NCBI GenBank assembly: GCA_038878695.1
Contig: JAVZVD010000001.1
Coordinates: 1 to 64,000 of the forward strand
Length of the DNA: 64,000 nucleotides
Reading direction: 5' to 3'
Source of the DNA: Fervidicoccaceae archaeon
GTDB lineage: Archaea > Thermoproteota > Thermoprotei_A > Sulfolobales > Fervidicoccaceae
The position numbers were made by a program, and so were the translations under genes. Within the stretch, counting starts at the first letter, position 1; every line of letters begins with the position of its first letter. Below, in pieces: positions 1-64,000 of this stretch. The notes under the pieces are model-generated. The model was given only the letters and a program-made list of their open reading frames with translations. It made no database searches and had not been told where the DNA came from.

Positions 1-1
1 C

Positions 2-793
2 GTGATATGCCAGAAGGGGATAGACGACGTGGCTCAGCACTTCCTCGCCAAGAGGGGCATACTCGCGGTGAGGAGGGTCAAGAGGAGCGACATGGAGAAG
101 CTCGAGAGGGCGACCGGAGGGAGGATAATCTCGAACATAGATGATCTGCAGCCCTCCGACCTGGGCGAGGCCGAGCTCGTGGAGGAGAGGAAGATCGGCG
201 AGGACAAGATGGTGTTCATCATTGGAGCGAAGAACCTCAAGAGCGTCTCGATACTAGTGAGGGCTGGGCTCGAGAGACTCGTCGATGAGGCGGAGAGGGC
301 CTTCAGAGATGCGCTGAGCTCGGTAGCTGACGCGGTCAGGTACAACAAGATCGTGGCAGGAGGCGGCGCGGTTGAGATCGAGGTGGCCAAGAGGCTCAAG
401 GAGTATGCCGTGACCGTCGGTGGAAAGGAGCAGCTCGCGGTCGAGGCCTTCGCGAGAGCGCTCGAGAGCATCGCCGCCACGCTCGCCGAGAACGCGGGCT
501 TCGACGCCGTCGAAATGATCATGAAGCTCAGGAGCGCCCACGCCAAGCCGGGCGGCGAGTGGATGGGGATCGACGTGTTTACCGGCGAAGTAGTCAACAT
601 GTTAGAGAAGAACGTCATCGAGGCCGCGGCCATAAAGAGAAACGCGATAAAGGCCGGCATGGAGGCCGCGACCCTGATACTCAGAATCGACGACGTGATA
701 GCAGCCAGCAAGCTGGAGAAAGAGAAAGGAGAGAAGAAGTTCGACGAGAAGAAGTTCGAAGAAGAGAAGGAAGAGAAGAGCAGCAAGGACTGA
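2..793 (+). CDS. Thermosome (group II chaperonin) subunit, 3' part
   Basis: C-terminal half of an ATP-dependent group II chaperonin subunit, which forms double-ring protein-folding cages in the archaeal cytoplasm. The visible 263 residues cover part of the apical domain and the intermediate and equatorial domains. A GGGAVEIE stretch (about residues 120-127) and NAGFDAVE (about 164-171) are the nucleotide-binding equatorial signatures of the family. The frame is open to the window edge, so the true start lies upstream and the Met-like GTG at position 2 is internal. The last 25 or so residues are a Lys/Glu-rich tail rather than the Gly-Met-rich tail of many thermosomes. The family call is secure; which paralogue it is cannot be decided. 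Confidence 0.95.
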
Positions 794-800
794 GGCTTGG

Positions 801-1853
801 CTAAGCCCCAATTTTCTGCTCTCTTCGCATCTGTTTTTGTCTCCTGATTCTATTCCTCCCGATCCTCCTCAACTCGGCGATCTCCTCACCGGTGGGCCAC
901 CTGCCTCGCTCCTCACGGAAGGAGCGCGCGTCCTCCTCCAAGTCGAGCTCCGTGTAGACGCCTAGGGAGTTCAGTCTCCTTCTGGCTTCCTCGATCGTGG
1001 TGGTCTCGATTAAGCTTTTTGCGAGGTCGGACAGCTCGTAGACAGCTCGCGCCTCGAGAAAGAACGTGAGAGTTTGGAGGATAGATAGCTCCACGAACCT
1101 ATTGCCTCTGAGCTTCGCGATGCCCCGCTCTCCGCGGAAGGCCCTCAGCTGCATAGCGCTCGCCTCCGTGCTCGCTACCGAGAGGAGCTTCTCGAGAACC
1201 TCGGCGTCGCGAGCTGTCAGACCTCGAGCCCCCAAATAGCCTCCTCTCTCAGCCACTAACGAGACCCTCTCGAGGACTCGCGCGGGCCCTAGCTCGCCGT
1301 CGGCTCCGGGCGAGTGAACCGCTATGATGGCCCTGGGGCCTCTCTCGCGTTCGAGTCTAGCTAGAGCTGCGAGGCCGATAGAGTCGGCGAGAGGAGACCA
1401 TGCGTTCTCTTCACCGCTTTCGGCCAACACGTCGCCCCCCACGTCGACCCCAACGACGCACTCTAGCTCGAGGAGGCGAGAGGCCTCGCGCAGACCCGAG
1501 ACCATTCCGTCTACTCCTAGGCTCAAGTCGAAGAGGTACGCGCCTTCCCGAAGCGCTCCGGCCACCAGAGAGGCTTGAGGCTCGACGCGTGTCCCGTCCC
1601 TCTCGGCCGAGCATCCTCCCTCGCAGATCGCCAGACCTCGGCTCAACGTAGTCGCTCCCCGCAACTGCGACAGAGGTATGGGGCCCGGCAGAGGGTCTCG
1701 GGGGAGGCGCTCCCACACCACACTCCCGAAGAAAGTTCTGCTCAGGCCCTCCCTCCGCGCCGCGAGAGCTAGGAGAGCGGCCGACACCGCATCGCCTCCG
1801 CCGCCTATGCCGACAAAAAGTGCGCGCTCGCACCACTTCAGCGCTTCGCGCAA
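801..1853 (-). CDS. DUF1152 family protein
   Basis: Conserved archaeal protein of unknown biochemical function. The N-terminal GIGGGGDAVSA motif (about residues 16-26) and the later VGVDVGGDVLA (about 134-144) are the glycine-rich signatures I associate with DUF1152; these could bind a nucleotide or phosphate, which is inference. The C-terminal third is charged and ends in a basic Arg/Lys/Gln tail. The TTG at 1853 is preferred because GAGGAG lies about 8 bases upstream. The gene is convergent with the chaperonin gene, leaving 7 bases between the two stops. No operon partner is visible. Confidence 0.75.
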   Translation of the reverse strand: MREALKWCERALFVGIGGGGDAVSAALLALAARREGLSRTFFGSVVWERLPRDPLPGPIPLSQLRGATTLSRGLAICEGGCSAERDGTRVEPQASLVAGALREGAYLFDLSLGVDGMVSGLREASRLLELECVVGVDVGGDVLAESGEENAWSPLADSIGLAALARLERERGPRAIIAVHSPGADGELGPARVLERVSLVAERGGYLGARGLTARDAEVLEKLLSVASTEASAMQLRAFRGERGIAKLRGNRFVELSILQTLTFFLEARAVYELSDLAKSLIETTTIEEARRRLNSLGVYTELDLEEDARSFREERGRWPTGEEIAELRRIGRNRIRRQKQMRREQKIGA

Positions 1854-1984
1854 GCGTCTTCTCCTCGCATCGCACGGCTCAGTCAGGATAACCGCTCGCT
1901 CATCGAGATCGCGCTCCCCGAGACCTCATCACCGCTGCCGCGGATCAGCGCATTCGCGGAGCTATGTATTTGAGTCCTCGAGGC

Positions 1985-1996
1985 AGTATTAAATTC
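1985..1996 (+). promoter_or_regulatory. Probable TATA box for the radical SAM gene
   Basis: An AT-rich AGTATTAAATTC element in a GC-rich 184-base divergent gap. It lies about 45-50 bases before the GTG at 2038, consistent with an archaeal box A followed by a short leader. The rest of the gap (1854-2037) shows no gene. No BRE could be confirmed by eye. Confidence 0.4.
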
Positions 1997-2037
1997 ACTG
2001 GACTAGGACGAGAGCCGCCGCTCGAGGTGCAGCCCGT

Positions 2038-3147
2038 GTGTGGTTCTCGCTGAGGCCTGACGCCTTAGTGGTGTGGCGCGATAACAGGGTCAGGAGGGCT
2101 CTGGCCTGGTACTACGACGTCATGAGCGACGCGAAGCCCGCCAAGTTCTTGATAGCCAAGTACGTCGAGGCTCCGCGCGACTTCGCCGAGATGAGCTTCG
2201 ATGAGCTCTGGAAACTGCACGAGAGGCTGAGCGCCGAGTTCAATAAACTTTGGAGGAGAATACGGGACTCGGAGTCCCTAGAAGGACTCGAGCGCCCCGA
2301 GACCAGTTTCCTCGACGTCAAGGCGACGCTGGCTCGAGCCATGCTTCGGAGCTGCAGGTTCTGCGAGAATCTCTGCGGCGTCGATAGGTCGATCGGGCGG
2401 CGCGGGGTCTGCGGCATGGGCCGGGAAGCCGTGGTCGCGAGCTACTTCCACCACGTCGGCGAGGAGGCTCCGCTAGTGCCGAGCGGGACGATATTCTACG
2501 GCGGTTGCACCTTCAAGTGCGTCTTCTGCCAGAACTACGACATATCTCAGGAGCGCCCCTACTACGGCGAGCAGGCGAACCCGAGCCTCCTAGCCTCAAT
2601 ACAGCGCGAGCTCAGGCTCTCGGGCGCTAGGAATATCAATCACGTGGGCGGAGAGCCCACGCCAAACCTACACGTCATATTGGCCAGCCTCACGATTCTC
2701 GAGACGAACGTCCCGCAGATTTGGAACAGCAACTACTACATGAGCCTGGAGAGCGTGGCTCTTCTGGGGGAGGTGATAGATTTGTGGCTCCCCGACTTCA
2801 AGTATTGGAGCGACGAGTGCGCTGCTAGACTTAGCGGGGTCGAGAGATATCGCGAGGTGGTCACCAGGAACCTGCTCATGACGGTGGAGCGCGGCGACAT
2901 GATAATAAGACACCTCGTCATGCCCAACCACGTCGAGTGTTGCACCATCCCAATACTTGAATGGGTGGCGAAGAATCTCCCGAGAGATAAAGTAATCGTC
3001 AACGTGATGGATCAGTATAGGCCAGAGCACCTCGTATTGCGGTACCCGGAAAAGTACAGAGAAATAGCTAGGAGACCCTCGAAAGAGGAGCTGCGGCGAG
3101 CTCACGAAGCGGCCAAAGCCCTCGGGCTTCTCTGCGACGTGGTGTGA
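2038..3147 (+). CDS. Radical SAM protein, COG1313/PflA-like
   Basis: Radical S-adenosylmethionine enzyme. The SAM/4Fe-4S motif CTFKCVFC (Cys157, Cys161, Cys164) is directly visible. Upstream is a second cluster, CRFCENLC, with a later GVC (Cys106, 109, 113, 125), which matches the extra N-terminal Cys motif of the COG1313 group. Proteins of this group resemble pyruvate formate-lyase activases, but their substrate is generally unknown, so no function is assigned. At 369 residues it fits the family. The GTG start gives a N-terminal extension of about 95 residues before the first cysteine cluster; a later start is possible. The next gene follows after 4 bases, suggesting co-transcription with the sugar kinase. 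Confidence 0.8.
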   Translation: MWFSLRPDALVVWRDNRVRRALAWYYDVMSDAKPAKFLIAKYVEAPRDFAEMSFDELWKLHERLSAEFNKLWRRIRDSESLEGLERPETSFLDVKATLARAMLRSCRFCENLCGVDRSIGRRGVCGMGREAVVASYFHHVGEEAPLVPSGTIFYGGCTFKCVFCQNYDISQERPYYGEQANPSLLASIQRELRLSGARNINHVGGEPTPNLHVILASLTILETNVPQIWNSNYYMSLESVALLGEVIDLWLPDFKYWSDECAARLSGVERYREVVTRNLLMTVERGDMIIRHLVMPNHVECCTIPILEWVAKNLPRDKVIVNVMDQYRPEHLVLRYPEKYREIARRPSKEELRRAHEAAKALGLLCDVV

Positions 3148-3151
3148 GGTC

Positions 3152-4114
3152 TTGCGCGGCCTCTACGTTGGATTGGATATAGGGGCTAGCAAGATCAGAG
3201 CCTGCTCTTCGAGGGATCCGCCAAGGATAGATAGGAAGCGCGTGATCCCCTTCCCGCGCGGGGGACCCGAGAGCGTCGAGAGAGCGCTGATCGAGCTTGT
3301 CCTAGACGTCTCGGCGGGAGAGAGCATCCTCGGCATCGGCGTAGGCTCCATAGGCCCCGTGGATCCGCGGCACGGCAGAGTGGAAGGGGCCCCCAATGCT
3401 CCCCTCAAGTCCTTCCGAGTGAAGGAACCGCTCGAGATAACTCTGGGAACCGAGGTCTTGGTGGTCAACGACTGTCTAGCGGCGGCCTGGGGCGAGAAGA
3501 TCTTCGGAGCTGGCAGAGATCTGAGCGACTTCGGTTACATCACTATCAGCAGTGGCATCGGTGGAGGCTTCGTGGTCGACGGAGAGCTGATCGTCGGGCA
3601 ACGCGGGCGGTCGCACGAAGTGGGTCACATCGTCATCGACTACTCCAGCGAGGTGTCGTGCGGCTGCGGAGGCTACGGGCACTGGGAGGCTCTAGCTGGG
3701 GGGGCCAATCTGCCTCGTTCGCTTCCTGCGCTCGCGCGCAAACTGAGCCCAGAGGTCCTCAAGACGTCGCCTTTGTGGAGATCCTCGAGATCGAGCGAGG
3801 TGAGCTATGAAGAGCTCTTCGCACTCGCGTCGAGAGGGGATAGAGTGGCCCTTTTACTTCTCGAGGAGCTCTCGCGAATACACGCAGCCGGCCTGGCGTC
3901 TTGTTCCTCGACATATGATCCTTCCGTGATCTTTCTCGGGGGCTCCGTGTTCCTAGAGAACGAAGAGTATTTCCTCGGCAAGCTCCGAGAGCTCTTACCG
4001 CTCTTCTCAATGGGTCGCGAGACACCGGAGCTTCGTCGATCTACGTTTGGCCACGACGCCGTGCTCGTTGGCGCGCTATCGCTGCTAATCGAGAGGCCGA
4101 GGGCTCTAAGGTGA
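3152..4114 (+). CDS. ROK family sugar kinase (glucokinase/hexokinase-like)
   Basis: ATP-dependent sugar kinase of the ROK family. The phosphate-binding motif VGLDIGASKI is at residues 6-15, the presumed catalytic Asp107 lies in VVNDCLAAAWGE, and the ROK zinc/signature segment CGCGGYGHWEA follows a GH pair. The usual last Cys of the ROK motif is His here, as in archaeal broad-specificity hexokinases. The likely reaction is phosphorylation of glucose or another hexose or amino sugar; specificity cannot be read from sequence. The TTG start is 4 bases after the previous stop, with GAGGT overlapping that stop. The next gene overlaps by 4 bases (GTGA), so these form an operon. Confidence 0.85.
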   Translation: MRGLYVGLDIGASKIRACSSRDPPRIDRKRVIPFPRGGPESVERALIELVLDVSAGESILGIGVGSIGPVDPRHGRVEGAPNAPLKSFRVKEPLEITLGTEVLVVNDCLAAAWGEKIFGAGRDLSDFGYITISSGIGGGFVVDGELIVGQRGRSHEVGHIVIDYSSEVSCGCGGYGHWEALAGGANLPRSLPALARKLSPEVLKTSPLWRSSRSSEVSYEELFALASRGDRVALLLLEELSRIHAAGLASCSSTYDPSVIFLGGSVFLENEEYFLGKLRELLPLFSMGRETPELRRSTFGHDAVLVGALSLLIERPRALR

Positions 4115-5313
4115 GGCTCATCCGCCGCGACGCGCTGGGCTCGGCAGCCCTCGCCGCAGCGGTCCTATGCGCGTCCTACGTCCTGCACTCCCCCAGAGCT
4201 CTCGCGCATTATAGCGATGTCGTCTCCCTCTACTACACGATATACTCGTCGCCCGAGAGATGGTTCGAGGGGCGACAGCTCAACCCGGGTGTCCCTTATT
4301 TCGATTACCACTTCGAGTACCCTCCCCTGGTGGGGCTCAGCTGGTGGCTGTCCACGCTCGCCGCCGAAGCGTGGGGGGGCGAGGACCTCTGGAGCAAAGT
4401 CGGCGTGCACTTCGACATCAACGCCGCCTTGAGTTCTCTCTTTTATGCTCTCTACGTAATAGCAGCGTTAAGCTTCTACCGCTTGATCGCTGCAGATCCG
4501 TTAGCGCTGGGGCTCGCTCTGGCCTCACCGTCGATGATTTATTACTTGTTCTATAATTGGGACATTCAAGCGACCGCTCTCGCTACGTGGAGCGCGTTGC
4601 TATTACTCCGAGGGTCGGAGCTGAGGAGCTCGCTCTCATTGAGCTTCTCGGCTTTGGCCAAGCTCCTCCCGCTCACCGCGCTCCCGGGCCTACTGGTCGA
4701 CGCCTATAGAAGAGGGGGCGCTCGCGCCGCCGCTAGAGCTTTGCACATTCTGAGTCCCCTCGCTCTCGTGGGGCTCGTCGCCCTTATCTTATGCCCACGC
4801 GGCCTAGAGACTTTTCTCGAGCACCACGCGCACTGGTACTGCGAGAACTGCTTCTACGTGTTGGCGATAGGCGATTTATGGGACCCCATGTGGAGAAGGG
4901 CCTCCGTGATCCTCTCGATCGGAGTGGCCGGCGCTCTCGGAGTATATCTAGCGTCGTCGTTGGATGAACGCGACGCTCGAACTCCCATCAGCTTGTACTT
5001 TCTGCCCGTCGCCGCGTTCATCAGTCTATCCTACGTGTACTCGCCCCAGATGAACATTCTCTTCTCGCCTCTCTTCCTCGTCCTGCCGAGGCCTCTGCTA
5101 TACGTTGCATTGGCACAAGACGCGCTCAACGCGTCGATCATGCTGCTGTGGCCTTATAACGATAGCTTCTGCGAGAGGTGGGGCGTCGGGTGCGATGGGC
5201 CCTGGACTAGGGAGAGCCCTATCCAGTGGGTAGCCTTCGCGAGAATCGCGCTGCTCTGGGTCGTCGTGGCTCTGGCGTCAAGAGCGCTCCACCGATCCGC
5301 GCGCAACGCTTAA
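4111..5313 (+). CDS. Multi-pass membrane protein, GT-C/GT87-like glycosyltransferase
   Basis: A 400-residue integral membrane protein with roughly ten hydrophobic segments. The motif YFDYHFEYPPL in the first extramembrane loop, with acidic and aromatic residues followed by YPP, is typical of DUF2029/GT87-type polyprenyl-phosphate-dependent mannosyltransferases. That would make it a sugar transferase acting at the outer face of the membrane on a lipid-linked donor, but this is inference from topology and one motif. It begins with GTG overlapping the kinase stop, consistent with a sugar-related operon. It could also be an uncharacterised membrane protein of the same fold. Confidence 0.6.
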   Translation: MRLIRRDALGSAALAAAVLCASYVLHSPRALAHYSDVVSLYYTIYSSPERWFEGRQLNPGVPYFDYHFEYPPLVGLSWWLSTLAAEAWGGEDLWSKVGVHFDINAALSSLFYALYVIAALSFYRLIAADPLALGLALASPSMIYYLFYNWDIQATALATWSALLLLRGSELRSSLSLSFSALAKLLPLTALPGLLVDAYRRGGARAAARALHILSPLALVGLVALILCPRGLETFLEHHAHWYCENCFYVLAIGDLWDPMWRRASVILSIGVAGALGVYLASSLDERDARTPISLYFLPVAAFISLSYVYSPQMNILFSPLFLVLPRPLLYVALAQDALNASIMLLWPYNDSFCERWGVGCDGPWTRESPIQWVAFARIALLWVVVALASRALHRSARNA

Positions 5314-5348
5314 TTCGGATCCCTCAAAGCTTAGGTGGGCGGCATCTC

Positions 5349-5927
5349 TTGAGCTCGAGCGAGGGATTCCGCGCGCTGACCGAGGGAGAGAAATTCTACT
5401 ACGTGCTACACCCCATGCCCACTGTGGTTATCGTGACGATCTGCGCCAGCGGTAAGGTCAACGCGATGCCGGCCTCTTGGGTCACTCCCGTGGCCGAGGA
5501 GCCCCCCAGCATCGGCGTGGCCGTAGACAAAAATTCTTTCACCCGCGAGTGCCTCGACGAGGCTGGAGAGGCCACAGTTAATGTCCCGAGCTTCGAGCAA
5601 GCCGAGCTGGTCTACAGTCTCGGGACCGTCTCGGGACGCGATGTCGATAAACCCGCGAGGTTCGGCTTGAGGTTGGCGCGAGGCGAGGCCGTGAGGGCTC
5701 CAAGGTGGCTCGACGCTCTCGCCTCGCTCGAGTGCCGAGTCGAGTCGAAGCTCGACGCGGGAGACACGATCTTTTACTTGTTAAGAGTGGAGCGCGTTTG
5801 GGTGAGATCGGACCTCTTCGAGAGATACGGCTGGAACATGAGCAAGACGAGCACGTTGCTTCACGGCTCTGGCAGGACCTTCTTCTCGGTGGGCAAGATG
5901 CGCAGAGTTCAGGGCCTCAGGGCCTAG
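5349..5927 (+). CDS. Flavin reductase-like domain protein
   Basis: FMN-binding split-barrel protein of the flavin reductase family. A core segment MPTVVIVTICAS is followed by MPASWVTPVAEEPP and VAVDKNSFT, which match the FMN-binding strands of archaeal ferric/flavin reductases and ferredoxin-linked flavoproteins. The product is 192 residues from the TTG at 5349, which has a GGTGGGCGG ribosome-binding stretch about 8 bases upstream. A longer reading from 5226 would run through the preceding gene and is rejected. It lies 35 bases after the glycosyltransferase-like gene. The redox partner is unknown. Confidence 0.75.
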   Translation: MSSSEGFRALTEGEKFYYVLHPMPTVVIVTICASGKVNAMPASWVTPVAEEPPSIGVAVDKNSFTRECLDEAGEATVNVPSFEQAELVYSLGTVSGRDVDKPARFGLRLARGEAVRAPRWLDALASLECRVESKLDAGDTIFYLLRVERVWVRSDLFERYGWNMSKTSTLLHGSGRTFFSVGKMRRVQGLRA

Positions 5928-5957
5928 GTCGTCCTCGCTGGACCAAAACACAGCGCG

Positions 5958-6977
5958 CTAGTACCACCACGTGTCCGTGAAGTTGTGCTCCGGCACCAAA
6001 AGAGCCGGATCCGAGGCAGCGGCGCAAATCTCGGCCAAGGGGCAGACTTCCCATTCGCAGCGAGGCTCGCGGAGCTCCGGCTTCTCGTCACGCCTAGGCC
6101 TACAGATGGGGGCTTCGCGCGTGCAACAAGTCCTTCCGAACTTCCACAGGAAGTCGTCGAGCACGAAGGGGTCGGCTCCACAGGCCCCCGCTAGTTTCTT
6201 GTATGCTACTCTAGAGGCCATTCTAAGGAGGACGTCCTCGTGTGCCTCGAACTCGCCTGCACGCGAGATCTTCTCCATAGTGGCCTGGTCCAGTCGGATC
6301 AGTCCAACTCGCAGAGCGATCCTGGAGAGGTGATTGTCGACAGGAACTTCCTTGTTGTGAGAGTCCTTGAAAGGTGATAGCCTCCGATCGAGGAACTTAG
6401 CTAGGAGGAATGCCTTCTTCTCGACAGGATCCTGATATGCGACGAAGACCTTGAGCCTATCGATGAGCCCTTCCCCCACTCCGCGCCTCAAGTAACCACC
6501 AGAGGCTCTCAGCAAGAGCAACGAGTCGCCCTCGTAGAGGGCCTCGAGCTTCGCTCCTAGATCCCTAAGCAGCGCGACTCTCCTCTCGAGGTCGCGCGGC
6601 AGCCTGACCTCTCCCCCCGCTCTGGCCCCCAGCCAGTCGGCCGCCTCGCTCACAGTGATCTTGGCCAGCCTCTCGGCCGCGAAGAAGTCCGGGTCCTCGT
6701 TGAGCTTCCGCGCTCCCAACCTGTAGAGAAGGTCCGCTCCCCGATATAGCTCGCCCTCTACATAACCCTCGTAGCGCGCGGTCCAGGTCCCGAGCCTGTG
6801 GTCTATCGCCACCATAGCGAGGAAATACGAGACAATGAGACTGGCCGGCGCTCTCGGTGAGGGATAGTAACGCGTGTCATCGAATTGGTCTATTGGGAGC
6901 TTCCGTAAGATCCCCTCTAACATCGTAGCCGCTTCCCAGATCTTGCCATGGTCTATCCAAATGCGCATCGAATGCAT
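5958..6977 (-). CDS. HhH-GPD-like protein with C-terminal Fe-S loop
   Basis: A 339-residue protein with VDNHLSRIALRVGLI (around residue 216), which resembles the helix-hairpin-helix segment of endonuclease III-type DNA glycosylases. A Cys-rich C-terminus, including CEWEVCPLAEIC plus an upstream CC and PIC, could ligate a 4Fe-4S cluster like the iron-sulfur loop of that superfamily. The canonical catalytic Lys/Asp pair was not identified, so base-excision activity is not claimed. It is convergent with the flavin reductase gene (30-base gap). The annotation is family-level only. Confidence 0.55.
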   Translation of the reverse strand: MHSMRIWIDHGKIWEAATMLEGILRKLPIDQFDDTRYYPSPRAPASLIVSYFLAMVAIDHRLGTWTARYEGYVEGELYRGADLLYRLGARKLNEDPDFFAAERLAKITVSEAADWLGARAGGEVRLPRDLERRVALLRDLGAKLEALYEGDSLLLLRASGGYLRRGVGEGLIDRLKVFVAYQDPVEKKAFLLAKFLDRRLSPFKDSHNKEVPVDNHLSRIALRVGLIRLDQATMEKISRAGEFEAHEDVLLRMASRVAYKKLAGACGADPFVLDDFLWKFGRTCCTREAPICRPRRDEKPELREPRCEWEVCPLAEICAAASDPALLVPEHNFTDTWWY

Positions 6978-7000
6978 CGAGCCCTCGTCTTAGAGGCGCC

Positions 7001-7537
7001 TCAACGTTCTCCGCCACCTAGCGGATATGAAAATTTTTCCTCGAGGAGCTCCGATATCAGTTCCACGATCTGCTCGAGAGCTTCGGGGCGCTCGCTGTCC
7101 ACCTCCACGACTCTCTCCCCGAGACACTCCAAGGCCTCCGAAGCTACGACGCCAGCGCGCTCGGCCTCTACGTTTTCTTCTATCTTAATGCGCGGCCAGC
7201 CACGCTCTCTCAGCCTAACCTCGAGGACTTCGGGTCTCGCTCTCAGGACCAATACGAGGTCTACCAAGGCGCCACGAAGGAGACAGGGTTGAGACGTATC
7301 GATGACCAGCAGCTCGCAGCCCCTCCGCTTAGCGAGCTCGATCTCTCGCAGCAGCTCGATTCTCAGCTTAGGCTCGTCAATCGTGCTGGTCTCGCGCTCG
7401 AAGTCGTAGTCCACGACGAGCTCTCTCTCCAGCGCGAGCCTCGCCACGTTCACGACGCACGCACCGAGCCTCTCCTCGAGCCTTCTCGATACGAGGGTCT
7501 TGCCGGTGCCCGGGGTCCCCGTGACCACCACAATCAT
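7001..7537 (-). CDS. AK6/Fap7-type adenylate kinase
   Basis: Small P-loop kinase of the AK6 (Fap7/hCINAP) family. The Walker A motif GTPGTGKT spans residues 7-14, the central VIDTSQP segment follows a basic stretch, and the length (178) is usual. In archaea and eukaryotes such proteins combine adenylate kinase/ATPase activity with late small-subunit ribosome maturation at uS11. The start ATG overlaps the stop of the upstream flippase gene by 4 bases (ATGA), so it is the second gene of a two-gene unit. The link with a flippase looks positional rather than functional. Confidence 0.85.
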   Translation of the reverse strand: MIVVVTGTPGTGKTLVSRRLEERLGACVVNVARLALERELVVDYDFERETSTIDEPKLRIELLREIELAKRRGCELLVIDTSQPCLLRGALVDLVLVLRARPEVLEVRLRERGWPRIKIEENVEAERAGVVASEALECLGERVVEVDSERPEALEQIVELISELLEEKFSYPLGGGER

Positions 7538-9138
7538 CTGCTCCCGCTCCTCTCGAGCCTGGCGATCAAGGAAACGACCTTATCCTCGTAGTCTAGCGCC
7601 CGCTCGAGCAGAGGGCCGAGAGGGCCGAGCGAGGGCGACAGAGCTCTGAGCAGCGCGATGTCGCTCGAGCGAAGAGCTCCGGTGAGTGGGAGGAAGAGTG
7701 CGAGGGCCCCGAAGTACACGAGAGCCGTGGCGGAGAGCCTCAGGAAGCCCGGCTCCGCGAACGCGTAGACCAAAGCGGCGGCGAGGAGAGAGGCCGCGGT
7801 AGACGCAGCTACGCGAGAGGCCGCCTCTACGTTAACGCGAGCACCGAATCTAGCTCGAGCGCGGCTGAGGCCGTAGAGCAGAGAGGCCACGTTGGCAATC
7901 AAGATCGTCGCCACCAATCCGATGGCTCCTGAACTCCGCGTTAGGAGAGGCGCCAGGGGGACGGCGATGAACGCGTAGGATAGCGAGCTCCCGAGGAGAG
8001 AGCGCGCGTCGCCGAGGCCGCTGAGGAAGCTCCCGAGCACGGCCTGGCCGAACAGCGAGTAGACGTAGAGAAGCGCGTAGAGAGAAAGGATCATTGAGGC
8101 CTCCGCGTACTGAGGTCCATAGACCAAGGTTACGAGGTCGCGCGATGTTAAAGCTACGAGAGCTGCCAGCGTAGTTACAACCATCGAGGAGTACCTGACC
8201 GCGTTGCTGAAGACCCTCGAGGCCGCGTTCGAGTTCCCGCGGGAGTGGAGCGCAGCGAACTCCGGGAAGAGAGCTCCAGCTATGGGGCCTGAGGCCAGGG
8301 AGATCAAAGAGCCGAAGTTCACGGCGGCTCTGTAGCTCCCGACCTCGCGCTCGCTCGCCGCGTGGGCCAGCACTACTCCGAGGTACATGTCGACCAGGCT
8401 CCCTCCTAACGAGGAAAGATAGAGCGGGAAGCCGTAGCTCTTAACGACGCGTAAGATCTCGTCGACTTGGGAAGGTGCGCGGCGCTCCGAGCTAAGCCTC
8501 GCGAGTTTCCGACGCAGAGCCAGGAGGCCAGCCGACGAGGAGATCGCGAAGCTAGCCAAGTGACCTACTATCGCCCCTCCAACTCCAAGCCCGACCAGGA
8601 TCAGCGCCGGCGAGAGGACGGCCTTAGAGGAGGCCTGATAGAGTTGCAGCTTCGCGTTGAGATCCGTCATCCTCAAACCTATCGCCACGGATGCCAAGGT
8701 CCCGTGGAGCCCGATGAAGAATATGGTGAGAGACGCCACTCGCACTAGAGGCGCTAGCTCCGGTCTCCCTGAGATGATCGAGGCTAGCTCTCCGGGGATG
8801 AGGGCGCAGAACAGCGTCGCGGGCAATAGACTCGCGAGCTTCAGAGCGAGGCCGGCGAGCAGCCTCTCCGACACCTCCTCCGCTCTGCCCTCGGCTAGGA
8901 GCCTCGAAGAGCGCCAAGTCAGCGCTGGCGTCACGCCGAAGTCCGTGAAGAGCGCTAGGAGCGAGGCCGGCAGCAGCGCGAGCGCGTATACTCCGTAGAG
9001 CTCCGGTCCAAGGAGCCTGGCCACGATGATCGCCGCGAGAGCGTTGATTGCGGTCGCGAGCGCGTTGCCGCCGAGCAGGAGCGTGGTTCCTCTGGCCGCG
9101 CGGATCGCTATTTCCTCCAGGTCCTCCCTCGAGCTCAA
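7534..9138 (-). CDS. Polysaccharide/oligosaccharide flippase (MOP superfamily)
   Basis: A 534-residue membrane protein with about 12-14 hydrophobic segments. The N-terminal pattern ARGTTLLLGGNALATAINAL followed by ARLLGPELYGVYALAL is typical of Wzx-like flippases and archaeal polysaccharide-biosynthesis transporters. It probably moves a lipid-linked glycan to the outer face of the membrane for S-layer or N-glycan assembly. The start ATG at 9138 gives a short cytoplasmic N-terminus. It is divergent from the dITPase gene; the 125-base gap has AT-rich TTTAATG on this strand about 80 bases before the start, a possible promoter. Confidence 0.85.
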   Translation of the reverse strand: MSSREDLEEIAIRAARGTTLLLGGNALATAINALAAIIVARLLGPELYGVYALALLPASLLALFTDFGVTPALTWRSSRLLAEGRAEEVSERLLAGLALKLASLLPATLFCALIPGELASIISGRPELAPLVRVASLTIFFIGLHGTLASVAIGLRMTDLNAKLQLYQASSKAVLSPALILVGLGVGGAIVGHLASFAISSSAGLLALRRKLARLSSERRAPSQVDEILRVVKSYGFPLYLSSLGGSLVDMYLGVVLAHAASEREVGSYRAAVNFGSLISLASGPIAGALFPEFAALHSRGNSNAASRVFSNAVRYSSMVVTTLAALVALTSRDLVTLVYGPQYAEASMILSLYALLYVYSLFGQAVLGSFLSGLGDARSLLGSSLSYAFIAVPLAPLLTRSSGAIGLVATILIANVASLLYGLSRARARFGARVNVEAASRVAASTAASLLAAALVYAFAEPGFLRLSATALVYFGALALFLPLTGALRSSDIALLRALSPSLGPLGPLLERALDYEDKVVSLIARLERSGSR

Positions 9139-9263
9139 GCCCTTCTCGCCCGCCGCGAGCCTCTGCGCACTCTGTGCCCCGCTCGAGCGCTCGAGGCCCC
9201 TCTTCTACCGAAGGGCCGCATTAAAGGCTCGCTGACGATAGCAGCACGTGGTGGTGTTAACCG

Positions 9264-9836
9264 GTGTCTTCCACGAGGCTGGCGTTCGTGACGTCTAATC
9301 CTCACAAAGTCGCCGAGGCCCGCTTAGTGCTCTCGAGCTATGGGATAGAGATAGTTCAGGTCCCGGCAGAGAAAATAGAACTACAGTCGCGAGACATTGC
9401 GCGAATCTCGCTCCTAGCTGCTAAGCTCGCCTACGCCCGCGTCAGAAAGCCCCTCATAGTTGAGGACTCGGGGCTCTTCATTGATAGCCTGCGCGGCTTT
9501 CCGGGTCCCTTCAGCAGCTACGCCTACGAGACCATAGGAGTCGAGGGGGTGCTCAAGCTCATGAAGGGGGTGGCCGATAGGAGGGCCAACTTCGTCTCCG
9601 CCGTCGCGCTTCTCAGCCCTCCGATCGAGAAGGTGTTCATCGGAACAGTGCGCGGCACTATAGCGAGCGAGGCTAGAGGCTCGTCGGGCTTCGGCTTCGA
9701 CCCAATCTTCGTGCCCGAGGGGGATACGCGGACCTTCGCCGAGATGAGCATAGAGGAGAAGTGCGCCGTGAGCCACAGGGCTGCGGCGCTTCGGCTAATG
9801 GCTGAGTGGCTGAAGAAGAGGACAAGCCAAAGTTAA
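9264..9836 (+). CDS. XTP/dITP pyrophosphatase (RdgB/HAM1 family)
   Basis: Hydrolyses non-canonical purine nucleotides (dITP, XTP) to monophosphates, keeping them out of DNA and RNA. Signature segments are TSNPHKVAEA (residues 9-18), VEDSGLFIDSLRGFPGPFS (about 73-91) and the C-terminal SSGFGFDPIF and SHRAAA motifs. The length of 190 is standard. The GTG start has GTGGTG about 9 bases upstream. It precedes the uS15 operon by 64 bases; an AT-rich element at its stop may be the promoter of that operon. Confidence 0.92.
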   Translation: MSSTRLAFVTSNPHKVAEARLVLSSYGIEIVQVPAEKIELQSRDIARISLLAAKLAYARVRKPLIVEDSGLFIDSLRGFPGPFSSYAYETIGVEGVLKLMKGVADRRANFVSAVALLSPPIEKVFIGTVRGTIASEARGSSGFGFDPIFVPEGDTRTFAEMSIEEKCAVSHRAAALRLMAEWLKKRTSQS

Positions 9837-9842
9837 AAAATC
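9832..9842 (+). promoter_or_regulatory. Possible promoter of the uS15-eS1 operon
   Basis: GTTAAAAAATC overlaps the stop codon of the dITPase gene and is the only AT-rich patch in the 64-base gap before the uS15 start at 9901. It could act as a TATA box with a leader of about 35-40 bases. No mapping data. Confidence 0.3.
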
Positions 9843-9900
9843 GCCTACCCCGAGTTCACCCCAGCGAAGCGCTGTGACGTGAGAGAGAGCGTGGGCCTCG

Positions 9901-10359
9901 TTGAATAAGAGGAGAGAGAAAGGGCGCTCGCAGAGCACCAGGCCTGCTAGGCTAGGCGTCCCTAAGTGGATAAGGTACGAGCCCGGAGAGCTGGAAGAGC
10001 TCGTAGCGGAGCTGGCAAGGAGAGGCTACGGCCCCTCTATGATAGGGATAATACTCCGCGATCAATATGGGGTGCCGCTGGTCAAGCCAATCACGGGTAA
10101 GACCGTGACCCAAATTCTAGAAGAGAGGGGGCTCGCGCCGCCTATCCCCGAAGACCTCTTAAACCTCATGAAGAGGGCCGTCAACTTGAGGAGGCACCTC
10201 GATGAGCATCCAAAGGATCTACACTCTAAAAGAGGACTGATAGAGATAGAATCGAAAATTAGAAGGCTCGTCAAGTATTACAAGCGCGTGGGAAAGCTGC
10301 CAACCGATTGGTCGTACGATCCCGATAGAGCGAAAATCTTGGTGCAGTCTTTATCGTGA
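9901..10359 (+). CDS. rps15: 30S ribosomal protein uS15
   Basis: Small-subunit ribosomal protein of the archaeal/eukaryotic S15/S13e type, 152 residues. It includes the archaeal N-terminal extension ([15 protein letters not shown]) and the rRNA-binding core [18 protein letters not shown]. The TTG at 9901 is the only start in frame, because an upstream GTG at 9874 runs into a stop. It opens a conserved archaeal operon with a RecJ-like gene, pcc1 and eS1. Confidence 0.95.
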
Positions 10360-10369
10360 GGCGCCCTTC

Positions 10370-11551
10370 TTGAGAGCGAGACTTGACGATCCTCTCTCCC
10401 TAGTGAGAGCCGAAGTCTCTAGCTTAGCTCGAGCCCTCTCTGAGGCTCTGAGCGAGTCTAAGTCCCTCGTGATATCTGCTCTCCCAACTCGTAGGTGCGC
10501 CACCTCTTCTCTCATCATGGCCGGCGCTCTGCAAGCGAAGCTGGAGCTCATCGCCGTCTCCTTCGACTTCTCGGTCGAAACTGGCGGCAATGCTCCAACG
10601 CTACGCCTCGAGGATTCGAGCAGCGGCAGCTCTGCCAGACTCTTGAGCTCGGGCTCGACTCCTCAAGCCGCGGCTAGCTCCGCTCTTCCTCTACCTTTCG
10701 TAGCTCTCGCTTTGTTAGAGGAGCTCGGCGTCATCGGCGATGTCGAGAAGTTCACCGCGGCGAGCTCGCTTCAGGATCACTCCGATTACATTGAGGTGGG
10801 CAAGCCTCTCAGGGACGCGCTCAAGGCTATGAGAGGCGTCTCGGTGAGAGAGAAGTTCCTGCCTTTTTACCAGGCAGACTCTCTCGCGGCCGTCGAGTCG
10901 GTGCGCAGGACCATCAGGCCATTCTTCCGCGGGTTCAGCTGCGAAGAGCCCGGGAAATTGGCGGAGAAGCTCAGAAGGCTCGGGCTCGATCCCTCGAAGC
11001 CGCCAATAGACCAGAGCCAGGATTCTCTGAAGGCCCTTCTCCAGGAGGTCGGCGCAGCTCTGCGCGTCGGCAAGAGCGCTAGCCTCGGATCGCTCTTCGC
11101 CACGGTCAGCTTCGGCGATCGTGAGCTCGACCTCAGGGAGTTGGCTACGGCTCTCGATGTGCTAATCGAGGTGGACCCTGGGGTTCTACTCTATTCCGTG
11201 GCCTCCAGCGACGTGGAGTTCCTCCGCTCCAACTACCTAGAAGCCTTCGAGGAGCTCTGCGAGCTGAGCGGGAGGATCTCCTCATCGAGCGAGCTCGAGA
11301 GGATCTCCATTGGGAAGATCCGCTTCAGAGTCTTCGAGTGCAGCGAGCCTCTGCTTCCCTACTCGATGTTATCCGAAGTTCTCAGGCGATTAGGGGTCGC
11401 GAGCGAGGACGAGCTCGTCGCGTGCAAGCAGGGCTCGGCGCTGTACACGTCGAAGGCGGAGCTCGCGAGAACCGAGCCGGAGGCTTTGAGAGGATTGAGG
11501 TTGAGCGAGCTGGCCTCTAGCCCGATGCTCGTCGAGGTCGGGGCTCGTTGA
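10370..11551 (+). CDS. RecJ/Cdc45-like protein without DHH catalytic motifs
   Basis: A 393-residue protein starting with TTG, 10 bases after uS15. Its place between uS15 and Pcc1/eS1 is where crenarchaea encode a RecJ-derived protein (RecJdbh), reported to associate with GINS and regarded as the archaeal Cdc45 counterpart. I see none of the DHH, DHD or GGGH metal-binding motifs, so it is probably catalytically inactive, as expected for a Cdc45-like scaffold. A short FTAASSLQDHSDYIE segment and the C-terminal small domain are compatible with the family. The call rests mainly on synteny and motif absence; a structure search should test it. Confidence 0.55.
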   Translation: MRARLDDPLSLVRAEVSSLARALSEALSESKSLVISALPTRRCATSSLIMAGALQAKLELIAVSFDFSVETGGNAPTLRLEDSSSGSSARLLSSGSTPQAAASSALPLPFVALALLEELGVIGDVEKFTAASSLQDHSDYIEVGKPLRDALKAMRGVSVREKFLPFYQADSLAAVESVRRTIRPFFRGFSCEEPGKLAEKLRRLGLDPSKPPIDQSQDSLKALLQEVGAALRVGKSASLGSLFATVSFGDRELDLRELATALDVLIEVDPGVLLYSVASSDVEFLRSNYLEAFEELCELSGRISSSSELERISIGKIRFRVFECSEPLLPYSMLSEVLRRLGVASEDELVACKQGSALYTSKAELARTEPEALRGLRLSELASSPMLVEVGAR

Positions 11552-11563
11552 GGTCGAAATCTT

Positions 11564-11851
11564 ATGGTGGCGAGCTCGACCAGAATCGTTGTGAGAATCT
11601 CCGTTGGAGACGAGAGACTCGCGCGCAGTTTACACCTATCGCTTCTCCCGGACACGACTGAGGCCCCTCTCCTCCGTATGCGTCAGAGCGTTGAGGGGGT
11701 CTCCGTCGTCTTCGCGGTTGAGTGCCCGAGGCGTGCTCTGCTCAGCGCTAGGTCCGCGGTGGACGATTTCCTCGAGAAGCTCGGCGCAGCTCTCGAGGCG
11801 CTCGGCGCTTCTGGCGCGAGTCACCGCGGCGAGGATAGAAATTCTCTTTAA
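11564..11851 (+). CDS. pcc1: KEOPS complex subunit Pcc1
   Basis: Small dimerisation subunit of the KEOPS complex, which makes N6-threonylcarbamoyladenosine at position 37 of tRNAs. The 95-residue product has the compact alpha/beta Pcc1 pattern, with a basic N-terminal strand (TRIVVRISVGDERLARSL) and a C-terminal helix (SARSAVDDFLEKLGAALE). Its position directly before eS1 is the usual archaeal arrangement. The start ATG is 13 bases after the RecJ-like gene. The other KEOPS genes are not in this window. Confidence 0.75.
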   Translation: MVASSTRIVVRISVGDERLARSLHLSLLPDTTEAPLLRMRQSVEGVSVVFAVECPRRALLSARSAVDDFLEKLGAALEALGASGASHRGEDRNSL

Positions 11852-11906
11852 TCCGACCCGAGCGAGATGCGATATCGCTTGAGGGAGCGATCGAGGAGAC
11901 TCCGCG

Positions 11907-12539
11907 ATGTCGCAGAGAGCGACTGCGCGAGAGAAGAAGAGAGCGAAGAAATGGTACGTGGTTACGGCTCCTCCCGCCTTCGGTGGAGTGGTCATTGGCA
12001 CCACGCCATCCGACGACCCGCAGAAATTGTTGGGGCGCGTCATCGAGGTCTCGCTCTATGACATAACAGGAGATTATACGCGGATACACGTCAAGCTCAA
12101 GTTCCAGGTGATAAGCGTCGAGGGCGACGAGGCGCGCACGATGTTTAAGAGCCACGAGCTGGCGAGAGATTACATAAAAGTCCTCACGAGGCGTAAGAGC
12201 AGCAAAATCCAGGGCATACTCGATGTGAGGACTAAGGAGGGCTACGCGCTTCGCGTCACAGCTCTGGCCTTCACCTCCTTCAGATGCAAGACGAGCCAGA
12301 AGAGGGCCATCCGAGCCATAATGAGACAGCTGATTGAGCGCAGAGCGAGCGAGCAAACGCTCGATGAATTCGTGCAGTCTATGCTCTTCGATAAACTGGC
12401 AACGGAGATCTTCGAACAAGCCAAGAAGATTTATCCGCTGAGGAGAGTCGAAATCTATAAGTCCAAGCTCTTAGAGGTCCCCACCCCTGAGGGACCGCGG
12501 AAAGCCGTCGTGACGCCCTACTCGACCGCGATCAAGTGA
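11907..12539 (+). CDS. rps3ae: 30S ribosomal protein eS1 (S3Ae)
   Basis: Archaeal/eukaryotic small-subunit protein eS1. The basic start REKKRAKKWYVVTAPP and the blocks LGRVIEVSLYDITGDY and FTSFRCKTSQKRAIR are diagnostic. Length 210 is normal. The ATG has CGAGGAGAC about 7 bases upstream. The 3' end overlaps the GTG of the next reading frame by 4 bases, although the next gene may start slightly later. Confidence 0.95.
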   Translation: MSQRATAREKKRAKKWYVVTAPPAFGGVVIGTTPSDDPQKLLGRVIEVSLYDITGDYTRIHVKLKFQVISVEGDEARTMFKSHELARDYIKVLTRRKSSKIQGILDVRTKEGYALRVTALAFTSFRCKTSQKRAIRAIMRQLIERRASEQTLDEFVQSMLFDKLATEIFEQAKKIYPLRRVEIYKSKLLEVPTPEGPRKAVVTPYSTAIK

Positions 12540-13684
12540 GCGACATATTATTAATGCGTGGTCGGCGCCCGCGTTTCCTTGGGAAGATCCTCGGCTTGCC
12601 GTATGACCTCTGCAGGTTCAAGGTGCTCGCCACGACTCCGGTGGGCATGGAGAGCGTCGCAGCTAGCTTCATTGAGGAGTCGATAGAAGGCGTCGAGGTC
12701 TTAGAGTCGCCGCGCGGTTTCCGCGGACTGCTTCTCGTGCACCGAGCCACGGGGAGCGCCGAGGACTTGGCCGGCGAGGTGCTCAGGGCCACGAGCCACG
12801 TCGAGAAAGCCTTTCCCATCCACGAATGCGTAGAAGCCTCGCCGGAGAGAATAGCCGAGGCGGCGGCTCGCCAGGCCGAGCTCCGCCTGAAGAGAGACGA
12901 GAAGTTCGCGGTTAGAACCGTGAGGCGAGGCTCTCACCCCTTCACGAGCCTGGACGTCAACGTGAGAGTCGGGGCCGAGGTGCAACGCAGGACGGGCGCC
13001 AGCGTGGACTTGGAGAGCCCGGACAAGGTCGTGCTAATCAACGTGCTGAGCGACGTGGCTCTCGTAAGCGTGGTCGACTCGTCGCAGCTTCGCGGGAAGA
13101 TGCTCAAAGCCAAGCCCCCCTTCTATAAATTCTTCAGAAGACTCATCATAGCCCAAGAGCCCTACCTTGGAGACGAGAGATCCTCATACGTCATGGGCAC
13201 CAGAGTGGGGCGTGGGCTCCAGAATTACGAGGTGGGCGATTACTACGTGGCGCTAATCAAGCCTGTGCCCGCCGCCCCGCTCGCCTACTTCATCAAGGGC
13301 GTGATGGACGGCATAAAGTCGAGGTACGAGGTCCAGGTCAAGAGCTACGGGCGCGACGTGCACATGACCAGGATCCACGTCTACGAGATGCACGAGCTAG
13401 TCAGGATGTTGCGCAATCACCCGATCATTGTGCTGGAGCCCGAGGGCAGATTCGTGTCGGAGGTGGCGGGAGAGCTCCGGAATTTGTTGTCGCGGAGGTC
13501 AAGGCCCGTGCTGCTCTTGGGCTCTAGAGAGGGGGTCCCCGGCGGCATCTACAGATTCGCCTCGCTCGTCATAGATGTCGCCCCGGGCATTACCCTGTCC
13601 ACGGAGTACGCTCTGCCGACAGCCCTCGGCTTGCTCGAGCTCGTGTTGAGCCCGGAGTCGTTGGAGGTCGACGACGTGACTTGA
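12536..13684 (+). CDS. THUMP domain-SPOUT class RNA methyltransferase-like protein
   Basis: A protein of about 380 residues with an N-terminal THUMP-like RNA-binding domain (LATTPVGMESVAASFIEE up to about residue 185) and a C-terminal SPOUT-type fold ending in a knot-like segment, DVAPGITLSTEYALPTALGL. This arrangement fits COG1818-type archaeal predicted tRNA/rRNA methyltransferases; the modified base is unknown. The GTG at 12536 overlaps the eS1 stop (GTGA), but the ATG at 12554 is an equally plausible start. It overlaps the following gene by 4 bases. Confidence 0.7.
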   Translation: MSDILLMRGRRPRFLGKILGLPYDLCRFKVLATTPVGMESVAASFIEESIEGVEVLESPRGFRGLLLVHRATGSAEDLAGEVLRATSHVEKAFPIHECVEASPERIAEAAARQAELRLKRDEKFAVRTVRRGSHPFTSLDVNVRVGAEVQRRTGASVDLESPDKVVLINVLSDVALVSVVDSSQLRGKMLKAKPPFYKFFRRLIIAQEPYLGDERSSYVMGTRVGRGLQNYEVGDYYVALIKPVPAAPLAYFIKGVMDGIKSRYEVQVKSYGRDVHMTRIHVYEMHELVRMLRNHPIIVLEPEGRFVSEVAGELRNLLSRRSRPVLLLGSREGVPGGIYRFASLVIDVAPGITLSTEYALPTALGLLELVLSPESLEVDDVT

Positions 13685-14988
13685 GAACGCGGGCCGTGAT
13701 ACTGGCCGCCGGACGCGGAGAGAGGCTGTGGCCTCTCACTTCCACGAGACCTAAGCCTCTGCTCCCGGTCCTCGGTAGGCCGCTGTTACAACACCATATC
13801 GAGGCCCTGAAGAGCGCGGGCATCGCCGAGGTAGACCTCGTAGTGGGAGCGGGCGCGGAGAGCGTGTTGAAGACCGCGCAGGAGCTCGGCGCTATCGCCA
13901 GGCCTGTGTATCAACCAGTGCAATTGGGAACAGGCGATGCCGTCAGGCTCGCGCTAGGAGAGCGGAGCGGCGAGGTCGTGGTCGTATACTCCGATGTTTA
14001 CGTCAAGCCGAGCGTTTACTCCTCCATCATCGAGAAGATCTCCTCGTCTAGCGCTCAGCTCGTAGTCGCGGCCAGAGTCGAGGACGTCAGCCTCTACGGA
14101 GAGGTGAGCGTTGACTCGGCTGGGAGGCTCGTCAAGATCTCCGAGAAGCCCCCCGAGAGGCGAGGGGGCCTCGTCTTCGCTGGCTTACTCTACGCGGAAG
14201 CGGACGAGCTGAGAAAAGCCTTGAAGGGGCTTGGGGCCTCGCCGCGAGGTGAGGTAGAGCTAACCGACGCGATCAATGCATTGGCCGCGAAGACGGACGT
14301 CGAGGTGATGGAAATACCGGTCGGCGCGTGGAGAGACGTGGGTACTCCCTGGGATTACCTAGAGGTCAACAGAGAAGCTCTGCTCCACGAGTGCGAGAGG
14401 CGCGGCGAGGAACCAGAAGATTGCGTAATTATAGAGGGGGAGGCGCGCATCGAAGAGCCCAGCGCGTTGGAGCCTCCCATCTACGTAGGACGGGGGGCCT
14501 CGATAGGCCCCTTCTCGCACTTGAGAGGTCCAACGGTGATATGCTCCGGGGCCAAGGTGGGTTTCGCGTCACAGATCAAGGCCTCCGTCATGTTGGAGGG
14601 GGCTCGAGCTCCTCATCTAAACTACGTTGGCGACAGCGTTGTAGGAGAAAGAGCAAATTTGGGAGCCGGCACGATAACGGCTAACCTCAGGCACGACGAG
14701 GCGCCGGTGCGCTCGGTTCTCCGCGGTAGACTCGTCTCGACGGGATTGAAGAAGCTAGGAGCGGTGATAGGAGGCGGCGCTAAAACGGGAGTCAACGTAT
14801 CGATAATGCCCGGGGTCAAGATCGGGGCCGGCGCGTGGATAGGAGCGGGCTGCATCGTCGATAGAGATGTCCCGGACCGCGTCGTGATGAAGTGCTACCA
14901 GAGGCGCGACATCGCGCCGAGGGAGGTGAGCAAACAGAGTGAGACGCAGAGAGCTCAATGTAGTCCGCAAGAAGAAGTTCGACGTTAG
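13681..14988 (+). CDS. Bifunctional sugar-1-phosphate nucleotidylyltransferase/acetyltransferase (GlmU-like)
   Basis: The N-terminal nucleotidyltransferase domain carries LAAGRGERLWPLT followed by RPKPLLP (about residues 8-26). The C-terminal left-handed beta-helix shows hexapeptide repeats (GASIGPFSHL, GAKVGFAS, GERANLGAGTITAN, GVKIGAGAWIGAG). Archaeal homologues make UDP-GlcNAc or dTDP-glucose and acetylate amino sugar 1-phosphates. Both halves look complete in 435 residues. The TTG start overlaps the upstream stop as TTGA. It could feed activated sugars to the glycan genes near 4-9 kb. The next gene overlaps its 3' end by 50 bases. Confidence 0.88.
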   Translation: MRTRAVILAAGRGERLWPLTSTRPKPLLPVLGRPLLQHHIEALKSAGIAEVDLVVGAGAESVLKTAQELGAIARPVYQPVQLGTGDAVRLALGERSGEVVVVYSDVYVKPSVYSSIIEKISSSSAQLVVAARVEDVSLYGEVSVDSAGRLVKISEKPPERRGGLVFAGLLYAEADELRKALKGLGASPRGEVELTDAINALAAKTDVEVMEIPVGAWRDVGTPWDYLEVNREALLHECERRGEEPEDCVIIEGEARIEEPSALEPPIYVGRGASIGPFSHLRGPTVICSGAKVGFASQIKASVMLEGARAPHLNYVGDSVVGERANLGAGTITANLRHDEAPVRSVLRGRLVSTGLKKLGAVIGGGAKTGVNVSIMPGVKIGAGAWIGAGCIVDRDVPDRVVMKCYQRRDIAPREVSKQSETQRAQCSPQEEVRR

Positions 14989-16369
14989 GGTCTGCATTTT
15001 ATATCCATCGACGTATAGGGCCTCTCTATCGAGCCTCGGCCTCCAAGTGCTCTATTACGCGTTGAACGAGTTGGACCGCGTCTACGCCGAGAGGGCGGTC
15101 AATGAGGGGGAAGTAGTCAGGAGCATCGAGACCGGGACCGAGCTCGGGAAGTTCGACGCGATCCTCGTGACGGCGACGTACGAGCTGGACTATCCGAAGA
15201 TCTATGGGATCTTCGCGCGATCGGGGATACATCCGAGGAGGGAGATGAGGAGACAGAGCGATCCGCTCATAATTATCGGGGGCCCCTCGCCGACGGCCGA
15301 CCCTCGACCACTCTATCACGTGGCTGACGTCGTCTTCCGGGGAGAAGGCGAGAGGCTCGTCGAAGTGCTCGTCGATGCTTTGCTCTCGTCGAGAGACAAG
15401 CGCGAGAGGCTCGAGGCATTATCGGTTGCTCGAGGCGCCTGGGTGCCCGAGTTGAAGGAAGAGGCCGAAATCGAGGTGGTCGAGGATCTCGGCGAGGCCT
15501 TTCACCCCATCGAGCAGATTCAGTGCCTAGACGAAGAGCCCATTTGGGGCAGAGCCTTCATGTTAGAGCCTTCGCGAGGCTGTCACCGATCGTGCTGGTT
15601 CTGCCTCGAGGGCTCTATAACGAAGCCCAGAAGAGAGAGACCCTTCGAGAAGCTCCTTGAGCTAATCGAGGTGGGTCCAAGGGTCAACAGAGTAGGTAAG
15701 GTGGCGATCTACGCGCTGAGTCTCTTCGCTTCCCACCGAGGCGAGGAACTGCTCGAATACGTGGTCGAGCAAGGGCTCCAAGCCAGCGTGCCGAGCTGCT
15801 CCGTCGACACGCTCAACGAGAGGAGGCTCGAGCTGATCAAGGCAGCAGGCCAGAGGCTCGTGACTATAGCACCCGAGACCCCAGTGCCGGAGCTACAGAG
15901 AGCGATAGGGAAGGTCACCCCCGAGGACTCTCTGATTAGCGTCGCGAGGACTGCGAGCTCCTTGGGTCTAAATATCAAGCTCTACTATATGTTCGGACTA
16001 CCCGGCGAAGAGGAGAGGGATCTGCTCGAGATCGTGAAACAGGTGAGGGAAGTGTACGAGATATTTGGGAGAGACCCCAAGAGGGTCAGGGTGTCTCTCA
16101 ATCCCTTCGTGCCGAAGCCCGCGACCGCTCTTCGTCGCGCTCAGATGGATTCTCCCTCGAGCCTGAAGAGGAAGGCGCGCTTCTTGATGAACTCCCTCAG
16201 GACGCTCGCTAGAGTGGAGGTCTACGGCATAGAGCACGCGCACATACAACATAGAATAAACTCCATGGGGAGGGGGGCGATCTTCCTCATGGAGAGGCTC
16301 GCCGGCGTGGAGCTCAAGGAAAGCGAGGAGCTGAGGGTCTTTGAAGAGCTGGGAGGGAGGCCTGACTGA
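14939..16369 (+). CDS. B12-binding-like radical SAM protein
   Basis: A 476-residue radical SAM enzyme. The N-terminal 160 residues, with LYPSTYRASLSSLGLQVL and IIIGGPSPTADP, resemble the cobalamin-binding-like domain of B12-dependent radical SAM proteins. The core motif CHRSCWFC follows RAFMLEPSRG at about residue 210. Later SIDTL/PETP and NPFVPKPATALRRAQ segments fit the MiaB/Fe-S oxidoreductase group (COG1032/1031). The substrate is unknown. The GTG start lies 50 bases inside the upstream gene, an unusually long overlap; a later start would cut into conserved sequence, so it is kept. Confidence 0.75.
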   Translation: MRRRELNVVRKKKFDVRVCILYPSTYRASLSSLGLQVLYYALNELDRVYAERAVNEGEVVRSIETGTELGKFDAILVTATYELDYPKIYGIFARSGIHPRREMRRQSDPLIIIGGPSPTADPRPLYHVADVVFRGEGERLVEVLVDALLSSRDKRERLEALSVARGAWVPELKEEAEIEVVEDLGEAFHPIEQIQCLDEEPIWGRAFMLEPSRGCHRSCWFCLEGSITKPRRERPFEKLLELIEVGPRVNRVGKVAIYALSLFASHRGEELLEYVVEQGLQASVPSCSVDTLNERRLELIKAAGQRLVTIAPETPVPELQRAIGKVTPEDSLISVARTASSLGLNIKLYYMFGLPGEEERDLLEIVKQVREVYEIFGRDPKRVRVSLNPFVPKPATALRRAQMDSPSSLKRKARFLMNSLRTLARVEVYGIEHAHIQHRINSMGRGAIFLMERLAGVELKESEELRVFEELGGRPD

Positions 16370-16372
16370 GAT

Positions 16373-17599
16373 TTGACGAATTATAGACCTCCGCTGATCG
16401 GCGTCATCGGTAAGACCAACGTTGGTAAGACTACGTTCTTCTCTGCCGCCACTCTAGTTAACGCGGAGATATCGAATCGCCCCTTCACCACGATAAATCC
16501 AAATATCGGAATAGGCTACGTGAGGGTGCGCTGCCCCCACGCGGAGCTGGGCTTGCCGTCCTGCGAGCCCAGAACGGGTTTCTGCCTCCGCGGCACGAGG
16601 TTCGTCCCGGTCGAGCTCATCGATGTCGCGGGCCTCATACGAGGAGCGCATGAAGGGCGCGGCCTCGGCAATAAATTTCTCGACGACTTGAGGAAGGCCG
16701 ACGCGTTGCTTCTTGTGATCGATGCGGCGGGGGCCACCGACGATAGCGGCAACCCTCTGCCACCCGGCTCGAGCGATCCGGCCGAGGAGGCTGCGACGAT
16801 ATTGGACGAAGTGGCTCATTGGCTCGCGGGCATCCTAGCGAGCGACTGGAGGAGATTGATCACGAAGGTCGAAAGCCAAGCGATCGATCCGGCCGAGGCC
16901 ATAGCCGAGAGGCTCTCTGGTCTTGGAGTCAAGCGGGTCCACGCCTCCGAGGCTCTCAGACGCTCGGCGCTCGAAAAGAAGAGGCTGAGCGAGTGGACAC
17001 GAGACGACCTGCTGAGATTCGCTAGGGAGCTCAGAGCTGTGAGCAAGCCTCTCCTCATTGTCGCCAATAAGGCCGATTTGCCTGAAGCGAAGGAGGGTCT
17101 AGAGAGGCTGAGAGGAGCCTTCTCGGATATATTAGTGGTGCCGGCCTCGGCTCAGGCAGAGCTAGCGCTGAAGAGGGCGTGGGCAGCCGGCCTAATAGAC
17201 TACGTGCCCGGCGAAGGTTCCTTCGTCGTTAGAGAGTCTGGGAGATTGAGCGAAGCTCAGAGGAGGGCGCTGGAGTACGTGAAGAGGCGCGTCCTTGAGA
17301 TTTACGGTTCGACGGGGGTCCAGCAAGCGATCGAGAAGCTAGTGTTCGAGGTCGCGAGGTACGTGGCGGTCTTCCCGGTAGAGAACGCCGAGAAGCTGAC
17401 CGACGGTGAGGGCAGAATCCTGCCCGACGTATTCCTAGTCCGCGAAGGCTCCACGGTCCGAGAGGTTGCCAGGCTCGTCCACACAGAGCTAGCCGAGAAG
17501 TTCGTGGCGGCGATCGACGCCAGGAGAGGCGTCAAATTGGGCGAGGACAGCGAAGTATACAATGGGATGGTCTTCAAGGTAATAACTCGAGCGCGCTGA
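16373..17599 (+). CDS. Obg-family GTPase/ATPase, archaeal YchF/OLA1 type
   Basis: P-loop protein of the TRAFAC Obg family. G1 is GKTNVGKTT (residues 13-21), G3 is IDVAGLIRGAHEGRGLGN, the NKAD specificity motif lies in the middle, and the C-terminal TGS-like region ends with VRDGVK-type RRGVKLGEDSEVYNGMVFKV. Length 408 fits the archaeal branch. YchF/OLA1 proteins bind ribosomes and prefer ATP; the archaeal role is not established. The TTG start is 3 bases after the radical SAM stop, in a tight run of genes. Confidence 0.85.
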   Translation: MTNYRPPLIGVIGKTNVGKTTFFSAATLVNAEISNRPFTTINPNIGIGYVRVRCPHAELGLPSCEPRTGFCLRGTRFVPVELIDVAGLIRGAHEGRGLGNKFLDDLRKADALLLVIDAAGATDDSGNPLPPGSSDPAEEAATILDEVAHWLAGILASDWRRLITKVESQAIDPAEAIAERLSGLGVKRVHASEALRRSALEKKRLSEWTRDDLLRFARELRAVSKPLLIVANKADLPEAKEGLERLRGAFSDILVVPASAQAELALKRAWAAGLIDYVPGEGSFVVRESGRLSEAQRRALEYVKRRVLEIYGSTGVQQAIEKLVFEVARYVAVFPVENAEKLTDGEGRILPDVFLVREGSTVREVARLVHTELAEKFVAAIDARRGVKLGEDSEVYNGMVFKVITRAR

Positions 17600-17622
17600 G
17601 CTCCCCCAAATCGAGTAGCCGG

Positions 17623-18474
17623 GTGAAGAGGTCCTTGATCCGCGCGAGCGAGAGAGAGGAAGAGAGGAGAGCGGCGTGGATCATCAACGTAGGGACGGAG
17701 CTCGTGTTGGGAGTCACCGTGAACACGAACGGGGCGTGGCTCGCCAGGAGGCTCACGTCAATGGGCTTCGACGTGAGGAGAATCGTGGCCGTCCCTGATG
17801 ACGAGGAGCTAACGACAGTATTGAGAGAGTCCCTGAGCAGCGGAGCACGCCTGATAGTTATAACAGGCGGGTTGGGCCCGACTCACGACGACAAAACCCA
17901 CGCGCTCGTTGCCGAGGCCCTCGGCCTGAGGCTCGTCCTCGACGAGAGGGCCCTCAGGTTGATCGAGAGGTTTTACGCGTCGAGAGGTCTAGAGCTCACC
18001 GAGGAGCGCCTCAAGATGGCGCACGTGCCCGAGGGAGCCGAGGTTCTGCCCAATCCTGTAGGAGCCGCGCCTGGCTCCGCTATACGGCGGGGGCCCTCGC
18101 TTATCGTGTGCTTACCGGGGGTCCCGAGAGAGATGGAGGCGGTCTTCGAGAAGGCGGTGCCGCTTATATCCGCGATCGCGCCGAGGCTCGAGCTGGCCGA
18201 GGCATTCATCTACGTGAGAGGCGTCCCGGAATCTACTCTGGCCCCCTTTCTGAGGAGGATAGCCGCGCAGGAGCCCCTCTCTTACATAAAATCGCACCCG
18301 CAAGGCCACGAGCTGGATGAACCCGTATTAAAAATCCACGTGGTGGCGCACGGCTCATCGAGGGAGGAGGCGATATACCGCGCTAAGAGGGTCTCGGCTC
18401 TCGTGGCCGAGGCCGCTGAGAAGCTCGGAGGACAAGTCGAGCACTCAGGATCGGAGCGCGGCGGCGATGCCTAG
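17623..18474 (+). CDS. CinA/MoaB-fold molybdopterin-binding-like protein
   Basis: Protein of the CinA N-terminal (MoCF_biosynth) family. WIINVGTELVLGVTVNTNGAWLA and ITGGLGPTHDDKTHALVAEAL are the family's nucleotide/pterin-binding motifs, and VCLPGVPREME is its third signature. Archaeal stand-alone members of about 250-280 residues are usually called nicotinamide mononucleotide deamidase-like or molybdopterin-binding; the C-terminal deamidase domain is absent, so no enzymatic claim is made. The start (GTG 17623) is uncertain, because the first 18 residues are highly charged and a later start is possible. The 3' end overlaps the convergent VIT1-like gene by 30 bases. Confidence 0.75.
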   Translation: MKRSLIRASEREEERRAAWIINVGTELVLGVTVNTNGAWLARRLTSMGFDVRRIVAVPDDEELTTVLRESLSSGARLIVITGGLGPTHDDKTHALVAEALGLRLVLDERALRLIERFYASRGLELTEERLKMAHVPEGAEVLPNPVGAAPGSAIRRGPSLIVCLPGVPREMEAVFEKAVPLISAIAPRLELAEAFIYVRGVPESTLAPFLRRIAAQEPLSYIKSHPQGHELDEPVLKIHVVAHGSSREEAIYRAKRVSALVAEAAEKLGGQVEHSGSERGGDA

Positions 18475-19032
18475 AATCGCGGTCGCGGAAGCCGACAACG
18501 CGAGCGCCGCAAGGCCCGACTTCAAGGCCTCGCGGCGCCCGCGCCTCTCCGCGCGCGCACCGATCGCGAAGGCCAGAGCGTTAGCAATGAGCAGGCCGAG
18601 AGCTATGGAGCATTTTAGGCTTAGCGCGAGAGGCTCGCTCAGAGCGAGAGGCACTATAACCGCCAAGGGTGGAGCCACCGTACCGACTAGAGCCCACATG
18701 GCCACGTAGAGCGGGGCGAGGCGAGCGGCCTTCTCATAGATCGTGCCCTTGAGCTCTCTGAGCACGAGCTTCTCGAGTTCTCGCAGCTCGCGCAATCTCT
18801 CAGAGCGCTCGGCTAACAGCGTCCCGGCGAAGCTGCCGAATAGCCCCACCGCGAGACTGCCGCCCAGCACCGCTCCGATGTAGTGTGAGACCTCGACCGA
18901 GCCCGAGATGTAGGAGCCGAGGATCGCTCCAATTGAGACCAGCAGGGACTCCATAGCGTTTATCGTGAAGAGCTTGCGAGCCGTCTCCTCGCTCGAGAAC
19001 ACGGAGACCGCTCGCCTGAAGCTAAACTTCAA
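18445..19032 (-). CDS. VIT1/CCC1-like membrane protein
   Basis: A 195-residue protein with about five hydrophobic segments. An N-terminal cytoplasmic part precedes NAMESLLVSIGAILGSYISG, which resembles the first transmembrane helix of VIT1/CCC1 iron/manganese transporters. It has the family's charged mid-loop (RLRELRELEKLVLRELKG). The likely role is metal transport across the membrane, but the fingerprint metal ligands are not obvious, so it could be a divergent family member. TTG start. It is divergent from the subtilase gene, 39 bases apart. Confidence 0.55.
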   Translation of the reverse strand: MKFSFRRAVSVFSSEETARKLFTINAMESLLVSIGAILGSYISGSVEVSHYIGAVLGGSLAVGLFGSFAGTLLAERSERLRELRELEKLVLRELKGTIYEKAARLAPLYVAMWALVGTVAPPLAVIVPLALSEPLALSLKCSIALGLLIANALAFAIGARAERRGRREALKSGLAALALSASATAILGIAAALRS

Positions 19033-19071
19033 ATTCGCGCTTCCCGGGAGGCTTCGCGAGAGCGAGGCTTA

Positions 19072-22000
19072 ATGTGCTTCCGCTCCGCGCTCTCTAAGCA
19101 CGGACCTCTGGTAGATCGCGCCTCGAGGACCCCGCTCCTCGCTGCCGCTCTGCTCGTCGCTATTTCTAGTAGCTTAGCCGTGGTCGCCATCTCGGCTAGA
19201 GCAGAGACCCCGGGGAATCTCGTGATCGTGCTCCCAAGCGGAGCGAGCGCGCGGTTGATTGTGCCCCCGGGAGTAAGTCTGCTCGCAATCGAGCAGACCT
19301 TCTCCTCGACCTCTCTCAGGGGGCCTCTGAAGGCTACTCTCGACTATAAACCCGCGCTCTTGAGGCCTCTCTCCTTAGCGGTTAGCTCAGCCCCCGAGCT
19401 CCCTGGACCGACCATGGAGGATCTCCTGAGCGAGATCGGAGCGACGTGGCCAACCCCGAGGGGCGAGGGAATCGTCGTAGGCTTCATCGATACGGGCCTC
19501 GATCTCGCAGCGGGGTGCGTGGGTCTGAGCGACGTGGCGCGCGACGTGGTGGGGAGGCCTCTGCTCTTTGATGCTGACTCCTTCGGCTTGGCTTTAACTC
19601 CGCTGAGCGTGTCGTACAGAGACCCCGAGCAGAGGTTCCTGGCCACGGGCGGGAGCCTCGTCCTGGTCTACCTGCCCGGCTATGGAAAGGCCCGCGTGCT
19701 TGTTGATGCCGATTGGGGGGCTCCGCCGATAAAGAGCTCGAGCGGGCTGTATAAATTCGGGTTCTTGGTCTCATTCTTCTTCCCCTCTAACGTCCTGCTC
19801 GATGCTAGTCTCCCGGGCCTCGCTCTGTTGGTGCCGGTGGTTCTCGTCGACACGAAAGAGCCCGGCATCTACGACGAGGTTTTCGCCGACCTCTCGACCT
19901 CTTGGTATGTGCTAGGAAGCTTCTATTATGGACTCGGGCTCTCCCGAGAGCCTCCGAGGGCTGAGCTGGCGGACTTGAGCTTCGCCGACGAGAAGGGGCT
20001 CAGAATAGGCGATGGCGTGGCAGTTTTCGATGCCAACGGAGATGGGGTCCCCGATTTCAGCCTCGGCGCGATCTCGGGCTACGTCTACGACGCGTTCGGT
20101 GTCGTGAGTTCAGAGGGGGTAGACCTCGAGCGCGCGTGGGAGCGCGCGTGGGAGCCTAGAGGCAGCGGCATCTACCCGGGCCTTGATCCGAGCGGCAGAT
20201 ACGTGGACTTCTTCTACGATCCAATCGGCCACGGAACCAGCGTCGTGTGCGCGGCGGTCGGTCGGCCCCTCGAGAAGCTCGCGCCCTCGCCTGCTGGTCA
20301 GCTCGTTATCGTTAGTCGCGGAGTAGCTCCCAGCGCTAAGGTGGCCGCCGCTCAGGCTCTGATGTTGGGCAACGTTGGGTCGGCGCTCAAGTGGATGGGG
20401 GGCTACGAATTCGTCGACGGTGAGTGGGTTCCAGCGAGTAGACCCAGGGTCGATATAGTCAGTAACAGCTGGGGGATCCCCTTCTGGCCGGAACTGCTCT
20501 TCGCCGATGGCGGAGGCTTCGCGCCGGGCCTCGATCCGTTGTCCGAGATCGTTGCGGAGGTCGCCTCGAGAGGAGTCATCCCCGTCTTCGCCGCCGGAAA
20601 TGGAGGACCCGGCCTATCGACCGTGGCAGTCGGCGGAGCCTCGGGGAGAGCCGTGACCGTAGGTGCCTACGCGCTGGCCTGGGAGCCGCTGCGCGACGCG
20701 CGAGGCCACCTGCTGCTCCCTGGCTGCGTAGGCTCGAACGTAGTCTCTTGGAGCAGCCGGGGGCCGGGGCTCGCGGACTCTTTCAAGCCCGATGCCGTGG
20801 CTCCCGGAGCCTATGTCCTCCTGCCTACTTCCGTGAACAACGGCATGGGGGACGGGCGCAGAGCCTTAGACTTCTTCGGCGGCACCAGCCTATCGGCCGC
20901 CGTGACCGCTGGAGTGCTCGCCCTAGCGCTAGAGAAGGCGAGGAGCTTGGGGCTTAGCTACGACGCGCTCGGCGTCGAGTGGGCCAGGGAGATTCTGAGA
21001 TCCTCCTCCAGGGATCTAGGCCTCCCGCCCGAAATTCAGGGAGCCGGGCTGCTCAACCTGTCTCGCTTGTTGGAGCTAATCGCCTTCAGCGGCGCCGAGG
21101 CCGCGTCAGAGGACGTGGCGTTAGTCGATGAAATGGGCGAGGTCGCTCTGAGAAGTCGAGGACTCGCCGAGCCTAGACTTGAGGCCTACGTCGCGGTCTC
21201 TAGGGTCGCGCCAATCGCGGTAGAGTTAAAGGACTTCGAGCTAAAGCGCGTATCACTCCCTCGTCTCGGCCCTAACGAGGTCCTCTACGTGGACTTAAGC
21301 TTCGAGAACGAGACGAGGCGCGGCTCTTCAGTGGTGGCCCTCTTAGGCGTCCAGAGAAGGGAGGGCCTAGAGGGCTTTATTCTGATAGACCATGGGCTGC
21401 TCGCGGAGCAAGGCCTACGCCTGGTCGCCAGTACGAGCTCCATCGAGAGGCTAACGCCAGATGAGGTGCTCGAGCTCCTACTCGTGCCGCTAGGCCCGGC
21501 GGATGGAGTCAGGTTGTGGGTGGAGGCGACGAAGCTAGCCAAAATCGAGCTGAGGCCCCGCTCCGGCGAGGGACTCATCTACCGCTTTAACGTGAGCCTC
21601 CTGTCACCTCCCGGGCGAGCGGCCGTCTATATCAACGAGAGCGGGGCCAAGAGGCCCCTAGTGCTGGACCGCCCTCTCACGCTGAAGACCGAAGACTTTG
21701 TGGCTAACCTCTCGACTCCGAGCCCCATCAGCTCGAGCCTCTCCGCGGCCGGCGAACTAGGGGATTTCTTTTATTTCAGATTGCGCGGTCCGCCAAGCGA
21801 GGAGGGCTCCGCGGTCTTGGGCTACGTCGTCGAGCCGAGCCCCTCATTGGAGCTCTACGTCATCGAGCGGGGCCCGCGTGGACTTGGCCTGGTGCGGCTG
21901 ACCAGCGCGAGCCTTCCCCTGAACCTCCTCGTGAAGGATCGGCTGGAGGCTCGCTCGCCCGGGCTTCTGTTCTTGCCAGCGCGAGGCGTCGACGATCTCA

Positions 22001-22392
22001 CACTCGTCGTGCACACCGCGCGCGGCCTGCGCGACTCGATCACTCTCGTGGTCCGCCCTATCCACGTAGAGGTGAGAGGCTCGATCTTGAGCTGCTTCTT
22101 CGAGCTGCGCCTCCGCACGAGCGCGTACCTCGGGCTACTCCTCGTCGAGCCTTGGAGCGTCATTGCTCGGGTCGAGCCGGGCCTGACTCGCGTGAGCTCG
22201 TGCTACGGGTCTCCCCCCACCTCGATCGTGTTCCTGGAGCTCAAGCCTAAAGCTCTGGCCGGCCTTCTCTCAGAGGTCGACGCGAGGGTCGAGGTGGTCT
22301 TCGAGCCCGCGAGAGTTGAGGTCGAAGTGCCCAGGTCGGCGCTCATCGCTACGTTATTTAATACATCGCGGGAGAAAGCTATCTCCTCCTAA
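19072..22392 (+). CDS. Large secreted subtilisin-like protease, pyrolysin type
   Basis: An 1106-residue S8 serine protease. An N-terminal hydrophobic segment (about residues 20-42) is a probable signal peptide. The catalytic triad is legible: Asp140 in GFIDTGLD, His387 in GHGTSV and Ser606 in GGTSLSA, with oxyanion Asn510 in AAGNGG. Asp and His are separated by 247 residues, a large insertion like that of pyrolysin and tripeptidyl peptidase II, and it includes a DANGDGVPD calcium-loop-like motif (320-328). After the catalytic domain come about 450 residues of beta-rich sequence; no C-terminal membrane anchor is evident. A 12-base tandem duplication at 20128-20151 encodes ERAWERAW. Presumably extracellular protein degradation for peptide catabolism. 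Confidence 0.88.
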   Translation: MCFRSALSKHGPLVDRASRTPLLAAALLVAISSSLAVVAISARAETPGNLVIVLPSGASARLIVPPGVSLLAIEQTFSSTSLRGPLKATLDYKPALLRPLSLAVSSAPELPGPTMEDLLSEIGATWPTPRGEGIVVGFIDTGLDLAAGCVGLSDVARDVVGRPLLFDADSFGLALTPLSVSYRDPEQRFLATGGSLVLVYLPGYGKARVLVDADWGAPPIKSSSGLYKFGFLVSFFFPSNVLLDASLPGLALLVPVVLVDTKEPGIYDEVFADLSTSWYVLGSFYYGLGLSREPPRAELADLSFADEKGLRIGDGVAVFDANGDGVPDFSLGAISGYVYDAFGVVSSEGVDLERAWERAWEPRGSGIYPGLDPSGRYVDFFYDPIGHGTSVVCAAVGRPLEKLAPSPAGQLVIVSRGVAPSAKVAAAQALMLGNVGSALKWMGGYEFVDGEWVPASRPRVDIVSNSWGIPFWPELLFADGGGFAPGLDPLSEIVAEVASRGVIPVFAAGNGGPGLSTVAVGGASGRAVTVGAYALAWEPLRDARGHLLLPGCVGSNVVSWSSRGPGLADSFKPDAVAPGAYVLLPTSVNNGMGDGRRALDFFGGTSLSAAVTAGVLALALEKARSLGLSYDALGVEWAREILRSSSRDLGLPPEIQGAGLLNLSRLLELIAFSGAEAASEDVALVDEMGEVALRSRGLAEPRLEAYVAVSRVAPIAVELKDFELKRVSLPRLGPNEVLYVDLSFENETRRGSSVVALLGVQRREGLEGFILIDHGLLAEQGLRLVASTSSIERLTPDEVLELLLVPLGPADGVRLWVEATKLAKIELRPRSGEGLIYRFNVSLLSPPGRAAVYINESGAKRPLVLDRPLTLKTEDFVANLSTPSPISSSLSAAGELGDFFYFRLRGPPSEEGSAVLGYVVEPSPSLELYVIERGPRGLGLVRLTSASLPLNLLVKDRLEARSPGLLFLPARGVDDLTLVVHTARGLRDSITLVVRPIHVEVRGSILSCFFELRLRTSAYLGLLLVEPWSVIARVEPGLTRVSSCYGSPPTSIVFLELKPKALAGLLSEVDARVEVVFEPARVEVEVPRSALIATLFNTSREKAISS

Positions 22393-22424
22393 GGTTCCGA
22401 CACGGTTGAGAGGGCGAAGATGAC

Positions 22425-23153
22425 GTGAGCGGAGGCTTCGCCTGCTTTGGCAGGCGCCTGAGCGTAGCGAGAGAATTGAGCGAGCGGGGAGTCTTTGTAG
22501 CAGCCTCGTGCCTCGGTATAGAGGGTCGCGACGAGAGCTTGGACTACGCGAGCAGATTACGCGAGCTGGAGGACAGAGTCCGACGGACTTTAGCCTCACG
22601 CGTTGGGAGCTCCGAATTCCTCAAGGACGATCCCATAGTCAGAGCCTACAGGAGCTTCTTCTGGAGCCTGGGGATAGATCCTACGAAGATCAGGCCGGCT
22701 GGTGAGGCCCTCGCCAGGAGGCTGTTGCGAGGGGAATCTCTTCCCACGATAAACAGGCTCGTAGATGCCGGTAACCTGGCGAGCTCCGAGACCCTCGTGC
22801 CTATTGGGATTTACGACGTTGACAAGCTCCTCCCGGGCGAGCTCTCTCTCGAGTACTCGAAGGGAGGAGAAGTCTTCGCGCCGATAGGAGGCGAGCGGCG
22901 TGTCCTCGAGCGGGGAGTCCCTGTGCTGAAGTCGGGCGGGGTTCTAGTCGTTCACGTTTACCCCTACAGAGATTCTAGGGAGACTTGCGTCGATGATGAC
23001 ACGAAACGCGCCGTGGTTATAGGAGCTGGCGTGGCTGGGGTCCCGGCGAGTCTTGTGTCGAAGGCCGTCGAGTTGGTGCACCAATACGCGCTCGAGCTGG
23101 GCCTCAAGCTCTCGATAGCGCGCGAGGTCTCGCTCATTGGAGGTGCTTCGTGA
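22425..23153 (+). CDS. B3/4 domain protein
   Basis: A 242-residue protein matching the B3/B4 domain of phenylalanyl-tRNA synthetase beta, a family that also includes free-standing tRNA-editing-like or nucleic-acid-binding proteins. Key segments are RSFFWSLGIDPTKIRPAGEA, LPTINRLVDAGNLASSET and the C-terminal VIGAGVAGVPASLV. A deacylase role on mischarged tRNA is possible but unproven. The GTG start was chosen because it is the first in frame after the subtilase stop. The following phosphatase gene begins at the very next base after its stop. Confidence 0.75.
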   Translation: MSGGFACFGRRLSVARELSERGVFVAASCLGIEGRDESLDYASRLRELEDRVRRTLASRVGSSEFLKDDPIVRAYRSFFWSLGIDPTKIRPAGEALARRLLRGESLPTINRLVDAGNLASSETLVPIGIYDVDKLLPGELSLEYSKGGEVFAPIGGERRVLERGVPVLKSGGVLVVHVYPYRDSRETCVDDDTKRAVVIGAGVAGVPASLVSKAVELVHQYALELGLKLSIAREVSLIGGAS

Positions 23154-24014
23154 GTGTCCGAGTACGAGCCGCGAGATCTTCGGTCGCTGGCTCTGAAGAT
23201 AACGGGCGAGGTGGCCGGCCTACTAAGGGACCTAAGAGAGGACCCCTCCTCCGTCGAAAAAACGGGGCCCGATACGACGAGAGCCGACATGGAGGCGGAG
23301 GCCTACGCGTTGGAGCTGCTGGAGGCCGAGGGGCTGCGTTGCCTCGTCGTGACGGAGGAGAGCGGCGCCCGCGAGTTGGGCGAGGAAGAGCTCGTGGCTG
23401 TGCTGGACCCGCTCGATGGCTCGGTTAATTACGTCTTGGGCGTGCCCTGGTGCTCCGTTAGCTTAGGCTTCGCCAATAAGCGCAGAGGAGCCAGGCTCTC
23501 CGACGTAGTCGCCGGAGCCGTGCACTCGGTCTTCTCGCTAGACTCCTTCAGCTTCTACAGGGGTGGAGGCGCCTATGTAAACGATGCTAGAATCGAGCAA
23601 TGGAGTGTAGTGAGGAGCTTCGAGTCGACCGGCAAGTTCTCCGTAGCCTTCTACGTCGATGAGCCTTCTCAGCTGCGAGAGCTGGGGCCCGTGCTCGACT
23701 ACGTTAGGAGAAGAGGCGGGGCACTCAAGGCTAGGTGCCTCGGGAGCTCCGCTCTCGAGTTAAGCCTCGTGGCTGTGGGCAAGATCGGCTACTTCGCCGA
23801 CTTAAGAGGTAAGCTCAGGAACGTAGACGTGGTCGTAGGCCTCGGTATGCTGAGAGAACTCTCTGGAGGCTACATTGATGGGTCGGGCGATGAGCTAGAC
23901 GTCGGTCTCGAGAGGGTTGAGAGGTTGAGGGGATTGATCGCCGCGTCGCTCGTCGAGGAGGTTGAGAGGTTGAGGGGGATCCTGACCTCGCGCGCGGGAG
24001 GGCCCGTAGCTTGA
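23154..24014 (+). CDS. Inositol monophosphatase/archaeal fructose-1,6-bisphosphatase family
   Basis: Mg-dependent, Li-sensitive-type sugar phosphatase. Metal-binding motifs VVTEESG and LDPLDGSVNYVLGVPWCSVS are clear, with the third (RNVDVVVGLGML) replacing the usual WDxAAG-like segment. Archaeal members act on inositol-1-phosphate and fructose-1,6-bisphosphate. The 286-residue length fits. An 18-base sequence is repeated exactly, 45 bases apart, near the 3' end (23915-23932 and 23960-23977), giving two EVERLRG-like turns at the C-terminus. GTG start directly after the upstream stop; the stop overlaps the next small gene as TTGA. Confidence 0.82.
   Translation: MSEYEPRDLRSLALKITGEVAGLLRDLREDPSSVEKTGPDTTRADMEAEAYALELLEAEGLRCLVVTEESGARELGEEELVAVLDPLDGSVNYVLGVPWCSVSLGFANKRRGARLSDVVAGAVHSVFSLDSFSFYRGGGAYVNDARIEQWSVVRSFESTGKFSVAFYVDEPSQLRELGPVLDYVRRRGGALKARCLGSSALELSLVAVGKIGYFADLRGKLRNVDVVVGLGMLRELSGGYIDGSGDELDVGLERVERLRGLIAASLVEEVERLRGILTSRAGGPVA
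23915..23977 (+). repeat. In-frame 18-base direct repeat in the IMPase 3' end
   Basis: Identical copies of GGTTGAGAGGTTGAGGGG begin at 23915 and 23960, exactly 45 bases (15 codons) apart. The translated repeat is VERLRG. This looks like a short slipped duplication that extended the C-terminal helix. Confidence 0.85.
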
Positions 24015-24166
24015 GAGCGCGCGCTCTCCTCGTGTTAGCTGCTCTTACCTCCGTAGGTCTAGCGCTGATGCTCGTGAGGATGATGCTGGGGCTCGTCGAG
24101 CTCCTCATCGTGTTGGCCCTCGTTTTAGGCCTGTTGGTCTCCCTCACGCTCGGCAGGAGCAGATGA
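24011..24166 (+). CDS. Small two-helix membrane protein (51 aa)
   Basis: A short open frame starts with TTG overlapping the phosphatase stop as TTGA and ends 3 bases before the Nudix start. The product, 51 residues, is almost wholly hydrophobic: a first segment (about 4-22) and a second (about 29-47) flanked by Arg, ending GRSR. The exact packing between two coding genes and the clean membrane pattern support it being a real gene. No family is recognised. It may be a two-TM hairpin with the charged ends in the cytoplasm. Confidence 0.6.
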   Translation: MRARALLVLAALTSVGLALMLVRMMLGLVELLIVLALVLGLLVSLTLGRSR

Positions 24167-24169
24167 AAC

Positions 24170-24712
24170 GTGAGAACGGTCTTTCGAGGTAGAAGGATCG
24201 AGGTGCTCGCCGGGGAAGCTGTGCTCCCCAACGGCAGGAGAGTTTACAGAGAGTACGTGAGGCATCCTGGCGCGGTCGTTGTGCTACCGGAAGATGACGA
24301 GGGGAGGATCCTCCTTCTCGAGCAGTACCGCGTACCGGTGGGCGAGTGGATCCTCGAGCTGCCCGCGGGCACGCTCGAACCCGGAGAGGACCCGGCCTCG
24401 GCAGCGCTGAGAGAACTCGAGGAGGAAGCCGGGCTGAGGGCCCGCAGAATCGACTACATGTTCAGCTTCTACGCATCGCCAGGTATATCTAGCGAGGTTT
24501 TGCACGCTTTCATTGCGAGACAGTTCGAGGAGGGACAACAGAGGCTCGAGAGAGGGGAGCTCGTTAGGAGGCTCGTCTGGGTAAAGCCAGAGGACGTCGT
24601 CCCAATGATAAGATCACGCGTCATAAAAGACGGGAAGACGATAGCGGTCCTGTTATATTACTTGAGCGCGGTCAGCCCGAGACAAGGTAGAGAGCGACGC
24701 GATGCGACATGA
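24170..24712 (+). CDS. Nudix hydrolase, ADP-ribose pyrophosphatase type
   Basis: A 180-residue Nudix protein. The Nudix box runs G-E-D-P-A-S-A-A-L-R-E-L-E-E-E-A-G-L (GX5EX7REUXEEXGU-like), preceded by ILELPAGTLEPGEDP, the typical ADP-ribose/NDP-sugar pyrophosphatase context. It probably cleaves ADP-ribose to AMP and ribose-5-phosphate. The GTG start is 3 bases after the small membrane protein. The end overlaps the next gene (ATGA). Confidence 0.88.
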   Translation: MRTVFRGRRIEVLAGEAVLPNGRRVYREYVRHPGAVVVLPEDDEGRILLLEQYRVPVGEWILELPAGTLEPGEDPASAALRELEEEAGLRARRIDYMFSFYASPGISSEVLHAFIARQFEEGQQRLERGELVRRLVWVKPEDVVPMIRSRVIKDGKTIAVLLYYLSAVSPRQGRERRDAT

Positions 24713-25740
24713 GCTCCGGCTCTCCCTCGAAGATTCACGTATTCACGCACGGGGACCTCGACGGCCTAACATCGGCCGCCGTTTACCTGAGAGCGTTGGA
24801 GCGAAGCGAGGCGAGAGAGGAGGTGAGGCTACACTTCGCCGAGCCCTACTCGCTTCACAGGGCGATGCGCGGCGCGCTGGGATCCTCGACCCCTGCTCTC
24901 GTAGCGATCATGGACTTAGGAGCAAATCCTGGCACTTTTGGTCAAGTACTGCTGCTACTCTCAAAGCTCAGAGCTTCTGGGACCCGCGTAGAGTGGTACG
25001 ATCACCACTTGTGGGAGGAGGAACACCTCGAGAAGCTACGCTCACTGGGGGTTGAGGTAAAGGTCGACCTATCGACCTGCACGGCCGGCGTGGTAGCGCG
25101 CTCGTTAGCCGAGAGGGGGGAGCTAGGCGAGGACGACTGCGTTTGGCAGCTCGTAGAGGCTACGTGCTCAGCGGATACTTGGTCGTGGACCTCTCCTCTG
25201 TCTCCCTTTCTATATCGAGTAGTCGGGACGCGGCGAGGACCGGCTGGAGACTCTTGGAAGAGAGCTCTGCTTGGTGAGCTGGCTGAGTGCAGGATATGGA
25301 GCGACGACCTCTCTGAGGTCGCCGAAGCGAATCTAAATGCGGAGCTCGGGAGCTATGGGGCCGAGGCGGTAGCCGCCAAGGTACTTGAGCTGCCAGGAGG
25401 GCTCAAAGCAGCATACTTGGTCAGGAGGCGCGCTCAGCCTCCTACGAGCTTGCTAGCCTCCTACATCATCTCTAGGACCGGCTCCGACTTAGTCGCCCTA
25501 GGGAGACTGAGCGGCTCGATCAGTTTTAGGTCCAGGTCCAAGAGCGTCAGATGCGTGGCCTCGTGCTTCGGGGGCGGCGGCCATGCGAGCGCGGCAGGGG
25601 CCAGAGTCAACGTGCCTGTGTACATAAGGCTCCTCGGTCTGCTCGCTAGTAGGGTCGAGGGGTGGTGGTTGGAGAGAAGGCTTAGGAAACTCCTCCTGAA
25701 GTGCGCTAGCGAGTGCTTGCCGGAGCTACTGAGCTCCTAG
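24709..25740 (+). CDS. DHH/DHHA1 phosphoesterase
   Basis: A 343-residue DHH-family phosphoesterase. The metal motifs are all present: HGDLDGL near residue 14, the MDLG Asp, YDHH near residue 98, and the DHHA1 signature GGGGHASAAGA. Such enzymes act on oligonucleotides (nanoRNase), cyclic dinucleotides or single-stranded nucleic acid; which one applies here is undetermined. Unlike the RecJ-like gene at 10370, this one looks catalytically competent. Its 3' end overlaps the convergent phosphopantothenate synthetase gene by 35 bases. Confidence 0.82.
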   Translation: MSSGSPSKIHVFTHGDLDGLTSAAVYLRALERSEAREEVRLHFAEPYSLHRAMRGALGSSTPALVAIMDLGANPGTFGQVLLLLSKLRASGTRVEWYDHHLWEEEHLEKLRSLGVEVKVDLSTCTAGVVARSLAERGELGEDDCVWQLVEATCSADTWSWTSPLSPFLYRVVGTRRGPAGDSWKRALLGELAECRIWSDDLSEVAEANLNAELGSYGAEAVAAKVLELPGGLKAAYLVRRRAQPPTSLLASYIISRTGSDLVALGRLSGSISFRSRSKSVRCVASCFGGGGHASAAGARVNVPVYIRLLGLLASRVEGWWLERRLRKLLLKCASECLPELLSS

Positions 25741-26521
25741 AGATGAGAGACGAGGAGAGCTCCTCGAGCCTCCGCTTGATATGAGCGAGGACCTCGGCCA
25801 GGACCCTGGCATTATCGTAGGTCTCTAGCCTCCTTCTGAGCACCTCGCGGGGGAGGCCCTTCGCTCTCCGCAGCTCAGACCTGAGGAGAGGTACGGCCCT
25901 AGTGACGTTGTCTACTATAGTGATGTTGGCGGCGAGCGAAGTCCTCGAGAGGGGGTTCAAGTCCACGGCCACGACGATTTTGCCCATAGACCTCAGAGCC
26001 TGCGTCCTATCTCCGTCCTCGATCATTACCAAGACCAGGTCGGCGCCTCCTATGCCTTCCTCGCAAACTCTTCTCCTCTCGCTCTCCGGGGCGGGGAGCT
26101 CTATTGGACTCTCGCACTCGACGAGATGCTTCGCTCCCAGCTCTCGGAGGTACACGTTTATCCTCCTGAGCCTCTCCTCGGTCCTGTAGAAAAGATTTAC
26201 CTCGAGCGGTAGACCGAACTCGTTTGAGAGCTCGACGAGCTCTCTGCCCACGAGAGAAGCGGCGTTGCCGTTAACCGAGATGACCGGCTTAGCGGAGACG
26301 AGCAGAGCGGCGGCCGCCGCCTCGATGGCTCTACGCGCAGGCTCTATTGTGGTCTCGCCAATAAGATAGTCGAAGGCCTCGCCTCGGCCATGAGCTATGA
26401 GCCCCTCGGGAACGACCATGCCGGTCAGAAAACCCTCGACGAGCGTCTCTCTCTCCATCAAGCTCCTATATCTCGGGTGGCTCTCCGGGATTCGGACTCT
26501 GACGCGTCTCTCCGAGCTCAC
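25706..26521 (-). CDS. 4-phosphopantoate-beta-alanine ligase (phosphopantothenate synthetase)
   Basis: Archaeal CoA biosynthesis enzyme of the DUF137/PPS family, joining 4-phosphopantoate and beta-alanine with ATP to give 4'-phosphopantothenate. The start IPESHPRYRSLMERETLVEGF is diagnostic, as are PVISVNGNAASLV and VAVDLNPLSRTS. Length 271 is usual. Last gene of a three-gene CoA operon; its start overlaps the pantoate kinase stop by 4 bases, implying translational coupling. Confidence 0.92.
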   Translation of the reverse strand: MSSERRVRVRIPESHPRYRSLMERETLVEGFLTGMVVPEGLIAHGRGEAFDYLIGETTIEPARRAIEAAAAALLVSAKPVISVNGNAASLVGRELVELSNEFGLPLEVNLFYRTEERLRRINVYLRELGAKHLVECESPIELPAPESERRRVCEEGIGGADLVLVMIEDGDRTQALRSMGKIVVAVDLNPLSRTSLAANITIVDNVTRAVPLLRSELRRAKGLPREVLRRRLETYDNARVLAEVLAHIKRRLEELSSSLISRSSVAPASTR

Positions 26522-27375
26522 TCCATCTCCACCCCGCTCCAGGCTAACTCGTGAGTCCTCGTCTTAATCTTCAACTCACGAGCCAGCTCGACCGCGACGT
26601 CGTTGGCCCACTCGCGCTCTACCAAGAGGACCAAGAGCCCCTTCTTGAAGTACCACCCGAGGACTCCTCTAAGCCTTGCTCGAGCTTCCTCGAGGCGGTG
26701 GAGAAGCTCGGGAGGCGCCATCCCCGTCTCAAGCGAGAATCTCCTTGCCTCCTCGGCGAAGGACTCCAACGACATCGCCGCGAGGAATCTCTTGACCGCG
26801 CGCTCTCCCAACCTTTTGAAGACGTTCAGCTTGTCGGCCAGCATTTGGGGGGTCGTGTAAACCCTGTAAGGAGCTGTGATGACGGCGAGCCCGTCGGCAA
26901 CGAGCAGAGAGTCCACGAGAGCCCTGGAAGGGCAGCCAGCGCGCAGTCTGACCGGCAAGAGTCTCCCGAGCGATATAGCAGAGACGTCGCCGAGCCCCGT
27001 CGACTCCTCAACTTCGGCCACGTGAGCCGCGTCGAGCGATTCGAGGAGGCTCCGGCGTCCGGCAATCCTCGCGCAGCACACCGCCGCGCCTAAAGAAGCT
27101 GCCGCGCTGACGGCGTAGCCCACTCCCAACTCGAGGGGCAGCTCGAGCTTGAGCGAGCAATCTCTTAAGCCTAGGATCGAGAGGACGCGATCGACTGGCG
27201 GTATCGAGATCCCAAGCTCCGAGGGATCTCCTTTCTTCTCCTCGCATTCTACTCTGAGGTACGGCTTGACGAGGAGACCGGCCCCCAGGCTTCCTGACGC
27301 GCGGGCATCCTTGGAGATCACGGGTCTCCAGAATCCCGAAATATGGTGGGCTACTCTAACCGCGCTTCGCCTCAA
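26518..27375 (-). CDS. Pantoate kinase (GHMP superfamily)
   Basis: Archaeal pantoate kinase, phosphorylating pantoate with ATP in CoA biosynthesis. The GHMP kinase glycine/serine motif is LELGVGYAVSAAASLGAA, followed by VEESTGLGDVSA; the N-terminal VRVAHHISGFWRP is the PoK-type version of the PGHISGFF start. It has 285 residues from a TTG that lies 20 bases inside coaBC, and its stop overlaps the next gene. Together with its neighbours it converts pantoate toward phosphopantetheine. Confidence 0.9.
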   Translation of the reverse strand: MRRSAVRVAHHISGFWRPVISKDARASGSLGAGLLVKPYLRVECEEKKGDPSELGISIPPVDRVLSILGLRDCSLKLELPLELGVGYAVSAAASLGAAVCCARIAGRRSLLESLDAAHVAEVEESTGLGDVSAISLGRLLPVRLRAGCPSRALVDSLLVADGLAVITAPYRVYTTPQMLADKLNVFKRLGERAVKRFLAAMSLESFAEEARRFSLETGMAPPELLHRLEEARARLRGVLGWYFKKGLLVLLVEREWANDVAVELARELKIKTRTHELAWSGVEME

Positions 27376-28618
27376 TTAGACTCTTCACCACGTCGAGCAC
27401 TCTCCTCGCTACGATCCTCTTCGGACTCCTCTCGATCTTCAAGACCTCTGGTTTCTCTCCATAGAGCACTAGAACCTCGTTGAAGTCGGAGGCGAAACCC
27501 ACACCGGGGGTGCCTACGTTGTTCGCGACTATCACGTCGGCCCCGTACCACGTCTTCTTCTCGATTGCCTTCTCCGCGAGCTCCTCCTCGCTCTCGGCGA
27601 TCTCAGCGGCGAAGAGAACCAGAATCGTGCCAGGCTCGCGGCGCTCGGCAACTTCTCTCGAAATCTTCGGGGTCGGCACGAGTTGAAGGTTAATTGGCGA
27701 GGAGCTATCGAGCTTACCGTCAAAGACCGCGGCCGGGGCGAAATCGGTCGGGGCCGCCGCCAGTATCACAACATTAGGCTTGAAGACCTCTAGCTCCTCG
27801 AGAGTCCGCCTCGCCATCTCCCGCGTAGTCTCTACGCGGAACGCCCTACCGACGTCGTGCTCGATCCCAGAGAGAGGCCCGTGGACCAGCGAGACGCTGG
27901 CCCCTCTATACGAAGCCTCGACGGCGAGAGCCACGCCCATCTTCCCCGAGCTAGGGTTGCTTATGAATCTGACCCTGTCTATGTACTCCCTCGTGGGCCC
28001 CGCGGTAACGAGGACCCTCAAGCCGTCCAAGTCTTTGCCTCGGACCACGAGCGCCTCGGCGTGCCAGGCCAGGGCCCTCGGGTCGGGAAACTTGGCTCTA
28101 TTCCCCTCTACGCGAGGCTCGTGAACTACGAAGCCTGCCTCCCTGAGCTTACTCACCACGCCGAGCCTCTCCATTGATTTATATAGCGAGAGGTGCATTG
28201 CTGGAGCCAGTAATACTGGCTTGCCCTCTCCCAAGAATGAGTGAGCGGCCAGAGTTACGGCCGTGTCGGCGATGCCGTGAGCCAGCTTAGCCATGGTAGA
28301 TGCGGTGGCGGGGGCTACGAGTATGGCGTCGTGGGTCTCGGCTAACAAGATGTGTCCGACCTCTCCAGAGAACCTACCGCGATAGACGGGTCTCCCCGTG
28401 GCCCACTCGAACAACGCGGGAGAAATCAGCCTGGTGGCTTCGGAGCTCATAACCACGGTGACCTCTGCGCCGGCTCGCATAAGCTCCCTAGCGAGGTCTA
28501 CGCTCTTGTAGATCGCCGCGCTTGACGTGACACCTAACGCTATTTTGCGACCGCGGAGCTCCGTGGAGGCTTCCCCTATGATCTTCCTCGAGGGGTGATG
28601 CTCCCAGCCCCAACTCAA
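27356..28618 (-). CDS. coaBC: CoaBC: phosphopantothenoylcysteine synthetase/decarboxylase
   Basis: Bifunctional CoA enzyme. The N-terminal flavin decarboxylase (CoaC) shows GVTSSAAIYKSVDLAREL, VAPATASTMAKLAHGIAD and the active-site PAMHLSLYKSM. The C-terminal synthetase (CoaB) shows VTAGPTREYIDRVRFISNPSSGKMG. First gene of the operon coaBC-PoK-PPS. TTG start at 28618, with a TTTTTAATTTTTAAG promoter-like stretch on the minus strand about 40-55 bases upstream. Confidence 0.93.
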   Translation of the reverse strand: MSWGWEHHPSRKIIGEASTELRGRKIALGVTSSAAIYKSVDLARELMRAGAEVTVVMSSEATRLISPALFEWATGRPVYRGRFSGEVGHILLAETHDAILVAPATASTMAKLAHGIADTAVTLAAHSFLGEGKPVLLAPAMHLSLYKSMERLGVVSKLREAGFVVHEPRVEGNRAKFPDPRALAWHAEALVVRGKDLDGLRVLVTAGPTREYIDRVRFISNPSSGKMGVALAVEASYRGASVSLVHGPLSGIEHDVGRAFRVETTREMARRTLEELEVFKPNVVILAAAPTDFAPAAVFDGKLDSSSPINLQLVPTPKISREVAERREPGTILVLFAAEIAESEEELAEKAIEKKTWYGADVIVANNVGTPGVGFASDFNEVLVLYGEKPEVLKIERSPKRIVARRVLDVVKSLIEAKRG

Positions 28619-28645
28619 CGAGCGAGCGCCTCTCGCTAGTCTCCA

Positions 28646-28987
28646 ATGTCAAAGGACTTAAAAATTAAAAAAGAAATGATAAACCTGGGCTTCGATCGAG
28701 GAGGCAGACCTCTTCGCCTTATGTGGAGGAGGAAGGCGCATTTGTCGCGTAGGTTCTCTCCGAGCGAGCTCAAGAGCGCTCTGCTGCGCGATATAGCCGC
28801 CTCAAGCGACGAGGTCAAGATCGAGTTCTGTGAGTGGTTGAGCGATCTGACCGAGCGCGCGGTGGACTCTTGCGAGTGGAGTGAAATGTTGGGGATCGCG
28901 GAGAGGGAGGACAGCATCACGTGGCGCGACCTAGTGGCCTTCATGGTGAGTAGAGGGCTGAGGGTCAATGAGTCTTACTGGTTCTGA
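28646..28987 (+). CDS. Conserved-looking hypothetical protein (113 aa)
   Basis: A mostly helical, charged protein of up to 113 residues; no family recognised. Segments FSPSELKSALLRDIAASSDEVKIEFCEWLSDL and ITWRDLVAFMVSRGL read like coding sequence. The start is uncertain, because the first 10 codons coincide with a TATA-like stretch, and ATG at 28676 or 28721 could be the real start. It overlaps the next gene by 20 bases, so the two are probably co-expressed. Confidence 0.55.
   Translation: MSKDLKIKKEMINLGFDRGGRPLRLMWRRKAHLSRRFSPSELKSALLRDIAASSDEVKIEFCEWLSDLTERAVDSCEWSEMLGIAEREDSITWRDLVAFMVSRGLRVNESYWF
28654..28674. promoter_or_regulatory. AT-rich promoter region between coaBC and a hypothetical gene
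   Basis: CTTAAAAATTAAAAAAG is the densest AT stretch in this part of the window. On the minus strand it gives a TATA-like element about 40-55 bases upstream of the coaBC start. On the plus strand it lies within the first codons of the frame starting at 28646, so it is either coding there or that gene starts later (ATG 28676 or 28721). Confidence 0.4.
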
Positions 28988-29624
28988 GCTCTCTATGTGT
29001 AAGCTTGTGGACTTGCTCCGAGAGCTCGTGCAGAGGTCCAAGATCCTAGCGACCCCCGCGGACCTCTTAGGAATACTCCTCGTGACGACGCGAGGAGGGC
29101 CTATGGGCAGAGCTAGGCTAGCTCGCTCTCTGGGCCTCGGCGAAGGAGCGGCGCGGAGCCTGATACAAGTAGCGAAAAGAGCCGGGTTGGTGGAGACGAG
29201 CTCTAGGGGGGTGCGACCAGTCGAGTCTATCGTCGGGGAGTTGTCTAAGCTCAAAGTGGCGGAGCTCGCTCCCTCGAGCGATGTGCTGCCCTGGTCGAGC
29301 GCGGTCTTGGTCCAACTATGTGCTCGCCCCCCGCGACTGAACAAGGCCAACGCTCTGCGGGTGAGAGACGGAACGGTGAGATGGGGGGCCCTCGGCTGCG
29401 TAATAGCGGTCAATCTCCGAGGAGGGTTGCTAGAGGCTCCAGGCCTAGACGAGCCCGAGATATTGGGATCGCTGAAGAGCGAGCTGATGGGGAGCGTGGA
29501 GGAGTGCGAGGGCGTGATCGGTGTGCTGGGACGCGAAAGCCCCTACGGTCGCCCGTGGCCTCTAGTCTACGGCTTCCTCGAGGCCCTTTGCGAAGTCCTC
29601 GCCGAGAGGCTCGAGACGACATAG
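28968..29624 (+). CDS. Winged-helix protein, DUF4443-like
   Basis: A 218-residue protein with an N-terminal winged-helix domain (GRARLARSLGLGEGAARSLI, then QVAKRAGLVETSSRGVRPV, about residues 46-85) and a C-terminal domain without recognised motif. The layout resembles archaeal DUF4443 proteins, thought to be regulators or tRNA-related; that is family resemblance only. It overlaps the upstream hypothetical gene and is followed by two more uncharacterised genes on the same strand. Confidence 0.55.
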   Translation: MSLTGSELSMCKLVDLLRELVQRSKILATPADLLGILLVTTRGGPMGRARLARSLGLGEGAARSLIQVAKRAGLVETSSRGVRPVESIVGELSKLKVAELAPSSDVLPWSSAVLVQLCARPPRLNKANALRVRDGTVRWGALGCVIAVNLRGGLLEAPGLDEPEILGSLKSELMGSVEECEGVIGVLGRESPYGRPWPLVYGFLEALCEVLAERLETT

Positions 29625-29655
29625 CGAGGCGCTTTTTAGGAGGCGGCCCTCCTCG

Positions 29656-30036
29656 GTGGGTTGGGTGACCGTCGCGTTGTCTAGCAACACCGAGAGGTTG
29701 AGCACAGGTTACATCATAGTGGGAGCTTACGCCGACAAGGTCAGGAGAACTCTCTTCGCGCAAGCAAAGCGGCTCGGGCTCCAGGACAGCGAGGTCGCCA
29801 GAGCCTCGGCGGAGCTCAACATGGTGCTCTTCGAAGTGCTCGTGGGAGGGCTCAAAGCCGATAAAGGCGATGTGGTGAGGATCATCGTGAACTATAAAGT
29901 GTCCGACGGTAAGATCTCGTGGGATTACTCGAGCCTCAAAGTGGAGCTCTTTAAGAGGGTCCCCGATGATGATGTGACGCGCGCGCTCCAAGAGCTTCTA
30001 CCGAGAGCCTTGGAGTCTGCGCGGCGGCGCCAGTGA
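29656..30036 (+). CDS. DUF2258-like archaeal protein
   Basis: A 126-residue protein with the segment LSTGYIIVGAYADKVRRTLFAQ, which I associate with the archaeal DUF2258 family (function unknown). The remainder has alternating beta strands and a helical, basic C-terminus ending in RRRQ, compatible with nucleic-acid binding, which is inference. GTG at 29656 or 29665 could be the start. It is in the same direction as its neighbours, with gaps of 31 and 21 bases. Confidence 0.6.
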   Translation: MGWVTVALSSNTERLSTGYIIVGAYADKVRRTLFAQAKRLGLQDSEVARASAELNMVLFEVLVGGLKADKGDVVRIIVNYKVSDGKISWDYSSLKVELFKRVPDDDVTRALQELLPRALESARRRQ

Positions 30037-30057
30037 GAGAAGCGGCGAACCCGACTG

Positions 30058-30681
30058 GTGCGTTATTTCGCTGTTTTAGTCGCCCTACCTCAGTTAAAAC
30101 CTAGCGTTTATTCCTCGAGGCTCGTAGAGAGGCCGGGGGAGCTCTTGGTTCGGCCTCTCTCCGAGCCTCTGTTGACGCCGATCTTCGGGAGAGGCTTCTT
30201 CGTGCTCTGCCAAGACGGCGTGGCCCAGACCGTGATCTTCGACTATCTCGACAAGACCAAGTACTATTGGAGCCTCCTCGAGGCGGGAGACGTAGAAGCC
30301 CTCAGACGAGAGGAAACTATGATAGAGAGGAACATGCAGAGGCTCGTAGACGAGGAGCATATAACGTTCAATGGGAGACGCGTCAAACCTCGCGTGCTTT
30401 GCGCGAAGATCTCGTGCGATCTCCCCGGGCGTGTCTCCTTCGTGTTCTCGATTAGGTGGCCTCTGTCGTTGAGGCGAGGCGAGAACGTCTACGAAAATGT
30501 CTACGAACCCGAGGAAGCTGAGTACAGCTACCAGGTCATCTGGTATCTACCAAGGAAGGCCAGGAACGTTCGCTCGAACTTCGGCGTACCCGTCGAGCTC
30601 AGGAGAGGGAACGTCCTGCTCTTCTACGTCAAGCGAGGTTACAGAACGCCCGGTCGCGAGGAGCTGAGGTTCGAGCTCTGA
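30058..30681 (+). CDS. Hypothetical protein (207 aa)
   Basis: Unrecognised soluble protein. The sequence is rich in beta-strand-like stretches (RGFFVLCQDGVAQTVIFDYL, GRVSFVFSIRWPLSLRRGE) and aromatic residues; no Cys clusters, membrane segments or nucleotide-binding loops are seen. It is the last of four collinear uncharacterised genes (28646-30681) and is convergent with aspS, 14 bases apart. Codon use resembles its neighbours, so it is probably a native gene. Confidence 0.6.
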   Translation: MRYFAVLVALPQLKPSVYSSRLVERPGELLVRPLSEPLLTPIFGRGFFVLCQDGVAQTVIFDYLDKTKYYWSLLEAGDVEALRREETMIERNMQRLVDEEHITFNGRRVKPRVLCAKISCDLPGRVSFVFSIRWPLSLRRGENVYENVYEPEEAEYSYQVIWYLPRKARNVRSNFGVPVELRRGNVLLFYVKRGYRTPGREELRFEL

Positions 30682-30695
30682 GCGGCTCGAGGGCC

Positions 30696-32015
30696 TTAGG
30701 GGGAGAGCCTCTCCGGGTCCCTGGGGAGGAGCCTGGCCTCTCTGATGTTCTTGAGCTCGAGGAGACTCATGACGAATCTCTCGAGCCCGAGTCCGGCTCC
30801 CCCATGCGGAGGCATGCCGTAACGGAAGAATCTCAGGTAGAACTCGAATCCCTCGGGCCTCAACCCCTTTTCCTCGATTTGACGTCGAAGGACGTCTGGT
30901 CTGTGCTCTCTCTGACTACCGCTAACGATCTCTACGCCTCGGTAGAGCAGATCGAAGCTCAGCGTAAGGCTGGGATCATCGGGTCTCCTCATCGTGTAGA
31001 AGGGCCTAGCCTCCCATGGAAAGTCCGTTACGAAGACTAGGTCGGCTCCGTGCTCTCTCGAGAAGACCTCGCCCAGCGCGCGCTCCCCTTCGGCTCCGAG
31101 CTCCGCCGCGTCGACCGTCACACCTCGCGCTTCCAAAAGCTTCTTGGCCTCTGCAAAGGCGATCCTCGGGACCTCCCGAGGCTCCTTCACCTCGACTCCG
31201 AGGTGCTCTCTCAACTCCCCCCCCAACGAGTTCCTGACCCTCGATATAGCGTATTTCACCGCGGCCTCAACGACGTCCATGACGTCCTCCGGCCCGGATA
31301 TGAAGCTCATCTCAATATCGATCGACTCGTACTCTGTCAAATGCCTCGTCGTGTGGTGCTTCTCGGCTCTATAGGCCGGACCCACCTCGAATACTCTCTC
31401 GAAGCCAGCCGCCATGAGCATTTGCTTGTAGAGCTGAGGACTTTGAGCTAGGAAAGCGCTCTTGTCGAAGTAGATTACCGGGAACACGTCTGCCCCCCCT
31501 TCGGTGGCCTCCGCCACGATCTTCGGCGTGAAGACCTCAACGAAGCCGCGACTGCGGTAAAACTCACGCAGAGCATTGACGAGCTCGTCCACCACTCGAA
31601 ATATGAGGATGTTGCGGCGGCTCCTGAGGTCTAGGAACCTCCAATCCAACCTCTTGCTCAATCCCGTCTTTTCCCAATCGTTGGGGTCTATAGGGATGGG
31701 CCTCTCCGAGCGCGCCAGGACGTGGAGTTCTTCCGCCACGAGCTCTTTGCCACCTAGGCTCGCCGTGCTCTCGACAATCGTTCCTACGAACGCCACCACG
31801 TCCTCGCGGCCCAGATCCACGACCTCTTCGTATAGACTCGGGTTCCTGTCCTTTTTGACCACGATCTGCATTTTCCCAGACCTGTCTCGCACCACCACGA
31901 ACGCGACCTTACCCACGACTCTGAGGGCGTCTACCCAACCGGCAACGACCGCGCGAGCTCCTGGAGGAAGTCTCAGAGCCTCGCTCGTGCTCACGCGCGC
32001 TCTCAAGACGTCCAT
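30696..32015 (-). CDS. aspS: Aspartyl-tRNA synthetase, archaeal type
   Basis: Class IIb aminoacyl-tRNA synthetase charging tRNA(Asp). The N-terminal OB-fold anticodon-binding domain (VAGWVDALRVVGKVAFVVVRD) precedes the catalytic core with motif 1 (FYRSRGFVEVFTPKIV), motif 2 (VFEVGPAYRAEKHHTTRHL) and motif 3 (GLGLERFVMSLL). ATG 32015 is preferred over GTG 32027 because GAGGTGAG sits 8-10 bases upstream of it. Whether the enzyme is discriminating or also makes Asp-tRNA(Asn) cannot be read with certainty. Its promoter appears to overlap the end of korC. Confidence 0.93.
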   Translation of the reverse strand: MDVLRARVSTSEALRLPPGARAVVAGWVDALRVVGKVAFVVVRDRSGKMQIVVKKDRNPSLYEEVVDLGREDVVAFVGTIVESTASLGGKELVAEELHVLARSERPIPIDPNDWEKTGLSKRLDWRFLDLRSRRNILIFRVVDELVNALREFYRSRGFVEVFTPKIVAEATEGGADVFPVIYFDKSAFLAQSPQLYKQMLMAAGFERVFEVGPAYRAEKHHTTRHLTEYESIDIEMSFISGPEDVMDVVEAAVKYAISRVRNSLGGELREHLGVEVKEPREVPRIAFAEAKKLLEARGVTVDAAELGAEGERALGEVFSREHGADLVFVTDFPWEARPFYTMRRPDDPSLTLSFDLLYRGVEIVSGSQREHRPDVLRRQIEEKGLRPEGFEFYLRFFRYGMPPHGGAGLGLERFVMSLLELKNIREARLLPRDPERLSP

Positions 32016-32098
32016 GCGTGGTCTCACCTCTCGGGACAGAGCTTATCCCCGGCGCTGCAGACTCGAAAAATCATCATTCTCGAGCGGAACCTCACAAT

Positions 32099-32124
32099 AT
32101 ATAATATTACGATATAATATTACG
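32099..32124. repeat. Tandem 13-base AT-rich duplication at korC end/aspS promoter
   Basis: ATATAATATTACG occurs twice head to tail (32099-32111, 32112-32124), adjoining more AT sequence at 32094-32100. It covers the last codons and stop of korC (TAA at 32107-32109, minus strand) and provides TATA-like sequence about 80-105 bases upstream of the aspS start. It is the most AT-rich spot nearby. Confidence 0.8.
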
Positions 32125-32697
32125 AGCTCGCTCCCGAGGGCCTCCACTCTTTTTAGCGAGCTCGGCCCCTGCTCTCAGCGCCTTGAGGTTCCGCTCGAGA
32201 GAGGAGCTTTGGCGAACGAGCAGGTCCTTCAGCGCCTCCTCGAGAGAGCTCAGCCTGACCAGGTCAGTCGCCGATGCCACGTAGCCGACGGCCACCACGT
32301 TGATCGCCGAGCGGGTTCCGGCTGCCTCGAGCGCTGTCGATATGAGGTCTTCACTCACGATCTTCGGCCCCTCGGCCTCGAAGCGGGCCCCCGTCGCCTC
32401 GACCAAGCTCCGTTCTATCAATATCAGCGAGTCCTCCGCTGCGATGTGTGCATACTTCTCGTAAGCCTCCTGAGAGAGCAGAACCAAGACGTTGGCTCTC
32501 CTCACTCTCGGATACGTTATCGGCTCGTCGCTGATCACGACGTCGCTTCTGCTAACTCCGCCTCGAGCCTCGGGACCGTAGAGCTGAGAGTGCACAGCGT
32601 GTAGACCTTCGTAGAGCGCTGCTGCTCTGGCTAGCAGAAGGCCCGCAAAGATTACTCCCTGACCTCCTCGACCCCCGAAGAGAACTTCGACTCTCAA
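32107..32697 (-). CDS. korC: 2-oxoacid:ferredoxin oxidoreductase, gamma subunit
   Basis: Gamma subunit of a four-subunit 2-oxoacid (probably 2-oxoglutarate):ferredoxin oxidoreductase. FGGRGGQGVIFAGLLLARAA and QLYGPEARGGVSRSDVVIS are the family signatures. 196 residues. The TTG start overlaps the korB stop as TTGA. The last codons (RNIIS) lie in a tandem AT-rich duplication that may have changed the natural end of the protein. Last gene of korDABC. Confidence 0.9.
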   Translation of the reverse strand: MRVEVLFGGRGGQGVIFAGLLLARAAALYEGLHAVHSQLYGPEARGGVSRSDVVISDEPITYPRVRRANVLVLLSQEAYEKYAHIAAEDSLILIERSLVEATGARFEAEGPKIVSEDLISTALEAAGTRSAINVVAVGYVASATDLVRLSSLEEALKDLLVRQSSSLERNLKALRAGAELAKKSGGPRERARNIIS

Positions 32698-33539
32698 GGC
32701 CTGCTCTTCCCCGCGAGCTCTTCGCTAATCGCGCTCATGGCGTGTCTGAAGTAGCTTTCCACGAAGCCCGGCTCGTCCCTGTCGGCTAACTCGCCGAGCC
32801 TCATCCTCCCGGCTGGCTCTTCCGATGGAAGCGCGAAGTTCTTCCTCAACCATGCCGAGAAATCGCCGAGGCTCTTGAGGCCATTGAGCCTCCCGAAGTA
32901 CGTGGGACAGGGCGTTACGAATTCCACCAACCTGAAGCCGCGCTTCTTCTTGAAGGCCTTGAGTAAGCTGTTGATTCCGGAGACGTAATCTAGGAAGGTC
33001 CACCTGGCCGCGTAGTTCGCACCGGCCGCCGCGACGAGCGCGACTAAGTCAGTGGGCCTCTCGAAGTTGCCGCGAGGAGCGCTCGTTGTCGCACAGTGAG
33101 TCGGAGTGGTGGGCCCGGTCTGTCCGCCAGTCATGCCGTAGTTGAAGTTGTTCACGACCACCACCACGACGTCTAAGTTCCTCCTAGCCGCGTGGAAGAG
33201 GTGGTTCCCGCCAATGGCGGCCAGGTCCCCGTCGCCAGCGAACACTAACACCTCCAGGTCGGGCCTAGCCAGCTTCACGCCCGTGGCGAAGGCTAGAGCT
33301 CGGCCGTGCGTTGTATGAAGACTGTCGAATTTTACGTAGCCGGTCACTCTAGAGGAGCAACCTATGCCGCTTATCCAGACAAGCCTCTTCGGGTCGAGCT
33401 CCGCTAAGTCTATCGCGTGAAGCACGTACTTCAAGACCGTGCCTATGCCGCAGCCAGCGCAGAAGATCGTCGGGAGTCTGTCCTCGCGCAGGAATCTTCG
33501 CTTGAGAGAGGAGCTCAGGGCCAAATCTCGCAGCCTCAA
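32694..33539 (-). CDS. korB: 2-oxoacid:ferredoxin oxidoreductase, beta subunit
   Basis: TPP-binding beta subunit. The ThDP motif GDGDLAAIGGNHLFHAARRNLD with a later NNFNYGMTGGQ is clear, and FCAGCGIG plus GIGCSSR provide Fe-S ligands. I place the start at TTG 33539, which overlaps the korA stop as TTGA, like the korC and korA junctions; a longer frame to 33623 would overlap korA by 88 bases and adds no conserved sequence. Product 281 residues. It works with KorA, KorC and the ferredoxin-like KorD to oxidise 2-oxoacids with CoA and reduce ferredoxin. Confidence 0.9.
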   Translation of the reverse strand: MRLRDLALSSSLKRRFLREDRLPTIFCAGCGIGTVLKYVLHAIDLAELDPKRLVWISGIGCSSRVTGYVKFDSLHTTHGRALAFATGVKLARPDLEVLVFAGDGDLAAIGGNHLFHAARRNLDVVVVVVNNFNYGMTGGQTGPTTPTHCATTSAPRGNFERPTDLVALVAAAGANYAARWTFLDYVSGINSLLKAFKKKRGFRLVEFVTPCPTYFGRLNGLKSLGDFSAWLRKNFALPSEEPAGRMRLGELADRDEPGFVESYFRHAMSAISEELAGKSRP

Positions 33540-34699
33540 GAGCTGGCCGCCCTCGCTATATCTTCGGGCTCCGGCAACTTCCCCCCGAGGGAGCAGACCG
33601 AGATGAGGTGAGAATCGCAGCACGTGTGGAGCCTTATCAGCCTATGCAGCTGCCCCAAGCTCATTTCGACAACGACCACCTTCTCGCGGTCGCTCAAAGC
33701 TCTTCGAAGCACCTCGCCATCGATGGGCCACAGAGTCTTTAGCCTCAGAAGGCCTGCTCTCACTCCGTTGCGCCTGAGGATTCTAACGGCCTCCGCTGCC
33801 GACCTGGCCGCTATCCCGTACGCTACCACGACCACCTCGGCTTCCTCTAGCTCCAAAGCGTCGTAGGAGAAGATCTTCCTCGCGTTGCCTTCTATCTTCT
33901 CCACTAGCCTTCTCACAAGCTTCTCGTGAATCTCGGGCTCGTTGGTCATTGGATATCCTCTCTCATCATGCGTGAGCCCGGTGACATGGACGGCGTGACC
34001 GCGACCGAGGAGCGGCATGGGGGGGACCTTCGTGTCAAGCCAATCGAAGTAAGGCAATGAGGCCTGCTCGGGGCTCGCCACAGCTCTGTACTTCACCTCA
34101 AGCTCGTCGGGCTCGGGTATTTTGACGAGTTCCCTCAGTCGCGCCACCTCCCCGTCCATTAGCAAGATCACGGGGACTCGATACTCCTCGGAGAGATTGA
34201 AAGCCTCGATGGTTAAATCGAACGCCTCCTGCGCGCTCCAAGGAGAGAGAACAATTTTGCTCTGATCGCCGTGGAGTCCCCAGACGGCTTGGAGGAGATC
34301 TCCTTGAGACGACATCGTCGGTTGACCGGTCGAAGGTCCTCCGCGTTGCACGTCAACTACGACAACTGGCGTCTCCGTCATCACGGCGTAGCCGAGCCCC
34401 TCCATCATGAGGCTGAAACCGGGACCACTCGTGGCGGTCATAGACTTGACTCCGGTCCAAGAGGCTCCGATCGCCGCAGCTAGAGCTGCGATTTCATCCT
34501 CGAGCTGCAGAGCCACGCCTCCGACTAGAGGCATGAGCCTCATCATGTTCTCAAGTATCTCATTGGCGGGCGTTATTGGGTAGCCGGCGAAGAATCTACA
34601 GCCGGCCATTATGGCAGCTCTGACCACGGCCTCGTTGCCTTGGACGAAGTCTCGCGTTCCCGCTGGGAAAGGAAGGCGACTCAGGCGCGAGAGCCTCAA
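33536..34699 (-). CDS. korA: 2-oxoacid:ferredoxin oxidoreductase, alpha subunit
   Basis: Alpha subunit, 387 residues from TTG 34699, which overlaps the korD stop as TTGA. The longer frame to 34774 would read through most of the korD 3' end and is rejected. Signatures are FVQGNEAVVRAAIMAGCRFF, GYPITPANEI, MTATSGPGFSLMMEGLGYA and QRGGPSTGQPT. The last fits KorA-type subunits of 2-oxoglutarate or branched-chain 2-oxoacid enzymes rather than the pyruvate enzyme. Substrate choice remains open. Confidence 0.9.
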   Translation of the reverse strand: MRLSRLSRLPFPAGTRDFVQGNEAVVRAAIMAGCRFFAGYPITPANEILENMMRLMPLVGGVALQLEDEIAALAAAIGASWTGVKSMTATSGPGFSLMMEGLGYAVMTETPVVVVDVQRGGPSTGQPTMSSQGDLLQAVWGLHGDQSKIVLSPWSAQEAFDLTIEAFNLSEEYRVPVILLMDGEVARLRELVKIPEPDELEVKYRAVASPEQASLPYFDWLDTKVPPMPLLGRGHAVHVTGLTHDERGYPMTNEPEIHEKLVRRLVEKIEGNARKIFSYDALELEEAEVVVVAYGIAARSAAEAVRILRRNGVRAGLLRLKTLWPIDGEVLRRALSDREKVVVVEMSLGQLHRLIRLHTCCDSHLISVCSLGGKLPEPEDIARAASS

Positions 34700-34992
34700 C
34701 GCGCCCCCCCGCTCGCGTCTACTTCGATTGCGAAGTCCGGGCATAGCATCTCGCAGAGCCTGCAACCCGTACACTTATCGAGGCGCAGGGGCTCGGGCAG
34801 AGCGTAGCCGCGGCTGTTAACTCTGCTTGGCGACTCTTCCAGGACGCCCTGAGGACACGCCTCGACGCACAGCATGCAGCCTTTACACAGCGAGGGCTCC
34901 ACCCTCAATACGAGATCGCCGCGCGAGTAATTGAGGAGGCGGAGCTCAACTCGCCGCCTAAGAGCTCCCTCCGCGTGTTCTCGCGCTCTCAT
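34696..34992 (-). CDS. korD: 2-oxoacid:ferredoxin oxidoreductase, delta (ferredoxin-like) subunit
   Basis: A 98-residue 2x[4Fe-4S] protein with two CxxCxxCxxxCP clusters: CKGCMLCVEACP and CTGCRLCEMLCP. It carries electrons from the TPP site to external ferredoxin. ATG start. First gene of korDABC; it lies 31 bases after the sufB stop, so the Suf and Kor genes may share a transcript on this strand. Confidence 0.9.
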   Translation of the reverse strand: MRAREHAEGALRRRVELRLLNYSRGDLVLRVEPSLCKGCMLCVEACPQGVLEESPSRVNSRGYALPEPLRLDKCTGCRLCEMLCPDFAIEVDASGGAR

Positions 34993-35023
34993 CGTGACGC
35001 TCAGCTCCGAGCCAAGAAGCTCC

Positions 35024-36229
35024 TCATCCCACGGCGTGGGCAGCGATTAAGTCGAGGATCTTGTCGATCTCGGCGCGCACGACCGATGGAATGCCCGGGG
35101 CCTCGACGCTCATGAAGCCTCTCACCAGAACGGACTTTGCCTCATCCTCGGAGAAGCCCTTGCTCATCAGGTACTCCAGCTCCTCCTGAGCGAGCATCCC
35201 TATGGCCGCCTCGTGGGATAGCCTGGCCTCGAGGGACTCAGAAGTTATCTCGGGGATAGACGTGATAGCGCTACCCCTAGAGAGGAGGAGACCCAGGCAC
35301 TCGACGTGGCCGCGCGTTTCGCGCCCCTTCCCGACGATCTCCGCTCTAGAAAAGACCCTCGAGTTGTCTCGAGCAACGACTCTCGAGATTATCTCGGCCG
35401 ACGAGCCTTCCCCGGCGAGCACCGCCTTCGAGCCAACGTCGTAGATTCCGCTCCCGCTGCCAGCGATCACTGAGGCCGAGTAGAGCCTGGCGCTCCTCTC
35501 GAGCTCCACCCTCGGGAAGGTCTGGAGGGAGGCTACGGGGCTGTATATGACGTAATAGCTCACGAATTCTCCCCCCTCCTCCACTTTCACCGCGGTCCTG
35601 GGCCTCACGTGGAGGCCCTCCGCCCAGGCATGTATCATGGAGAAGGTCAAGCGAGCTCCTCGACCCACGTAGAACTCGCTCACGCCGATGTGGAGACCTT
35701 CTCTGACTCCGTGAGGGACGGCACAGCCAGTGACTACGTGGACTTCTGAGCTCTCCCCTACGTAGATTACGTTATGAGCTAGCTGAGCTCTCCTATTCGA
35801 CGTTATCGCCAGACAAGAGTATATGGGGGTGGGGAGCTTGGTCCCCGGCGGCACGAAGATGAAGTAGCCGAGCTCCCCTCCGTGCTCGTACGCGTAGGCC
35901 GTATATTTATCGGTCTCCGGGTCGACGATGCGCCACGCTAGCTCGCGCGCGAGCCCCGAATCTCTGAGGGCGAGGGCCAGAGGGATCACGCGCACTCCGT
36001 ATCTCGCTAAGGAGCGCTCCATGGCTTTATAGAGCGCCAGTTCGTTGACTTGGACGTAGCTGGCCCTCGACGCGTCGATGCCGAGGCGCTCCGGGGCCGT
36101 GCCCAAGATAGAAGGGGGCGCGCTCTCGGGTCCCCCCACCTCGGGCTTACCAACCTCGTAGGCCTCCAAGTCTATGTCGGGGCCGTAGGGAGCGGGTTTC
36201 TTTAGAACCTCGGAGCTCGGCTTCCTCAA
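35024..36229 (-). CDS. sufB: SufB/SufD-type Fe-S scaffold protein
   Basis: Scaffold for Fe-S cluster assembly that pairs with the ABC-type ATPase SufC. The 401-residue beta-helix protein has VPPGTKLPTPIYSCLAI, the repeat-rich core, and a C-terminal block, GHVECLGLLLS to ITSIPEITSESLEARLSHEAAIG, that includes the conserved cluster/persulfide Cys and His residues. No second sufD gene is next to it, so this is the minimal archaeal SufBC pair. The TTG start overlaps the sufC stop as TTGA. Confidence 0.88.
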   Translation of the reverse strand: MRKPSSEVLKKPAPYGPDIDLEAYEVGKPEVGGPESAPPSILGTAPERLGIDASRASYVQVNELALYKAMERSLARYGVRVIPLALALRDSGLARELAWRIVDPETDKYTAYAYEHGGELGYFIFVPPGTKLPTPIYSCLAITSNRRAQLAHNVIYVGESSEVHVVTGCAVPHGVREGLHIGVSEFYVGRGARLTFSMIHAWAEGLHVRPRTAVKVEEGGEFVSYYVIYSPVASLQTFPRVELERSARLYSASVIAGSGSGIYDVGSKAVLAGEGSSAEIISRVVARDNSRVFSRAEIVGKGRETRGHVECLGLLLSRGSAITSIPEITSESLEARLSHEAAIGMLAQEELEYLMSKGFSEDEAKSVLVRGFMSVEAPGIPSVVRAEIDKILDLIAAHAVG

Positions 36230-36975
36230 GAGGCCTCTCCTCTCCGCGCTCTCAGCTCCGATAGGGCCCTCTTGAAGCCCAGCTTTAGCACGAGGGGGAG
36301 GACCTCGTCGGGTCTCCCCGTGTAGATGAGCGCGCCTTCGAGCATTATGTGCACGTAGTCGAGCCTCGATAGTTTGCTGAGAATATTGCCCAAGTGAGTC
36401 ACGAGTATCACCGAGGTGCCTCTTCTCGCCAAGTAGTTAATGGTCTCGGCGATCAGCTCCATGCTCTCTAGGTCTACTCCGCTGTCCGGCTCGTCCAACA
36501 TGGCCAGCCTGGGCGCGAGGAGCATGGAGAGGAAGAGCTCCGCCCTCTTCTTCTCTCCTCCGCTGAAGCCGACGAAGAGGTCGCGGCCCAACAGCCCTTC
36601 GACGTTAAGCATCCTCGCAGCTAGCGTGTAGTCGGAGCAGCCGCACCTCCTGACGAGAGCTTTGGCGATCTCGGCGAGCTTGACCCCCCTTATCTGGGGA
36701 GGACTCTGGTGGGCGAGCACCATGCCCAGCGATGCCCTCTCGTGCGGGGGGGACCGCGTGACATCTCTCCCGTCGAAGAATATCGCCCCACCACACGGTC
36801 TCACTCGAGGTAGACCCATCAGGCACGAGAGCAGCGTGGACTTCCCGGATCCATTGGGGCCCATTATCACATGGATCTCGCCCGGCTCCACGGAGAACGA
36901 GACCCCTTTAACTATGGCCAAGTCGCCGATGCATACGCTGAGGTCACGCACCTCCAGCAGAGGCACAGCTCGCAC
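36226..36975 (-). CDS. sufC: SufC ATPase
   Basis: ABC-type ATPase of the Suf Fe-S assembly system, soluble, 249 residues. Walker A is GPNGSGKS (39-46), the ABC signature is FSGGEKKRAEL and Walker B is LAMLDEPDSGVD; the GVD variant after Walker B is typical of SufC. GTG 36975 is used; GTG 36966 would also work. Divergent from the 452-residue hypothetical gene, with only 28 bases between them. Confidence 0.93.
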   Translation of the reverse strand: MRAVPLLEVRDLSVCIGDLAIVKGVSFSVEPGEIHVIMGPNGSGKSTLLSCLMGLPRVRPCGGAIFFDGRDVTRSPPHERASLGMVLAHQSPPQIRGVKLAEIAKALVRRCGCSDYTLAARMLNVEGLLGRDLFVGFSGGEKKRAELFLSMLLAPRLAMLDEPDSGVDLESMELIAETINYLARRGTSVILVTHLGNILSKLSRLDYVHIMLEGALIYTGRPDEVLPLVLKLGFKRALSELRARRGEAS

Positions 36976-37003
36976 CGGCCCATAACTGCCCAGCGAGCCT
37001 TAT

Positions 37004-38362
37004 TTGCGCGAGTTCCCATTGGAGGAAGCGGTCGGTGACCCGATGTTTCTCGAGCGGAACCTCGACCACCTCTCCATAGCTCCTCCACTCGTGGGAGTAG
37101 GCCTCGCAGAGATGGGGAAGGGGAGCGTTGTCATTGAACACGAGGAGCTGGAGCGCGTGGCCGGCTGGTGGCTGGCGGCGCTAGAGAACCAAGTCGAGCG
37201 CCTGAGCTCGCTCGTAGAGGCCAGGAGCGTTCTCACCGCTCCTCCGCTCGACGCGCTCGAGGAAGAGCCGCTCGAACTAAGGAACGAGATCGTGTCGCAC
37301 GAGCGGCGAGCCCACGTCTCGAGGAGGTCTCACCTCTACAGGCTGGGGATCTTCAATAGAGTGTTCGCCCCGGTTCACTTCGCCGCGCTGTCGGGCGAGA
37401 GGCTCCCCCTGGCGAGCTACTTCGCCGAGGCTCTCTTCCTCTCACTCGTGGAGCGGGGGCTGGAAGAGGCGGCAGATTGGGGCGGCTCGCTCGAGGCTCG
37501 GCGCAAAACGCGCGAGGCCGTGGAGTCTGCCCAGAGGCTCGGCGAGCTCGACTGGGTTTACGAGCTCTCTCTCGCCTTAGCCTCCGTGGCCGAGGAGCTC
37601 CGCCTCAGGCTCTCGGACCTCATCGAGAGGCCCCTACTGTTGAAGAGGGGCAAGAGATTCTACGTGGTCAGCCCGGCCGAGCTCGTGCTCTCCGGGCTCT
37701 TCGACGGGCGCGAGAGGTTGTCGTCTATGATCTCCGAGGGAGTGGAGCCGATGGAAGCTCTCGCCTCGATCCTCGGAGAAGAGGGTAGCAGGCCAATTGA
37801 TTCGCGAGAGGGGGCGCTCTTTCTAAGCGAGATCTACGCCGAGGCCTACAGATTTCTCCTCAACGAGGAGGTCCGAGGGCGCTACGGCGTCACTGGTACG
37901 AGGCTCAGGGACCGCGAGTCTGAGCTCAAGCTGTCAACTTACATGAGGCTCGAGAGGATCCTGCCGCTCGCCTCGCTCGAGGCCAGACTGGCGGGCGGAA
38001 GGTACAGCTTCAGGCTGGCGCTGCCGGCCACGGAGGATTGGGACGCTCTGGTGGTCCCGGTGCTGGCGGCCACTTGTCTCCTCATCTCGGTCTACTGTTC
38101 TCTACTCTCATCCGTCGAATTCTCGTTCAATGAGGGCAGGGAGATCCGTCTGGGCGAGGCCAGCGCGCTCAGAATTCCCAAGCTAAGGGTCGGAAAGGAG
38201 GCCGGGGAGGCCGTGATGGCATCGGTGAGAGGTCTGGGGCGCTTTTACGTGAAGGCCGTGGAGAATTACTACAAAACGATGATAGGTCGGCTAGGCGACC
38301 GCGAGAGATTCCTGAGATTCGTCGAGGAGAGGCTGAGAAGCGGAGAGCTCAACGGATTCTAG
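37004..38362 (+). CDS. Hypothetical helical protein (452 aa)
   Basis: No family recognised. The predicted protein is soluble, rich in Leu, Glu and Arg, and reads as mostly alpha-helical. One moderately hydrophobic stretch (VVPVLAATCLLISVYCSLLS, about residues 346-365) might be a membrane or core helix. No metal, nucleotide or nucleic-acid motif is evident. Base composition and codon use match the neighbours, and the frame is intact for 1.36 kb, so it is a genuine gene. It sits between sufC (divergent) and the degraded complex I genes. TTG start in CTTATTTGCG. Confidence 0.7.
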   Translation: MREFPLEEAVGDPMFLERNLDHLSIAPPLVGVGLAEMGKGSVVIEHEELERVAGWWLAALENQVERLSSLVEARSVLTAPPLDALEEEPLELRNEIVSHERRAHVSRRSHLYRLGIFNRVFAPVHFAALSGERLPLASYFAEALFLSLVERGLEEAADWGGSLEARRKTREAVESAQRLGELDWVYELSLALASVAEELRLRLSDLIERPLLLKRGKRFYVVSPAELVLSGLFDGRERLSSMISEGVEPMEALASILGEEGSRPIDSREGALFLSEIYAEAYRFLLNEEVRGRYGVTGTRLRDRESELKLSTYMRLERILPLASLEARLAGGRYSFRLALPATEDWDALVVPVLAATCLLISVYCSLLSSVEFSFNEGREIRLGEASALRIPKLRVGKEAGEAVMASVRGLGRFYVKAVENYYKTMIGRLGDRERFLRFVEERLRSGELNGF

Positions 38363-38455
38363 AGAGCTGGTCATAGTTCCCCCAAGATCGCGCGATCCTC
38401 TCGGTCCGAGGTTCGCGCTCTGAGTTTTGGTTCAGTTAGATACTTGACACTCTAA

Positions 38456-38724
38456 ATGCGGCTCGCTCCGAGGAGAATCACTGTTATATTGCTCGAGGCC
38501 CTGGCCGCATACGCGGGCGTCTTGCTCTTCCTCATCGCGCCACTAGCCCTTGTCGTCTGGCTCCTTTACAAGGTCGATCGACCCCTCGAGGAGGGGGCCG
38601 AGTTCGAGAGATTTGAGCAGTACTCCGTGAGCGCCGGATCGCGGCGGTCCTCCTGGTGGTCGTCGCTCTGACCAGCACGATAGAGGCGCTGCTCGCGTCG
38701 AGAAGAGAAAGAAGTGTGGCGTGA
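38456..38724 (+). pseudogene. Fused remnant of complex I nuoA (5' part) and nuoJ (3' end)
   Basis: Positions 38456 to about 38622 encode an N-terminal hydrophobic helix and then YKVDRPLEEGAEFERFEQY, which resembles NuoA (NADH-quinone oxidoreductase subunit A) up to its conserved acidic segment. From about 38623 the sense continues in another frame with a hydrophobic helix (IAAVLLVVVALTSTIEALL) and a basic tail, RRERSVA, then a stop, resembling the C-terminus of NuoJ. Everything normally lying between nuoA and nuoJ (B, C, D, H, I) is missing. The simplest reading is a large internal deletion joining two genes. The assignments rest on short stretches. Confidence 0.6.
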
Positions 38725-38765
38725 GGTAAAAAGAGGTCTGACGGTTAGCTCGGTCGACCGGCGAG

Positions 38766-39060
38766 GTGCTCGCGGCATCTCGTCTCCTCTTCATTGAGCT
38801 GACCGTAGCGGCGCTCCTGGAACTTGGCGTCGCCGCGAATGCTCACCACCAGGTCTCTGCTGAAGACATCGCTAAGGGTCGAGGTCCTGTTCAATGGAGC
38901 TCTCCTAATGCTGGTGAGCGTGGGGGCCCCGGTCCCCGAGCCCACCGGCCTCTACGCCGTTATGGCCGTGCTATTGGCCTCGGCCGAGGTGGTAGTGGCG
39001 GCGTCGATAGCAGCGCTGTGCTACAGGACCGTCATGAAGGTCGAGATGGTCCCGTTGGCA
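38766..39060 (+). pseudogene. Frameshifted nuoK-like complex I gene
   Basis: One frame from 38766 gives a first helix (LFIELTVAALLELGVAA). A shift near 38838 leads to MLTTRSLLKTSLRVEVLFNG, ALLMLVSVG and LYAVMAVLLASAEVVVAASI, matching the second and third helices of NuoK/Nqo11, including the Glu residues in helices 2 and 3. The expected end (YRT...VE) appears near 39040, but the frame then runs on into nuoN-like sequence without a stop at the usual place. Non-functional unless a sequencing error is involved. Confidence 0.65.
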
Positions 39061-39689
39061 GCCCGAGAGTGGCCGCGGCAGCTCTCCTCTCCGCCTTCAC
39101 CATGACCTTTGGCAACGTAGCGGCTCTCGCCTCGAGGAACCTCTACAGAATCCTCGCCTACAGCAGCATAGCCCACGTCGGCTATCTCATGCTCGCCACA
39201 ACTGCCGCTCTGTACCATCTATCTCTCGGGGATGAGCGTGACACGAGCATGGCCTCTTACGCTCTCACAGCCGCTCTGATACATCTGACGGCTTATGCGC
39301 TCTCTAAGCCCGGGACCCTCCTAATCATTGGGGAGGGGCCTCGAGGCTCGAGAGGCTCCGAGGTTATTACAAGCGCGGTCCGGCAGCTGACGTAGCGCTG
39401 GCCGTCCTATCGCTCAGCCTGCTCGGCGTGCCACCCCTCGCGAGCTTCTGGGGGAAACTACACTTACCAGTTAGCCCTCGGCTACTCTTCGGCCCTCGTG
39501 TTGGTCGCTGTAGTCAACAGCGGGATATCGAGCTTCTATTACGCTAGAGTGGTCCGCGAAGTCTTCACCGAGGGGACGGGAGAGGCTCCGCCTCTGAGCG
39601 GAGGCCTGAGGCTCGCCGTCGTCGCCATGGCGTTCGCCACCGTGCTCTTGGGATTGAGGGGTATTGCCGCTGGCGCAGGCAACCATTAG
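39061..39689 (+). pseudogene. Truncated, multiply frameshifted nuoN-like complex I gene
   Basis: Three frames together spell the middle and end of an antiporter-like proton-pumping subunit (NuoN type). FTMTFGNVAALASRNLYRIL then AYSSIAHVGYLML (to about 39395) is followed in a second frame by ADVALAVLSLSLLGVPPLAS and FWGKLHL (about 39371-39463). A third frame gives ALVLVAVVNSGISSFYYARV to the stop at 39689. The N-terminal half of the gene is absent. At least two frameshifts plus the deletion mark it as a pseudogene. The region from 38363 to 39732 holds no intact gene. Confidence 0.75.
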
Positions 39690-39732
39690 GATGCTGATAC
39701 CCTGAACTAGCCGGTAACGGAGGGCTCGTGAC

Positions 39733-40575
39733 TTGGCTGGAAAGTCCCGCAGGGTGGTGCTCGCTCTCCTCTACGACGGCTCGGCGTTCTTCGGCTATCA
39801 GAGGCAGCCCGGCCTTCCTACGGTCGAGTCCGTTGTGTTGAGCGCGATCTCGGGCTGCGAGCCCGAGGGAGGTCTCCTCTACAGCTACTCCAGCAGAACA
39901 GACAGAGGAGTCAGCGCTCTGTGGCAGACACTGAGCTTCTTGGCGCGGAGCGAGTGCTCCCTGAAGGAGCTCGTGGAGAGGATCGAGGGCTCGTCGGAGA
40001 GGATCGGAGTGTGGGCAGCGAGCGAGGAGGCCCCGCCCGAGTTCCACGCTAGGCGCTGGGCTCTCTGGAGGGACTACGTCTATGTCGACGAGGCCTCCAA
40101 CTACGAATGCGCCGACCTCCGAGAGCTCAACTCCGTCCTCTCAATCTTCACCGCGCTGCGCGACCACTCGGTGCTTTACAAGGATTGGCTCAAGCGACCT
40201 AGAGAGGGCTACTTCGAGAGGAGGATCCTAAGGATCGAGGTGAAGGCCGAGGGTAGAAGGGTCTTCTTATGGGTTAGAGGGGAGAGCTTCCCGATTCACT
40301 ACGTTAGGAGGCTCGCGCACTTCGCGAGGAGCTATCGGTGCGGCACCGGCTTTCGAGCCCACGCCGAGCTATGGAGGCCCGGCGAAGCCGAGGGCTCGAG
40401 GCTCTTTCTGGTCGGGGTGAAGTACCCGATCGCGCTCCGAGTTCTCGATCCTCGAGCTAAGCTGAGCCGCGTCTTCCGCGGCGGAGATCTGCTTGATGAC
40501 CTCATTTCTTTCCTCGAGGCCTCGCCCGAGGTGCTGAGCCCCTTTTCTCCGCTATCCTCTTCTCGAGCTCGGTGA
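39733..40575 (+). CDS. truA: tRNA pseudouridine synthase A
   Basis: TruA family enzyme isomerising uridines in the tRNA anticodon arm. The catalytic motif SRTDRGVSAL contains the nucleophilic Asp, and YDGSAFFGYQRQP plus FHARRWALWRDYVY are supporting signatures. 280 residues, TTG start. The 3' end overlaps the convergent rfcL gene by 74 bases, so the last 24 residues are encoded opposite the RfcL C-terminus. Confidence 0.88.
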   Translation: MAGKSRRVVLALLYDGSAFFGYQRQPGLPTVESVVLSAISGCEPEGGLLYSYSSRTDRGVSALWQTLSFLARSECSLKELVERIEGSSERIGVWAASEEAPPEFHARRWALWRDYVYVDEASNYECADLRELNSVLSIFTALRDHSVLYKDWLKRPREGYFERRILRIEVKAEGRRVFLWVRGESFPIHYVRRLAHFARSYRCGTGFRAHAELWRPGEAEGSRLFLVGVKYPIALRVLDPRAKLSRVFRGGDLLDDLISFLEASPEVLSPFSPLSSSRAR

Positions 40576-41851
40576 GCTTCAACTCGACGAGCGAGGCAGC
40601 CTCGGGGTCTCCGACCACGACCGAGGCCTCCTCGGGGCTCAGGCCCAGCCGCTTCATAATGTAGGCAGCCCACGTGCTATCTATCGCGTGGGCGGCCCTA
40701 ATCATTGGGATGTACTCGGATAGCGCGGTCCTCGTCGAAACGTGCGCCTGCTCTGCTATCTTTTTGGCCGCCGACTGCAGAGCTTCGCGCGCTCTCCTGA
40801 GCTCCGAAAGCATCTTTATCTTTTGGGGGAACCTGTAGGCGACCCACTTGAACTTCGTGTTCCTCCTAGAGAGAGTGACGGCGGGGCCCAGCATGTTTAT
40901 CACGTGAGCCAGGAGATCCCACGAGCCCGTCCTCACTATCAGCCCCCTGTACACGTCCGCTCGCGATAGAGCCTCGAAGGCTCTGTAGAGGTCTTCCGGG
41001 TCCGTCAATTGGAGAGGGGCGTTCTCGCTGAGCCACTCTATGAGGGAGTCGTGGTCCAGCCTGCTGTGCGTGACGGCCGAGCGGCTTTGCCACAGATATC
41101 TCGCCGTCAGTATGGTCCTCACGGTATCGAAGGGGTCGAGCTCTCTGTCCCGATAGAAGACCTGCGTCCTCACGAGCTCCTCCGTTATCTCGCCGTAGGT
41201 CTCGGCCAGGGCTTGCAGATCGTTTATGCAAGATCTCAGGTCTCCCGAGTTCTTATCGTGAAGCAGAGCGAGAGCCGAGTCCTCGCAACGGATTCTCTCG
41301 CGCTGACATATCCTCCTCAGGGCCTCCACCACGTCTCTCTGCTTGAGCTTCTTGAGCTGGATCATGAGAGTCGAGTCTCTCAAGGGCTTGAGGTCTTGGC
41401 GCCAGGGGTCATTCGCCGTGAGGACCAGGGGGTGCCTCGTCGTCTCGATCAACCGAACGAGAGCCTCTAACCCTCCCTTATCGGCTGCGCCGCTCATGCC
41501 ATCGACCTCATCGATCAGTACCAGCCTCGGCCTCCCACTCAGAGTCGCGGAGCGAGCTGCTCGCGCCGCCGACCTCTCGATGTCCTCCCTCCTCCTGAAG
41601 TCGCTGGCATTCATCTCGTGCACTTCTAACCCCAGCTCTCCCGCCACGGCCTCGACGAGAGAAGTCTTACCAACGCCCGGAGGCCCATAGAGCAGGACCG
41701 CTCTCTTGCTCGGGATAGAGCCTCTCAGCCAGTCCTTGATCCAGCTCACGAACTGCGCCTTAGCCTCCTCCTGATCGACGTAGTCATCGAGCCTCCTCGG
41801 CCTATACTTGATGATCCACGGCAGGTTCCCGTCGCTCGACAAGGCGCTCAC
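40502..41851 (-). CDS. rfcL: Replication factor C large subunit
   Basis: AAA+ subunit of the archaeal clamp loader that places PCNA on primed DNA. IIKYRPRRLDDYVDQEEAK, Walker A GPPGVGKT (56-63), and Walker B LIDEVDGM with a sensor-like TANDPWRQD segment are present. 449 residues with a basic C-terminal tail. Overlaps the rfcS stop by 4 bases; together they form the rfcS-rfcL operon. The 3' end overlaps truA on the other strand. Confidence 0.95.
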   Translation of the reverse strand: MSALSSDGNLPWIIKYRPRRLDDYVDQEEAKAQFVSWIKDWLRGSIPSKRAVLLYGPPGVGKTSLVEAVAGELGLEVHEMNASDFRRREDIERSAARAARSATLSGRPRLVLIDEVDGMSGAADKGGLEALVRLIETTRHPLVLTANDPWRQDLKPLRDSTLMIQLKKLKQRDVVEALRRICQRERIRCEDSALALLHDKNSGDLRSCINDLQALAETYGEITEELVRTQVFYRDRELDPFDTVRTILTARYLWQSRSAVTHSRLDHDSLIEWLSENAPLQLTDPEDLYRAFEALSRADVYRGLIVRTGSWDLLAHVINMLGPAVTLSRRNTKFKWVAYRFPQKIKMLSELRRAREALQSAAKKIAEQAHVSTRTALSEYIPMIRAAHAIDSTWAAYIMKRLGLSPEEASVVVGDPEAASLVELKLTELEKRIAEKRGSAPRARPRGKK

Positions 41852-42840
41852 TTCGCCGAGCCAAGCCTCTTGCCCAGGAGAGAGAGCCAGGCCAGGAATG
41901 CGCTGAGCTGAATCTCGTCGTCAGCTCCTTCGATCATCCTGAACTGGATCTCGCCCACGTAATCCGCTATTAATACCCTGACCTCGTCCGATAAGTCCGA
42001 GTCGGACTTGAAGATCTCCCCGTGGACCTGCTTTATCACGTCGATCCCGCTGAGGCCGTACTCTATCATGAGCTTCCTCAGCTTGTCACGCGCCGCGATG
42101 AAGTCTCCCCGAAGCGCGAGCCTCAGCATCTCCTTTATCTCCTTCGGGTGGGCCAGCCCGACCACTTTATAGACGGCCTCGACGGTAACGCGCCCCAGAG
42201 CGCTCGAGGCCTGGAGGACGTTTATGGCCCTCCTCAGGTCTCCTTCGCTTATTTCATATATGGCCTCGAGCGCTCTCTCATCGTAGCTCACGCCCTCACG
42301 CTCCGCTATCATCCTGAGCCTCTCCACCACGTGCTCTCTCCTGAGCGGCGTGAACCTGAAGAGGGCGGTCCTCGACTGTATCGGCTCTATTATCTTGCTA
42401 GAGTAGTTAGCTATGAGGATGAACCTGCTGGTCGGCGTGAATATCTCCATGATCCTGCGGAGAGCCTGCTGGGCGTCGGCCGTCATGTTGTCGGCCTCGT
42501 CGAGCACGATCAGCTTGAAGGGCACGGGCCCGGAGGCTCTGGTCCTAGCGAACTCCTTCACCTTGACCCTGATCGTGTCTATGCCTCTTTCATCAGAGGC
42601 GTTCAGCTCCAGGAGATACTTCCTATAGTCCTCGCCGTAGAGGTCGCGAGCGAAGGCCAGAGCGGCCGTGGTCTTACCGGTGCCGGGGGGCCCTGCGAAC
42701 AGCATATGGGGGGCGTTCTTCTCGCGCACGAACTTCTTGAGTCTGACCACCGTCTCCTCTTGATCTACTATTTCGTCTAGGGTCCTGGGCCTGTACTTCT
42801 CGGTCCAGAGGACGTGGAACAGCTCAGCGCCCTCGCTCAT
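41848..42840 (-). CDS. rfcS: Replication factor C small subunit
   Basis: Second clamp-loader subunit, 330 residues. WTEKYRPRTLDEIVDQEE, Walker A GPPGTGKT (50-57), Walker B VLDEADNM. The RFC-box arginine-finger motif normally read as SRC is SRT here (PIQSRTALFRF); the Arg is kept. ATG start with GAGGTGAAG about 10 bases upstream. Its promoter is the shared element at 42885-42894. Confidence 0.95.
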   Translation of the reverse strand: MSEGAELFHVLWTEKYRPRTLDEIVDQEETVVRLKKFVREKNAPHMLFAGPPGTGKTTAALAFARDLYGEDYRKYLLELNASDERGIDTIRVKVKEFARTRASGPVPFKLIVLDEADNMTADAQQALRRIMEIFTPTSRFILIANYSSKIIEPIQSRTALFRFTPLRREHVVERLRMIAEREGVSYDERALEAIYEISEGDLRRAINVLQASSALGRVTVEAVYKVVGLAHPKEIKEMLRLALRGDFIAARDKLRKLMIEYGLSGIDVIKQVHGEIFKSDSDLSDEVRVLIADYVGEIQFRMIEGADDEIQLSAFLAWLSLLGKRLGSAK

Positions 42841-42884
42841 TGAGAGCTCTTCACCTCTTCCGCTCGTAAGTCTGCGCGTCTAAT

Positions 42885-42894
42885 GCTATTTAAG
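42885..42894. promoter_or_regulatory. Bidirectional TATA element between rfcS and GINS-MCM
   Basis: GCTATTTAAGC is nearly self-complementary, so both strands read as a box A. It lies about 30 bases before the GINS start (plus strand) and about 50 before rfcS (minus strand). It is the only AT-rich patch in the 80-base gap. Confidence 0.5.
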
Positions 42895-42921
42895 CGGAGC
42901 CATCAGAGGAGGGAAGAGGAA

Positions 42922-43494
42922 TTGAGCCGAATGAGCGAGCTGACGAGCTCTCTCGAGTTGCTCAGAGCGGCCTTCGATAGAGCCCCGGTCCGCGTCATGG
43001 CTCTGAGGGACGTCGGGCCTCTCAGGCTGCCCAGCGGATCGATAGTCTCGGCAAAGCGCGGCGAGAGAGTGGAGCTGCCTCGCTGGATGGCCAGAGCGCT
43101 CGAGGAGAGGGGGGCCGTGGTCAGATTGCTCGATAGGTTCAGCGTCGAGGACCTGCTGAGAGTACACTACCGTGAGATGGAGAGGAGGTCGCTAAGCGAG
43201 ATTCAGAAGCTCCCCGAGGACTTCTACAGGCTCGCCGCCGAGTACCTCGAGGTGCTCGAGGTCCGCCTCAAGAGCTCGCCTGATTACAGGCTGCTCGAGG
43301 AGAGGAGGAGAGTAGAGGAGTGCCTCTCTGAGGTGGCCGAGAAGAGATTGGCGAGCATCCTCGACCTCGTCATCGCTCCTCGCGGAGCTTCCGAGCTCAA
43401 GGCCAGGCTCGCGCCCGAGGAGCTTGAGCTGTACGAGCGGGTCAGCTCGTTGGTAGCTGAGTGGAGCAGAGTCGCGAGCAGAGGAGGTCGATAG
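42922..43494 (+). CDS. GINS complex subunit, Gins23 type
   Basis: Component of the archaeal GINS complex that links MCM helicase with primase and RecJ/Cdc45-like protein at the fork. A small beta-rich B domain (GPLRLPSGSIVSAKRGERVEL) is followed by the helical A domain (EIQKLPEDFYRLAAEYLEVL); B-before-A is the Gins23 order. TTG 42922 has GGAGGG 8 bases upstream; ATG 42931 is the alternative, and the frame to 42883 is too long because it would include the TATA element. It is directly upstream of mcm, the conserved crenarchaeal pairing. Confidence 0.82.
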   Translation: MSRMSELTSSLELLRAAFDRAPVRVMALRDVGPLRLPSGSIVSAKRGERVELPRWMARALEERGAVVRLLDRFSVEDLLRVHYREMERRSLSEIQKLPEDFYRLAAEYLEVLEVRLKSSPDYRLLEERRRVEECLSEVAEKRLASILDLVIAPRGASELKARLAPEELELYERVSSLVAEWSRVASRGGR

Positions 43495-43499
43495 GCGGT

Positions 43500-45590
43500 T
43501 TGCGCGAGCAACCCCAGGCCGTGGAGGCGGGGGTCGCGGACTACGAGGCGGGCTTCAGGTCGTTCTTCAGGAACTACGTGTCGCCGGGGGGAGTCAGGAA
43601 GTATATAGACATGATCAAGGAGATGATCAACCACGGAGGCAATGAGCTCGTCGTTAACTTCCTGGACTTGAAGTTCTATGACGAGAGGCTCGCGGCGGGC
43701 CTCGAGAGAGAGCCTGATCGAGTGCTCCCCTACGCGCACAGAGCCTTGCTGGGAGTCGTGAAGAGCCTTGACCCGGCGTACGCAGAGGAGGTAAAAGAGT
43801 TCTTCGTCAGGGTGATCAGGCTTCCTCAAGCGACACCGATCAGGAGCATCAAGAGCGATAAGCTGGGGAGGCTCGTGATGATCGAGGGCATAATGGTGAG
43901 AGCGACCCCCGTGAAGCAGAAGATGGTGAGAGCGGTTTTCAAGCACCTACGACGCGACTGCGAAGAGGAATTCGAGTGGCCCGGCGAGGGCGAACTGGGA
44001 GAAATCCTAGAGCTTCCCCCCTACTGCCCCAAGTGCCTGCAGCCGGGCCCCATGAGATTGGTCCCTGAGCGCAGCAAGTACGTCGATTGGCAGAAGGTGG
44101 TGATTCAAGAGAGGCCCGAGGACGTCCCGCCCGGGCAGATTCCCAGGAGCGTCGAGGTGCTCCTAACTCGGGGGCTCGTGGACGCGGCCAGGCCGGGCGA
44201 CAGGGTCTCCGTGGTCGGCGTGGTGAGAGTTAAGAGCCCAACGGGCGCCAGGAGGATCGGCTCCCCCGTCTTCGACGTCTTCATCGAAGGCGTCGGCGTG
44301 GAGGTGAGCCAGAAGACTCTCGAGGAAGTGGAGATAACGCGCGAAGACGAGCAGAAGATCCTCGAGCTGGCCAAGGATCCCTGGATCAGGAAGAAGATCA
44401 TCGCCAGCATCGCCCCCGGCATCTACGGGATGTGGGACGAGAAGGAGGCCATAGCGCTCGCCCTCTTCGGCGGAGTCCCGAAGGAGACCCCCGACGGCAT
44501 GAGGATACGCGGCGACGTGCACGTGCTCTTGATAGGAGACCCCGGCACCGCCAAGAGTCAGCTGCTGCAGTACGTGAGCAGGATAGCTCCGAGAGCCATA
44601 TATACGACCGGTAAAGGCAGCAGCGCCGCCGGCCTGACCGCGGCCGTCGTGCGGGAAAAGGGGACAGGCGAGTTCTACCTCGAGGCCGGGGCGCTGGTTC
44701 TCGCCGACGGCGGTCTAGCCCTCATAGACGAGATAGACAAAATGAGAGACGAGGACAGAGTGGCGATACACGAGGCAATGGAGCAGCAGACGGTCAGCGT
44801 GGCTAAGGCCGGCATAGTCGCCAGATTGAACGCCAGGTCGGCCATAATAGCGGCCGGCAATCCTAAGTACGGTCGCTACATAGACGAGAAGCTCCTCCCA
44901 GACAACGTAAACCTCCCGACGACTATCCTGAGCAGGTTCGACCTGATCTTCATCATAAAGGACAGGCCGGACGCGAGTCGCGACGACTCGCTAGCCGCTC
45001 ACGTCTTACAGGTCCATAGAGCGTCCGAGGAAGTCGAGCCGGAAATACCAATAGATCTCCTCAAGAAGTACGTGAGCTACGCGAGGAGGCACGTGAAGCC
45101 GAAGCTCACCGAGGAGGCGAGCGAGATGCTGAGGAGATTCTTCGTAGAGATGCGCAGGATAGGCGCGGAGAGCGGAGGCATCGTGAGCATAACCACGAGG
45201 CAGCTCGAGGCCCTCATCAGATTGACCGAGGCCCACGCGAAGATGGCCCTCCGCGAGTGGGCCACAGAGGAGGACGCGGCCGAAGCCATTAGGCTGATGA
45301 AGGTCTTCCTGGATCAGATCTCCGGTGGGACGGGCGAGGTCGTGCCCGACATAGACGTCGTGATCGGCAAGCCGAAGAGCAAACGAGAGAAGATGCTGCT
45401 CGTGGACGAGGCAATAAAGGAGCTCCTCAAGGAATCCGGCGAGGAGTGCGTCGCGCTGAGGCGTCTGACCGAGAGGCTAAGGGAGGAAGGAATAGAGGCC
45501 GCCGAGCTCGAGGACATCGTGACCAGGATGGCGAGGGAGGGCATGCTTTACGAGAGGAGGCCTGGGTGCTTCGGGAGGACCCCGCCCTAA
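43500..45590 (+). CDS. mcm: MCM replicative DNA helicase
   Basis: Hexameric 3'-5' replicative helicase, 696 residues from TTG 43500 (GAGGAGGT 10 bases upstream; the frame to 43461 overlaps GINS). N-terminal domain with a zinc site of the crenarchaeal type (KHLRRDC plus CPKC), then the AAA+ core with Walker A GDPGTAKS (346-353), Walker B LALIDEIDKM and arginine-finger region LSRFDLIF. The C-terminal 80 residues form a winged helix. Five bases after GINS and 21 before hel308. Confidence 0.96.
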   Translation: MREQPQAVEAGVADYEAGFRSFFRNYVSPGGVRKYIDMIKEMINHGGNELVVNFLDLKFYDERLAAGLEREPDRVLPYAHRALLGVVKSLDPAYAEEVKEFFVRVIRLPQATPIRSIKSDKLGRLVMIEGIMVRATPVKQKMVRAVFKHLRRDCEEEFEWPGEGELGEILELPPYCPKCLQPGPMRLVPERSKYVDWQKVVIQERPEDVPPGQIPRSVEVLLTRGLVDAARPGDRVSVVGVVRVKSPTGARRIGSPVFDVFIEGVGVEVSQKTLEEVEITREDEQKILELAKDPWIRKKIIASIAPGIYGMWDEKEAIALALFGGVPKETPDGMRIRGDVHVLLIGDPGTAKSQLLQYVSRIAPRAIYTTGKGSSAAGLTAAVVREKGTGEFYLEAGALVLADGGLALIDEIDKMRDEDRVAIHEAMEQQTVSVAKAGIVARLNARSAIIAAGNPKYGRYIDEKLLPDNVNLPTTILSRFDLIFIIKDRPDASRDDSLAAHVLQVHRASEEVEPEIPIDLLKKYVSYARRHVKPKLTEEASEMLRRFFVEMRRIGAESGGIVSITTRQLEALIRLTEAHAKMALREWATEEDAAEAIRLMKVFLDQISGGTGEVVPDIDVVIGKPKSKREKMLLVDEAIKELLKESGEECVALRRLTERLREEGIEAAELEDIVTRMAREGMLYERRPGCFGRTPP

Positions 45591-45611
45591 CTGAGGAGCG
45601 GGGTAGGCGAG

Positions 45612-47765
45612 TTGAAAGTAGAAGATCTGCCCGTGGACCCCAAGCTCAAAGAGCTCCTCTTCTCCTTCGGTATTGTCGAGCTCTACCCGCCCCAAGAGGA
45701 GGCGTGCAGGCGGGGGATCTTCGAGGGCAAGAGCATCGTGCTAGCCGCTCAAACAGCCTCGGGCAAATCTCTCCTGGCCGAGATCCTGGCGGTCGAGAAG
45801 GCTCTCAGGGCCCGCAGCAAGACGGTTTACTTGGTCCCGCTCAAGGCTCTAGCGAGCGAGAAGCACAGGGACTTTGAGAAGTACAAGCGATTGGGGGTGA
45901 GAGCCGCCCTCTCGGTAGGCGACTACGACAGAGAGGACCCCTATCTACACGAGTATGACGTCATCGTAACGACCTACGAGAAGATGGATAGCATGTTGAG
46001 GCACAAGCCCAAATGGTTCTCGAGCGTCGACCTCGTCGTGATAGACGAGGTGCACTATCTCGACGACCCGGAGAGGGGGCCCGTCCTCGAGAGCCTGGTG
46101 GCGAGATTGAGGGCTCGGGGCGAAGGTCCGCAAATCGTGGCACTGAGCGCTACGGTGGGCAACCCCGAGGAGATCGGAGAGTGGCTCGAGGCCGAGACCG
46201 TCGTAAGCGACTGGAGGCCCGTCCCTCTGAGGGAGGGGATATACTACGACGGTGAGATAGTCTACGCAGACGGATCGACGAAGCGGGTCGCCCGAGTCTT
46301 CTCGCATCCCATCATGGATTTGGTCCACGACGCACTACGAGAGGGAGGTCAGACTCTCGTCTTCGTCCACAGCAGGAGGAGAGCCGTGGAGTTGGCCGAA
46401 GCCGCCTCGAGGAAGATGGTTCTCGATCGTTCGCCGGAGCTTGGGGAGCTCGCGCGAGAGCTGGCCGAGTCCAGCGACGCTCAGAGGCTTAATGAAAAGC
46501 TCGCGGAGGTGGTCTCGAGAGGCTTCAGCTTCCACCACGCCGGCCTCACTCTGGAGCAGAGGAGGATCGTGGAGAGAGCGTTCAGGGAGGGCCTCCTCGC
46601 GGCGCTCTTCGCCACGTCCACGCTGGCTGCCGGCGTAAATTTGCCCGCACGGAGGGTCGTCATAGAGAGCCACAGGAGGTTCAGCTCCATTGAGGGCAGC
46701 TCGCCGATAAAAGTGATAGAATATAAGCAGTTCGCCGGTAGAGCCGGAAGACCTGGCTACGACGAGTACGGCGAGGCAGTGCTCGTGGCCAAGAGGAGAG
46801 CCGACGTCGATGAGCTGATCGACTTCTACGTCCTCGGGAGACCGGAGAGCATAGAGTCCAAGCTGAACTCGCCGAGAGCTCTCAGAACGCACGTGCTGGC
46901 GTACATCGCCAGCGAGGGGCCTCTCAAGCGAGAGGAGGTGGTCTCGTTCCTGAGGGGCAGCCTCTTCGCTAAGCAACGTGGGGAGAGAGGCCTGCTCGCC
47001 GAACTCGACAACACGTTGGAATTCCTGTCGTACAATGGCTTCGTCGTCGAGCTCGGCTCTAGAGAGCTGGCCGCTACTCGGCTGGGCAAGAGGGTGTCCG
47101 AGGTCTACGTGGACCCGTACTCGGCGTTGCTCCTCGCGAGGGGGTCCTCGAAGAGGAGGGGCTCGACCATCGGCCTCCTGCATCTCATCGCGGCGACGCC
47201 CGACATGCCGAAGCTAATTCTGAGGAGGAGCGAAGTGAGAGAGCTCGAGGAGGAACTCGACATGCTCTACCCCGAGCTGCTCGTCGGCTACGAGGATAGA
47301 GAGGAGCTAGACCCGGAGACTCTACTCTCGGAGCTCAAGACCGCGCTGCTGCTCAACGATTGGATCAACGAGGTCCGAGAGGACGACATAGTTGAGAAGT
47401 ACGATGTCGGTCCGGGCGACGTGAGAGCGCTAGCCGAGAGCGCTGAGTGGATCGCGCACGCGTTCCGCAGGATCTCCGAGCTCCTGCCGGGAGCTGAGGA
47501 GCTCGGGAAGAGCTACGCTGTCTTGGAGAGGAGGCTCAGATACGGAGTGAAGGAAGAGCTGGTCGAGCTGGTCCTCCTGCCGGGGATAGGCAGAGTGAGG
47601 GCTCGCAGACTTTACAACGCTGGCTTCAGGAGCCTCGAGGACGTGGCGAGAGCTCAGCCCTCCGAGATCGCGAGGGTGGAGGGCATAGGCGAGAAGATAG
47701 CGCGAGAGGCCGTGGAGCTCGCTAGAGCGCTGATAGCAGGCGGAGCTGGTGCTCGCTCGAGGTAG
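45612..47765 (+). CDS. hel308: Hel308/Hjm DNA helicase
   Basis: Superfamily 2 3'-5' helicase acting on stalled replication forks. Q-motif YPPQEEA (25-31), Walker A AQTASGKS (46-53), DEVH box, SATVGNPEEIGEWL, FATSTLAAGVNLPARRV and the QFAGRAGRPGYDEYG motif VI. C-terminal ratchet and helix-hairpin-helix (LLPGIGRVRARRLYNAGF). 717 residues, TTG start. Third gene of the GINS-mcm-hel308 unit, tying fork repair to the replisome; convergent with the KaiC-like gene. Confidence 0.95.
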   Translation: MKVEDLPVDPKLKELLFSFGIVELYPPQEEACRRGIFEGKSIVLAAQTASGKSLLAEILAVEKALRARSKTVYLVPLKALASEKHRDFEKYKRLGVRAALSVGDYDREDPYLHEYDVIVTTYEKMDSMLRHKPKWFSSVDLVVIDEVHYLDDPERGPVLESLVARLRARGEGPQIVALSATVGNPEEIGEWLEAETVVSDWRPVPLREGIYYDGEIVYADGSTKRVARVFSHPIMDLVHDALREGGQTLVFVHSRRRAVELAEAASRKMVLDRSPELGELARELAESSDAQRLNEKLAEVVSRGFSFHHAGLTLEQRRIVERAFREGLLAALFATSTLAAGVNLPARRVVIESHRRFSSIEGSSPIKVIEYKQFAGRAGRPGYDEYGEAVLVAKRRADVDELIDFYVLGRPESIESKLNSPRALRTHVLAYIASEGPLKREEVVSFLRGSLFAKQRGERGLLAELDNTLEFLSYNGFVVELGSRELAATRLGKRVSEVYVDPYSALLLARGSSKRRGSTIGLLHLIAATPDMPKLILRRSEVRELEEELDMLYPELLVGYEDREELDPETLLSELKTALLLNDWINEVREDDIVEKYDVGPGDVRALAESAEWIAHAFRRISELLPGAEELGKSYAVLERRLRYGVKEELVELVLLPGIGRVRARRLYNAGFRSLEDVARAQPSEIARVEGIGEKIAREAVELARALIAGGAGARSR

Positions 47766-47792
47766 GAGGCCCCTCGGGCCCTCTCGGGCTAG

Positions 47793-48614
47793 CTATCTGC
47801 TCTTCTCGGCGGAGCCGGGCCTCGAGTCGGCCGCCCTCTCCCTAAGCTTCTCGGCCACCTCGCGCGGCATCCTCAGGTCCTCGGCTCTGTAGGGGGTGGG
47901 CCTGAGGACCCTCATGCCGAGCCTCGGTCTTATTTCGATCTCGTGGACTCTCAGGTCGTGAGCGGTCTGGCGCATCTTCTCTACCAATACATACCTCTTC
48001 AGGACGCCCTGAGAGATCGTCTTCTTGAACCTGATTATGCCGTCGGCCACGTGCTCCAGGCCAAAGCCATAGGCCATCTCGCTCGTCACCGCGTACTGAG
48101 ACACGAGAAGAGCCGTCATGTCCCACTTGTACAGCACTCGCTTGACATAGTAGCTGAGCTTCCTGGCCGCCACGGGCTTATCGAGCCAGAACGCGCTCAT
48201 GCTATCGACGACCAGCCTAGTTCTGCCGTATCCCATTCTCCGTTTCGCCTCGATTACCTTGGCCACGAGCTGCTCGACGTCTAGCTCGAGGATACTCCAC
48301 TCATCCTCCTTCCCCCTCATGAGGGCGTCCAAGACGATGAGCTTGCCCCTCTCGATAGCCTCGGAGAAGTTCATGTCGAATTGAGCCGCCTGCCTGATTA
48401 TCGACTCTCTGCTCTCTTCGGTCGTGACGTAGATCACGTTATCACCGTCTGACACGCCAGCCCACGCGAAGTGTATGCAGAAGACTGTCTTCCCCGAGCC
48501 GGGCTCGCCGACGATAGCTACGAAGAATCCCCTCGGTATCCCCCCCTCGATCAGCTCGTCGAAACCCTCGACGCCCGTCCTCAATCTCTCTAGATCTGAG
48601 CCCTGCGGCGTCAC
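47793..48614 (-). CDS. KaiC/RadA-like ATPase, single domain
   Basis: RecA-superfamily ATPase of the archaeal KaiC-like group. Walker A GEPGSGKT (36-43), YVTTEESRESIIRQAAQF after it, Walker B RLVVDSMSAFW, and the KaiC-like LVSQYAVTSEMAYGFGLEHVADGII. 273 residues, one ATPase domain. Archaeal relatives are often regulatory; here it is coupled to a winged-helix gene and Orc1/Cdc6 in one operon (start overlaps the upstream stop by 4 bases), suggesting a role linked to replication or its regulation, which is inference. Confidence 0.8.
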   Translation of the reverse strand: MTPQGSDLERLRTGVEGFDELIEGGIPRGFFVAIVGEPGSGKTVFCIHFAWAGVSDGDNVIYVTTEESRESIIRQAAQFDMNFSEAIERGKLIVLDALMRGKEDEWSILELDVEQLVAKVIEAKRRMGYGRTRLVVDSMSAFWLDKPVAARKLSYYVKRVLYKWDMTALLVSQYAVTSEMAYGFGLEHVADGIIRFKKTISQGVLKRYVLVEKMRQTAHDLRVHEIEIRPRLGMRVLRPTPYRAEDLRMPREVAEKLRERAADSRPGSAEKSR

Positions 48615-48892
48615 GTCCAGCCGACCTCCTCTAGCGCCTCGAGCGCGTCTCTCAAAGCCAGGACTCTGGGGTCCGCGTAGTTGAGCGAGTAGAGCTTAGA
48701 CCTGCCCAGGGTCCTCTCGATCACCAGCCCCGCCTCGGTCATCTCTCTTAAATGCCTCGAGACTGCTCTGTGGTTGAGGCGCGTCTCCCTCACGATCCTC
48801 GTAATGTTGACCTCTCCTAGAGAGTATAACACGCGCAGTATCTTCGCCTTGCCTCGGCTACTCAGTGGGAGCTCGCCGCTCCGCGCGCCCAA
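48611..48892 (-). CDS. Small winged-helix DNA-binding protein
   Basis: A 93-residue winged-helix protein. GKAKILRVLYSLGEVNITRI, then RLNHRAVSRHLREMTEAGLV and the wing TLGRSKLYSLNYADPRV, resemble ArsR/MarR-like regulators. TTG 48892 has GAGGAGGG 4-6 bases upstream and is preferred over the ATG at 48940. It overlaps the 3' end of the Orc1/Cdc6 gene by 35 bases and the KaiC-like gene by 4, so all three are translated from one message. Confidence 0.7.
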   Translation of the reverse strand: MGARSGELPLSSRGKAKILRVLYSLGEVNITRIVRETRLNHRAVSRHLREMTEAGLVIERTLGRSKLYSLNYADPRVLALRDALEALEEVGWT

Positions 48893-50114
48893 CTGCCCTC
48901 CTCTCGAGCAACTCCTCGAGTCTCCTCTCGAGTAAATCAAGCGGGGCTCCGCTCACGCCGACGAGCGTGCTCTTGCCCCTATAGCCTTTTCCGCTGCTCT
49001 TCGTCTGCACCACGTGCATGTTCCTCAGGTCCATGACGTGCGTGTAGACCTGCGTGTGTCTCCTCGACCTCACGCCGTAGCTCTCGCAGAGGGCCCTGTA
49101 GAGCCTCTCCACGTCTCCTATTCTAACGAAGGGCGCGCCCGACCCCCTGAGCGATTTGACCACGGCGAGTAGCAGGAGGAGCTTGTGATCGTCCAACGCC
49201 GCGACGGTGTCCTCAAGCATGGCAAGCTCCGGCTTCACGACGACATGGGCCCTCCTCACGTCGTCCATCGTGACGTGACCTCTGCCCGCGCTGTCTGCGC
49301 TCTCCCCGGCCCGGGCCAATATCTCGAGCGCGGTCCTCGCGCTCCCTCCCCCTTCTCCGTCTATCCCCTCAAGATAGGCCACGTACTTTATCACCTCTTC
49401 GTCGACCGTGCCCTCATGGAACGCCAGCGCCGCTCTATCGCTCAGTATGTCCCTTAGCTCTCTGGACGTGTAGGGCGGGAAGTCCACGACGCTTCTCAGA
49501 AAGAACGTGCTCACGGCGGGCTCGAGCCCCTCGAGCGCACGAGTGCTTCTCGTGATCATCAAGAAGTGGACTCTCTTGGGGCGGGCGGGCTCGTCATCGT
49601 AGAGCCTTATCAACGAGTAGATCGATGGAGTCCCCGCGTTGACCGAGAGGAAGTAGTCGAACTCGTCGAGGGCTATTATCGCGTGGCGCTTCCTCCTATC
49701 CAGCTCGTCGAGTATACCCCTTAGGACCTCCTGCGCACTCAACCCTCGCTGGGGCACGGAGAGGCCCAGTTCTCTCGCTATGGTCAGGAGAACTTGGGGA
49801 AAGGTCCTGGCCTTGTAGCAGTTGACGTGGACGTAGGTGAGACTCAGCCCTCGCTTCGAGGCCGCCGTCTCGAGAAGCTTGCCGAAGACCCTGGCCGTCG
49901 CGGTCTTACCCGTGCCGTAGCCGCCAACGAGAACAACCCTCTGGCTCGCCGACCCCGGCGAGACTAGAGCTTGCTTGAAGGCCTGAGCCAGCGCTCTCAA
50001 CTGCTTCTCGCGGTGAGGCAGCCTCTGGGGAAGATACTCCGGGTAGAGGACAGATTTGTCCCGGAAAACGCTGGGGGCCCCTATCACGCTCTCCACGAGG
50101 TCCTCCGCCGACAA
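48858..50114 (-). CDS. Orc1/Cdc6 replication initiator
   Basis: AAA+ origin-binding initiator and MCM loader. Walker A GGYGTGKT (64-71), Walker B AIIALDEFDYF, sensor TRSTRALEGLEP, then a C-terminal winged helix (DLRNMHVVQTKSSGKGYRGK). TTG 50114 is chosen because GGAGAGGAG sits just upstream and a TATA box lies 35 bases before it; the frame to 50198 would place that TATA inside the gene. 418 residues. First gene of orc1-wHTH-KaiC-like. Confidence 0.92.
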   Translation of the reverse strand: MSAEDLVESVIGAPSVFRDKSVLYPEYLPQRLPHREKQLRALAQAFKQALVSPGSASQRVVLVGGYGTGKTATARVFGKLLETAASKRGLSLTYVHVNCYKARTFPQVLLTIARELGLSVPQRGLSAQEVLRGILDELDRRKRHAIIALDEFDYFLSVNAGTPSIYSLIRLYDDEPARPKRVHFLMITRSTRALEGLEPAVSTFFLRSVVDFPPYTSRELRDILSDRAALAFHEGTVDEEVIKYVAYLEGIDGEGGGSARTALEILARAGESADSAGRGHVTMDDVRRAHVVVKPELAMLEDTVAALDDHKLLLLLAVVKSLRGSGAPFVRIGDVERLYRALCESYGVRSRRHTQVYTHVMDLRNMHVVQTKSSGKGYRGKSTLVGVSGAPLDLLERRLEELLERRAVGRAERRAPTE

Positions 50115-50144
50115 GCTCCTCTCCGCCGAAGGAAAGGACGAACT

Positions 50145-50153
50145 CCTATAAAT
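50145..50153 (-). promoter_or_regulatory. TATA box of the Orc1/Cdc6 operon
   Basis: On the minus strand this reads ATTTATAGG, about 35 bases before the TTG start at 50114. The 155-base gap 50115-50269 contains no ORB-like origin repeat that I can recognise. Confidence 0.55.
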
Positions 50154-50269
50154 CACTAGTAAGCCGAAAGTATTTGTAGGCCCGGCGAAGTCTCGCAAAA
50201 ACGCGATAAACCTCGCTAGGTCAGTTACAATAGGCTTCGCGTCGAGGATTCGACTCGAGATGAACTCGC

Positions 50270-51646
50270 ATGGCTAAGAGCACGATCCTCGAGGAGATAG
50301 TCTCGGCCTCGGTCCGCGAGGTCGAGCGCTCAGGCGAGGCTCAACTCGAGAGGGTCAAGCTGCTCATGGGCGATCTCGTGAGCGTGGCAAGTGCCGGCTT
50401 CCTCTCCGACCCCAAGCCTCTTCAGCTCTACTCACTCCTAGCGCGCGAGTCGGGGGGGCCCAGCACGGTCTTCGGCCTGTGGACCAAGACGGAGACCCTA
50501 TGCGCGGTCATAGTCAACGCCTTCTCGGCCCACACGCTGGAGTTGGACGACTGGCTAGCCAACAGCCTAATGTACGTTGGGGCCTCGATCGTGCCGGCCG
50601 TGCTGGCCTTCGCCGAGAGGAGCGGGTCAACTCTATTGAGAGCGGCGAGGGCCGTGATGCTGGGCTACGAGGTGGCCGGCAGGATCGGCCTCCTGCTCGG
50701 CAGGAGGCACTACAGGCACTGGCACACGAGCTCCACGGCAGGGGGCGGCGGAGTGGCCGCCGCCCTGGTGTATCTCACCGAGGGGGCCAGCGTCGAGGAC
50801 ATAGTCAAGGCGGTCTACGCGGCCATGCTCTACGCTGCCGGCCTGAGGACCAAGATATGGAAGAACCTCGCGGTGAAGCCTTTCAGCCCCGCCCACGCCG
50901 CGTTCGTGGGCTTGTCGTCGCTTGCTCTAAAGTCGTTTATCAGCAGGGTCGACGAGATTTTCTCAAGCTCGAACGGCCTGTGCTCGCTCATGGACGGAGA
51001 GTGCTCGGTGGAGCTAGCCCTGAACCCGCCGTGGAGGTACGCCGTCGAGGTCACGCTCCACAAGCTCTTCCCGGTATCTCGCTGCGCTCAGACCTCCGTT
51101 AAGGCTGCCCTCGAGCTCCACGGAAAGGTTGAGCCGGAGCGTGTGAGAGAGGTGAGGCTCGAGACCTTCGATGAAGCTTATAGACTCGCCGACATCGTTT
51201 ACCCGCTCACGGTCGAAGAGGCGAGGTTCAGCCTGAGCTTTCTGGTGAGCGCGTGCATAGCTAGGGGCTGGCGCGGCATCTACGACTTAAAGTCGAGCCT
51301 TCACGACGCGCGAGTCAGAGAACTCGAGTCCAAGGTGAGAGTGGAGGCCCGCGAGGACTTCGCCGCGATTTACCCGGAGAGGCAGCCGGCGCGCGTGGTA
51401 GTTGAGACGGTGAACGGGGAGGTTCTAGAATCTTACGAGGAGAAGCCCCTCGGGTCTCCCTCGGATCCGAGGCTCAGGAGCCTCATTGAGTCTAAAATCT
51501 CGATGCTCTCCGAGATCTCCGGCGATTTCGTCTCCCGCCTCTTCTGCAAGCACCTGATGAGCGCCGACCCCGAGGCCACCGTGGTCGAGCTGATCGAGGG
51601 AGCGAAGCGCGGCACTCAGGAGCTCTGCCGCTCTCGTCGGGCCTGA
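50270..51646 (+). CDS. MmgE/PrpD family protein
   Basis: Predicted lyase of the 2-methylcitrate dehydratase/cis-aconitate decarboxylase-like family. FSAHTLELDDW (active-site region), HWHTSSTAGGGGVAAAL and KPFSPAHAAF are family landmarks, and KLFPVSRCAQTSVKAALEL follows. 458 residues, full length. No other methylcitrate-cycle gene is nearby, so the actual substrate is uncertain. Divergent from the Orc1/Cdc6 gene. Confidence 0.85.
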   Translation: MAKSTILEEIVSASVREVERSGEAQLERVKLLMGDLVSVASAGFLSDPKPLQLYSLLARESGGPSTVFGLWTKTETLCAVIVNAFSAHTLELDDWLANSLMYVGASIVPAVLAFAERSGSTLLRAARAVMLGYEVAGRIGLLLGRRHYRHWHTSSTAGGGGVAAALVYLTEGASVEDIVKAVYAAMLYAAGLRTKIWKNLAVKPFSPAHAAFVGLSSLALKSFISRVDEIFSSSNGLCSLMDGECSVELALNPPWRYAVEVTLHKLFPVSRCAQTSVKAALELHGKVEPERVREVRLETFDEAYRLADIVYPLTVEEARFSLSFLVSACIARGWRGIYDLKSSLHDARVRELESKVRVEAREDFAAIYPERQPARVVVETVNGEVLESYEEKPLGSPSDPRLRSLIESKISMLSEISGDFVSRLFCKHLMSADPEATVVELIEGAKRGTQELCRSRRA

Positions 51647-51670
51647 CGCTCTTTTGGCTCGGTCGCCTGC

Positions 51671-52372
51671 TCAGAGGAGGAGAGGCCCCCGCAGTTCCTG
51701 CCTCAGCGCTACGCCTCGGAGGCTCGCTAGGTCCCTGTGGTCTCCGAGGGCGAGTAGAGCCTCTAGGTCCTCTTCTCCGAGCATCCAAATCCTCCGCAGA
51801 GACCACGAGCACTCGGGGGATAGGATCAACTCGATTATCCCCCCATTCGCGAAGAAGGAGTACGTTGACGATAGGTCGGCCCTCGAGGGGAGGCAGCTGC
51901 CCGCCGGGTGTGTGTGAGCGAAGACGCACGCCCCGAGCTCGGGGAGCACGATCTTGTCCCTCTCGCCCTCTAGCTCTATCGCCCCTCTCGACCACTTCGG
52001 TATTATCAGAGCGTGCTCGGATCCTCTCCGCGAGCTTCTCTCCAGTATCAGAGCCAAGCGCCGCGATAGTCTGCGCAAGAGGAGGTCGGCGAAGGCGTCG
52101 TAGGCTTCTCTAAGAGAGACGAAGTTGGGGGCGAGGAGCTCCTGAGCTCCCGATATGACCTCTACCCCCAGCTCCGAGTACTTCTCCCCGAGCTCCTCCA
52201 CGTACTCTGCCCCTACCTCCTCGGTCACCGCGACTATCCCTCTCTCCAAGTCAACGCGTAGGCCCTCGGATCCCGTGTCGGACCACGCGTCCTCGAGAGC
52301 GTAGATGGCGTGGCAAGCTCTCGAGATGCCCGCGACGTCGGGGTCCCCCTCGACGAGTCTGTGCCACCTCAG
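51671..52372 (-). CDS. JAMM/MPN-motif metalloprotease-like protein, possible CTG start
   Basis: The motif HTHPAGSCLPSRADLSS fits the JAMM zinc protease pattern HxHPx6SxxD; a Glu upstream in the helix before it could be the catalytic Glu. JAMM proteins remove ubiquitin-like modifiers or act as Cys-carrier peptidases; no ubiquitin-like gene is in this window. From the TTG at 52249 the protein is 192 residues. The same frame continues upstream with coding-like sequence (VEGDPDVAGISRACHAIYAL) for 41 codons to a CTG that overlaps the previous stop as CTGA, with no ATG, GTG or TTG before it. I therefore give the longer extent (233 residues); the start is uncertain. Confidence 0.6.
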   Translation of the reverse strand: MRWHRLVEGDPDVAGISRACHAIYALEDAWSDTGSEGLRVDLERGIVAVTEEVGAEYVEELGEKYSELGVEVISGAQELLAPNFVSLREAYDAFADLLLRRLSRRLALILERSSRRGSEHALIIPKWSRGAIELEGERDKIVLPELGACVFAHTHPAGSCLPSRADLSSTYSFFANGGIIELILSPECSWSLRRIWMLGEEDLEALLALGDHRDLASLRGVALRQELRGPLLL

Positions 52373-52881
52373 CCCCCGTCACCCGGCCTCTCCGCTCGTA
52401 ACGGTTTAACCGCTCTCAGCCCTTTATCCGTCTCGATCAACACGACGTCGACCCAACTCGGAGCCTCGACGAATCCCTCGAAAACGTGGTATTCTCTCTT
52501 GTCGGGCCTCAGCCACTTGATCGTCTCGCCCTTGGGGAGCCCCACTCTCACGAGCCTGGCGGGCCTGGGGAACAAGACCGTCTCGCCCGGCTTAGGCCTC
52601 TCGCTCGACCTCCCCACGTGGAGAGCGAAACCTCTCCCCTCGGCGTCGACCTCGACCAACAGCTCCTCGGCGGGCGAGGAGACCTCCTTGAGTGCTCTCG
52701 TGATCCTCCTGAGCAGAGGCTCGACCACGTCGCCCTCGCCCCTCGCCTCGACCTTCTCTATCTTCTCTAGCTCGGGCAGAGCCTCGTAGACCTTCAGGAG
52801 GAGCTCGCCCACCCTCACGAGCCTCGGCACGTAGCGCTTGACGGTCATTATTCCTTCGATCTTCTCGGGAGCTCCGCTCAT
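52369..52881 (-). CDS. Hypothetical protein (170 aa)
   Basis: No family recognised. An N-terminal helical half (VRVGELLLKVYEALPELEKI, RRITRALKEVSSPAEELLVE) is followed by a beta-rich C-terminal half (GETVLFPRPARLVRVGLPKG, REYHVFEGFVEAPSWVDVVL). ATG 52881 is chosen; the frame extends open to 53421 only as a shadow of the divergent aminotransferase gene. A TTTAAG element 36-42 bases upstream may be its promoter. Overlaps the JAMM gene at its stop. Confidence 0.6.
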   Translation of the reverse strand: MSGAPEKIEGIMTVKRYVPRLVRVGELLLKVYEALPELEKIEKVEARGEGDVVEPLLRRITRALKEVSSPAEELLVEVDAEGRGFALHVGRSSERPKPGETVLFPRPARLVRVGLPKGETIKWLRPDKREYHVFEGFVEAPSWVDVVLIETDKGLRAVKPLRAERPGDGG

Positions 52882-52965
52882 CTTCCTCAGCCGCTCGGCT
52901 ACTCTGCTTCGACAACGCTTAAAGAGGCTCGCCCAGCAGCCGAGAAGTCGAGGAGCGAGAGGAGC

Positions 52966-54174
52966 TTGAGACTCAGCCCCCTCCTCGAGGAGGTCCAGGG
53001 AGAGCAGGTCCACTACTACGCAGCTAAGGCTCGAGAGCTCGAGAGGAGGCGAGGCGTTCGCGTGATAAACTTCGGCGTCGGTCAGCCCGACCTCGACACG
53101 CCCGAGCACATTAAGGATGAGGCGAAGAGAGCCCTCGACGCCGGCTTCACGGGCTACACCGACGCGGCCGGAATACGCGAGCTCAGAGAGGCCATCGCTG
53201 ACTACCTGCGCGAGAGGACGGGCGCGGACGTGAGGCCCGACGAGGTGGTGGTGACGACTGGCGGCAAGACGGCCATATTCATGGCATTGGCAGCCGCGGC
53301 CAGGCCCGGGTCCGAGGTCGTGATCGTGGAGCCAGCCTACTACGCCTACCCCCAAGTCGTCAAGTTCCTCGGGGCTAGGCCCGTCTACGCGAGCATGAGG
53401 TGGTCGCCGGGGCGGGGGCACGAATTCGACGTGGACGAGATCGCGAGGCTGATCGGCGAGAGGACCAGCGCGGTCGTGCTAAACAGCCCCCACAACCCCA
53501 CGGGCGCCGTGTTGGAGCAGAGAGCTATGGAGGAGATAGTCGAGGAGGCCTCGAGGGTCGGGGCGGCGGTGATCTCGGACGAGGTGTACGAGTGGTTCGT
53601 CTACGAGGGCTCGTTCGCCAGCGTGCTCGAGACCTCGGGGTGGAGAGACTCGGCGATCCTCGTCCAGTCCTTCAGCAAGACCTTCCGCATGACTGGCTGG
53701 AGGCTTGGCTACGTCGTCGCCAGAAGGGACGTGGCGGAGAAGCTCGTGAATCTGGCCGTGACCCTCTACACCTGCGCTCCCAGCTTCGTGCAGAAAGCGG
53801 GCGTGGCGGCGCTGAGAGGAGGGCTCGAGGAGGTCGAGGAGATGGTGAGGCTGTTCGACGAGAGGAGGAGGCTCGCGGTCGAGCTACTCCGAGGAGTCCC
53901 GGGGCTCGAGGTGCCGGAGCCTCGAGGGGCCTTCTACGTGTTCCCGAGGGCGGTCAGGCTCCTCGAGGCCTCGGGCCTCGACGAGAGGGCCTTCGCCGAG
54001 AGACTCCTGGAGGAGGAGGGGGTCCTCGTGACGCCGGGCACGGTCTTCCCAAAAGAGGCCGGGCGGGGCTTCGTCAGGCTGAGCTACGCGATGAAAAAAG
54101 ACCTCATTGTCGAGGGGATCTCGAGGCTGAGAGCCTTCGCCGAGAGGATCCTGTCGGGGGCGAGGCGCTGCTAG
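52966..54174 (+). CDS. Class I/II PLP-dependent aminotransferase
   Basis: Aspartate-aminotransferase-like enzyme. [55 protein letters not shown] and the PLP lysine region [15 protein letters not shown] are all present; the C-terminal Arg ([10 protein letters not shown]) binds the substrate carboxylate. 402 residues. TTG start with GAGAGGAGC directly upstream. Substrate specificity within the family is undetermined. Convergent 4-base overlap with the next gene. Confidence 0.92.
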
Positions 54175-54671
54175 CCCCTCTTGTAGCCTATTCTCCTCAG
54201 GAATTCTACCCTCTCTCTCCTCTTCTCCTCGTTCTCCACGCCGAGGGGAGTGAAGCCGTCGACTACGCCTAGCAGCGCTCTGCCCTGAGTGGTCTCAGCC
54301 ACTATGGCCTGGACGGGGTTGGCGGTGGCTGCCACTATCGTGAGTACCTCGTGCACCTCCTTGAGCCTATTCAAGACGTTGATGGGCCACGCGTCTCTCA
54401 GGTAGACGACGAAGACGTGGCCCGCTCCTATCCTCCGAGCCGCCTCGATGGCCAGCTTCACGAGCTCCTCATCGTTTCCGTCGAACCTGATCAGCCTGTC
54501 TCCGCTGGCCTCGTTGAAGGCCAAGCCGAACCTTATGTTGGTGCTCGACGTGATGAGAGCCTCGTAGATGTCCTCGACCGTCTTGATGAAGTGAGATATG
54601 CCTATTATCACGTTAGTGCCCTTCGGCACGGGCACGTCGACGGCCTCGAGCTTGACGCCGAGGCCCGACAA
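54171..54671 (-). CDS. Adenosine-specific kinase-like protein (PF04008 family)
   Basis: Member of the small family typified by archaeal adenosine-binding proteins. [40 protein letters not shown] and [20 protein letters not shown] are its conserved blocks. 166 residues. Annotated as adenosine-specific kinases on limited evidence; treat the activity as tentative. A possible hairpin and promoter lie in the 211-base gap upstream. Confidence 0.82.
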
Positions 54672-54769
54672 CTTCGATCCCCAGCCTCGAGTTGGCGCCG
54701 AGGAGTCCTTAGGCTTTACTTCGAGAGGGCGAGCGGCTCGGCACTCAAGACCCTCGTCACGGCTCGAGA

Positions 54770-54790
54770 GAGCTCGGGCCTGCCGAGCTC
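54770..54790. repeat. Perfect inverted repeat in an intergenic gap
   Basis: Arms GAGCTCGG and CCGAGCTC around the loop GCCTG, with no mismatch. It is in the 211-base gap between the pilin gene end and the PF04008 gene start. It may be a hairpin in a transcript or a dimeric protein site; the GAGCTC half-arms are themselves palindromic and common in this GC-rich DNA, so chance is not excluded. Confidence 0.4.
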
Positions 54791-54828
54791 GTCACGGCCC
54801 TAAAACTAGTACGAGCCGGAGGAACGAG

Positions 54829-54879
54829 AAAAAACTTCGCCTCTTCTAGAGCTTAGTCGATCGGCCTCGTCGAAACGAG
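54829..54879 (-). terminator. Possible terminator after the pilin-like gene
   Basis: On the minus strand, 4 bases beyond the pilin stop, a CTCGT-TTCG-ACGAG hairpin (54866-54879) with a UUCG tetraloop is followed about 30 bases later by six T residues (54829-54834). T-runs are the usual archaeal termination signal. Confidence 0.4.
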
Positions 54880-54882
54880 CCC

Positions 54883-55344
54883 TTACTTCGCTCTGACGCT
54901 TAAGTAGTCGGTGCTGCCCGACGGTGAGACCACTCCTATTATATAAGTCGTGCCCGGCGTCACACTGATGTTCGTAAAGTTGAGGACGAGCCCTGTCACG
55001 TTGCCGGGGACGAGCTCGAAGTTCAGCTGTGTAAGGTTGGTCGCGATGAACGTCCAGTTCGCGTGATACAAGGTCACGGTCCAGTTGCCGGCGGGGATGC
55101 TCGCTGAGCCGACGTTTCTCACGTAGACCTTGGCTTCCGTGTCGCTGCCCTTCAGCTCTAGCCTCGCGCTCTCGATCAGTATCTGAGTCTGACTCTGTTG
55201 CGAGGCTCCCGAGACTACCGACGACTTGCCGCCCGAGACCATGCCCACCACGACGACGTAGAGCACCGCGGCCGCCGCGACGCTGACGAGGATCAACAAC
55301 AGCGTCGCTATGATGGGCGAGACCGCCCTCTCCTTCTTGACCAT
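54883..55344 (-). CDS. Archaeal type IV pilin-like protein
   Basis: A 153-residue secreted or membrane-anchored protein. The N-terminus KKERAVSPIIATLLLILVSV is a class III (type IV pilin/archaellin-like) signal: two Lys and a short charged stretch, then a hydrophobic helix, with cleavage expected before AVSPII. The rest is a small beta domain with several NxT/S sequons (NWT, NLT, NFT, NIS), so it may be glycosylated. Belongs to the archaeal pilin N-terminal (DUF1628-like) group. No pilus assembly genes are nearby. AGAGGTAG ribosome-binding site upstream. Confidence 0.82.
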   Translation of the reverse strand: MVKKERAVSPIIATLLLILVSVAAAAVLYVVVVGMVSGGKSSVVSGASQQSQTQILIESARLELKGSDTEAKVYVRNVGSASIPAGNWTVTLYHANWTFIATNLTQLNFELVPGNVTGLVLNFTNISVTPGTTYIIGVVSPSGSTDYLSVRAK

Positions 55345-55414
55345 CTCATTTCTACCTCTTCGCGATCGATCGAAGTTCTATTGGAGCTCTGTTACTTTGT
55401 TTTTGTGCGCACGC

Positions 55415-55426
55415 CTTAATTTTATT
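55415..55426 (-). promoter_or_regulatory. Probable TATA box of the pilin-like gene
   Basis: AATAAAATTAAG on the minus strand, about 75 bases before the ATG at 55344. Between them, around 55355-55371, the sequence CTTCGATCGATCGCGAAG forms an imperfect inverted repeat that might be a regulatory site. Confidence 0.4.
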
Positions 55427-55444
55427 AGCCGTCTGAGAGAGGAC

Positions 55445-55858
55445 TCATTCTATCGAGATCACGACGGGGACGGCCTGCTTCACTCCCGGAGAGCTGCGGA
55501 GCCTGGAGACCAGAGACTTGATCCTCGGTATTTCCCCCCTAACGGCCACGATCAGTAGGCAGTCCTCCTCGCTCAGGTGCACATGAGTTGAGGCCGGTAT
55601 CACGTCCATGTGCTCGTGCTGGGCGTCTGTCAGAGCAGAGTCCGCCCCCTCGGCCTCGTGCGAGTAGTGAACCAACACGGCCCCGGCCACGACGCCTCTG
55701 TTAAGCCTCCACTCGTTCTGAGCTATGAACTGCCTCACCGCCTCTTGGATCCCCCTGGACCTCGACGGGATCCCGAGCTCCTTGAGGAGAGCGTCGAGCT
55801 TCTCGCGAAGGTCGGCGGGCAGAGAGACCCCGCTCTTCACGGTTCTGCCTCCTCTCAC
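55445..55858 (-). CDS. nikR: NikR nickel-responsive regulator
   Basis: Ribbon-helix-helix transcription factor with a C-terminal ACT-like nickel domain. The DNA-binding part is GVSLPADLREKLDALLKEL then SRSRGIQEAVRQFI. All four nickel ligands of the E. coli protein are present with matching spacing: His81, His92, His94 (HVH) and Cys100. 137 residues. It lies 40 bases after hypF on the same strand, so it is probably the last gene of the hyp operon and senses nickel needed for hydrogenase. Confidence 0.9.
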   Translation of the reverse strand: MRGGRTVKSGVSLPADLREKLDALLKELGIPSRSRGIQEAVRQFIAQNEWRLNRGVVAGAVLVHYSHEAEGADSALTDAQHEHMDVIPASTHVHLSEEDCLLIVAVRGEIPRIKSLVSRLRSSPGVKQAVPVVISIE

Positions 55859-55898
55859 GCGAGAGCGACCTCCGATGCTCTATCGAGGAGCCCCCAGA

Positions 55899-58253
55899 TT
55901 AGCGCTCCGACGCCAAGCCCAGGAGGACGGCGTAGATCTGACCGAGGGCTATGCCCCCATCTCCGGGCGGCACAAGCCTGTTGACGTGCGCTCTGAGCCT
56001 GCCTCCGCTCGCCGAAGCGAGCGCATCGATTATCCCTCTGTAGATGAGCTCGTTCACCGCCGCTCCACCCGAGACGTGCACTCTCTCGACCCCTATCTCC
56101 AGGGCCTTCTCGGCTGCTAGCTCGCCCAGGCGAAATCCGACGGCGTATTGAGCGCTGAAGGCCAGGTCCCTCGCGCTCACCCTCCCGCGGAGGTCCCCCC
56201 TCAGCCACGACACGACGAGAGGGGACGTCCTCACGACGCGCGAGCCGCCCTCGCGCTCGGCCTCGACTAGCTCCAAGACCTCTCTCGAGAGGGAGCCGCC
56301 CCGCGCGAAGGCCTCGAGCTTGATCGCCGGCTCTCCCTCGTAGGTCCTCAATCGGCAGATCCCCAGCATGGCCGAGACCGCGTCGAGGAATCTCCCCGCG
56401 CTCGAGGTCAGAATTCTCTCCCTCTCGTGCAGAGCGGCCAAGAGCTCGAGCCTCTCAGCCCCATCCGCTAGGCCCGCGCTCGAGAGGAGACTCGCCGCCT
56501 CCTCCGCCCCGAGCTCGCTGGCCGCCATCGAGAATGTCATCCTGAGAGGCCTGAGCGCGGCCAGGTCTCCTCCGAGCATCTTGTGGTACTGCAGGTGGCC
56601 CACTCTCTCGTAGCCCTCGCCTCCATGTATCGCCAGCACTTCTCCGCCCCACGCGTTGCCGTCGTCTCCGTAGCCGACGCCGTCTATTGCAATGGCGACG
56701 CCGACTTCGTCGCCGGTCTCGGCCATCGCGGAGAGAGCGTGAGCCACGTGATGTTGAACCTCGAGGAGCTCGGAGCCGTGCCTCCTGGCGAGCCTCCTGC
56801 CGAGAGCGCTGCTCGCGTACTTCGGGTGCTTGTCCACGACAATGACCGAGTCCTCGTATCTCACGCCGTAAAACTCCGCGAGCCTCTCGACGTAGAGTTT
56901 GAGCTCCGCGAGAGCGTCGGCGTCGTCGACGTCTCCGATGAATTGGGTGAGCACGGCTTTATCGTCGAAGCCCACGCCTCCGGCCGCCTGGAGCTCAGCC
57001 CCGAAAGCTATCACCCCTCTCTCCAGCCTCCCTCTCAGCTCGATCCACCTCGGCGCATAGCCTCTACCTCTCCTGAGCATCGTGGCGCTCCCTCCGGTGA
57101 ATCTGAGAACGCTGTCGTCTACTCTATTGACTATGGGTCTGTCGTGTAGCAGGAAGTAGTCGACTATCTCCCTCAGCTCCCTCCTCGCGGCCTCGTTGTC
57201 CACGACCATGGGCTTTCCGTGCGAGTTCCCGCTGGTCATGATCAGAAACTTCGGCTCGCACGACTTCAGCAAGAGGTAATGGAGAGGAGTATAGGGCAGC
57301 ATGACCCCGAGGGAGTCGAGGCCGGGGGCGACGAGCTCCGATACCGGGGCCCCCGGCCTCTTCGGGAGTATCAGGATCGGCCTCTGAGAGGACTCCAGGA
57401 TCCTCCTAGACTCCTCGCTCAGCTCGACTAGCCTCGAGGCCTCCTCGGCGCTCAGAGCCATTAGGGCGAAGGGCTGCTGAGGCCTCCTCTTTCTCCTCCT
57501 CAGCTCCTCGACCACGGAGTCTTCGTCTGCTCTGCACGCCACGTGGAAGCCTCCTATGCCCTTCACGGCCACGATGCGGCCCTCGCTTATCAGCGAGGCG
57601 GCGAGCGCTATTGGGTCCTCGGCCTCGATCTTTTCCCCCCTCGAGTCCTCGAGCCATACCCTGGGCCCGCACTTCGGGCAGCTTATCCCCTCAGCGTGAT
57701 ATCTCCTCTCGTTCCAAACGTCCTCGTACTCTCGCCTGCACTCCTCGCAGAGCGGGAAGTGCCTCATGCTCGTGTTCTCCCTGTCGTAGGGGACAGAGTA
57801 CATCATCGAGTATCTCGGCCCGCACCAAGCACACGAGTTGAAGGGATAGCCGCGCCTCCTATCTCGAGGGTCCTCGACCTCTCCGAGGCAGTGGGGGCAC
57901 GCGGCCATGTCCGGCGGTATCATCGAGCGGACCAGCCGCCTCTTCTCGCTCTTCTCTATGCTGAACGACGTCAGGCCTAGAGGCTCCGCCTCCTCGATGA
58001 CTACTCGCCATATCTCGGCCGGGGGAGGGAGGCTCGTCTTGAGGATGCCGAAGAACTTCTCCACGTTCTCCGTCTCTCCCTCGACGTGGACGAACACATC
58101 TCCTCCCCCCAGATTCTTCACGTAGCCAGCCACTCCGGCTCTCAGCGCGGTCCTAGCCAGGAACGGTCTGAGGCCCACTCCTTGGACGATCCCGGATAGC
58201 AGGATCCTCCTTGCTACTCTGACCAAGATGGGGCCATTCCTCCCCCGGCTCAA
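55899..58253 (-). CDS. hypF: HypF carbamoyltransferase
   Basis: Makes thiocarboxamide on HypE from carbamoyl phosphate, the first step of cyanide ligand synthesis for [NiFe] hydrogenase. Domains: acylphosphatase (GIVQGVGLRPF, 21-31), four CxxC zinc pairs (Cys119/122, 141/144, 169/172, 192/195), a YrdC-like domain (GGFHVACRAD onward) and a Kae1-like C-terminus (VQHHVAHALSAMAE; VHVSGGAAVNELI). 784 residues, complete. Start overlaps the hypE stop by 4 bases. Confidence 0.95.
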   Translation of the reverse strand: MSRGRNGPILVRVARRILLSGIVQGVGLRPFLARTALRAGVAGYVKNLGGGDVFVHVEGETENVEKFFGILKTSLPPPAEIWRVVIEEAEPLGLTSFSIEKSEKRRLVRSMIPPDMAACPHCLGEVEDPRDRRRGYPFNSCAWCGPRYSMMYSVPYDRENTSMRHFPLCEECRREYEDVWNERRYHAEGISCPKCGPRVWLEDSRGEKIEAEDPIALAASLISEGRIVAVKGIGGFHVACRADEDSVVEELRRRKRRPQQPFALMALSAEEASRLVELSEESRRILESSQRPILILPKRPGAPVSELVAPGLDSLGVMLPYTPLHYLLLKSCEPKFLIMTSGNSHGKPMVVDNEAARRELREIVDYFLLHDRPIVNRVDDSVLRFTGGSATMLRRGRGYAPRWIELRGRLERGVIAFGAELQAAGGVGFDDKAVLTQFIGDVDDADALAELKLYVERLAEFYGVRYEDSVIVVDKHPKYASSALGRRLARRHGSELLEVQHHVAHALSAMAETGDEVGVAIAIDGVGYGDDGNAWGGEVLAIHGGEGYERVGHLQYHKMLGGDLAALRPLRMTFSMAASELGAEEAASLLSSAGLADGAERLELLAALHERERILTSSAGRFLDAVSAMLGICRLRTYEGEPAIKLEAFARGGSLSREVLELVEAEREGGSRVVRTSPLVVSWLRGDLRGRVSARDLAFSAQYAVGFRLGELAAEKALEIGVERVHVSGGAAVNELIYRGIIDALASASGGRLRAHVNRLVPPGDGGIALGQIYAVLLGLASER

Positions 58254-59305
58254 CAGATCCTGGGGACGGGGTCCCCAATGGGCGGGGGAACCACTCTGAG
58301 GCCGCCGATGGCGGTCCTCATTACGACGGCTTCGTAACGGTCCGTGACCTCGCCTATTATCTCGGCGTGCCTCCCCTCGGGGGTCTCTCTGACGGCCTGG
58401 AGGACCGCCTCGGCCAGCTGAGGGGCGACCGCCAGGACCGCCTTCCCCTCGTTGCCCAGCTCGAGGGGATCCAGCCCCAGGTACTCGCAGGCGCTCCTGA
58501 CCTCGTCCCTTATCGGTATCTCCTCCTCCTCGATGATTATGCCCAGACCGGTCTTCTCAGACCACTCATTGAGGAGGGAGGCCAGCCCCCCTCGCGTCGG
58601 ATCCTGCATGGCCACCACGCCCCCCGCCTCGAAGGCCTTCTCGACCAATCTCGTGAGGGGCGCTACGTCTGATTTGACCGGGGCCTCGAACTTGAGGCCT
58701 TCCCTGGCCGAGAGAAGAGCGATAGCGTGGTCCCCGACGTGGCCCGTGAGTATCAGCTTGTCGCCCGGCCTGATGTTCCTATCGAGGAGCCACCTCGATC
58801 GCATCTCCCTCCCCACTCTCGCGAGGACCTCGAAGTTGTGATCGAGGAGCCTGTGCCTGAACCCTATCCCGGTCGTTGTCAGGACGACCCCGTCCAAGGC
58901 TCCCCTCTCGACCACCTTGGTGTCGCCCGTTATCACCCAGACCCCGGCCTCCCTAGCCGTCGAGGAGGCGCTCTCTAGTATCCTCTCGAGGACCTCCAGG
59001 GGGAGGCCCTCCTCGAGGACCATGGCCAGGGCCAGAGCCTTGGGCTCTCCCCCAACCATCAAGACGTCGTTGACGGTGCCGGCGACGGCCAGCCTCCCTA
59101 TGTCGCCTCCCGGGAAGATGATCGGCTTCACGGTGTAGCTATCGGTCGAGATGACGACGCCGTTGTATGCTCCCGCGTCGTCTAACTCCTCGAGCGGTAT
59201 GTCGGCCCCCGAGCCCCCCAGCCTCTTCACTACGACCTCGCGTATCAGCTCGTGCATCGCGGCGCCGCCGGCTCCGTGCTCCATTCTGATGACCCTGGAG
59301 CTCAA
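58250..59305 (-). CDS. hypE: HypE
   Basis: Dehydrates its C-terminal thiocarboxamide to thiocyanate and delivers CN to HypCD. The C-terminus PVPRIC carries the acceptor Cys as the last residue. The N-terminal MEHGAGGAAMHELI and GDTKVVERGALDG are typical. I place the start at TTG 59305, overlapping the hypD stop as TTGA, giving 351 residues; the longer frame to 59356 only adds hypD shadow. Intact. Confidence 0.94.
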   Translation of the reverse strand: MSSRVIRMEHGAGGAAMHELIREVVVKRLGGSGADIPLEELDDAGAYNGVVISTDSYTVKPIIFPGGDIGRLAVAGTVNDVLMVGGEPKALALAMVLEEGLPLEVLERILESASSTAREAGVWVITGDTKVVERGALDGVVLTTTGIGFRHRLLDHNFEVLARVGREMRSRWLLDRNIRPGDKLILTGHVGDHAIALLSAREGLKFEAPVKSDVAPLTRLVEKAFEAGGVVAMQDPTRGGLASLLNEWSEKTGLGIIIEEEEIPIRDEVRSACEYLGLDPLELGNEGKAVLAVAPQLAEAVLQAVRETPEGRHAEIIGEVTDRYEAVVMRTAIGGLRVVPPPIGDPVPRIC

Positions 59306-60429
59306 GCTCGCTCGACCTCCCTCCTGAGGATCCTGTGGTCGGCCCATATCTTGCACGTCCCCTCGACCGATACCATGCAGGGGCCCACGGGAGTTCTAGG
59401 GGTGCAAACCCTCATGTAGAGGGGGCACTCGGTGGGCGTGGCCTTGCCGATTATCACCTCGGCGCATCTGCACCCTCCCGGCATGCCGGGGTCGCTCCTC
59501 GGCTGCTCGATCCCGTAGACCGCCCTCGCGTCCACTCGCGAGTACTTCTCCCTGAAGTCGAAGGCCGACCCCTCTATCAGACCTATCCCCCTCCACAGCC
59601 CCTCCTTCAGCTCGAAGACCTCTAGGGCCGTCGCCATGGCCCTCGCGTTGCCCTCCCACGTGACCGACCGCGTGTACTCGTTCTCTATGCTGTACCGAGC
59701 CGTCGAGAGCTGCCTCAAGACCATATATATTGAAACTAGGACGTCGAGGGGCTCGAAGCCGCTGAAGACTATGGGCCTCGGGTTCCTCTCGAAGTACTCT
59801 CGGTAAGGCCTCATCCCCGTCACCGTGCCCGAGTGGCCAGGCGCTATGAATCCGTCCACCTCCAGGTCCTCCCTGCACATGACCCACCCGACCGCGGGGG
59901 GCACGTACCTGTGGCTGCTGAGCACGACCATGTTGCTCGGCAGCCCCCTCAACACGGCGTGAGCCACCGAGGGGCACGTCGTGTCGAAACCCACGCCGAA
60001 GAAGACGAACCTCCTCTCCGGCTCGCGAGACGCTATTTCGACGGCGTCCTGGAAGCTGTAGACGATGCGCAGGTCCAAGCCCAGTCCTCTCGCGTCCTCA
60101 AGGGACAGCCCCCTCCCTCCTCTAGCTCTAGATACGTCGCCGAAGGTTAGAATCGAGATCCTCTCCTCGAGCCCCAGCCTTATCATGGAGTCTATGTCGG
60201 CGGCGGGGAGGACGCAGACGGGGCAGCCGGGTCCGGCTCTCACCTCGACGTTCTCGGGCAGAACGTGCCTTATCCCATAGTGGGTTATGGTCCACTCGTG
60301 CGTCCCGCAGACGTGCATTATCAGGATCTTCTCGCCGATCTTCGAGGCCAGCTCCCGGATCTTCTCGGCGATCCTCCTGGCCAGCCTCGGGTCTCTATAC
60401 CTCTCGAGCACCTTCTTGAGCTCGCTCAT
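59302..60429 (-). CDS. hypD: HypD
   Basis: Fe-S scaffold that with HypC builds the Fe(CN)2CO unit. Conserved motifs: HVCGTHEW (Cys41), GPGCPVCV (Cys69, Cys72) and the C-terminal Cys cluster (GGCRCAEVIIGKATPTECP, then RVC and GPC). 375 residues, complete. Its first 35 bases overlap the end of hypC. Confidence 0.95.
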   Translation of the reverse strand: MSELKKVLERYRDPRLARRIAEKIRELASKIGEKILIMHVCGTHEWTITHYGIRHVLPENVEVRAGPGCPVCVLPAADIDSMIRLGLEERISILTFGDVSRARGGRGLSLEDARGLGLDLRIVYSFQDAVEIASREPERRFVFFGVGFDTTCPSVAHAVLRGLPSNMVVLSSHRYVPPAVGWVMCREDLEVDGFIAPGHSGTVTGMRPYREYFERNPRPIVFSGFEPLDVLVSIYMVLRQLSTARYSIENEYTRSVTWEGNARAMATALEVFELKEGLWRGIGLIEGSAFDFREKYSRVDARAVYGIEQPRSDPGMPGGCRCAEVIIGKATPTECPLYMRVCTPRTPVGPCMVSVEGTCKIWADHRILRREVERA

Positions 60430-60658
60430 ATCGTAGCCCCTCGAGCTCGAACAGCTCCCTCCACAGCTCGAGCGTTCTCTCCGCCTCCTCCTCGTCTAGG
60501 ACCTGTATGGCGTAGCCGGCGTGAACTATCACGTAGTCCCCCACCTTGGCGTCGACGAGCGAGATGAGTACGTTGTCCTTAACCACGCCGCCCCCGAAGT
60601 CGACCTTAGCGAATTCTCCGCGTATCTCGACGATCTTGCCCGGATAGCCCAGGCACAC
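60395..60658 (-). CDS. hypC: HypC
   Basis: Small chaperone that pairs with HypD and later with the hydrogenase large subunit. MCLGYPGKIVEI carries the essential Cys2; VIVHAGYAIQVLDEEEA is the conserved OB-fold part with its His. 87 residues, complete. Lies 6 bases after the HypB-type gene. Confidence 0.95.
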   Translation of the reverse strand: MCLGYPGKIVEIRGEFAKVDFGGGVVKDNVLISLVDAKVGDYVIVHAGYAIQVLDEEEAERTLELWRELFELEGLRYERAQEGAREV

Positions 60659-60664
60659 TCATCC

Positions 60665-61402
60665 TCACCCGCCGCGCCTCTCGAAACCCAGCTTCCCCAG
60701 GACCGCCGCGACGTGGGGGGCGATCAAGCGCTCTAAGGCCGTAGCGTCTCTCTCGACGAGTTCGTCGAGTCCTTCTACGTACGGCACGCTACCTAAGTAT
60801 CTGAGGCCCAATCTAGCCGCCTCTTCCTCGACCCTCGAGGTCGAGCCCCCCCTCCTCATGTTCTCGACGACGCCGGCTATCTTGCTCGCCCCGGCGAGCG
60901 CCTCCGCTGCTCTCCTCAGCGATGTCGTGGCCAGGAGGGAGTTCGTGGCGACCAACACGAGCTCTCCTCTCGGCACGAGCGAAACCACGTCCAAGATCTC
61001 GTCGCCGAGCCCAGGCGGCGTGTCAATCACGAGGACCTCCACGCCCGGCCAGCGCGTCACCGCCAAGATCTCCTTGACTGCCTCGTCGACTTCGTGGCCC
61101 CTGAGGGCGAGGGGCTTATCGCCCGAGAGTTGAGCAATGCTGAGGAACCTGATCCCGCGCTCCACGGGAGGGACGAGCCCTTTGTCTTCTAGAGGTCCGC
61201 TGAGCCTCGAGCCGAGGAGGTGGTGACACGACGGGTTAGTCAAATCGAGGTCAAGCAGGCCAGCTCTCCAGCCGAGGTCTCTCAGGCTCATCGCCATGGC
61301 CACGGAGATCGTGGTCTTGCCTACTCCCCCCTTGCTGCTCGCCACGACCAATGTCCTCAGGCCCTCGAGCCTTCTCCTGATCGCGGCGGGTCTGGGGTCC
61401 AA
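60665..61402 (-). CDS. Mrp/MinD-type ATPase, HypB(AT)-like nickel insertion factor
   Basis: P-loop ATPase of the Mrp/MinD (SIMIBI) group: ASSKGGVGKTTISVAMAMSL is the deviant Walker A, LLDLDLTNPSCHHLLG and VIDTPPGLGDEILDVV follow. It lacks the GTPase features and the His-rich N-terminus of bacterial HypB. In Thermococcus the ATPase-type HypB is of exactly this family, sits beside hypA and helps load HypA with nickel, so I infer the same role here. 245 residues; TTG start 3 bases after the hypA stop. Confidence 0.78.
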   Translation of the reverse strand: MDPRPAAIRRRLEGLRTLVVASSKGGVGKTTISVAMAMSLRDLGWRAGLLDLDLTNPSCHHLLGSRLSGPLEDKGLVPPVERGIRFLSIAQLSGDKPLALRGHEVDEAVKEILAVTRWPGVEVLVIDTPPGLGDEILDVVSLVPRGELVLVATNSLLATTSLRRAAEALAGASKIAGVVENMRRGGSTSRVEEEAARLGLRYLGSVPYVEGLDELVERDATALERLIAPHVAAVLGKLGFERRGG

Positions 61403-61405
61403 GGT

Positions 61406-61804
61406 CTACTCAGCCTCGATGCTCTTTATCGAGACTCCTCTCCCCCTAATCACGTCGAGGTCGCTCGAGCCGCAGCGCGGGCACTTAGCGTATGCGTGCA
61501 AAAGCTCGGGGACGAAGTGAACCGCCTCGCGCTCCTCATCCGAGAGGCTCAGCTCCTCGAGGAGCAGAGTCTCGTAGCACCCCCTGCAGAGCAGCACAGC
61601 CTTCTCGCGCTCGAGCTGGAAGCCCTCTATCCTAGGCTCAACGGACTCCCCGAGGAGACTGAGGGCCTCCTTGAATATGCCCACATCTACCGCTTGGAGC
61701 TCCCCGAGGGAGATCCTCACGAGCTTGACGCGCTTGGAGCCATGCTCCCTCGCGAAGCTCGCCACCGCCTCGACGACGGCCTCGGCTAGGCTCCACTCGT
61801 GCAA
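61406..61804 (-). CDS. hypA: HypA nickel metallochaperone
   Basis: Delivers Ni to the hydrogenase large subunit. MHEWSLAEAV supplies the N-terminal Ni ligands (His2, Glu3), and zinc is held by Cys73/Cys76 and Cys108/Cys111. The 31-residue insert between the two CxxC pairs resembles Thermococcales HypA. 132 residues; TTG start. First gene of hypABCDEF-nikR, with a strong TATA-like element upstream. Confidence 0.94.
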   Translation of the reverse strand: MHEWSLAEAVVEAVASFAREHGSKRVKLVRISLGELQAVDVGIFKEALSLLGESVEPRIEGFQLEREKAVLLCRGCYETLLLEELSLSDEEREAVHFVPELLHAYAKCPRCGSSDLDVIRGRGVSIKSIEAE

Positions 61805-61852
61805 GCTTCACGCCCCGCGAGAGTGTGTCTAGGGGAGGAGGAGTGCATAAAG

Positions 61853-61861
61853 CTTTTATAT
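61853..61861 (-). promoter_or_regulatory. TATA box of the hyp operon
   Basis: On the minus strand this reads ATATAAAAG within CAATATAAAAGCTTTATGC, about 50-57 bases before the hypA TTG at 61804. The adjacent sequence up to 61940 is AT-rich and contains no gene. Confidence 0.5.
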
Positions 61862-61939
61862 TGAGAGTTACCACGTGCGCGAGGGCTCTAGGGCTCTTTA
61901 ATTAACATAGGACAAAAACGTTGTGAGGATGATCTATTA

Positions 61940-62470
61940 ATATGTTAAGGCTCCAAAATCTGTTAAGACTCCAGAACCTGTGCTGCAAAGTTTCATTGAC
62001 CAGCTCCACGATGTCGCCCACTACGAGGTCCTCGCTGGAGCGCTCGACGCAGTATCTAGCGCGAGCTCTTATCTTTTACCCGACGCGATGCTCAAGCGGG
62101 ACCGCAGAGCCTTTGGAGGTGCTAAAGAGGGCGCCGCCGGAAAGTGTTGTCTCTTCGTTCTCTTGGTCGAGGGAGCGGCCCATGACGAGGAGAGGGCGGG
62201 AGAGGGCTTCTGGTGCATAGTCGGCGAGGAAGGCAGCAAGACCACACGACGAGCTGTTGACTCGACGAGCTCTCTGAGAAGGCCGCATGTCGTCGTGGCC
62301 GTTGGGTCCTGTGCGATCTATGGAGACGCGCGGCGTCCTGGATCACTTGGGGGACAAGAGTGAAGGAGCGGGCCCCGGCCTTCCCGTCGTCTATACATAT
62401 TGCTCTCCATTGGGCAACGGACAGCTCAGATCAGACCCTCGGAGCCTTTATCCTCTCGCTGAGAAGCCTC
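61940..62470 (+). pseudogene. Degraded [NiFe]-hydrogenase small-subunit gene
   Basis: Sense is split over several frames. Frame 1 gives LCCKVSLTSS (remnant of the proximal-cluster CxxC start) and ALIFYPTRCSSGTAEPLEVL (about 62065-62124). Frame 2 gives FVLLVEGAAHDEERAGEGFW (about 62154-62213) and HVVVAVGSCAIYGD (the third cluster Cys region, about 62289-62330). A third frame gives DQTLGAFILSLRSL (about 62429-62470). Order and spacing match the small subunit of a [NiFe] hydrogenase. The C-terminal part with the distal clusters is missing and no large subunit follows. Region 61805-62429 has no other gene. Confidence 0.65.
61943..61978 (+). repeat. Tandem 18-base imperfect repeat
   Basis: TGTTAAGGCTCCAAAATC (61943-61960) is followed at once by TGTTAAGACTCCAGAACC (61961-61978), matching at 15 of 18 positions. 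In one frame both read LRLQNL. It sits at the 5' edge of the hydrogenase remnant. Confidence 0.8.
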
Positions 62471-62796
62471 GGGCCCGAGGAGGAGGCCAGCTCCAAGAAT
62501 GTCGCGTATCGTGAGCCCGTGGGAGTCGACGCGTTTGCTCCAGAGGAGATTCTTCCCCTCGAGCTCGATGACCATTAGCGTGCCGGACTCCTCGCCGGCG
62601 TCACCGCGTCCACGAAGATCACCGCGCCGTAGGATCCTCCGAGGATCTTGAGGAAGACGTCGTAGAGATTCGTGTCCGCGTCCAGCACCTCGACGTCGTC
62701 CGGGAGCCTTCTCTCCGCCGGAGCCCTAACCACAGCGGATCCGAGCCCATCGTCTCTCCTGAGCTCGTTTCCCACTCCCGCTATTAGGACCCTCAA
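62430..62796 (-). pseudogene. Frameshifted hydrogenase maturation protease
   Basis: The first frame (62575-62796) encodes MRVLIAGVGNELRRDDGLGS and then VLDADTNLYDVFLKILGG and VIFVDAV, the N-terminal two thirds of a HycI-type endopeptidase with its Asp nickel-binding positions. It ends early at 62575. A shift near 62585 continues the homology in another frame: ESGTLMVIELEGK and SHGLTIRDILGAGLLLG (about 62475-62585). The gene is therefore probably inactive, unless frameshifting or a sequence error explains it. Its ATG overlaps the stop of the dephospho-CoA kinase gene (ATGA), so it belonged to that operon. Confidence 0.6.
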
Positions 62797-63362
62797 GCCG
62801 ACTCCACAGACCTAGAGGCTGCTGCGACCTCCATGAGCGACAAGAGATCGCAGGCCGCGGCCCTCCACGTCGCACTCGTCGGTAAGACCACCGCCCCCTC
62901 GCCTGGCTGCCCGTACATCAGCAAGGCTCCGCCGAGGAGTCGAGTCGAGCGCGAGCACAAGATCGCGAGGGGCGCGAGGTCCTCCTCGCCTTCCACCACG
63001 AGTAAAGCCCCTCTCCTTGCTCCTCGACCTAGCGCGCGCTCGAGGACGAACTCCAGCTCGACGACATTGAGATGGCCGGGGGGATTGGCGACCTCGGAGA
63101 CGACCTCGAGCTTCGATATCGCCGAGCCGAGCTCCGGGGGGGCCGCCGAGCGCTCCACTCTGCCATCGATCACCGCGAGGATCAGCCTCTCCAGCGCGAC
63201 CAGGGAGCACTCTCTCGCAGTAACATCCCCCACCGCCACGAGAGCCGGGGACTCCTCGGCGAGGACCTCTCTCGCTCCTCCCTCGACGAGAGGACCGAGA
63301 GGTCTCTTGAGCTCTCTCCTGAGGCTCTCGGGCAGAGCCAGCAGGACCACTCGTTTAGTCAC
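62793..63362 (-). CDS. GTP-dependent dephospho-CoA kinase (DUF359)
   Basis: Archaeal enzyme for the last step of CoA biosynthesis. VAVGDVTARECSLVALE, VIDGRVERS, VANPPGHL and LLVVEGEEDLAPLAILCS are the DUF359 signatures. GTG 63362 overlaps the spt4 stop as GTGA and gives 189 residues, the usual size; the frame extending to 63527 is spt4 shadow. Complements the CoA operon at 25.7-28.6 kb. Confidence 0.85.
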   Translation of the reverse strand: MTKRVVLLALPESLRRELKRPLGPLVEGGAREVLAEESPALVAVGDVTARECSLVALERLILAVIDGRVERSAAPPELGSAISKLEVVSEVANPPGHLNVVELEFVLERALGRGARRGALLVVEGEEDLAPLAILCSRSTRLLGGALLMYGQPGEGAVVLPTSATWRAAACDLLSLMEVAAASRSVESA

Positions 63363-63544
63363 CTGATCTTCAGCGCATATCTCCCGGGCTTCTTCACGTC
63401 GAGGATCCTCGCTACCTCGGACCTCTCGGCGTCCAAAACAATGACTACGCCCTCCCACTCCGTCGTGAAGGTCTTGCCGCCGCAGTTGGGGCAGACCTCC
63501 ACCTCCGGCTCCACCAACAGCTTGCACCTAGTGCAAGCTTTCAT
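63359..63544 (-). CDS. spt4: Transcription elongation factor Spt4
   Basis: Small zinc protein (61 residues) that pairs with Spt5 on RNA polymerase. CTRCKLLVEPEVEVCPNCGG provides four Cys zinc ligands; WEGVVIVLDAERSEVARILDV is the conserved Spt5-facing part. It follows rpo7 by 27 bases, the usual archaeal order. Confidence 0.92.
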   Translation of the reverse strand: MKACTRCKLLVEPEVEVCPNCGGKTFTTEWEGVVIVLDAERSEVARILDVKKPGRYALKIR

Positions 63545-63571
63545 GCTCGTCGCTCTCTTGGACAGGACTCG

Positions 63572-64000
63572 TCACCTTCTCTTCCCTAAGTATGGCTGCC
63601 TCATGGTGAGTTGCACTCTCAGCCCCTCGCGCTCGCTGCTAGCGCTCACGCCAACGACTCTGGCCCTCACGGTGTCTCCCACCTCGATGGTCTCATTGAG
63701 CTTCTTAATTATGAAGCCCGGGCGCGAGGGATCGTACTCGACGTACTCGTCGGATATTTGAGACTTGTGCACGAAGCCGTCGACGGGTCCCAACCTAACG
63801 AAGATCCCGAAGTCCTTGACGTCGACTACGGGGCCCTCCACGACCTCGTGGAGGACCGGCTTATAGCACAGAAGCATGGCCTCGACGGCGTGGTAGCTGC
63901 CGCCGTCTCCCGGGAGGATCCTGCCCATAGGTTCCACCTGGACGTCGTAGACGCCGATCACCACGCCGAGCTCGCGGTCGACGAGCCCTATGTATTTTTG
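63572..64000 (-). CDS. rpo7: RNA polymerase subunit Rpo7 (RpoE'), 3' part
   Basis: Stalk subunit of archaeal RNA polymerase, pairing with Rpo4. VILPGDG-like RILPGDGGSYHAVEAMLL followed by the S1 domain (VVDVKDFGIFVRLGPVDGFV) is diagnostic. The frame is open to the window end (KYIGLVDRELGVVIGV), so the N-terminus is outside. Internal GTG at 63964 is not the start. Confidence 0.93.
   Translation of the reverse strand, partial: QKYIGLVDRELGVVIGVYDVQVEPMGRILPGDGGSYHAVEAMLLCYKPVLHEVVEGPVVDVKDFGIFVRLGPVDGFVHKSQISDEYVEYDPSRPGFIIKKLNETIEVGDTVRARVVGVSASSEREGLRVQLTMRQPYLGKRR

Follow-up and report, generated by a model that had tools for sequence, protein, structure and literature searches.

We found that the stretch from 38456 to 39689 is almost certainly what erosion has left of a complex I operon of 11 genes, nuoABCDHIJKMLN, of the type without the NADH module. 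We are also confident, by only a little less, in the fuller account, in which the ancestral 11-subunit operon has become a fossil in its original place and a reason for its loss can be put forward together with it. The window, that is, the whole stretch of DNA analysed here, spans 64,000 bases (C1:1-64000) of the genome G000, which comprises 1,112,410 bases in 5 contigs and is 98.3% complete; positions given without a contig refer to this window. Genome-wide checks in G000 were single-family searches, and the family comparison set consisted of the six nuo-bearing members G001, G002, G003, G005, G006 and G007, together with G004.

Anatomy of the nuo remnant

Translated in three frames, 38340-39740 shows no complete gene; the open stretches are short, and the frame shifts from one to the next. 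When the subunits of the relatives are used as tblastn queries, four remnants line up on the + strand, in different frames: first nuoA with its start, next nuoJ with its end, then nuoK, and last nuoN with its 3' part. The nuoN remnant (39069..39689, +) retains about residues 267-470 of 480 with the stop codon, divided into three frame pieces (39069-39332, 39344-39466 and 39501-39686). It is 54% identical to NuoN of G001 over 177 residues and reaches 122 bits (E 5.8e-32), compared with 22.7 bits for the best match elsewhere in the window. Furthermore, Pfam Proton_antipo_M, the antiporter domain of NuoL/M/N, scores 39.2 bits on it (cut-off 21.5), and the whole-genome search returns an antiporter match at G000:C1:39081-39551 with a stop inside the match. 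For nuoK, the remnant (38793..39045, +) covers about residues 9-92 of 103 in two frames, 38793-38828 and 38839-39045, with 48% identity to G001, an E of 8e-14 against the whole window and 59.3 bits versus 20 for the best match elsewhere in it; Pfam Oxidored_q2 scores 20.9 bits here, below its cut-off of 26.1.

Upstream of these, the N-terminal part of nuoA remains at 38456..38647 (+), with 38516-38647 aligned to about residues 10-54 of 123. Its identity to NuoA of G001 and G005 is 47% over 45 residues by tblastn, and it scores 30.8 bits versus 22.3 for the best match elsewhere in the window, with the closest relatives G001 and G005 only. The nuoJ remnant (38617..38709, +) consists of the C-terminal 31 residues (residues 137-167) and shows 39% identity over 31 residues with NuoJ of G001 and G005. 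Alone it is not significant (17-18 bits at the wreck versus 25 elsewhere in the window), and it is accepted because of its position between nuoA and nuoK together with the 31-residue alignment. The nuoA/nuoJ junction falls within about 38617-38647.

A sequence-only reading had described Nuo A, J, K and N stretches in canonical order on one strand, with several frameshifts, without the nuoB-I block and without the 5' half of nuoN, and had called for translation and homology searches of the region. With the three-frame translation, Pfam and tblastn the match to complex I subunits proves real: N, K and A are significant against the whole window and J is placed by position, the span of the nuoN remnant agrees with a lost 5' half, and nuoL and nuoM are gone in addition to nuoB-I. 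Measured on G001, two blocks have been deleted, one of about 4.3 kb from nuoA into the end of nuoJ and one of about 4.4 kb from the end of nuoK into nuoN; the operon has lost about 8.7 kb in total, and what remains is broken by three frame changes. It would be conceivable that the organism has an intact operon and that this stretch was misassembled or is of low quality, given that G000 is in 5 contigs and that frame changes in a high-GC region could partly be base-calling errors. We consider such an artefact very improbable: errors in base calling do not account for two deletions of several kilobases, antiporter, D and H searches turned up no other copy of the missing subunits in the 98.3%-complete assembly, and the genes flanking the wreck are intact and syntenic.

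Ancestral place and age of the decay

The wreck ends 43 bp before an intact truA gene (39733..40575, +; Pfam PseudoU_synth_1), which marks the ancestral place of nuo. In all six nuo-bearing family members an intact nuo operon lies just upstream of truA, directly so in G001, G002 and G005, where truA follows nuoN, and with one gene between in G003, G006 and G007. As far as the contigs reach, the order in these relatives is A B C D H I J K M L N, and the nuo loci examined contain no E, F or G. Among 80 RfcS-centred loci fetched, nuo adjoins truA in three only, those of Desulfurococcales archaeon T11_maxbin2_scaf2bin.227 (G001), S141_metabat1_scaf2bin.117 (G005) and Fervidicoccus sp. ARK-14 (G007); within these loci the linkage is limited to the family and therefore marks it. 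Judging by these names, the family is probably Fervidicoccaceae. Since the nuoN-truA neighbourhood is found in all nuo-bearing members, the wreck is read as the ancestral operon in place. Several complex I-like clusters are often found in families of this order, and the remnant might accordingly come from a second nuo-like cluster, laterally acquired or duplicated. That origin is highly improbable, with the remnant located where the ancestral operon has its nuoN-truA junction, nearest to the family's own NuoN and NuoK, and only 37% identical to the antiporter subunit of the hydrogenase described below.

The earlier statement that all genes around the wreck are intact is nearly correct: long open frames occupy the gaps at 5314-5957 and 32698-33535, but a second apparent wreck lies at 61941-62811. 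Directly upstream of the nuo wreck, an intact 452-codon gene (37004-38362, +) has no Pfam or NCBIfam match, and its assignment as a DNA primase large subunit was dropped on that ground. An Rfam search of the 64-kb window gave no match, nor did a plasmid search.

We observed gene-like codon usage in each piece of the wreck, with 0.17-0.34 per codon in frame and negative values in the other two frames. The identities of the remnants to G001 are as high as those among intact copies, with 54% for NuoN versus 43-52% between intact NuoN of G001 and that of other genera, and 48% for NuoK versus 46-51% for intact NuoK between genera; the intact neighbour RfcL (62% to G001) behaves like the wreck pieces. 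As no added divergence is seen in the pieces, the breakage is young relative to the split of the genera. Codon usage and identity to the relatives indicate that the nuo decay is recent on the scale of the family, in agreement with the recent loss proposed from the sequence alone. Frames of 71, 93 and 63 codons with such usage could also mean that small proteins with a novel function are still translated from some of them, but recent decay predicts gene-like codon usage equally, each piece lies in another frame, no complete subunit is left and NuoN extends across three frames, so that retained small proteins are hardly to be expected.

The remaining hydrogenase operon and a second apparent fossil

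Antiporter, D and H searches of the 98.3%-complete genome G000 found no intact gene for Nuo D or Nuo H. Its one NuoD-like and one NuoH-like gene are both in an intact group 4 [NiFe] hydrogenase operon (C2:186855-194518), which consists of A, B, a fused CD, H, I, J, K, L and one more antiporter subunit. The sequence-only reading had suggested searching the genome for nuoBCDHI and for an Mbh/Ech-type replacement; the first search yielded no intact nuo copy and only this operon, which is also the candidate for the second. Its CD protein carries both CxxC nickel-ligand motifs (L1/L2), RVCGIC and DPCFSC, which are absent from the Nuo D proteins of all the relatives. The best solved relatives of the CD protein are the group 4 [NiFe] hydrogenases Mbh (6cfw) and formate hydrogenlyase FHL of E. 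coli (7z0s), with which it shares both motifs; compared with Mbh, the gene order A-B-CD-H-I-J-K-L-L/M-like is nearer to complex I. A tree of 22 D proteins places the CD protein among the hydrogenases of G003, G006 and G011 and separates it from every Nuo D (100/100), and a HycI-family maturation protease gene lies just upstream of the operon. The [NiFe] motifs and the grouping with hydrogenases spoke against reading the operon as a complex I acquired in place of the lost one, and that interpretation was rejected. The only [NiFe] large subunit in G000 is that of the group 4 enzyme. By motifs and phylogeny, the only complex-I-like operon left in G000 encodes a group 4 [NiFe] hydrogenase. Scanned against named genomes, the CD protein gave no match. 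We also observe that the group 4 hydrogenase D proteins of G003 and G006 are very near that of G011, a member of another family, with short branches, which suggests lateral transfer of the operon.

Regarding the respiratory context, family searches of G000 found neither NrfD nor cytochrome bd subunit I. G002 is also without both, yet keeps complex I, and these absences are therefore context and not proof, and alone do not explain the loss. The only molybdopterin oxidoreductase in G000 is a formate dehydrogenase, and its alpha gene on C3 implies that formate could be one electron source. A MenA-like prenyltransferase gene is kept, with a score over the cut-off, so quinones may still be made; a claim of quinone loss was dropped in view of this gene and of UbiE-type counts that did not discriminate.

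The second wreck, at 61941-62575 (+), looks like the ruin of a gene for the small subunit of a [NiFe] hydrogenase; Oxidored_q6 scores 22.8 bits on it, below the cut-off of 27, and HofK, a solved small subunit, gives an E of 0.0014. It is adjoined by hypA (61409-61807, -). A maturation protease-like gene (62429-62811, -) looks frame-broken, its N-terminal part matching the intact proteases of G004 and G002 before the frame ends. No large subunit matching this ruin was found in G000. As a fossil, it resembles the small subunit of [NiFe] hydrogenases of the uptake type.

Loss of complex I in the family

The lost enzyme, which had no NADH module, would have pumped ions with ferredoxin or a similar donor as its electron source. 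We infer that the lineage gave up quinone-linked electron transport, that ferredoxin would now be reoxidised via H2 formation at the ion-pumping group 4 hydrogenase, and that complex I would have decayed in a shrinking genome because its use was lost after the shift to an H2-forming metabolism; G000 measures 1.11 Mb versus about 1.3 Mb in near-complete relatives. The ion-pumping, H2-forming role of the C2 hydrogenase, through which it would take over the part of complex I, is a prediction from sequence. As the reason for the loss, we give a shift from quinone-linked transport to ferredoxin-dependent H2 production slightly better than even chances.

The wreck matches, in order, A, J, K and N of the 11-subunit complex I-like enzyme (Nuo without NuoEFG) of archaea and strict anaerobes such as Desulfitobacterium hafniense, which is conditionally needed in anaerobes (PMC11238625); unlike the D. 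hafniense enzyme, the G000 copy is a non-functional ruin with most of the operon deleted. According to passages of a second source, fermentative Desulfurococcaceae, such as Thermosphaera aggregans, conserve energy via Mbh/Mbx complexes, and the end state in G000 is probably the same, with ferredoxin oxidised at membrane-bound hydrogenase-related complexes; those passages describe no nuo relic, whereas in G000 the relic is still readable (PMC3035292). Our literature search found no published description of this nuo decay. It is a clear and fairly fresh gene loss, a known kind of event and no new kind of system; unusual here is the legible nuo relic, accompanied by a second, hydrogenase relic. 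Complex I losses are usually inferred from absence. This archaeon, whose genome is compact, shows the loss at a half-way stage, so that one can read how far the deletions extend.

Upon comparison across the family, G003 and G006 keep both complex I and the hydrogenase, and the hydrogenase therefore allows complex I to be lost without making its loss inevitable. In G004 (L057, C31, 4663-8923; assembly 91% complete), EF-2, a decarboxylase and truA lie side by side with no nuo between, whereas the counterpart in G003 reads EF-2, nuoA-N, decarboxylase, truA; the single NuoH-like gene of G004 belongs to an Mbh-type hydrogenase cluster. Nuo was thus either lost without trace in G004 or never there, and complex I may have been lost a second time within the family. 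Tentatively, and with the odds somewhat against it, these observations may reflect a coordinated and ongoing dismantling of quinone-linked electron transport, in which the ruins of complex I and of an uptake hydrogenase of the group 1 type lie about 22 kb apart in one genome, the complex I-like group 4 hydrogenase would be the only redox pump of the superfamily left, and the trace-free absence in G004 would be separate. Overall, the family forms a graded series, from Nuo together with the hydrogenase, through the hydrogenase with a Nuo ruin, to the hydrogenase without a trace of Nuo, which lets one ask when the hydrogenase makes complex I dispensable.
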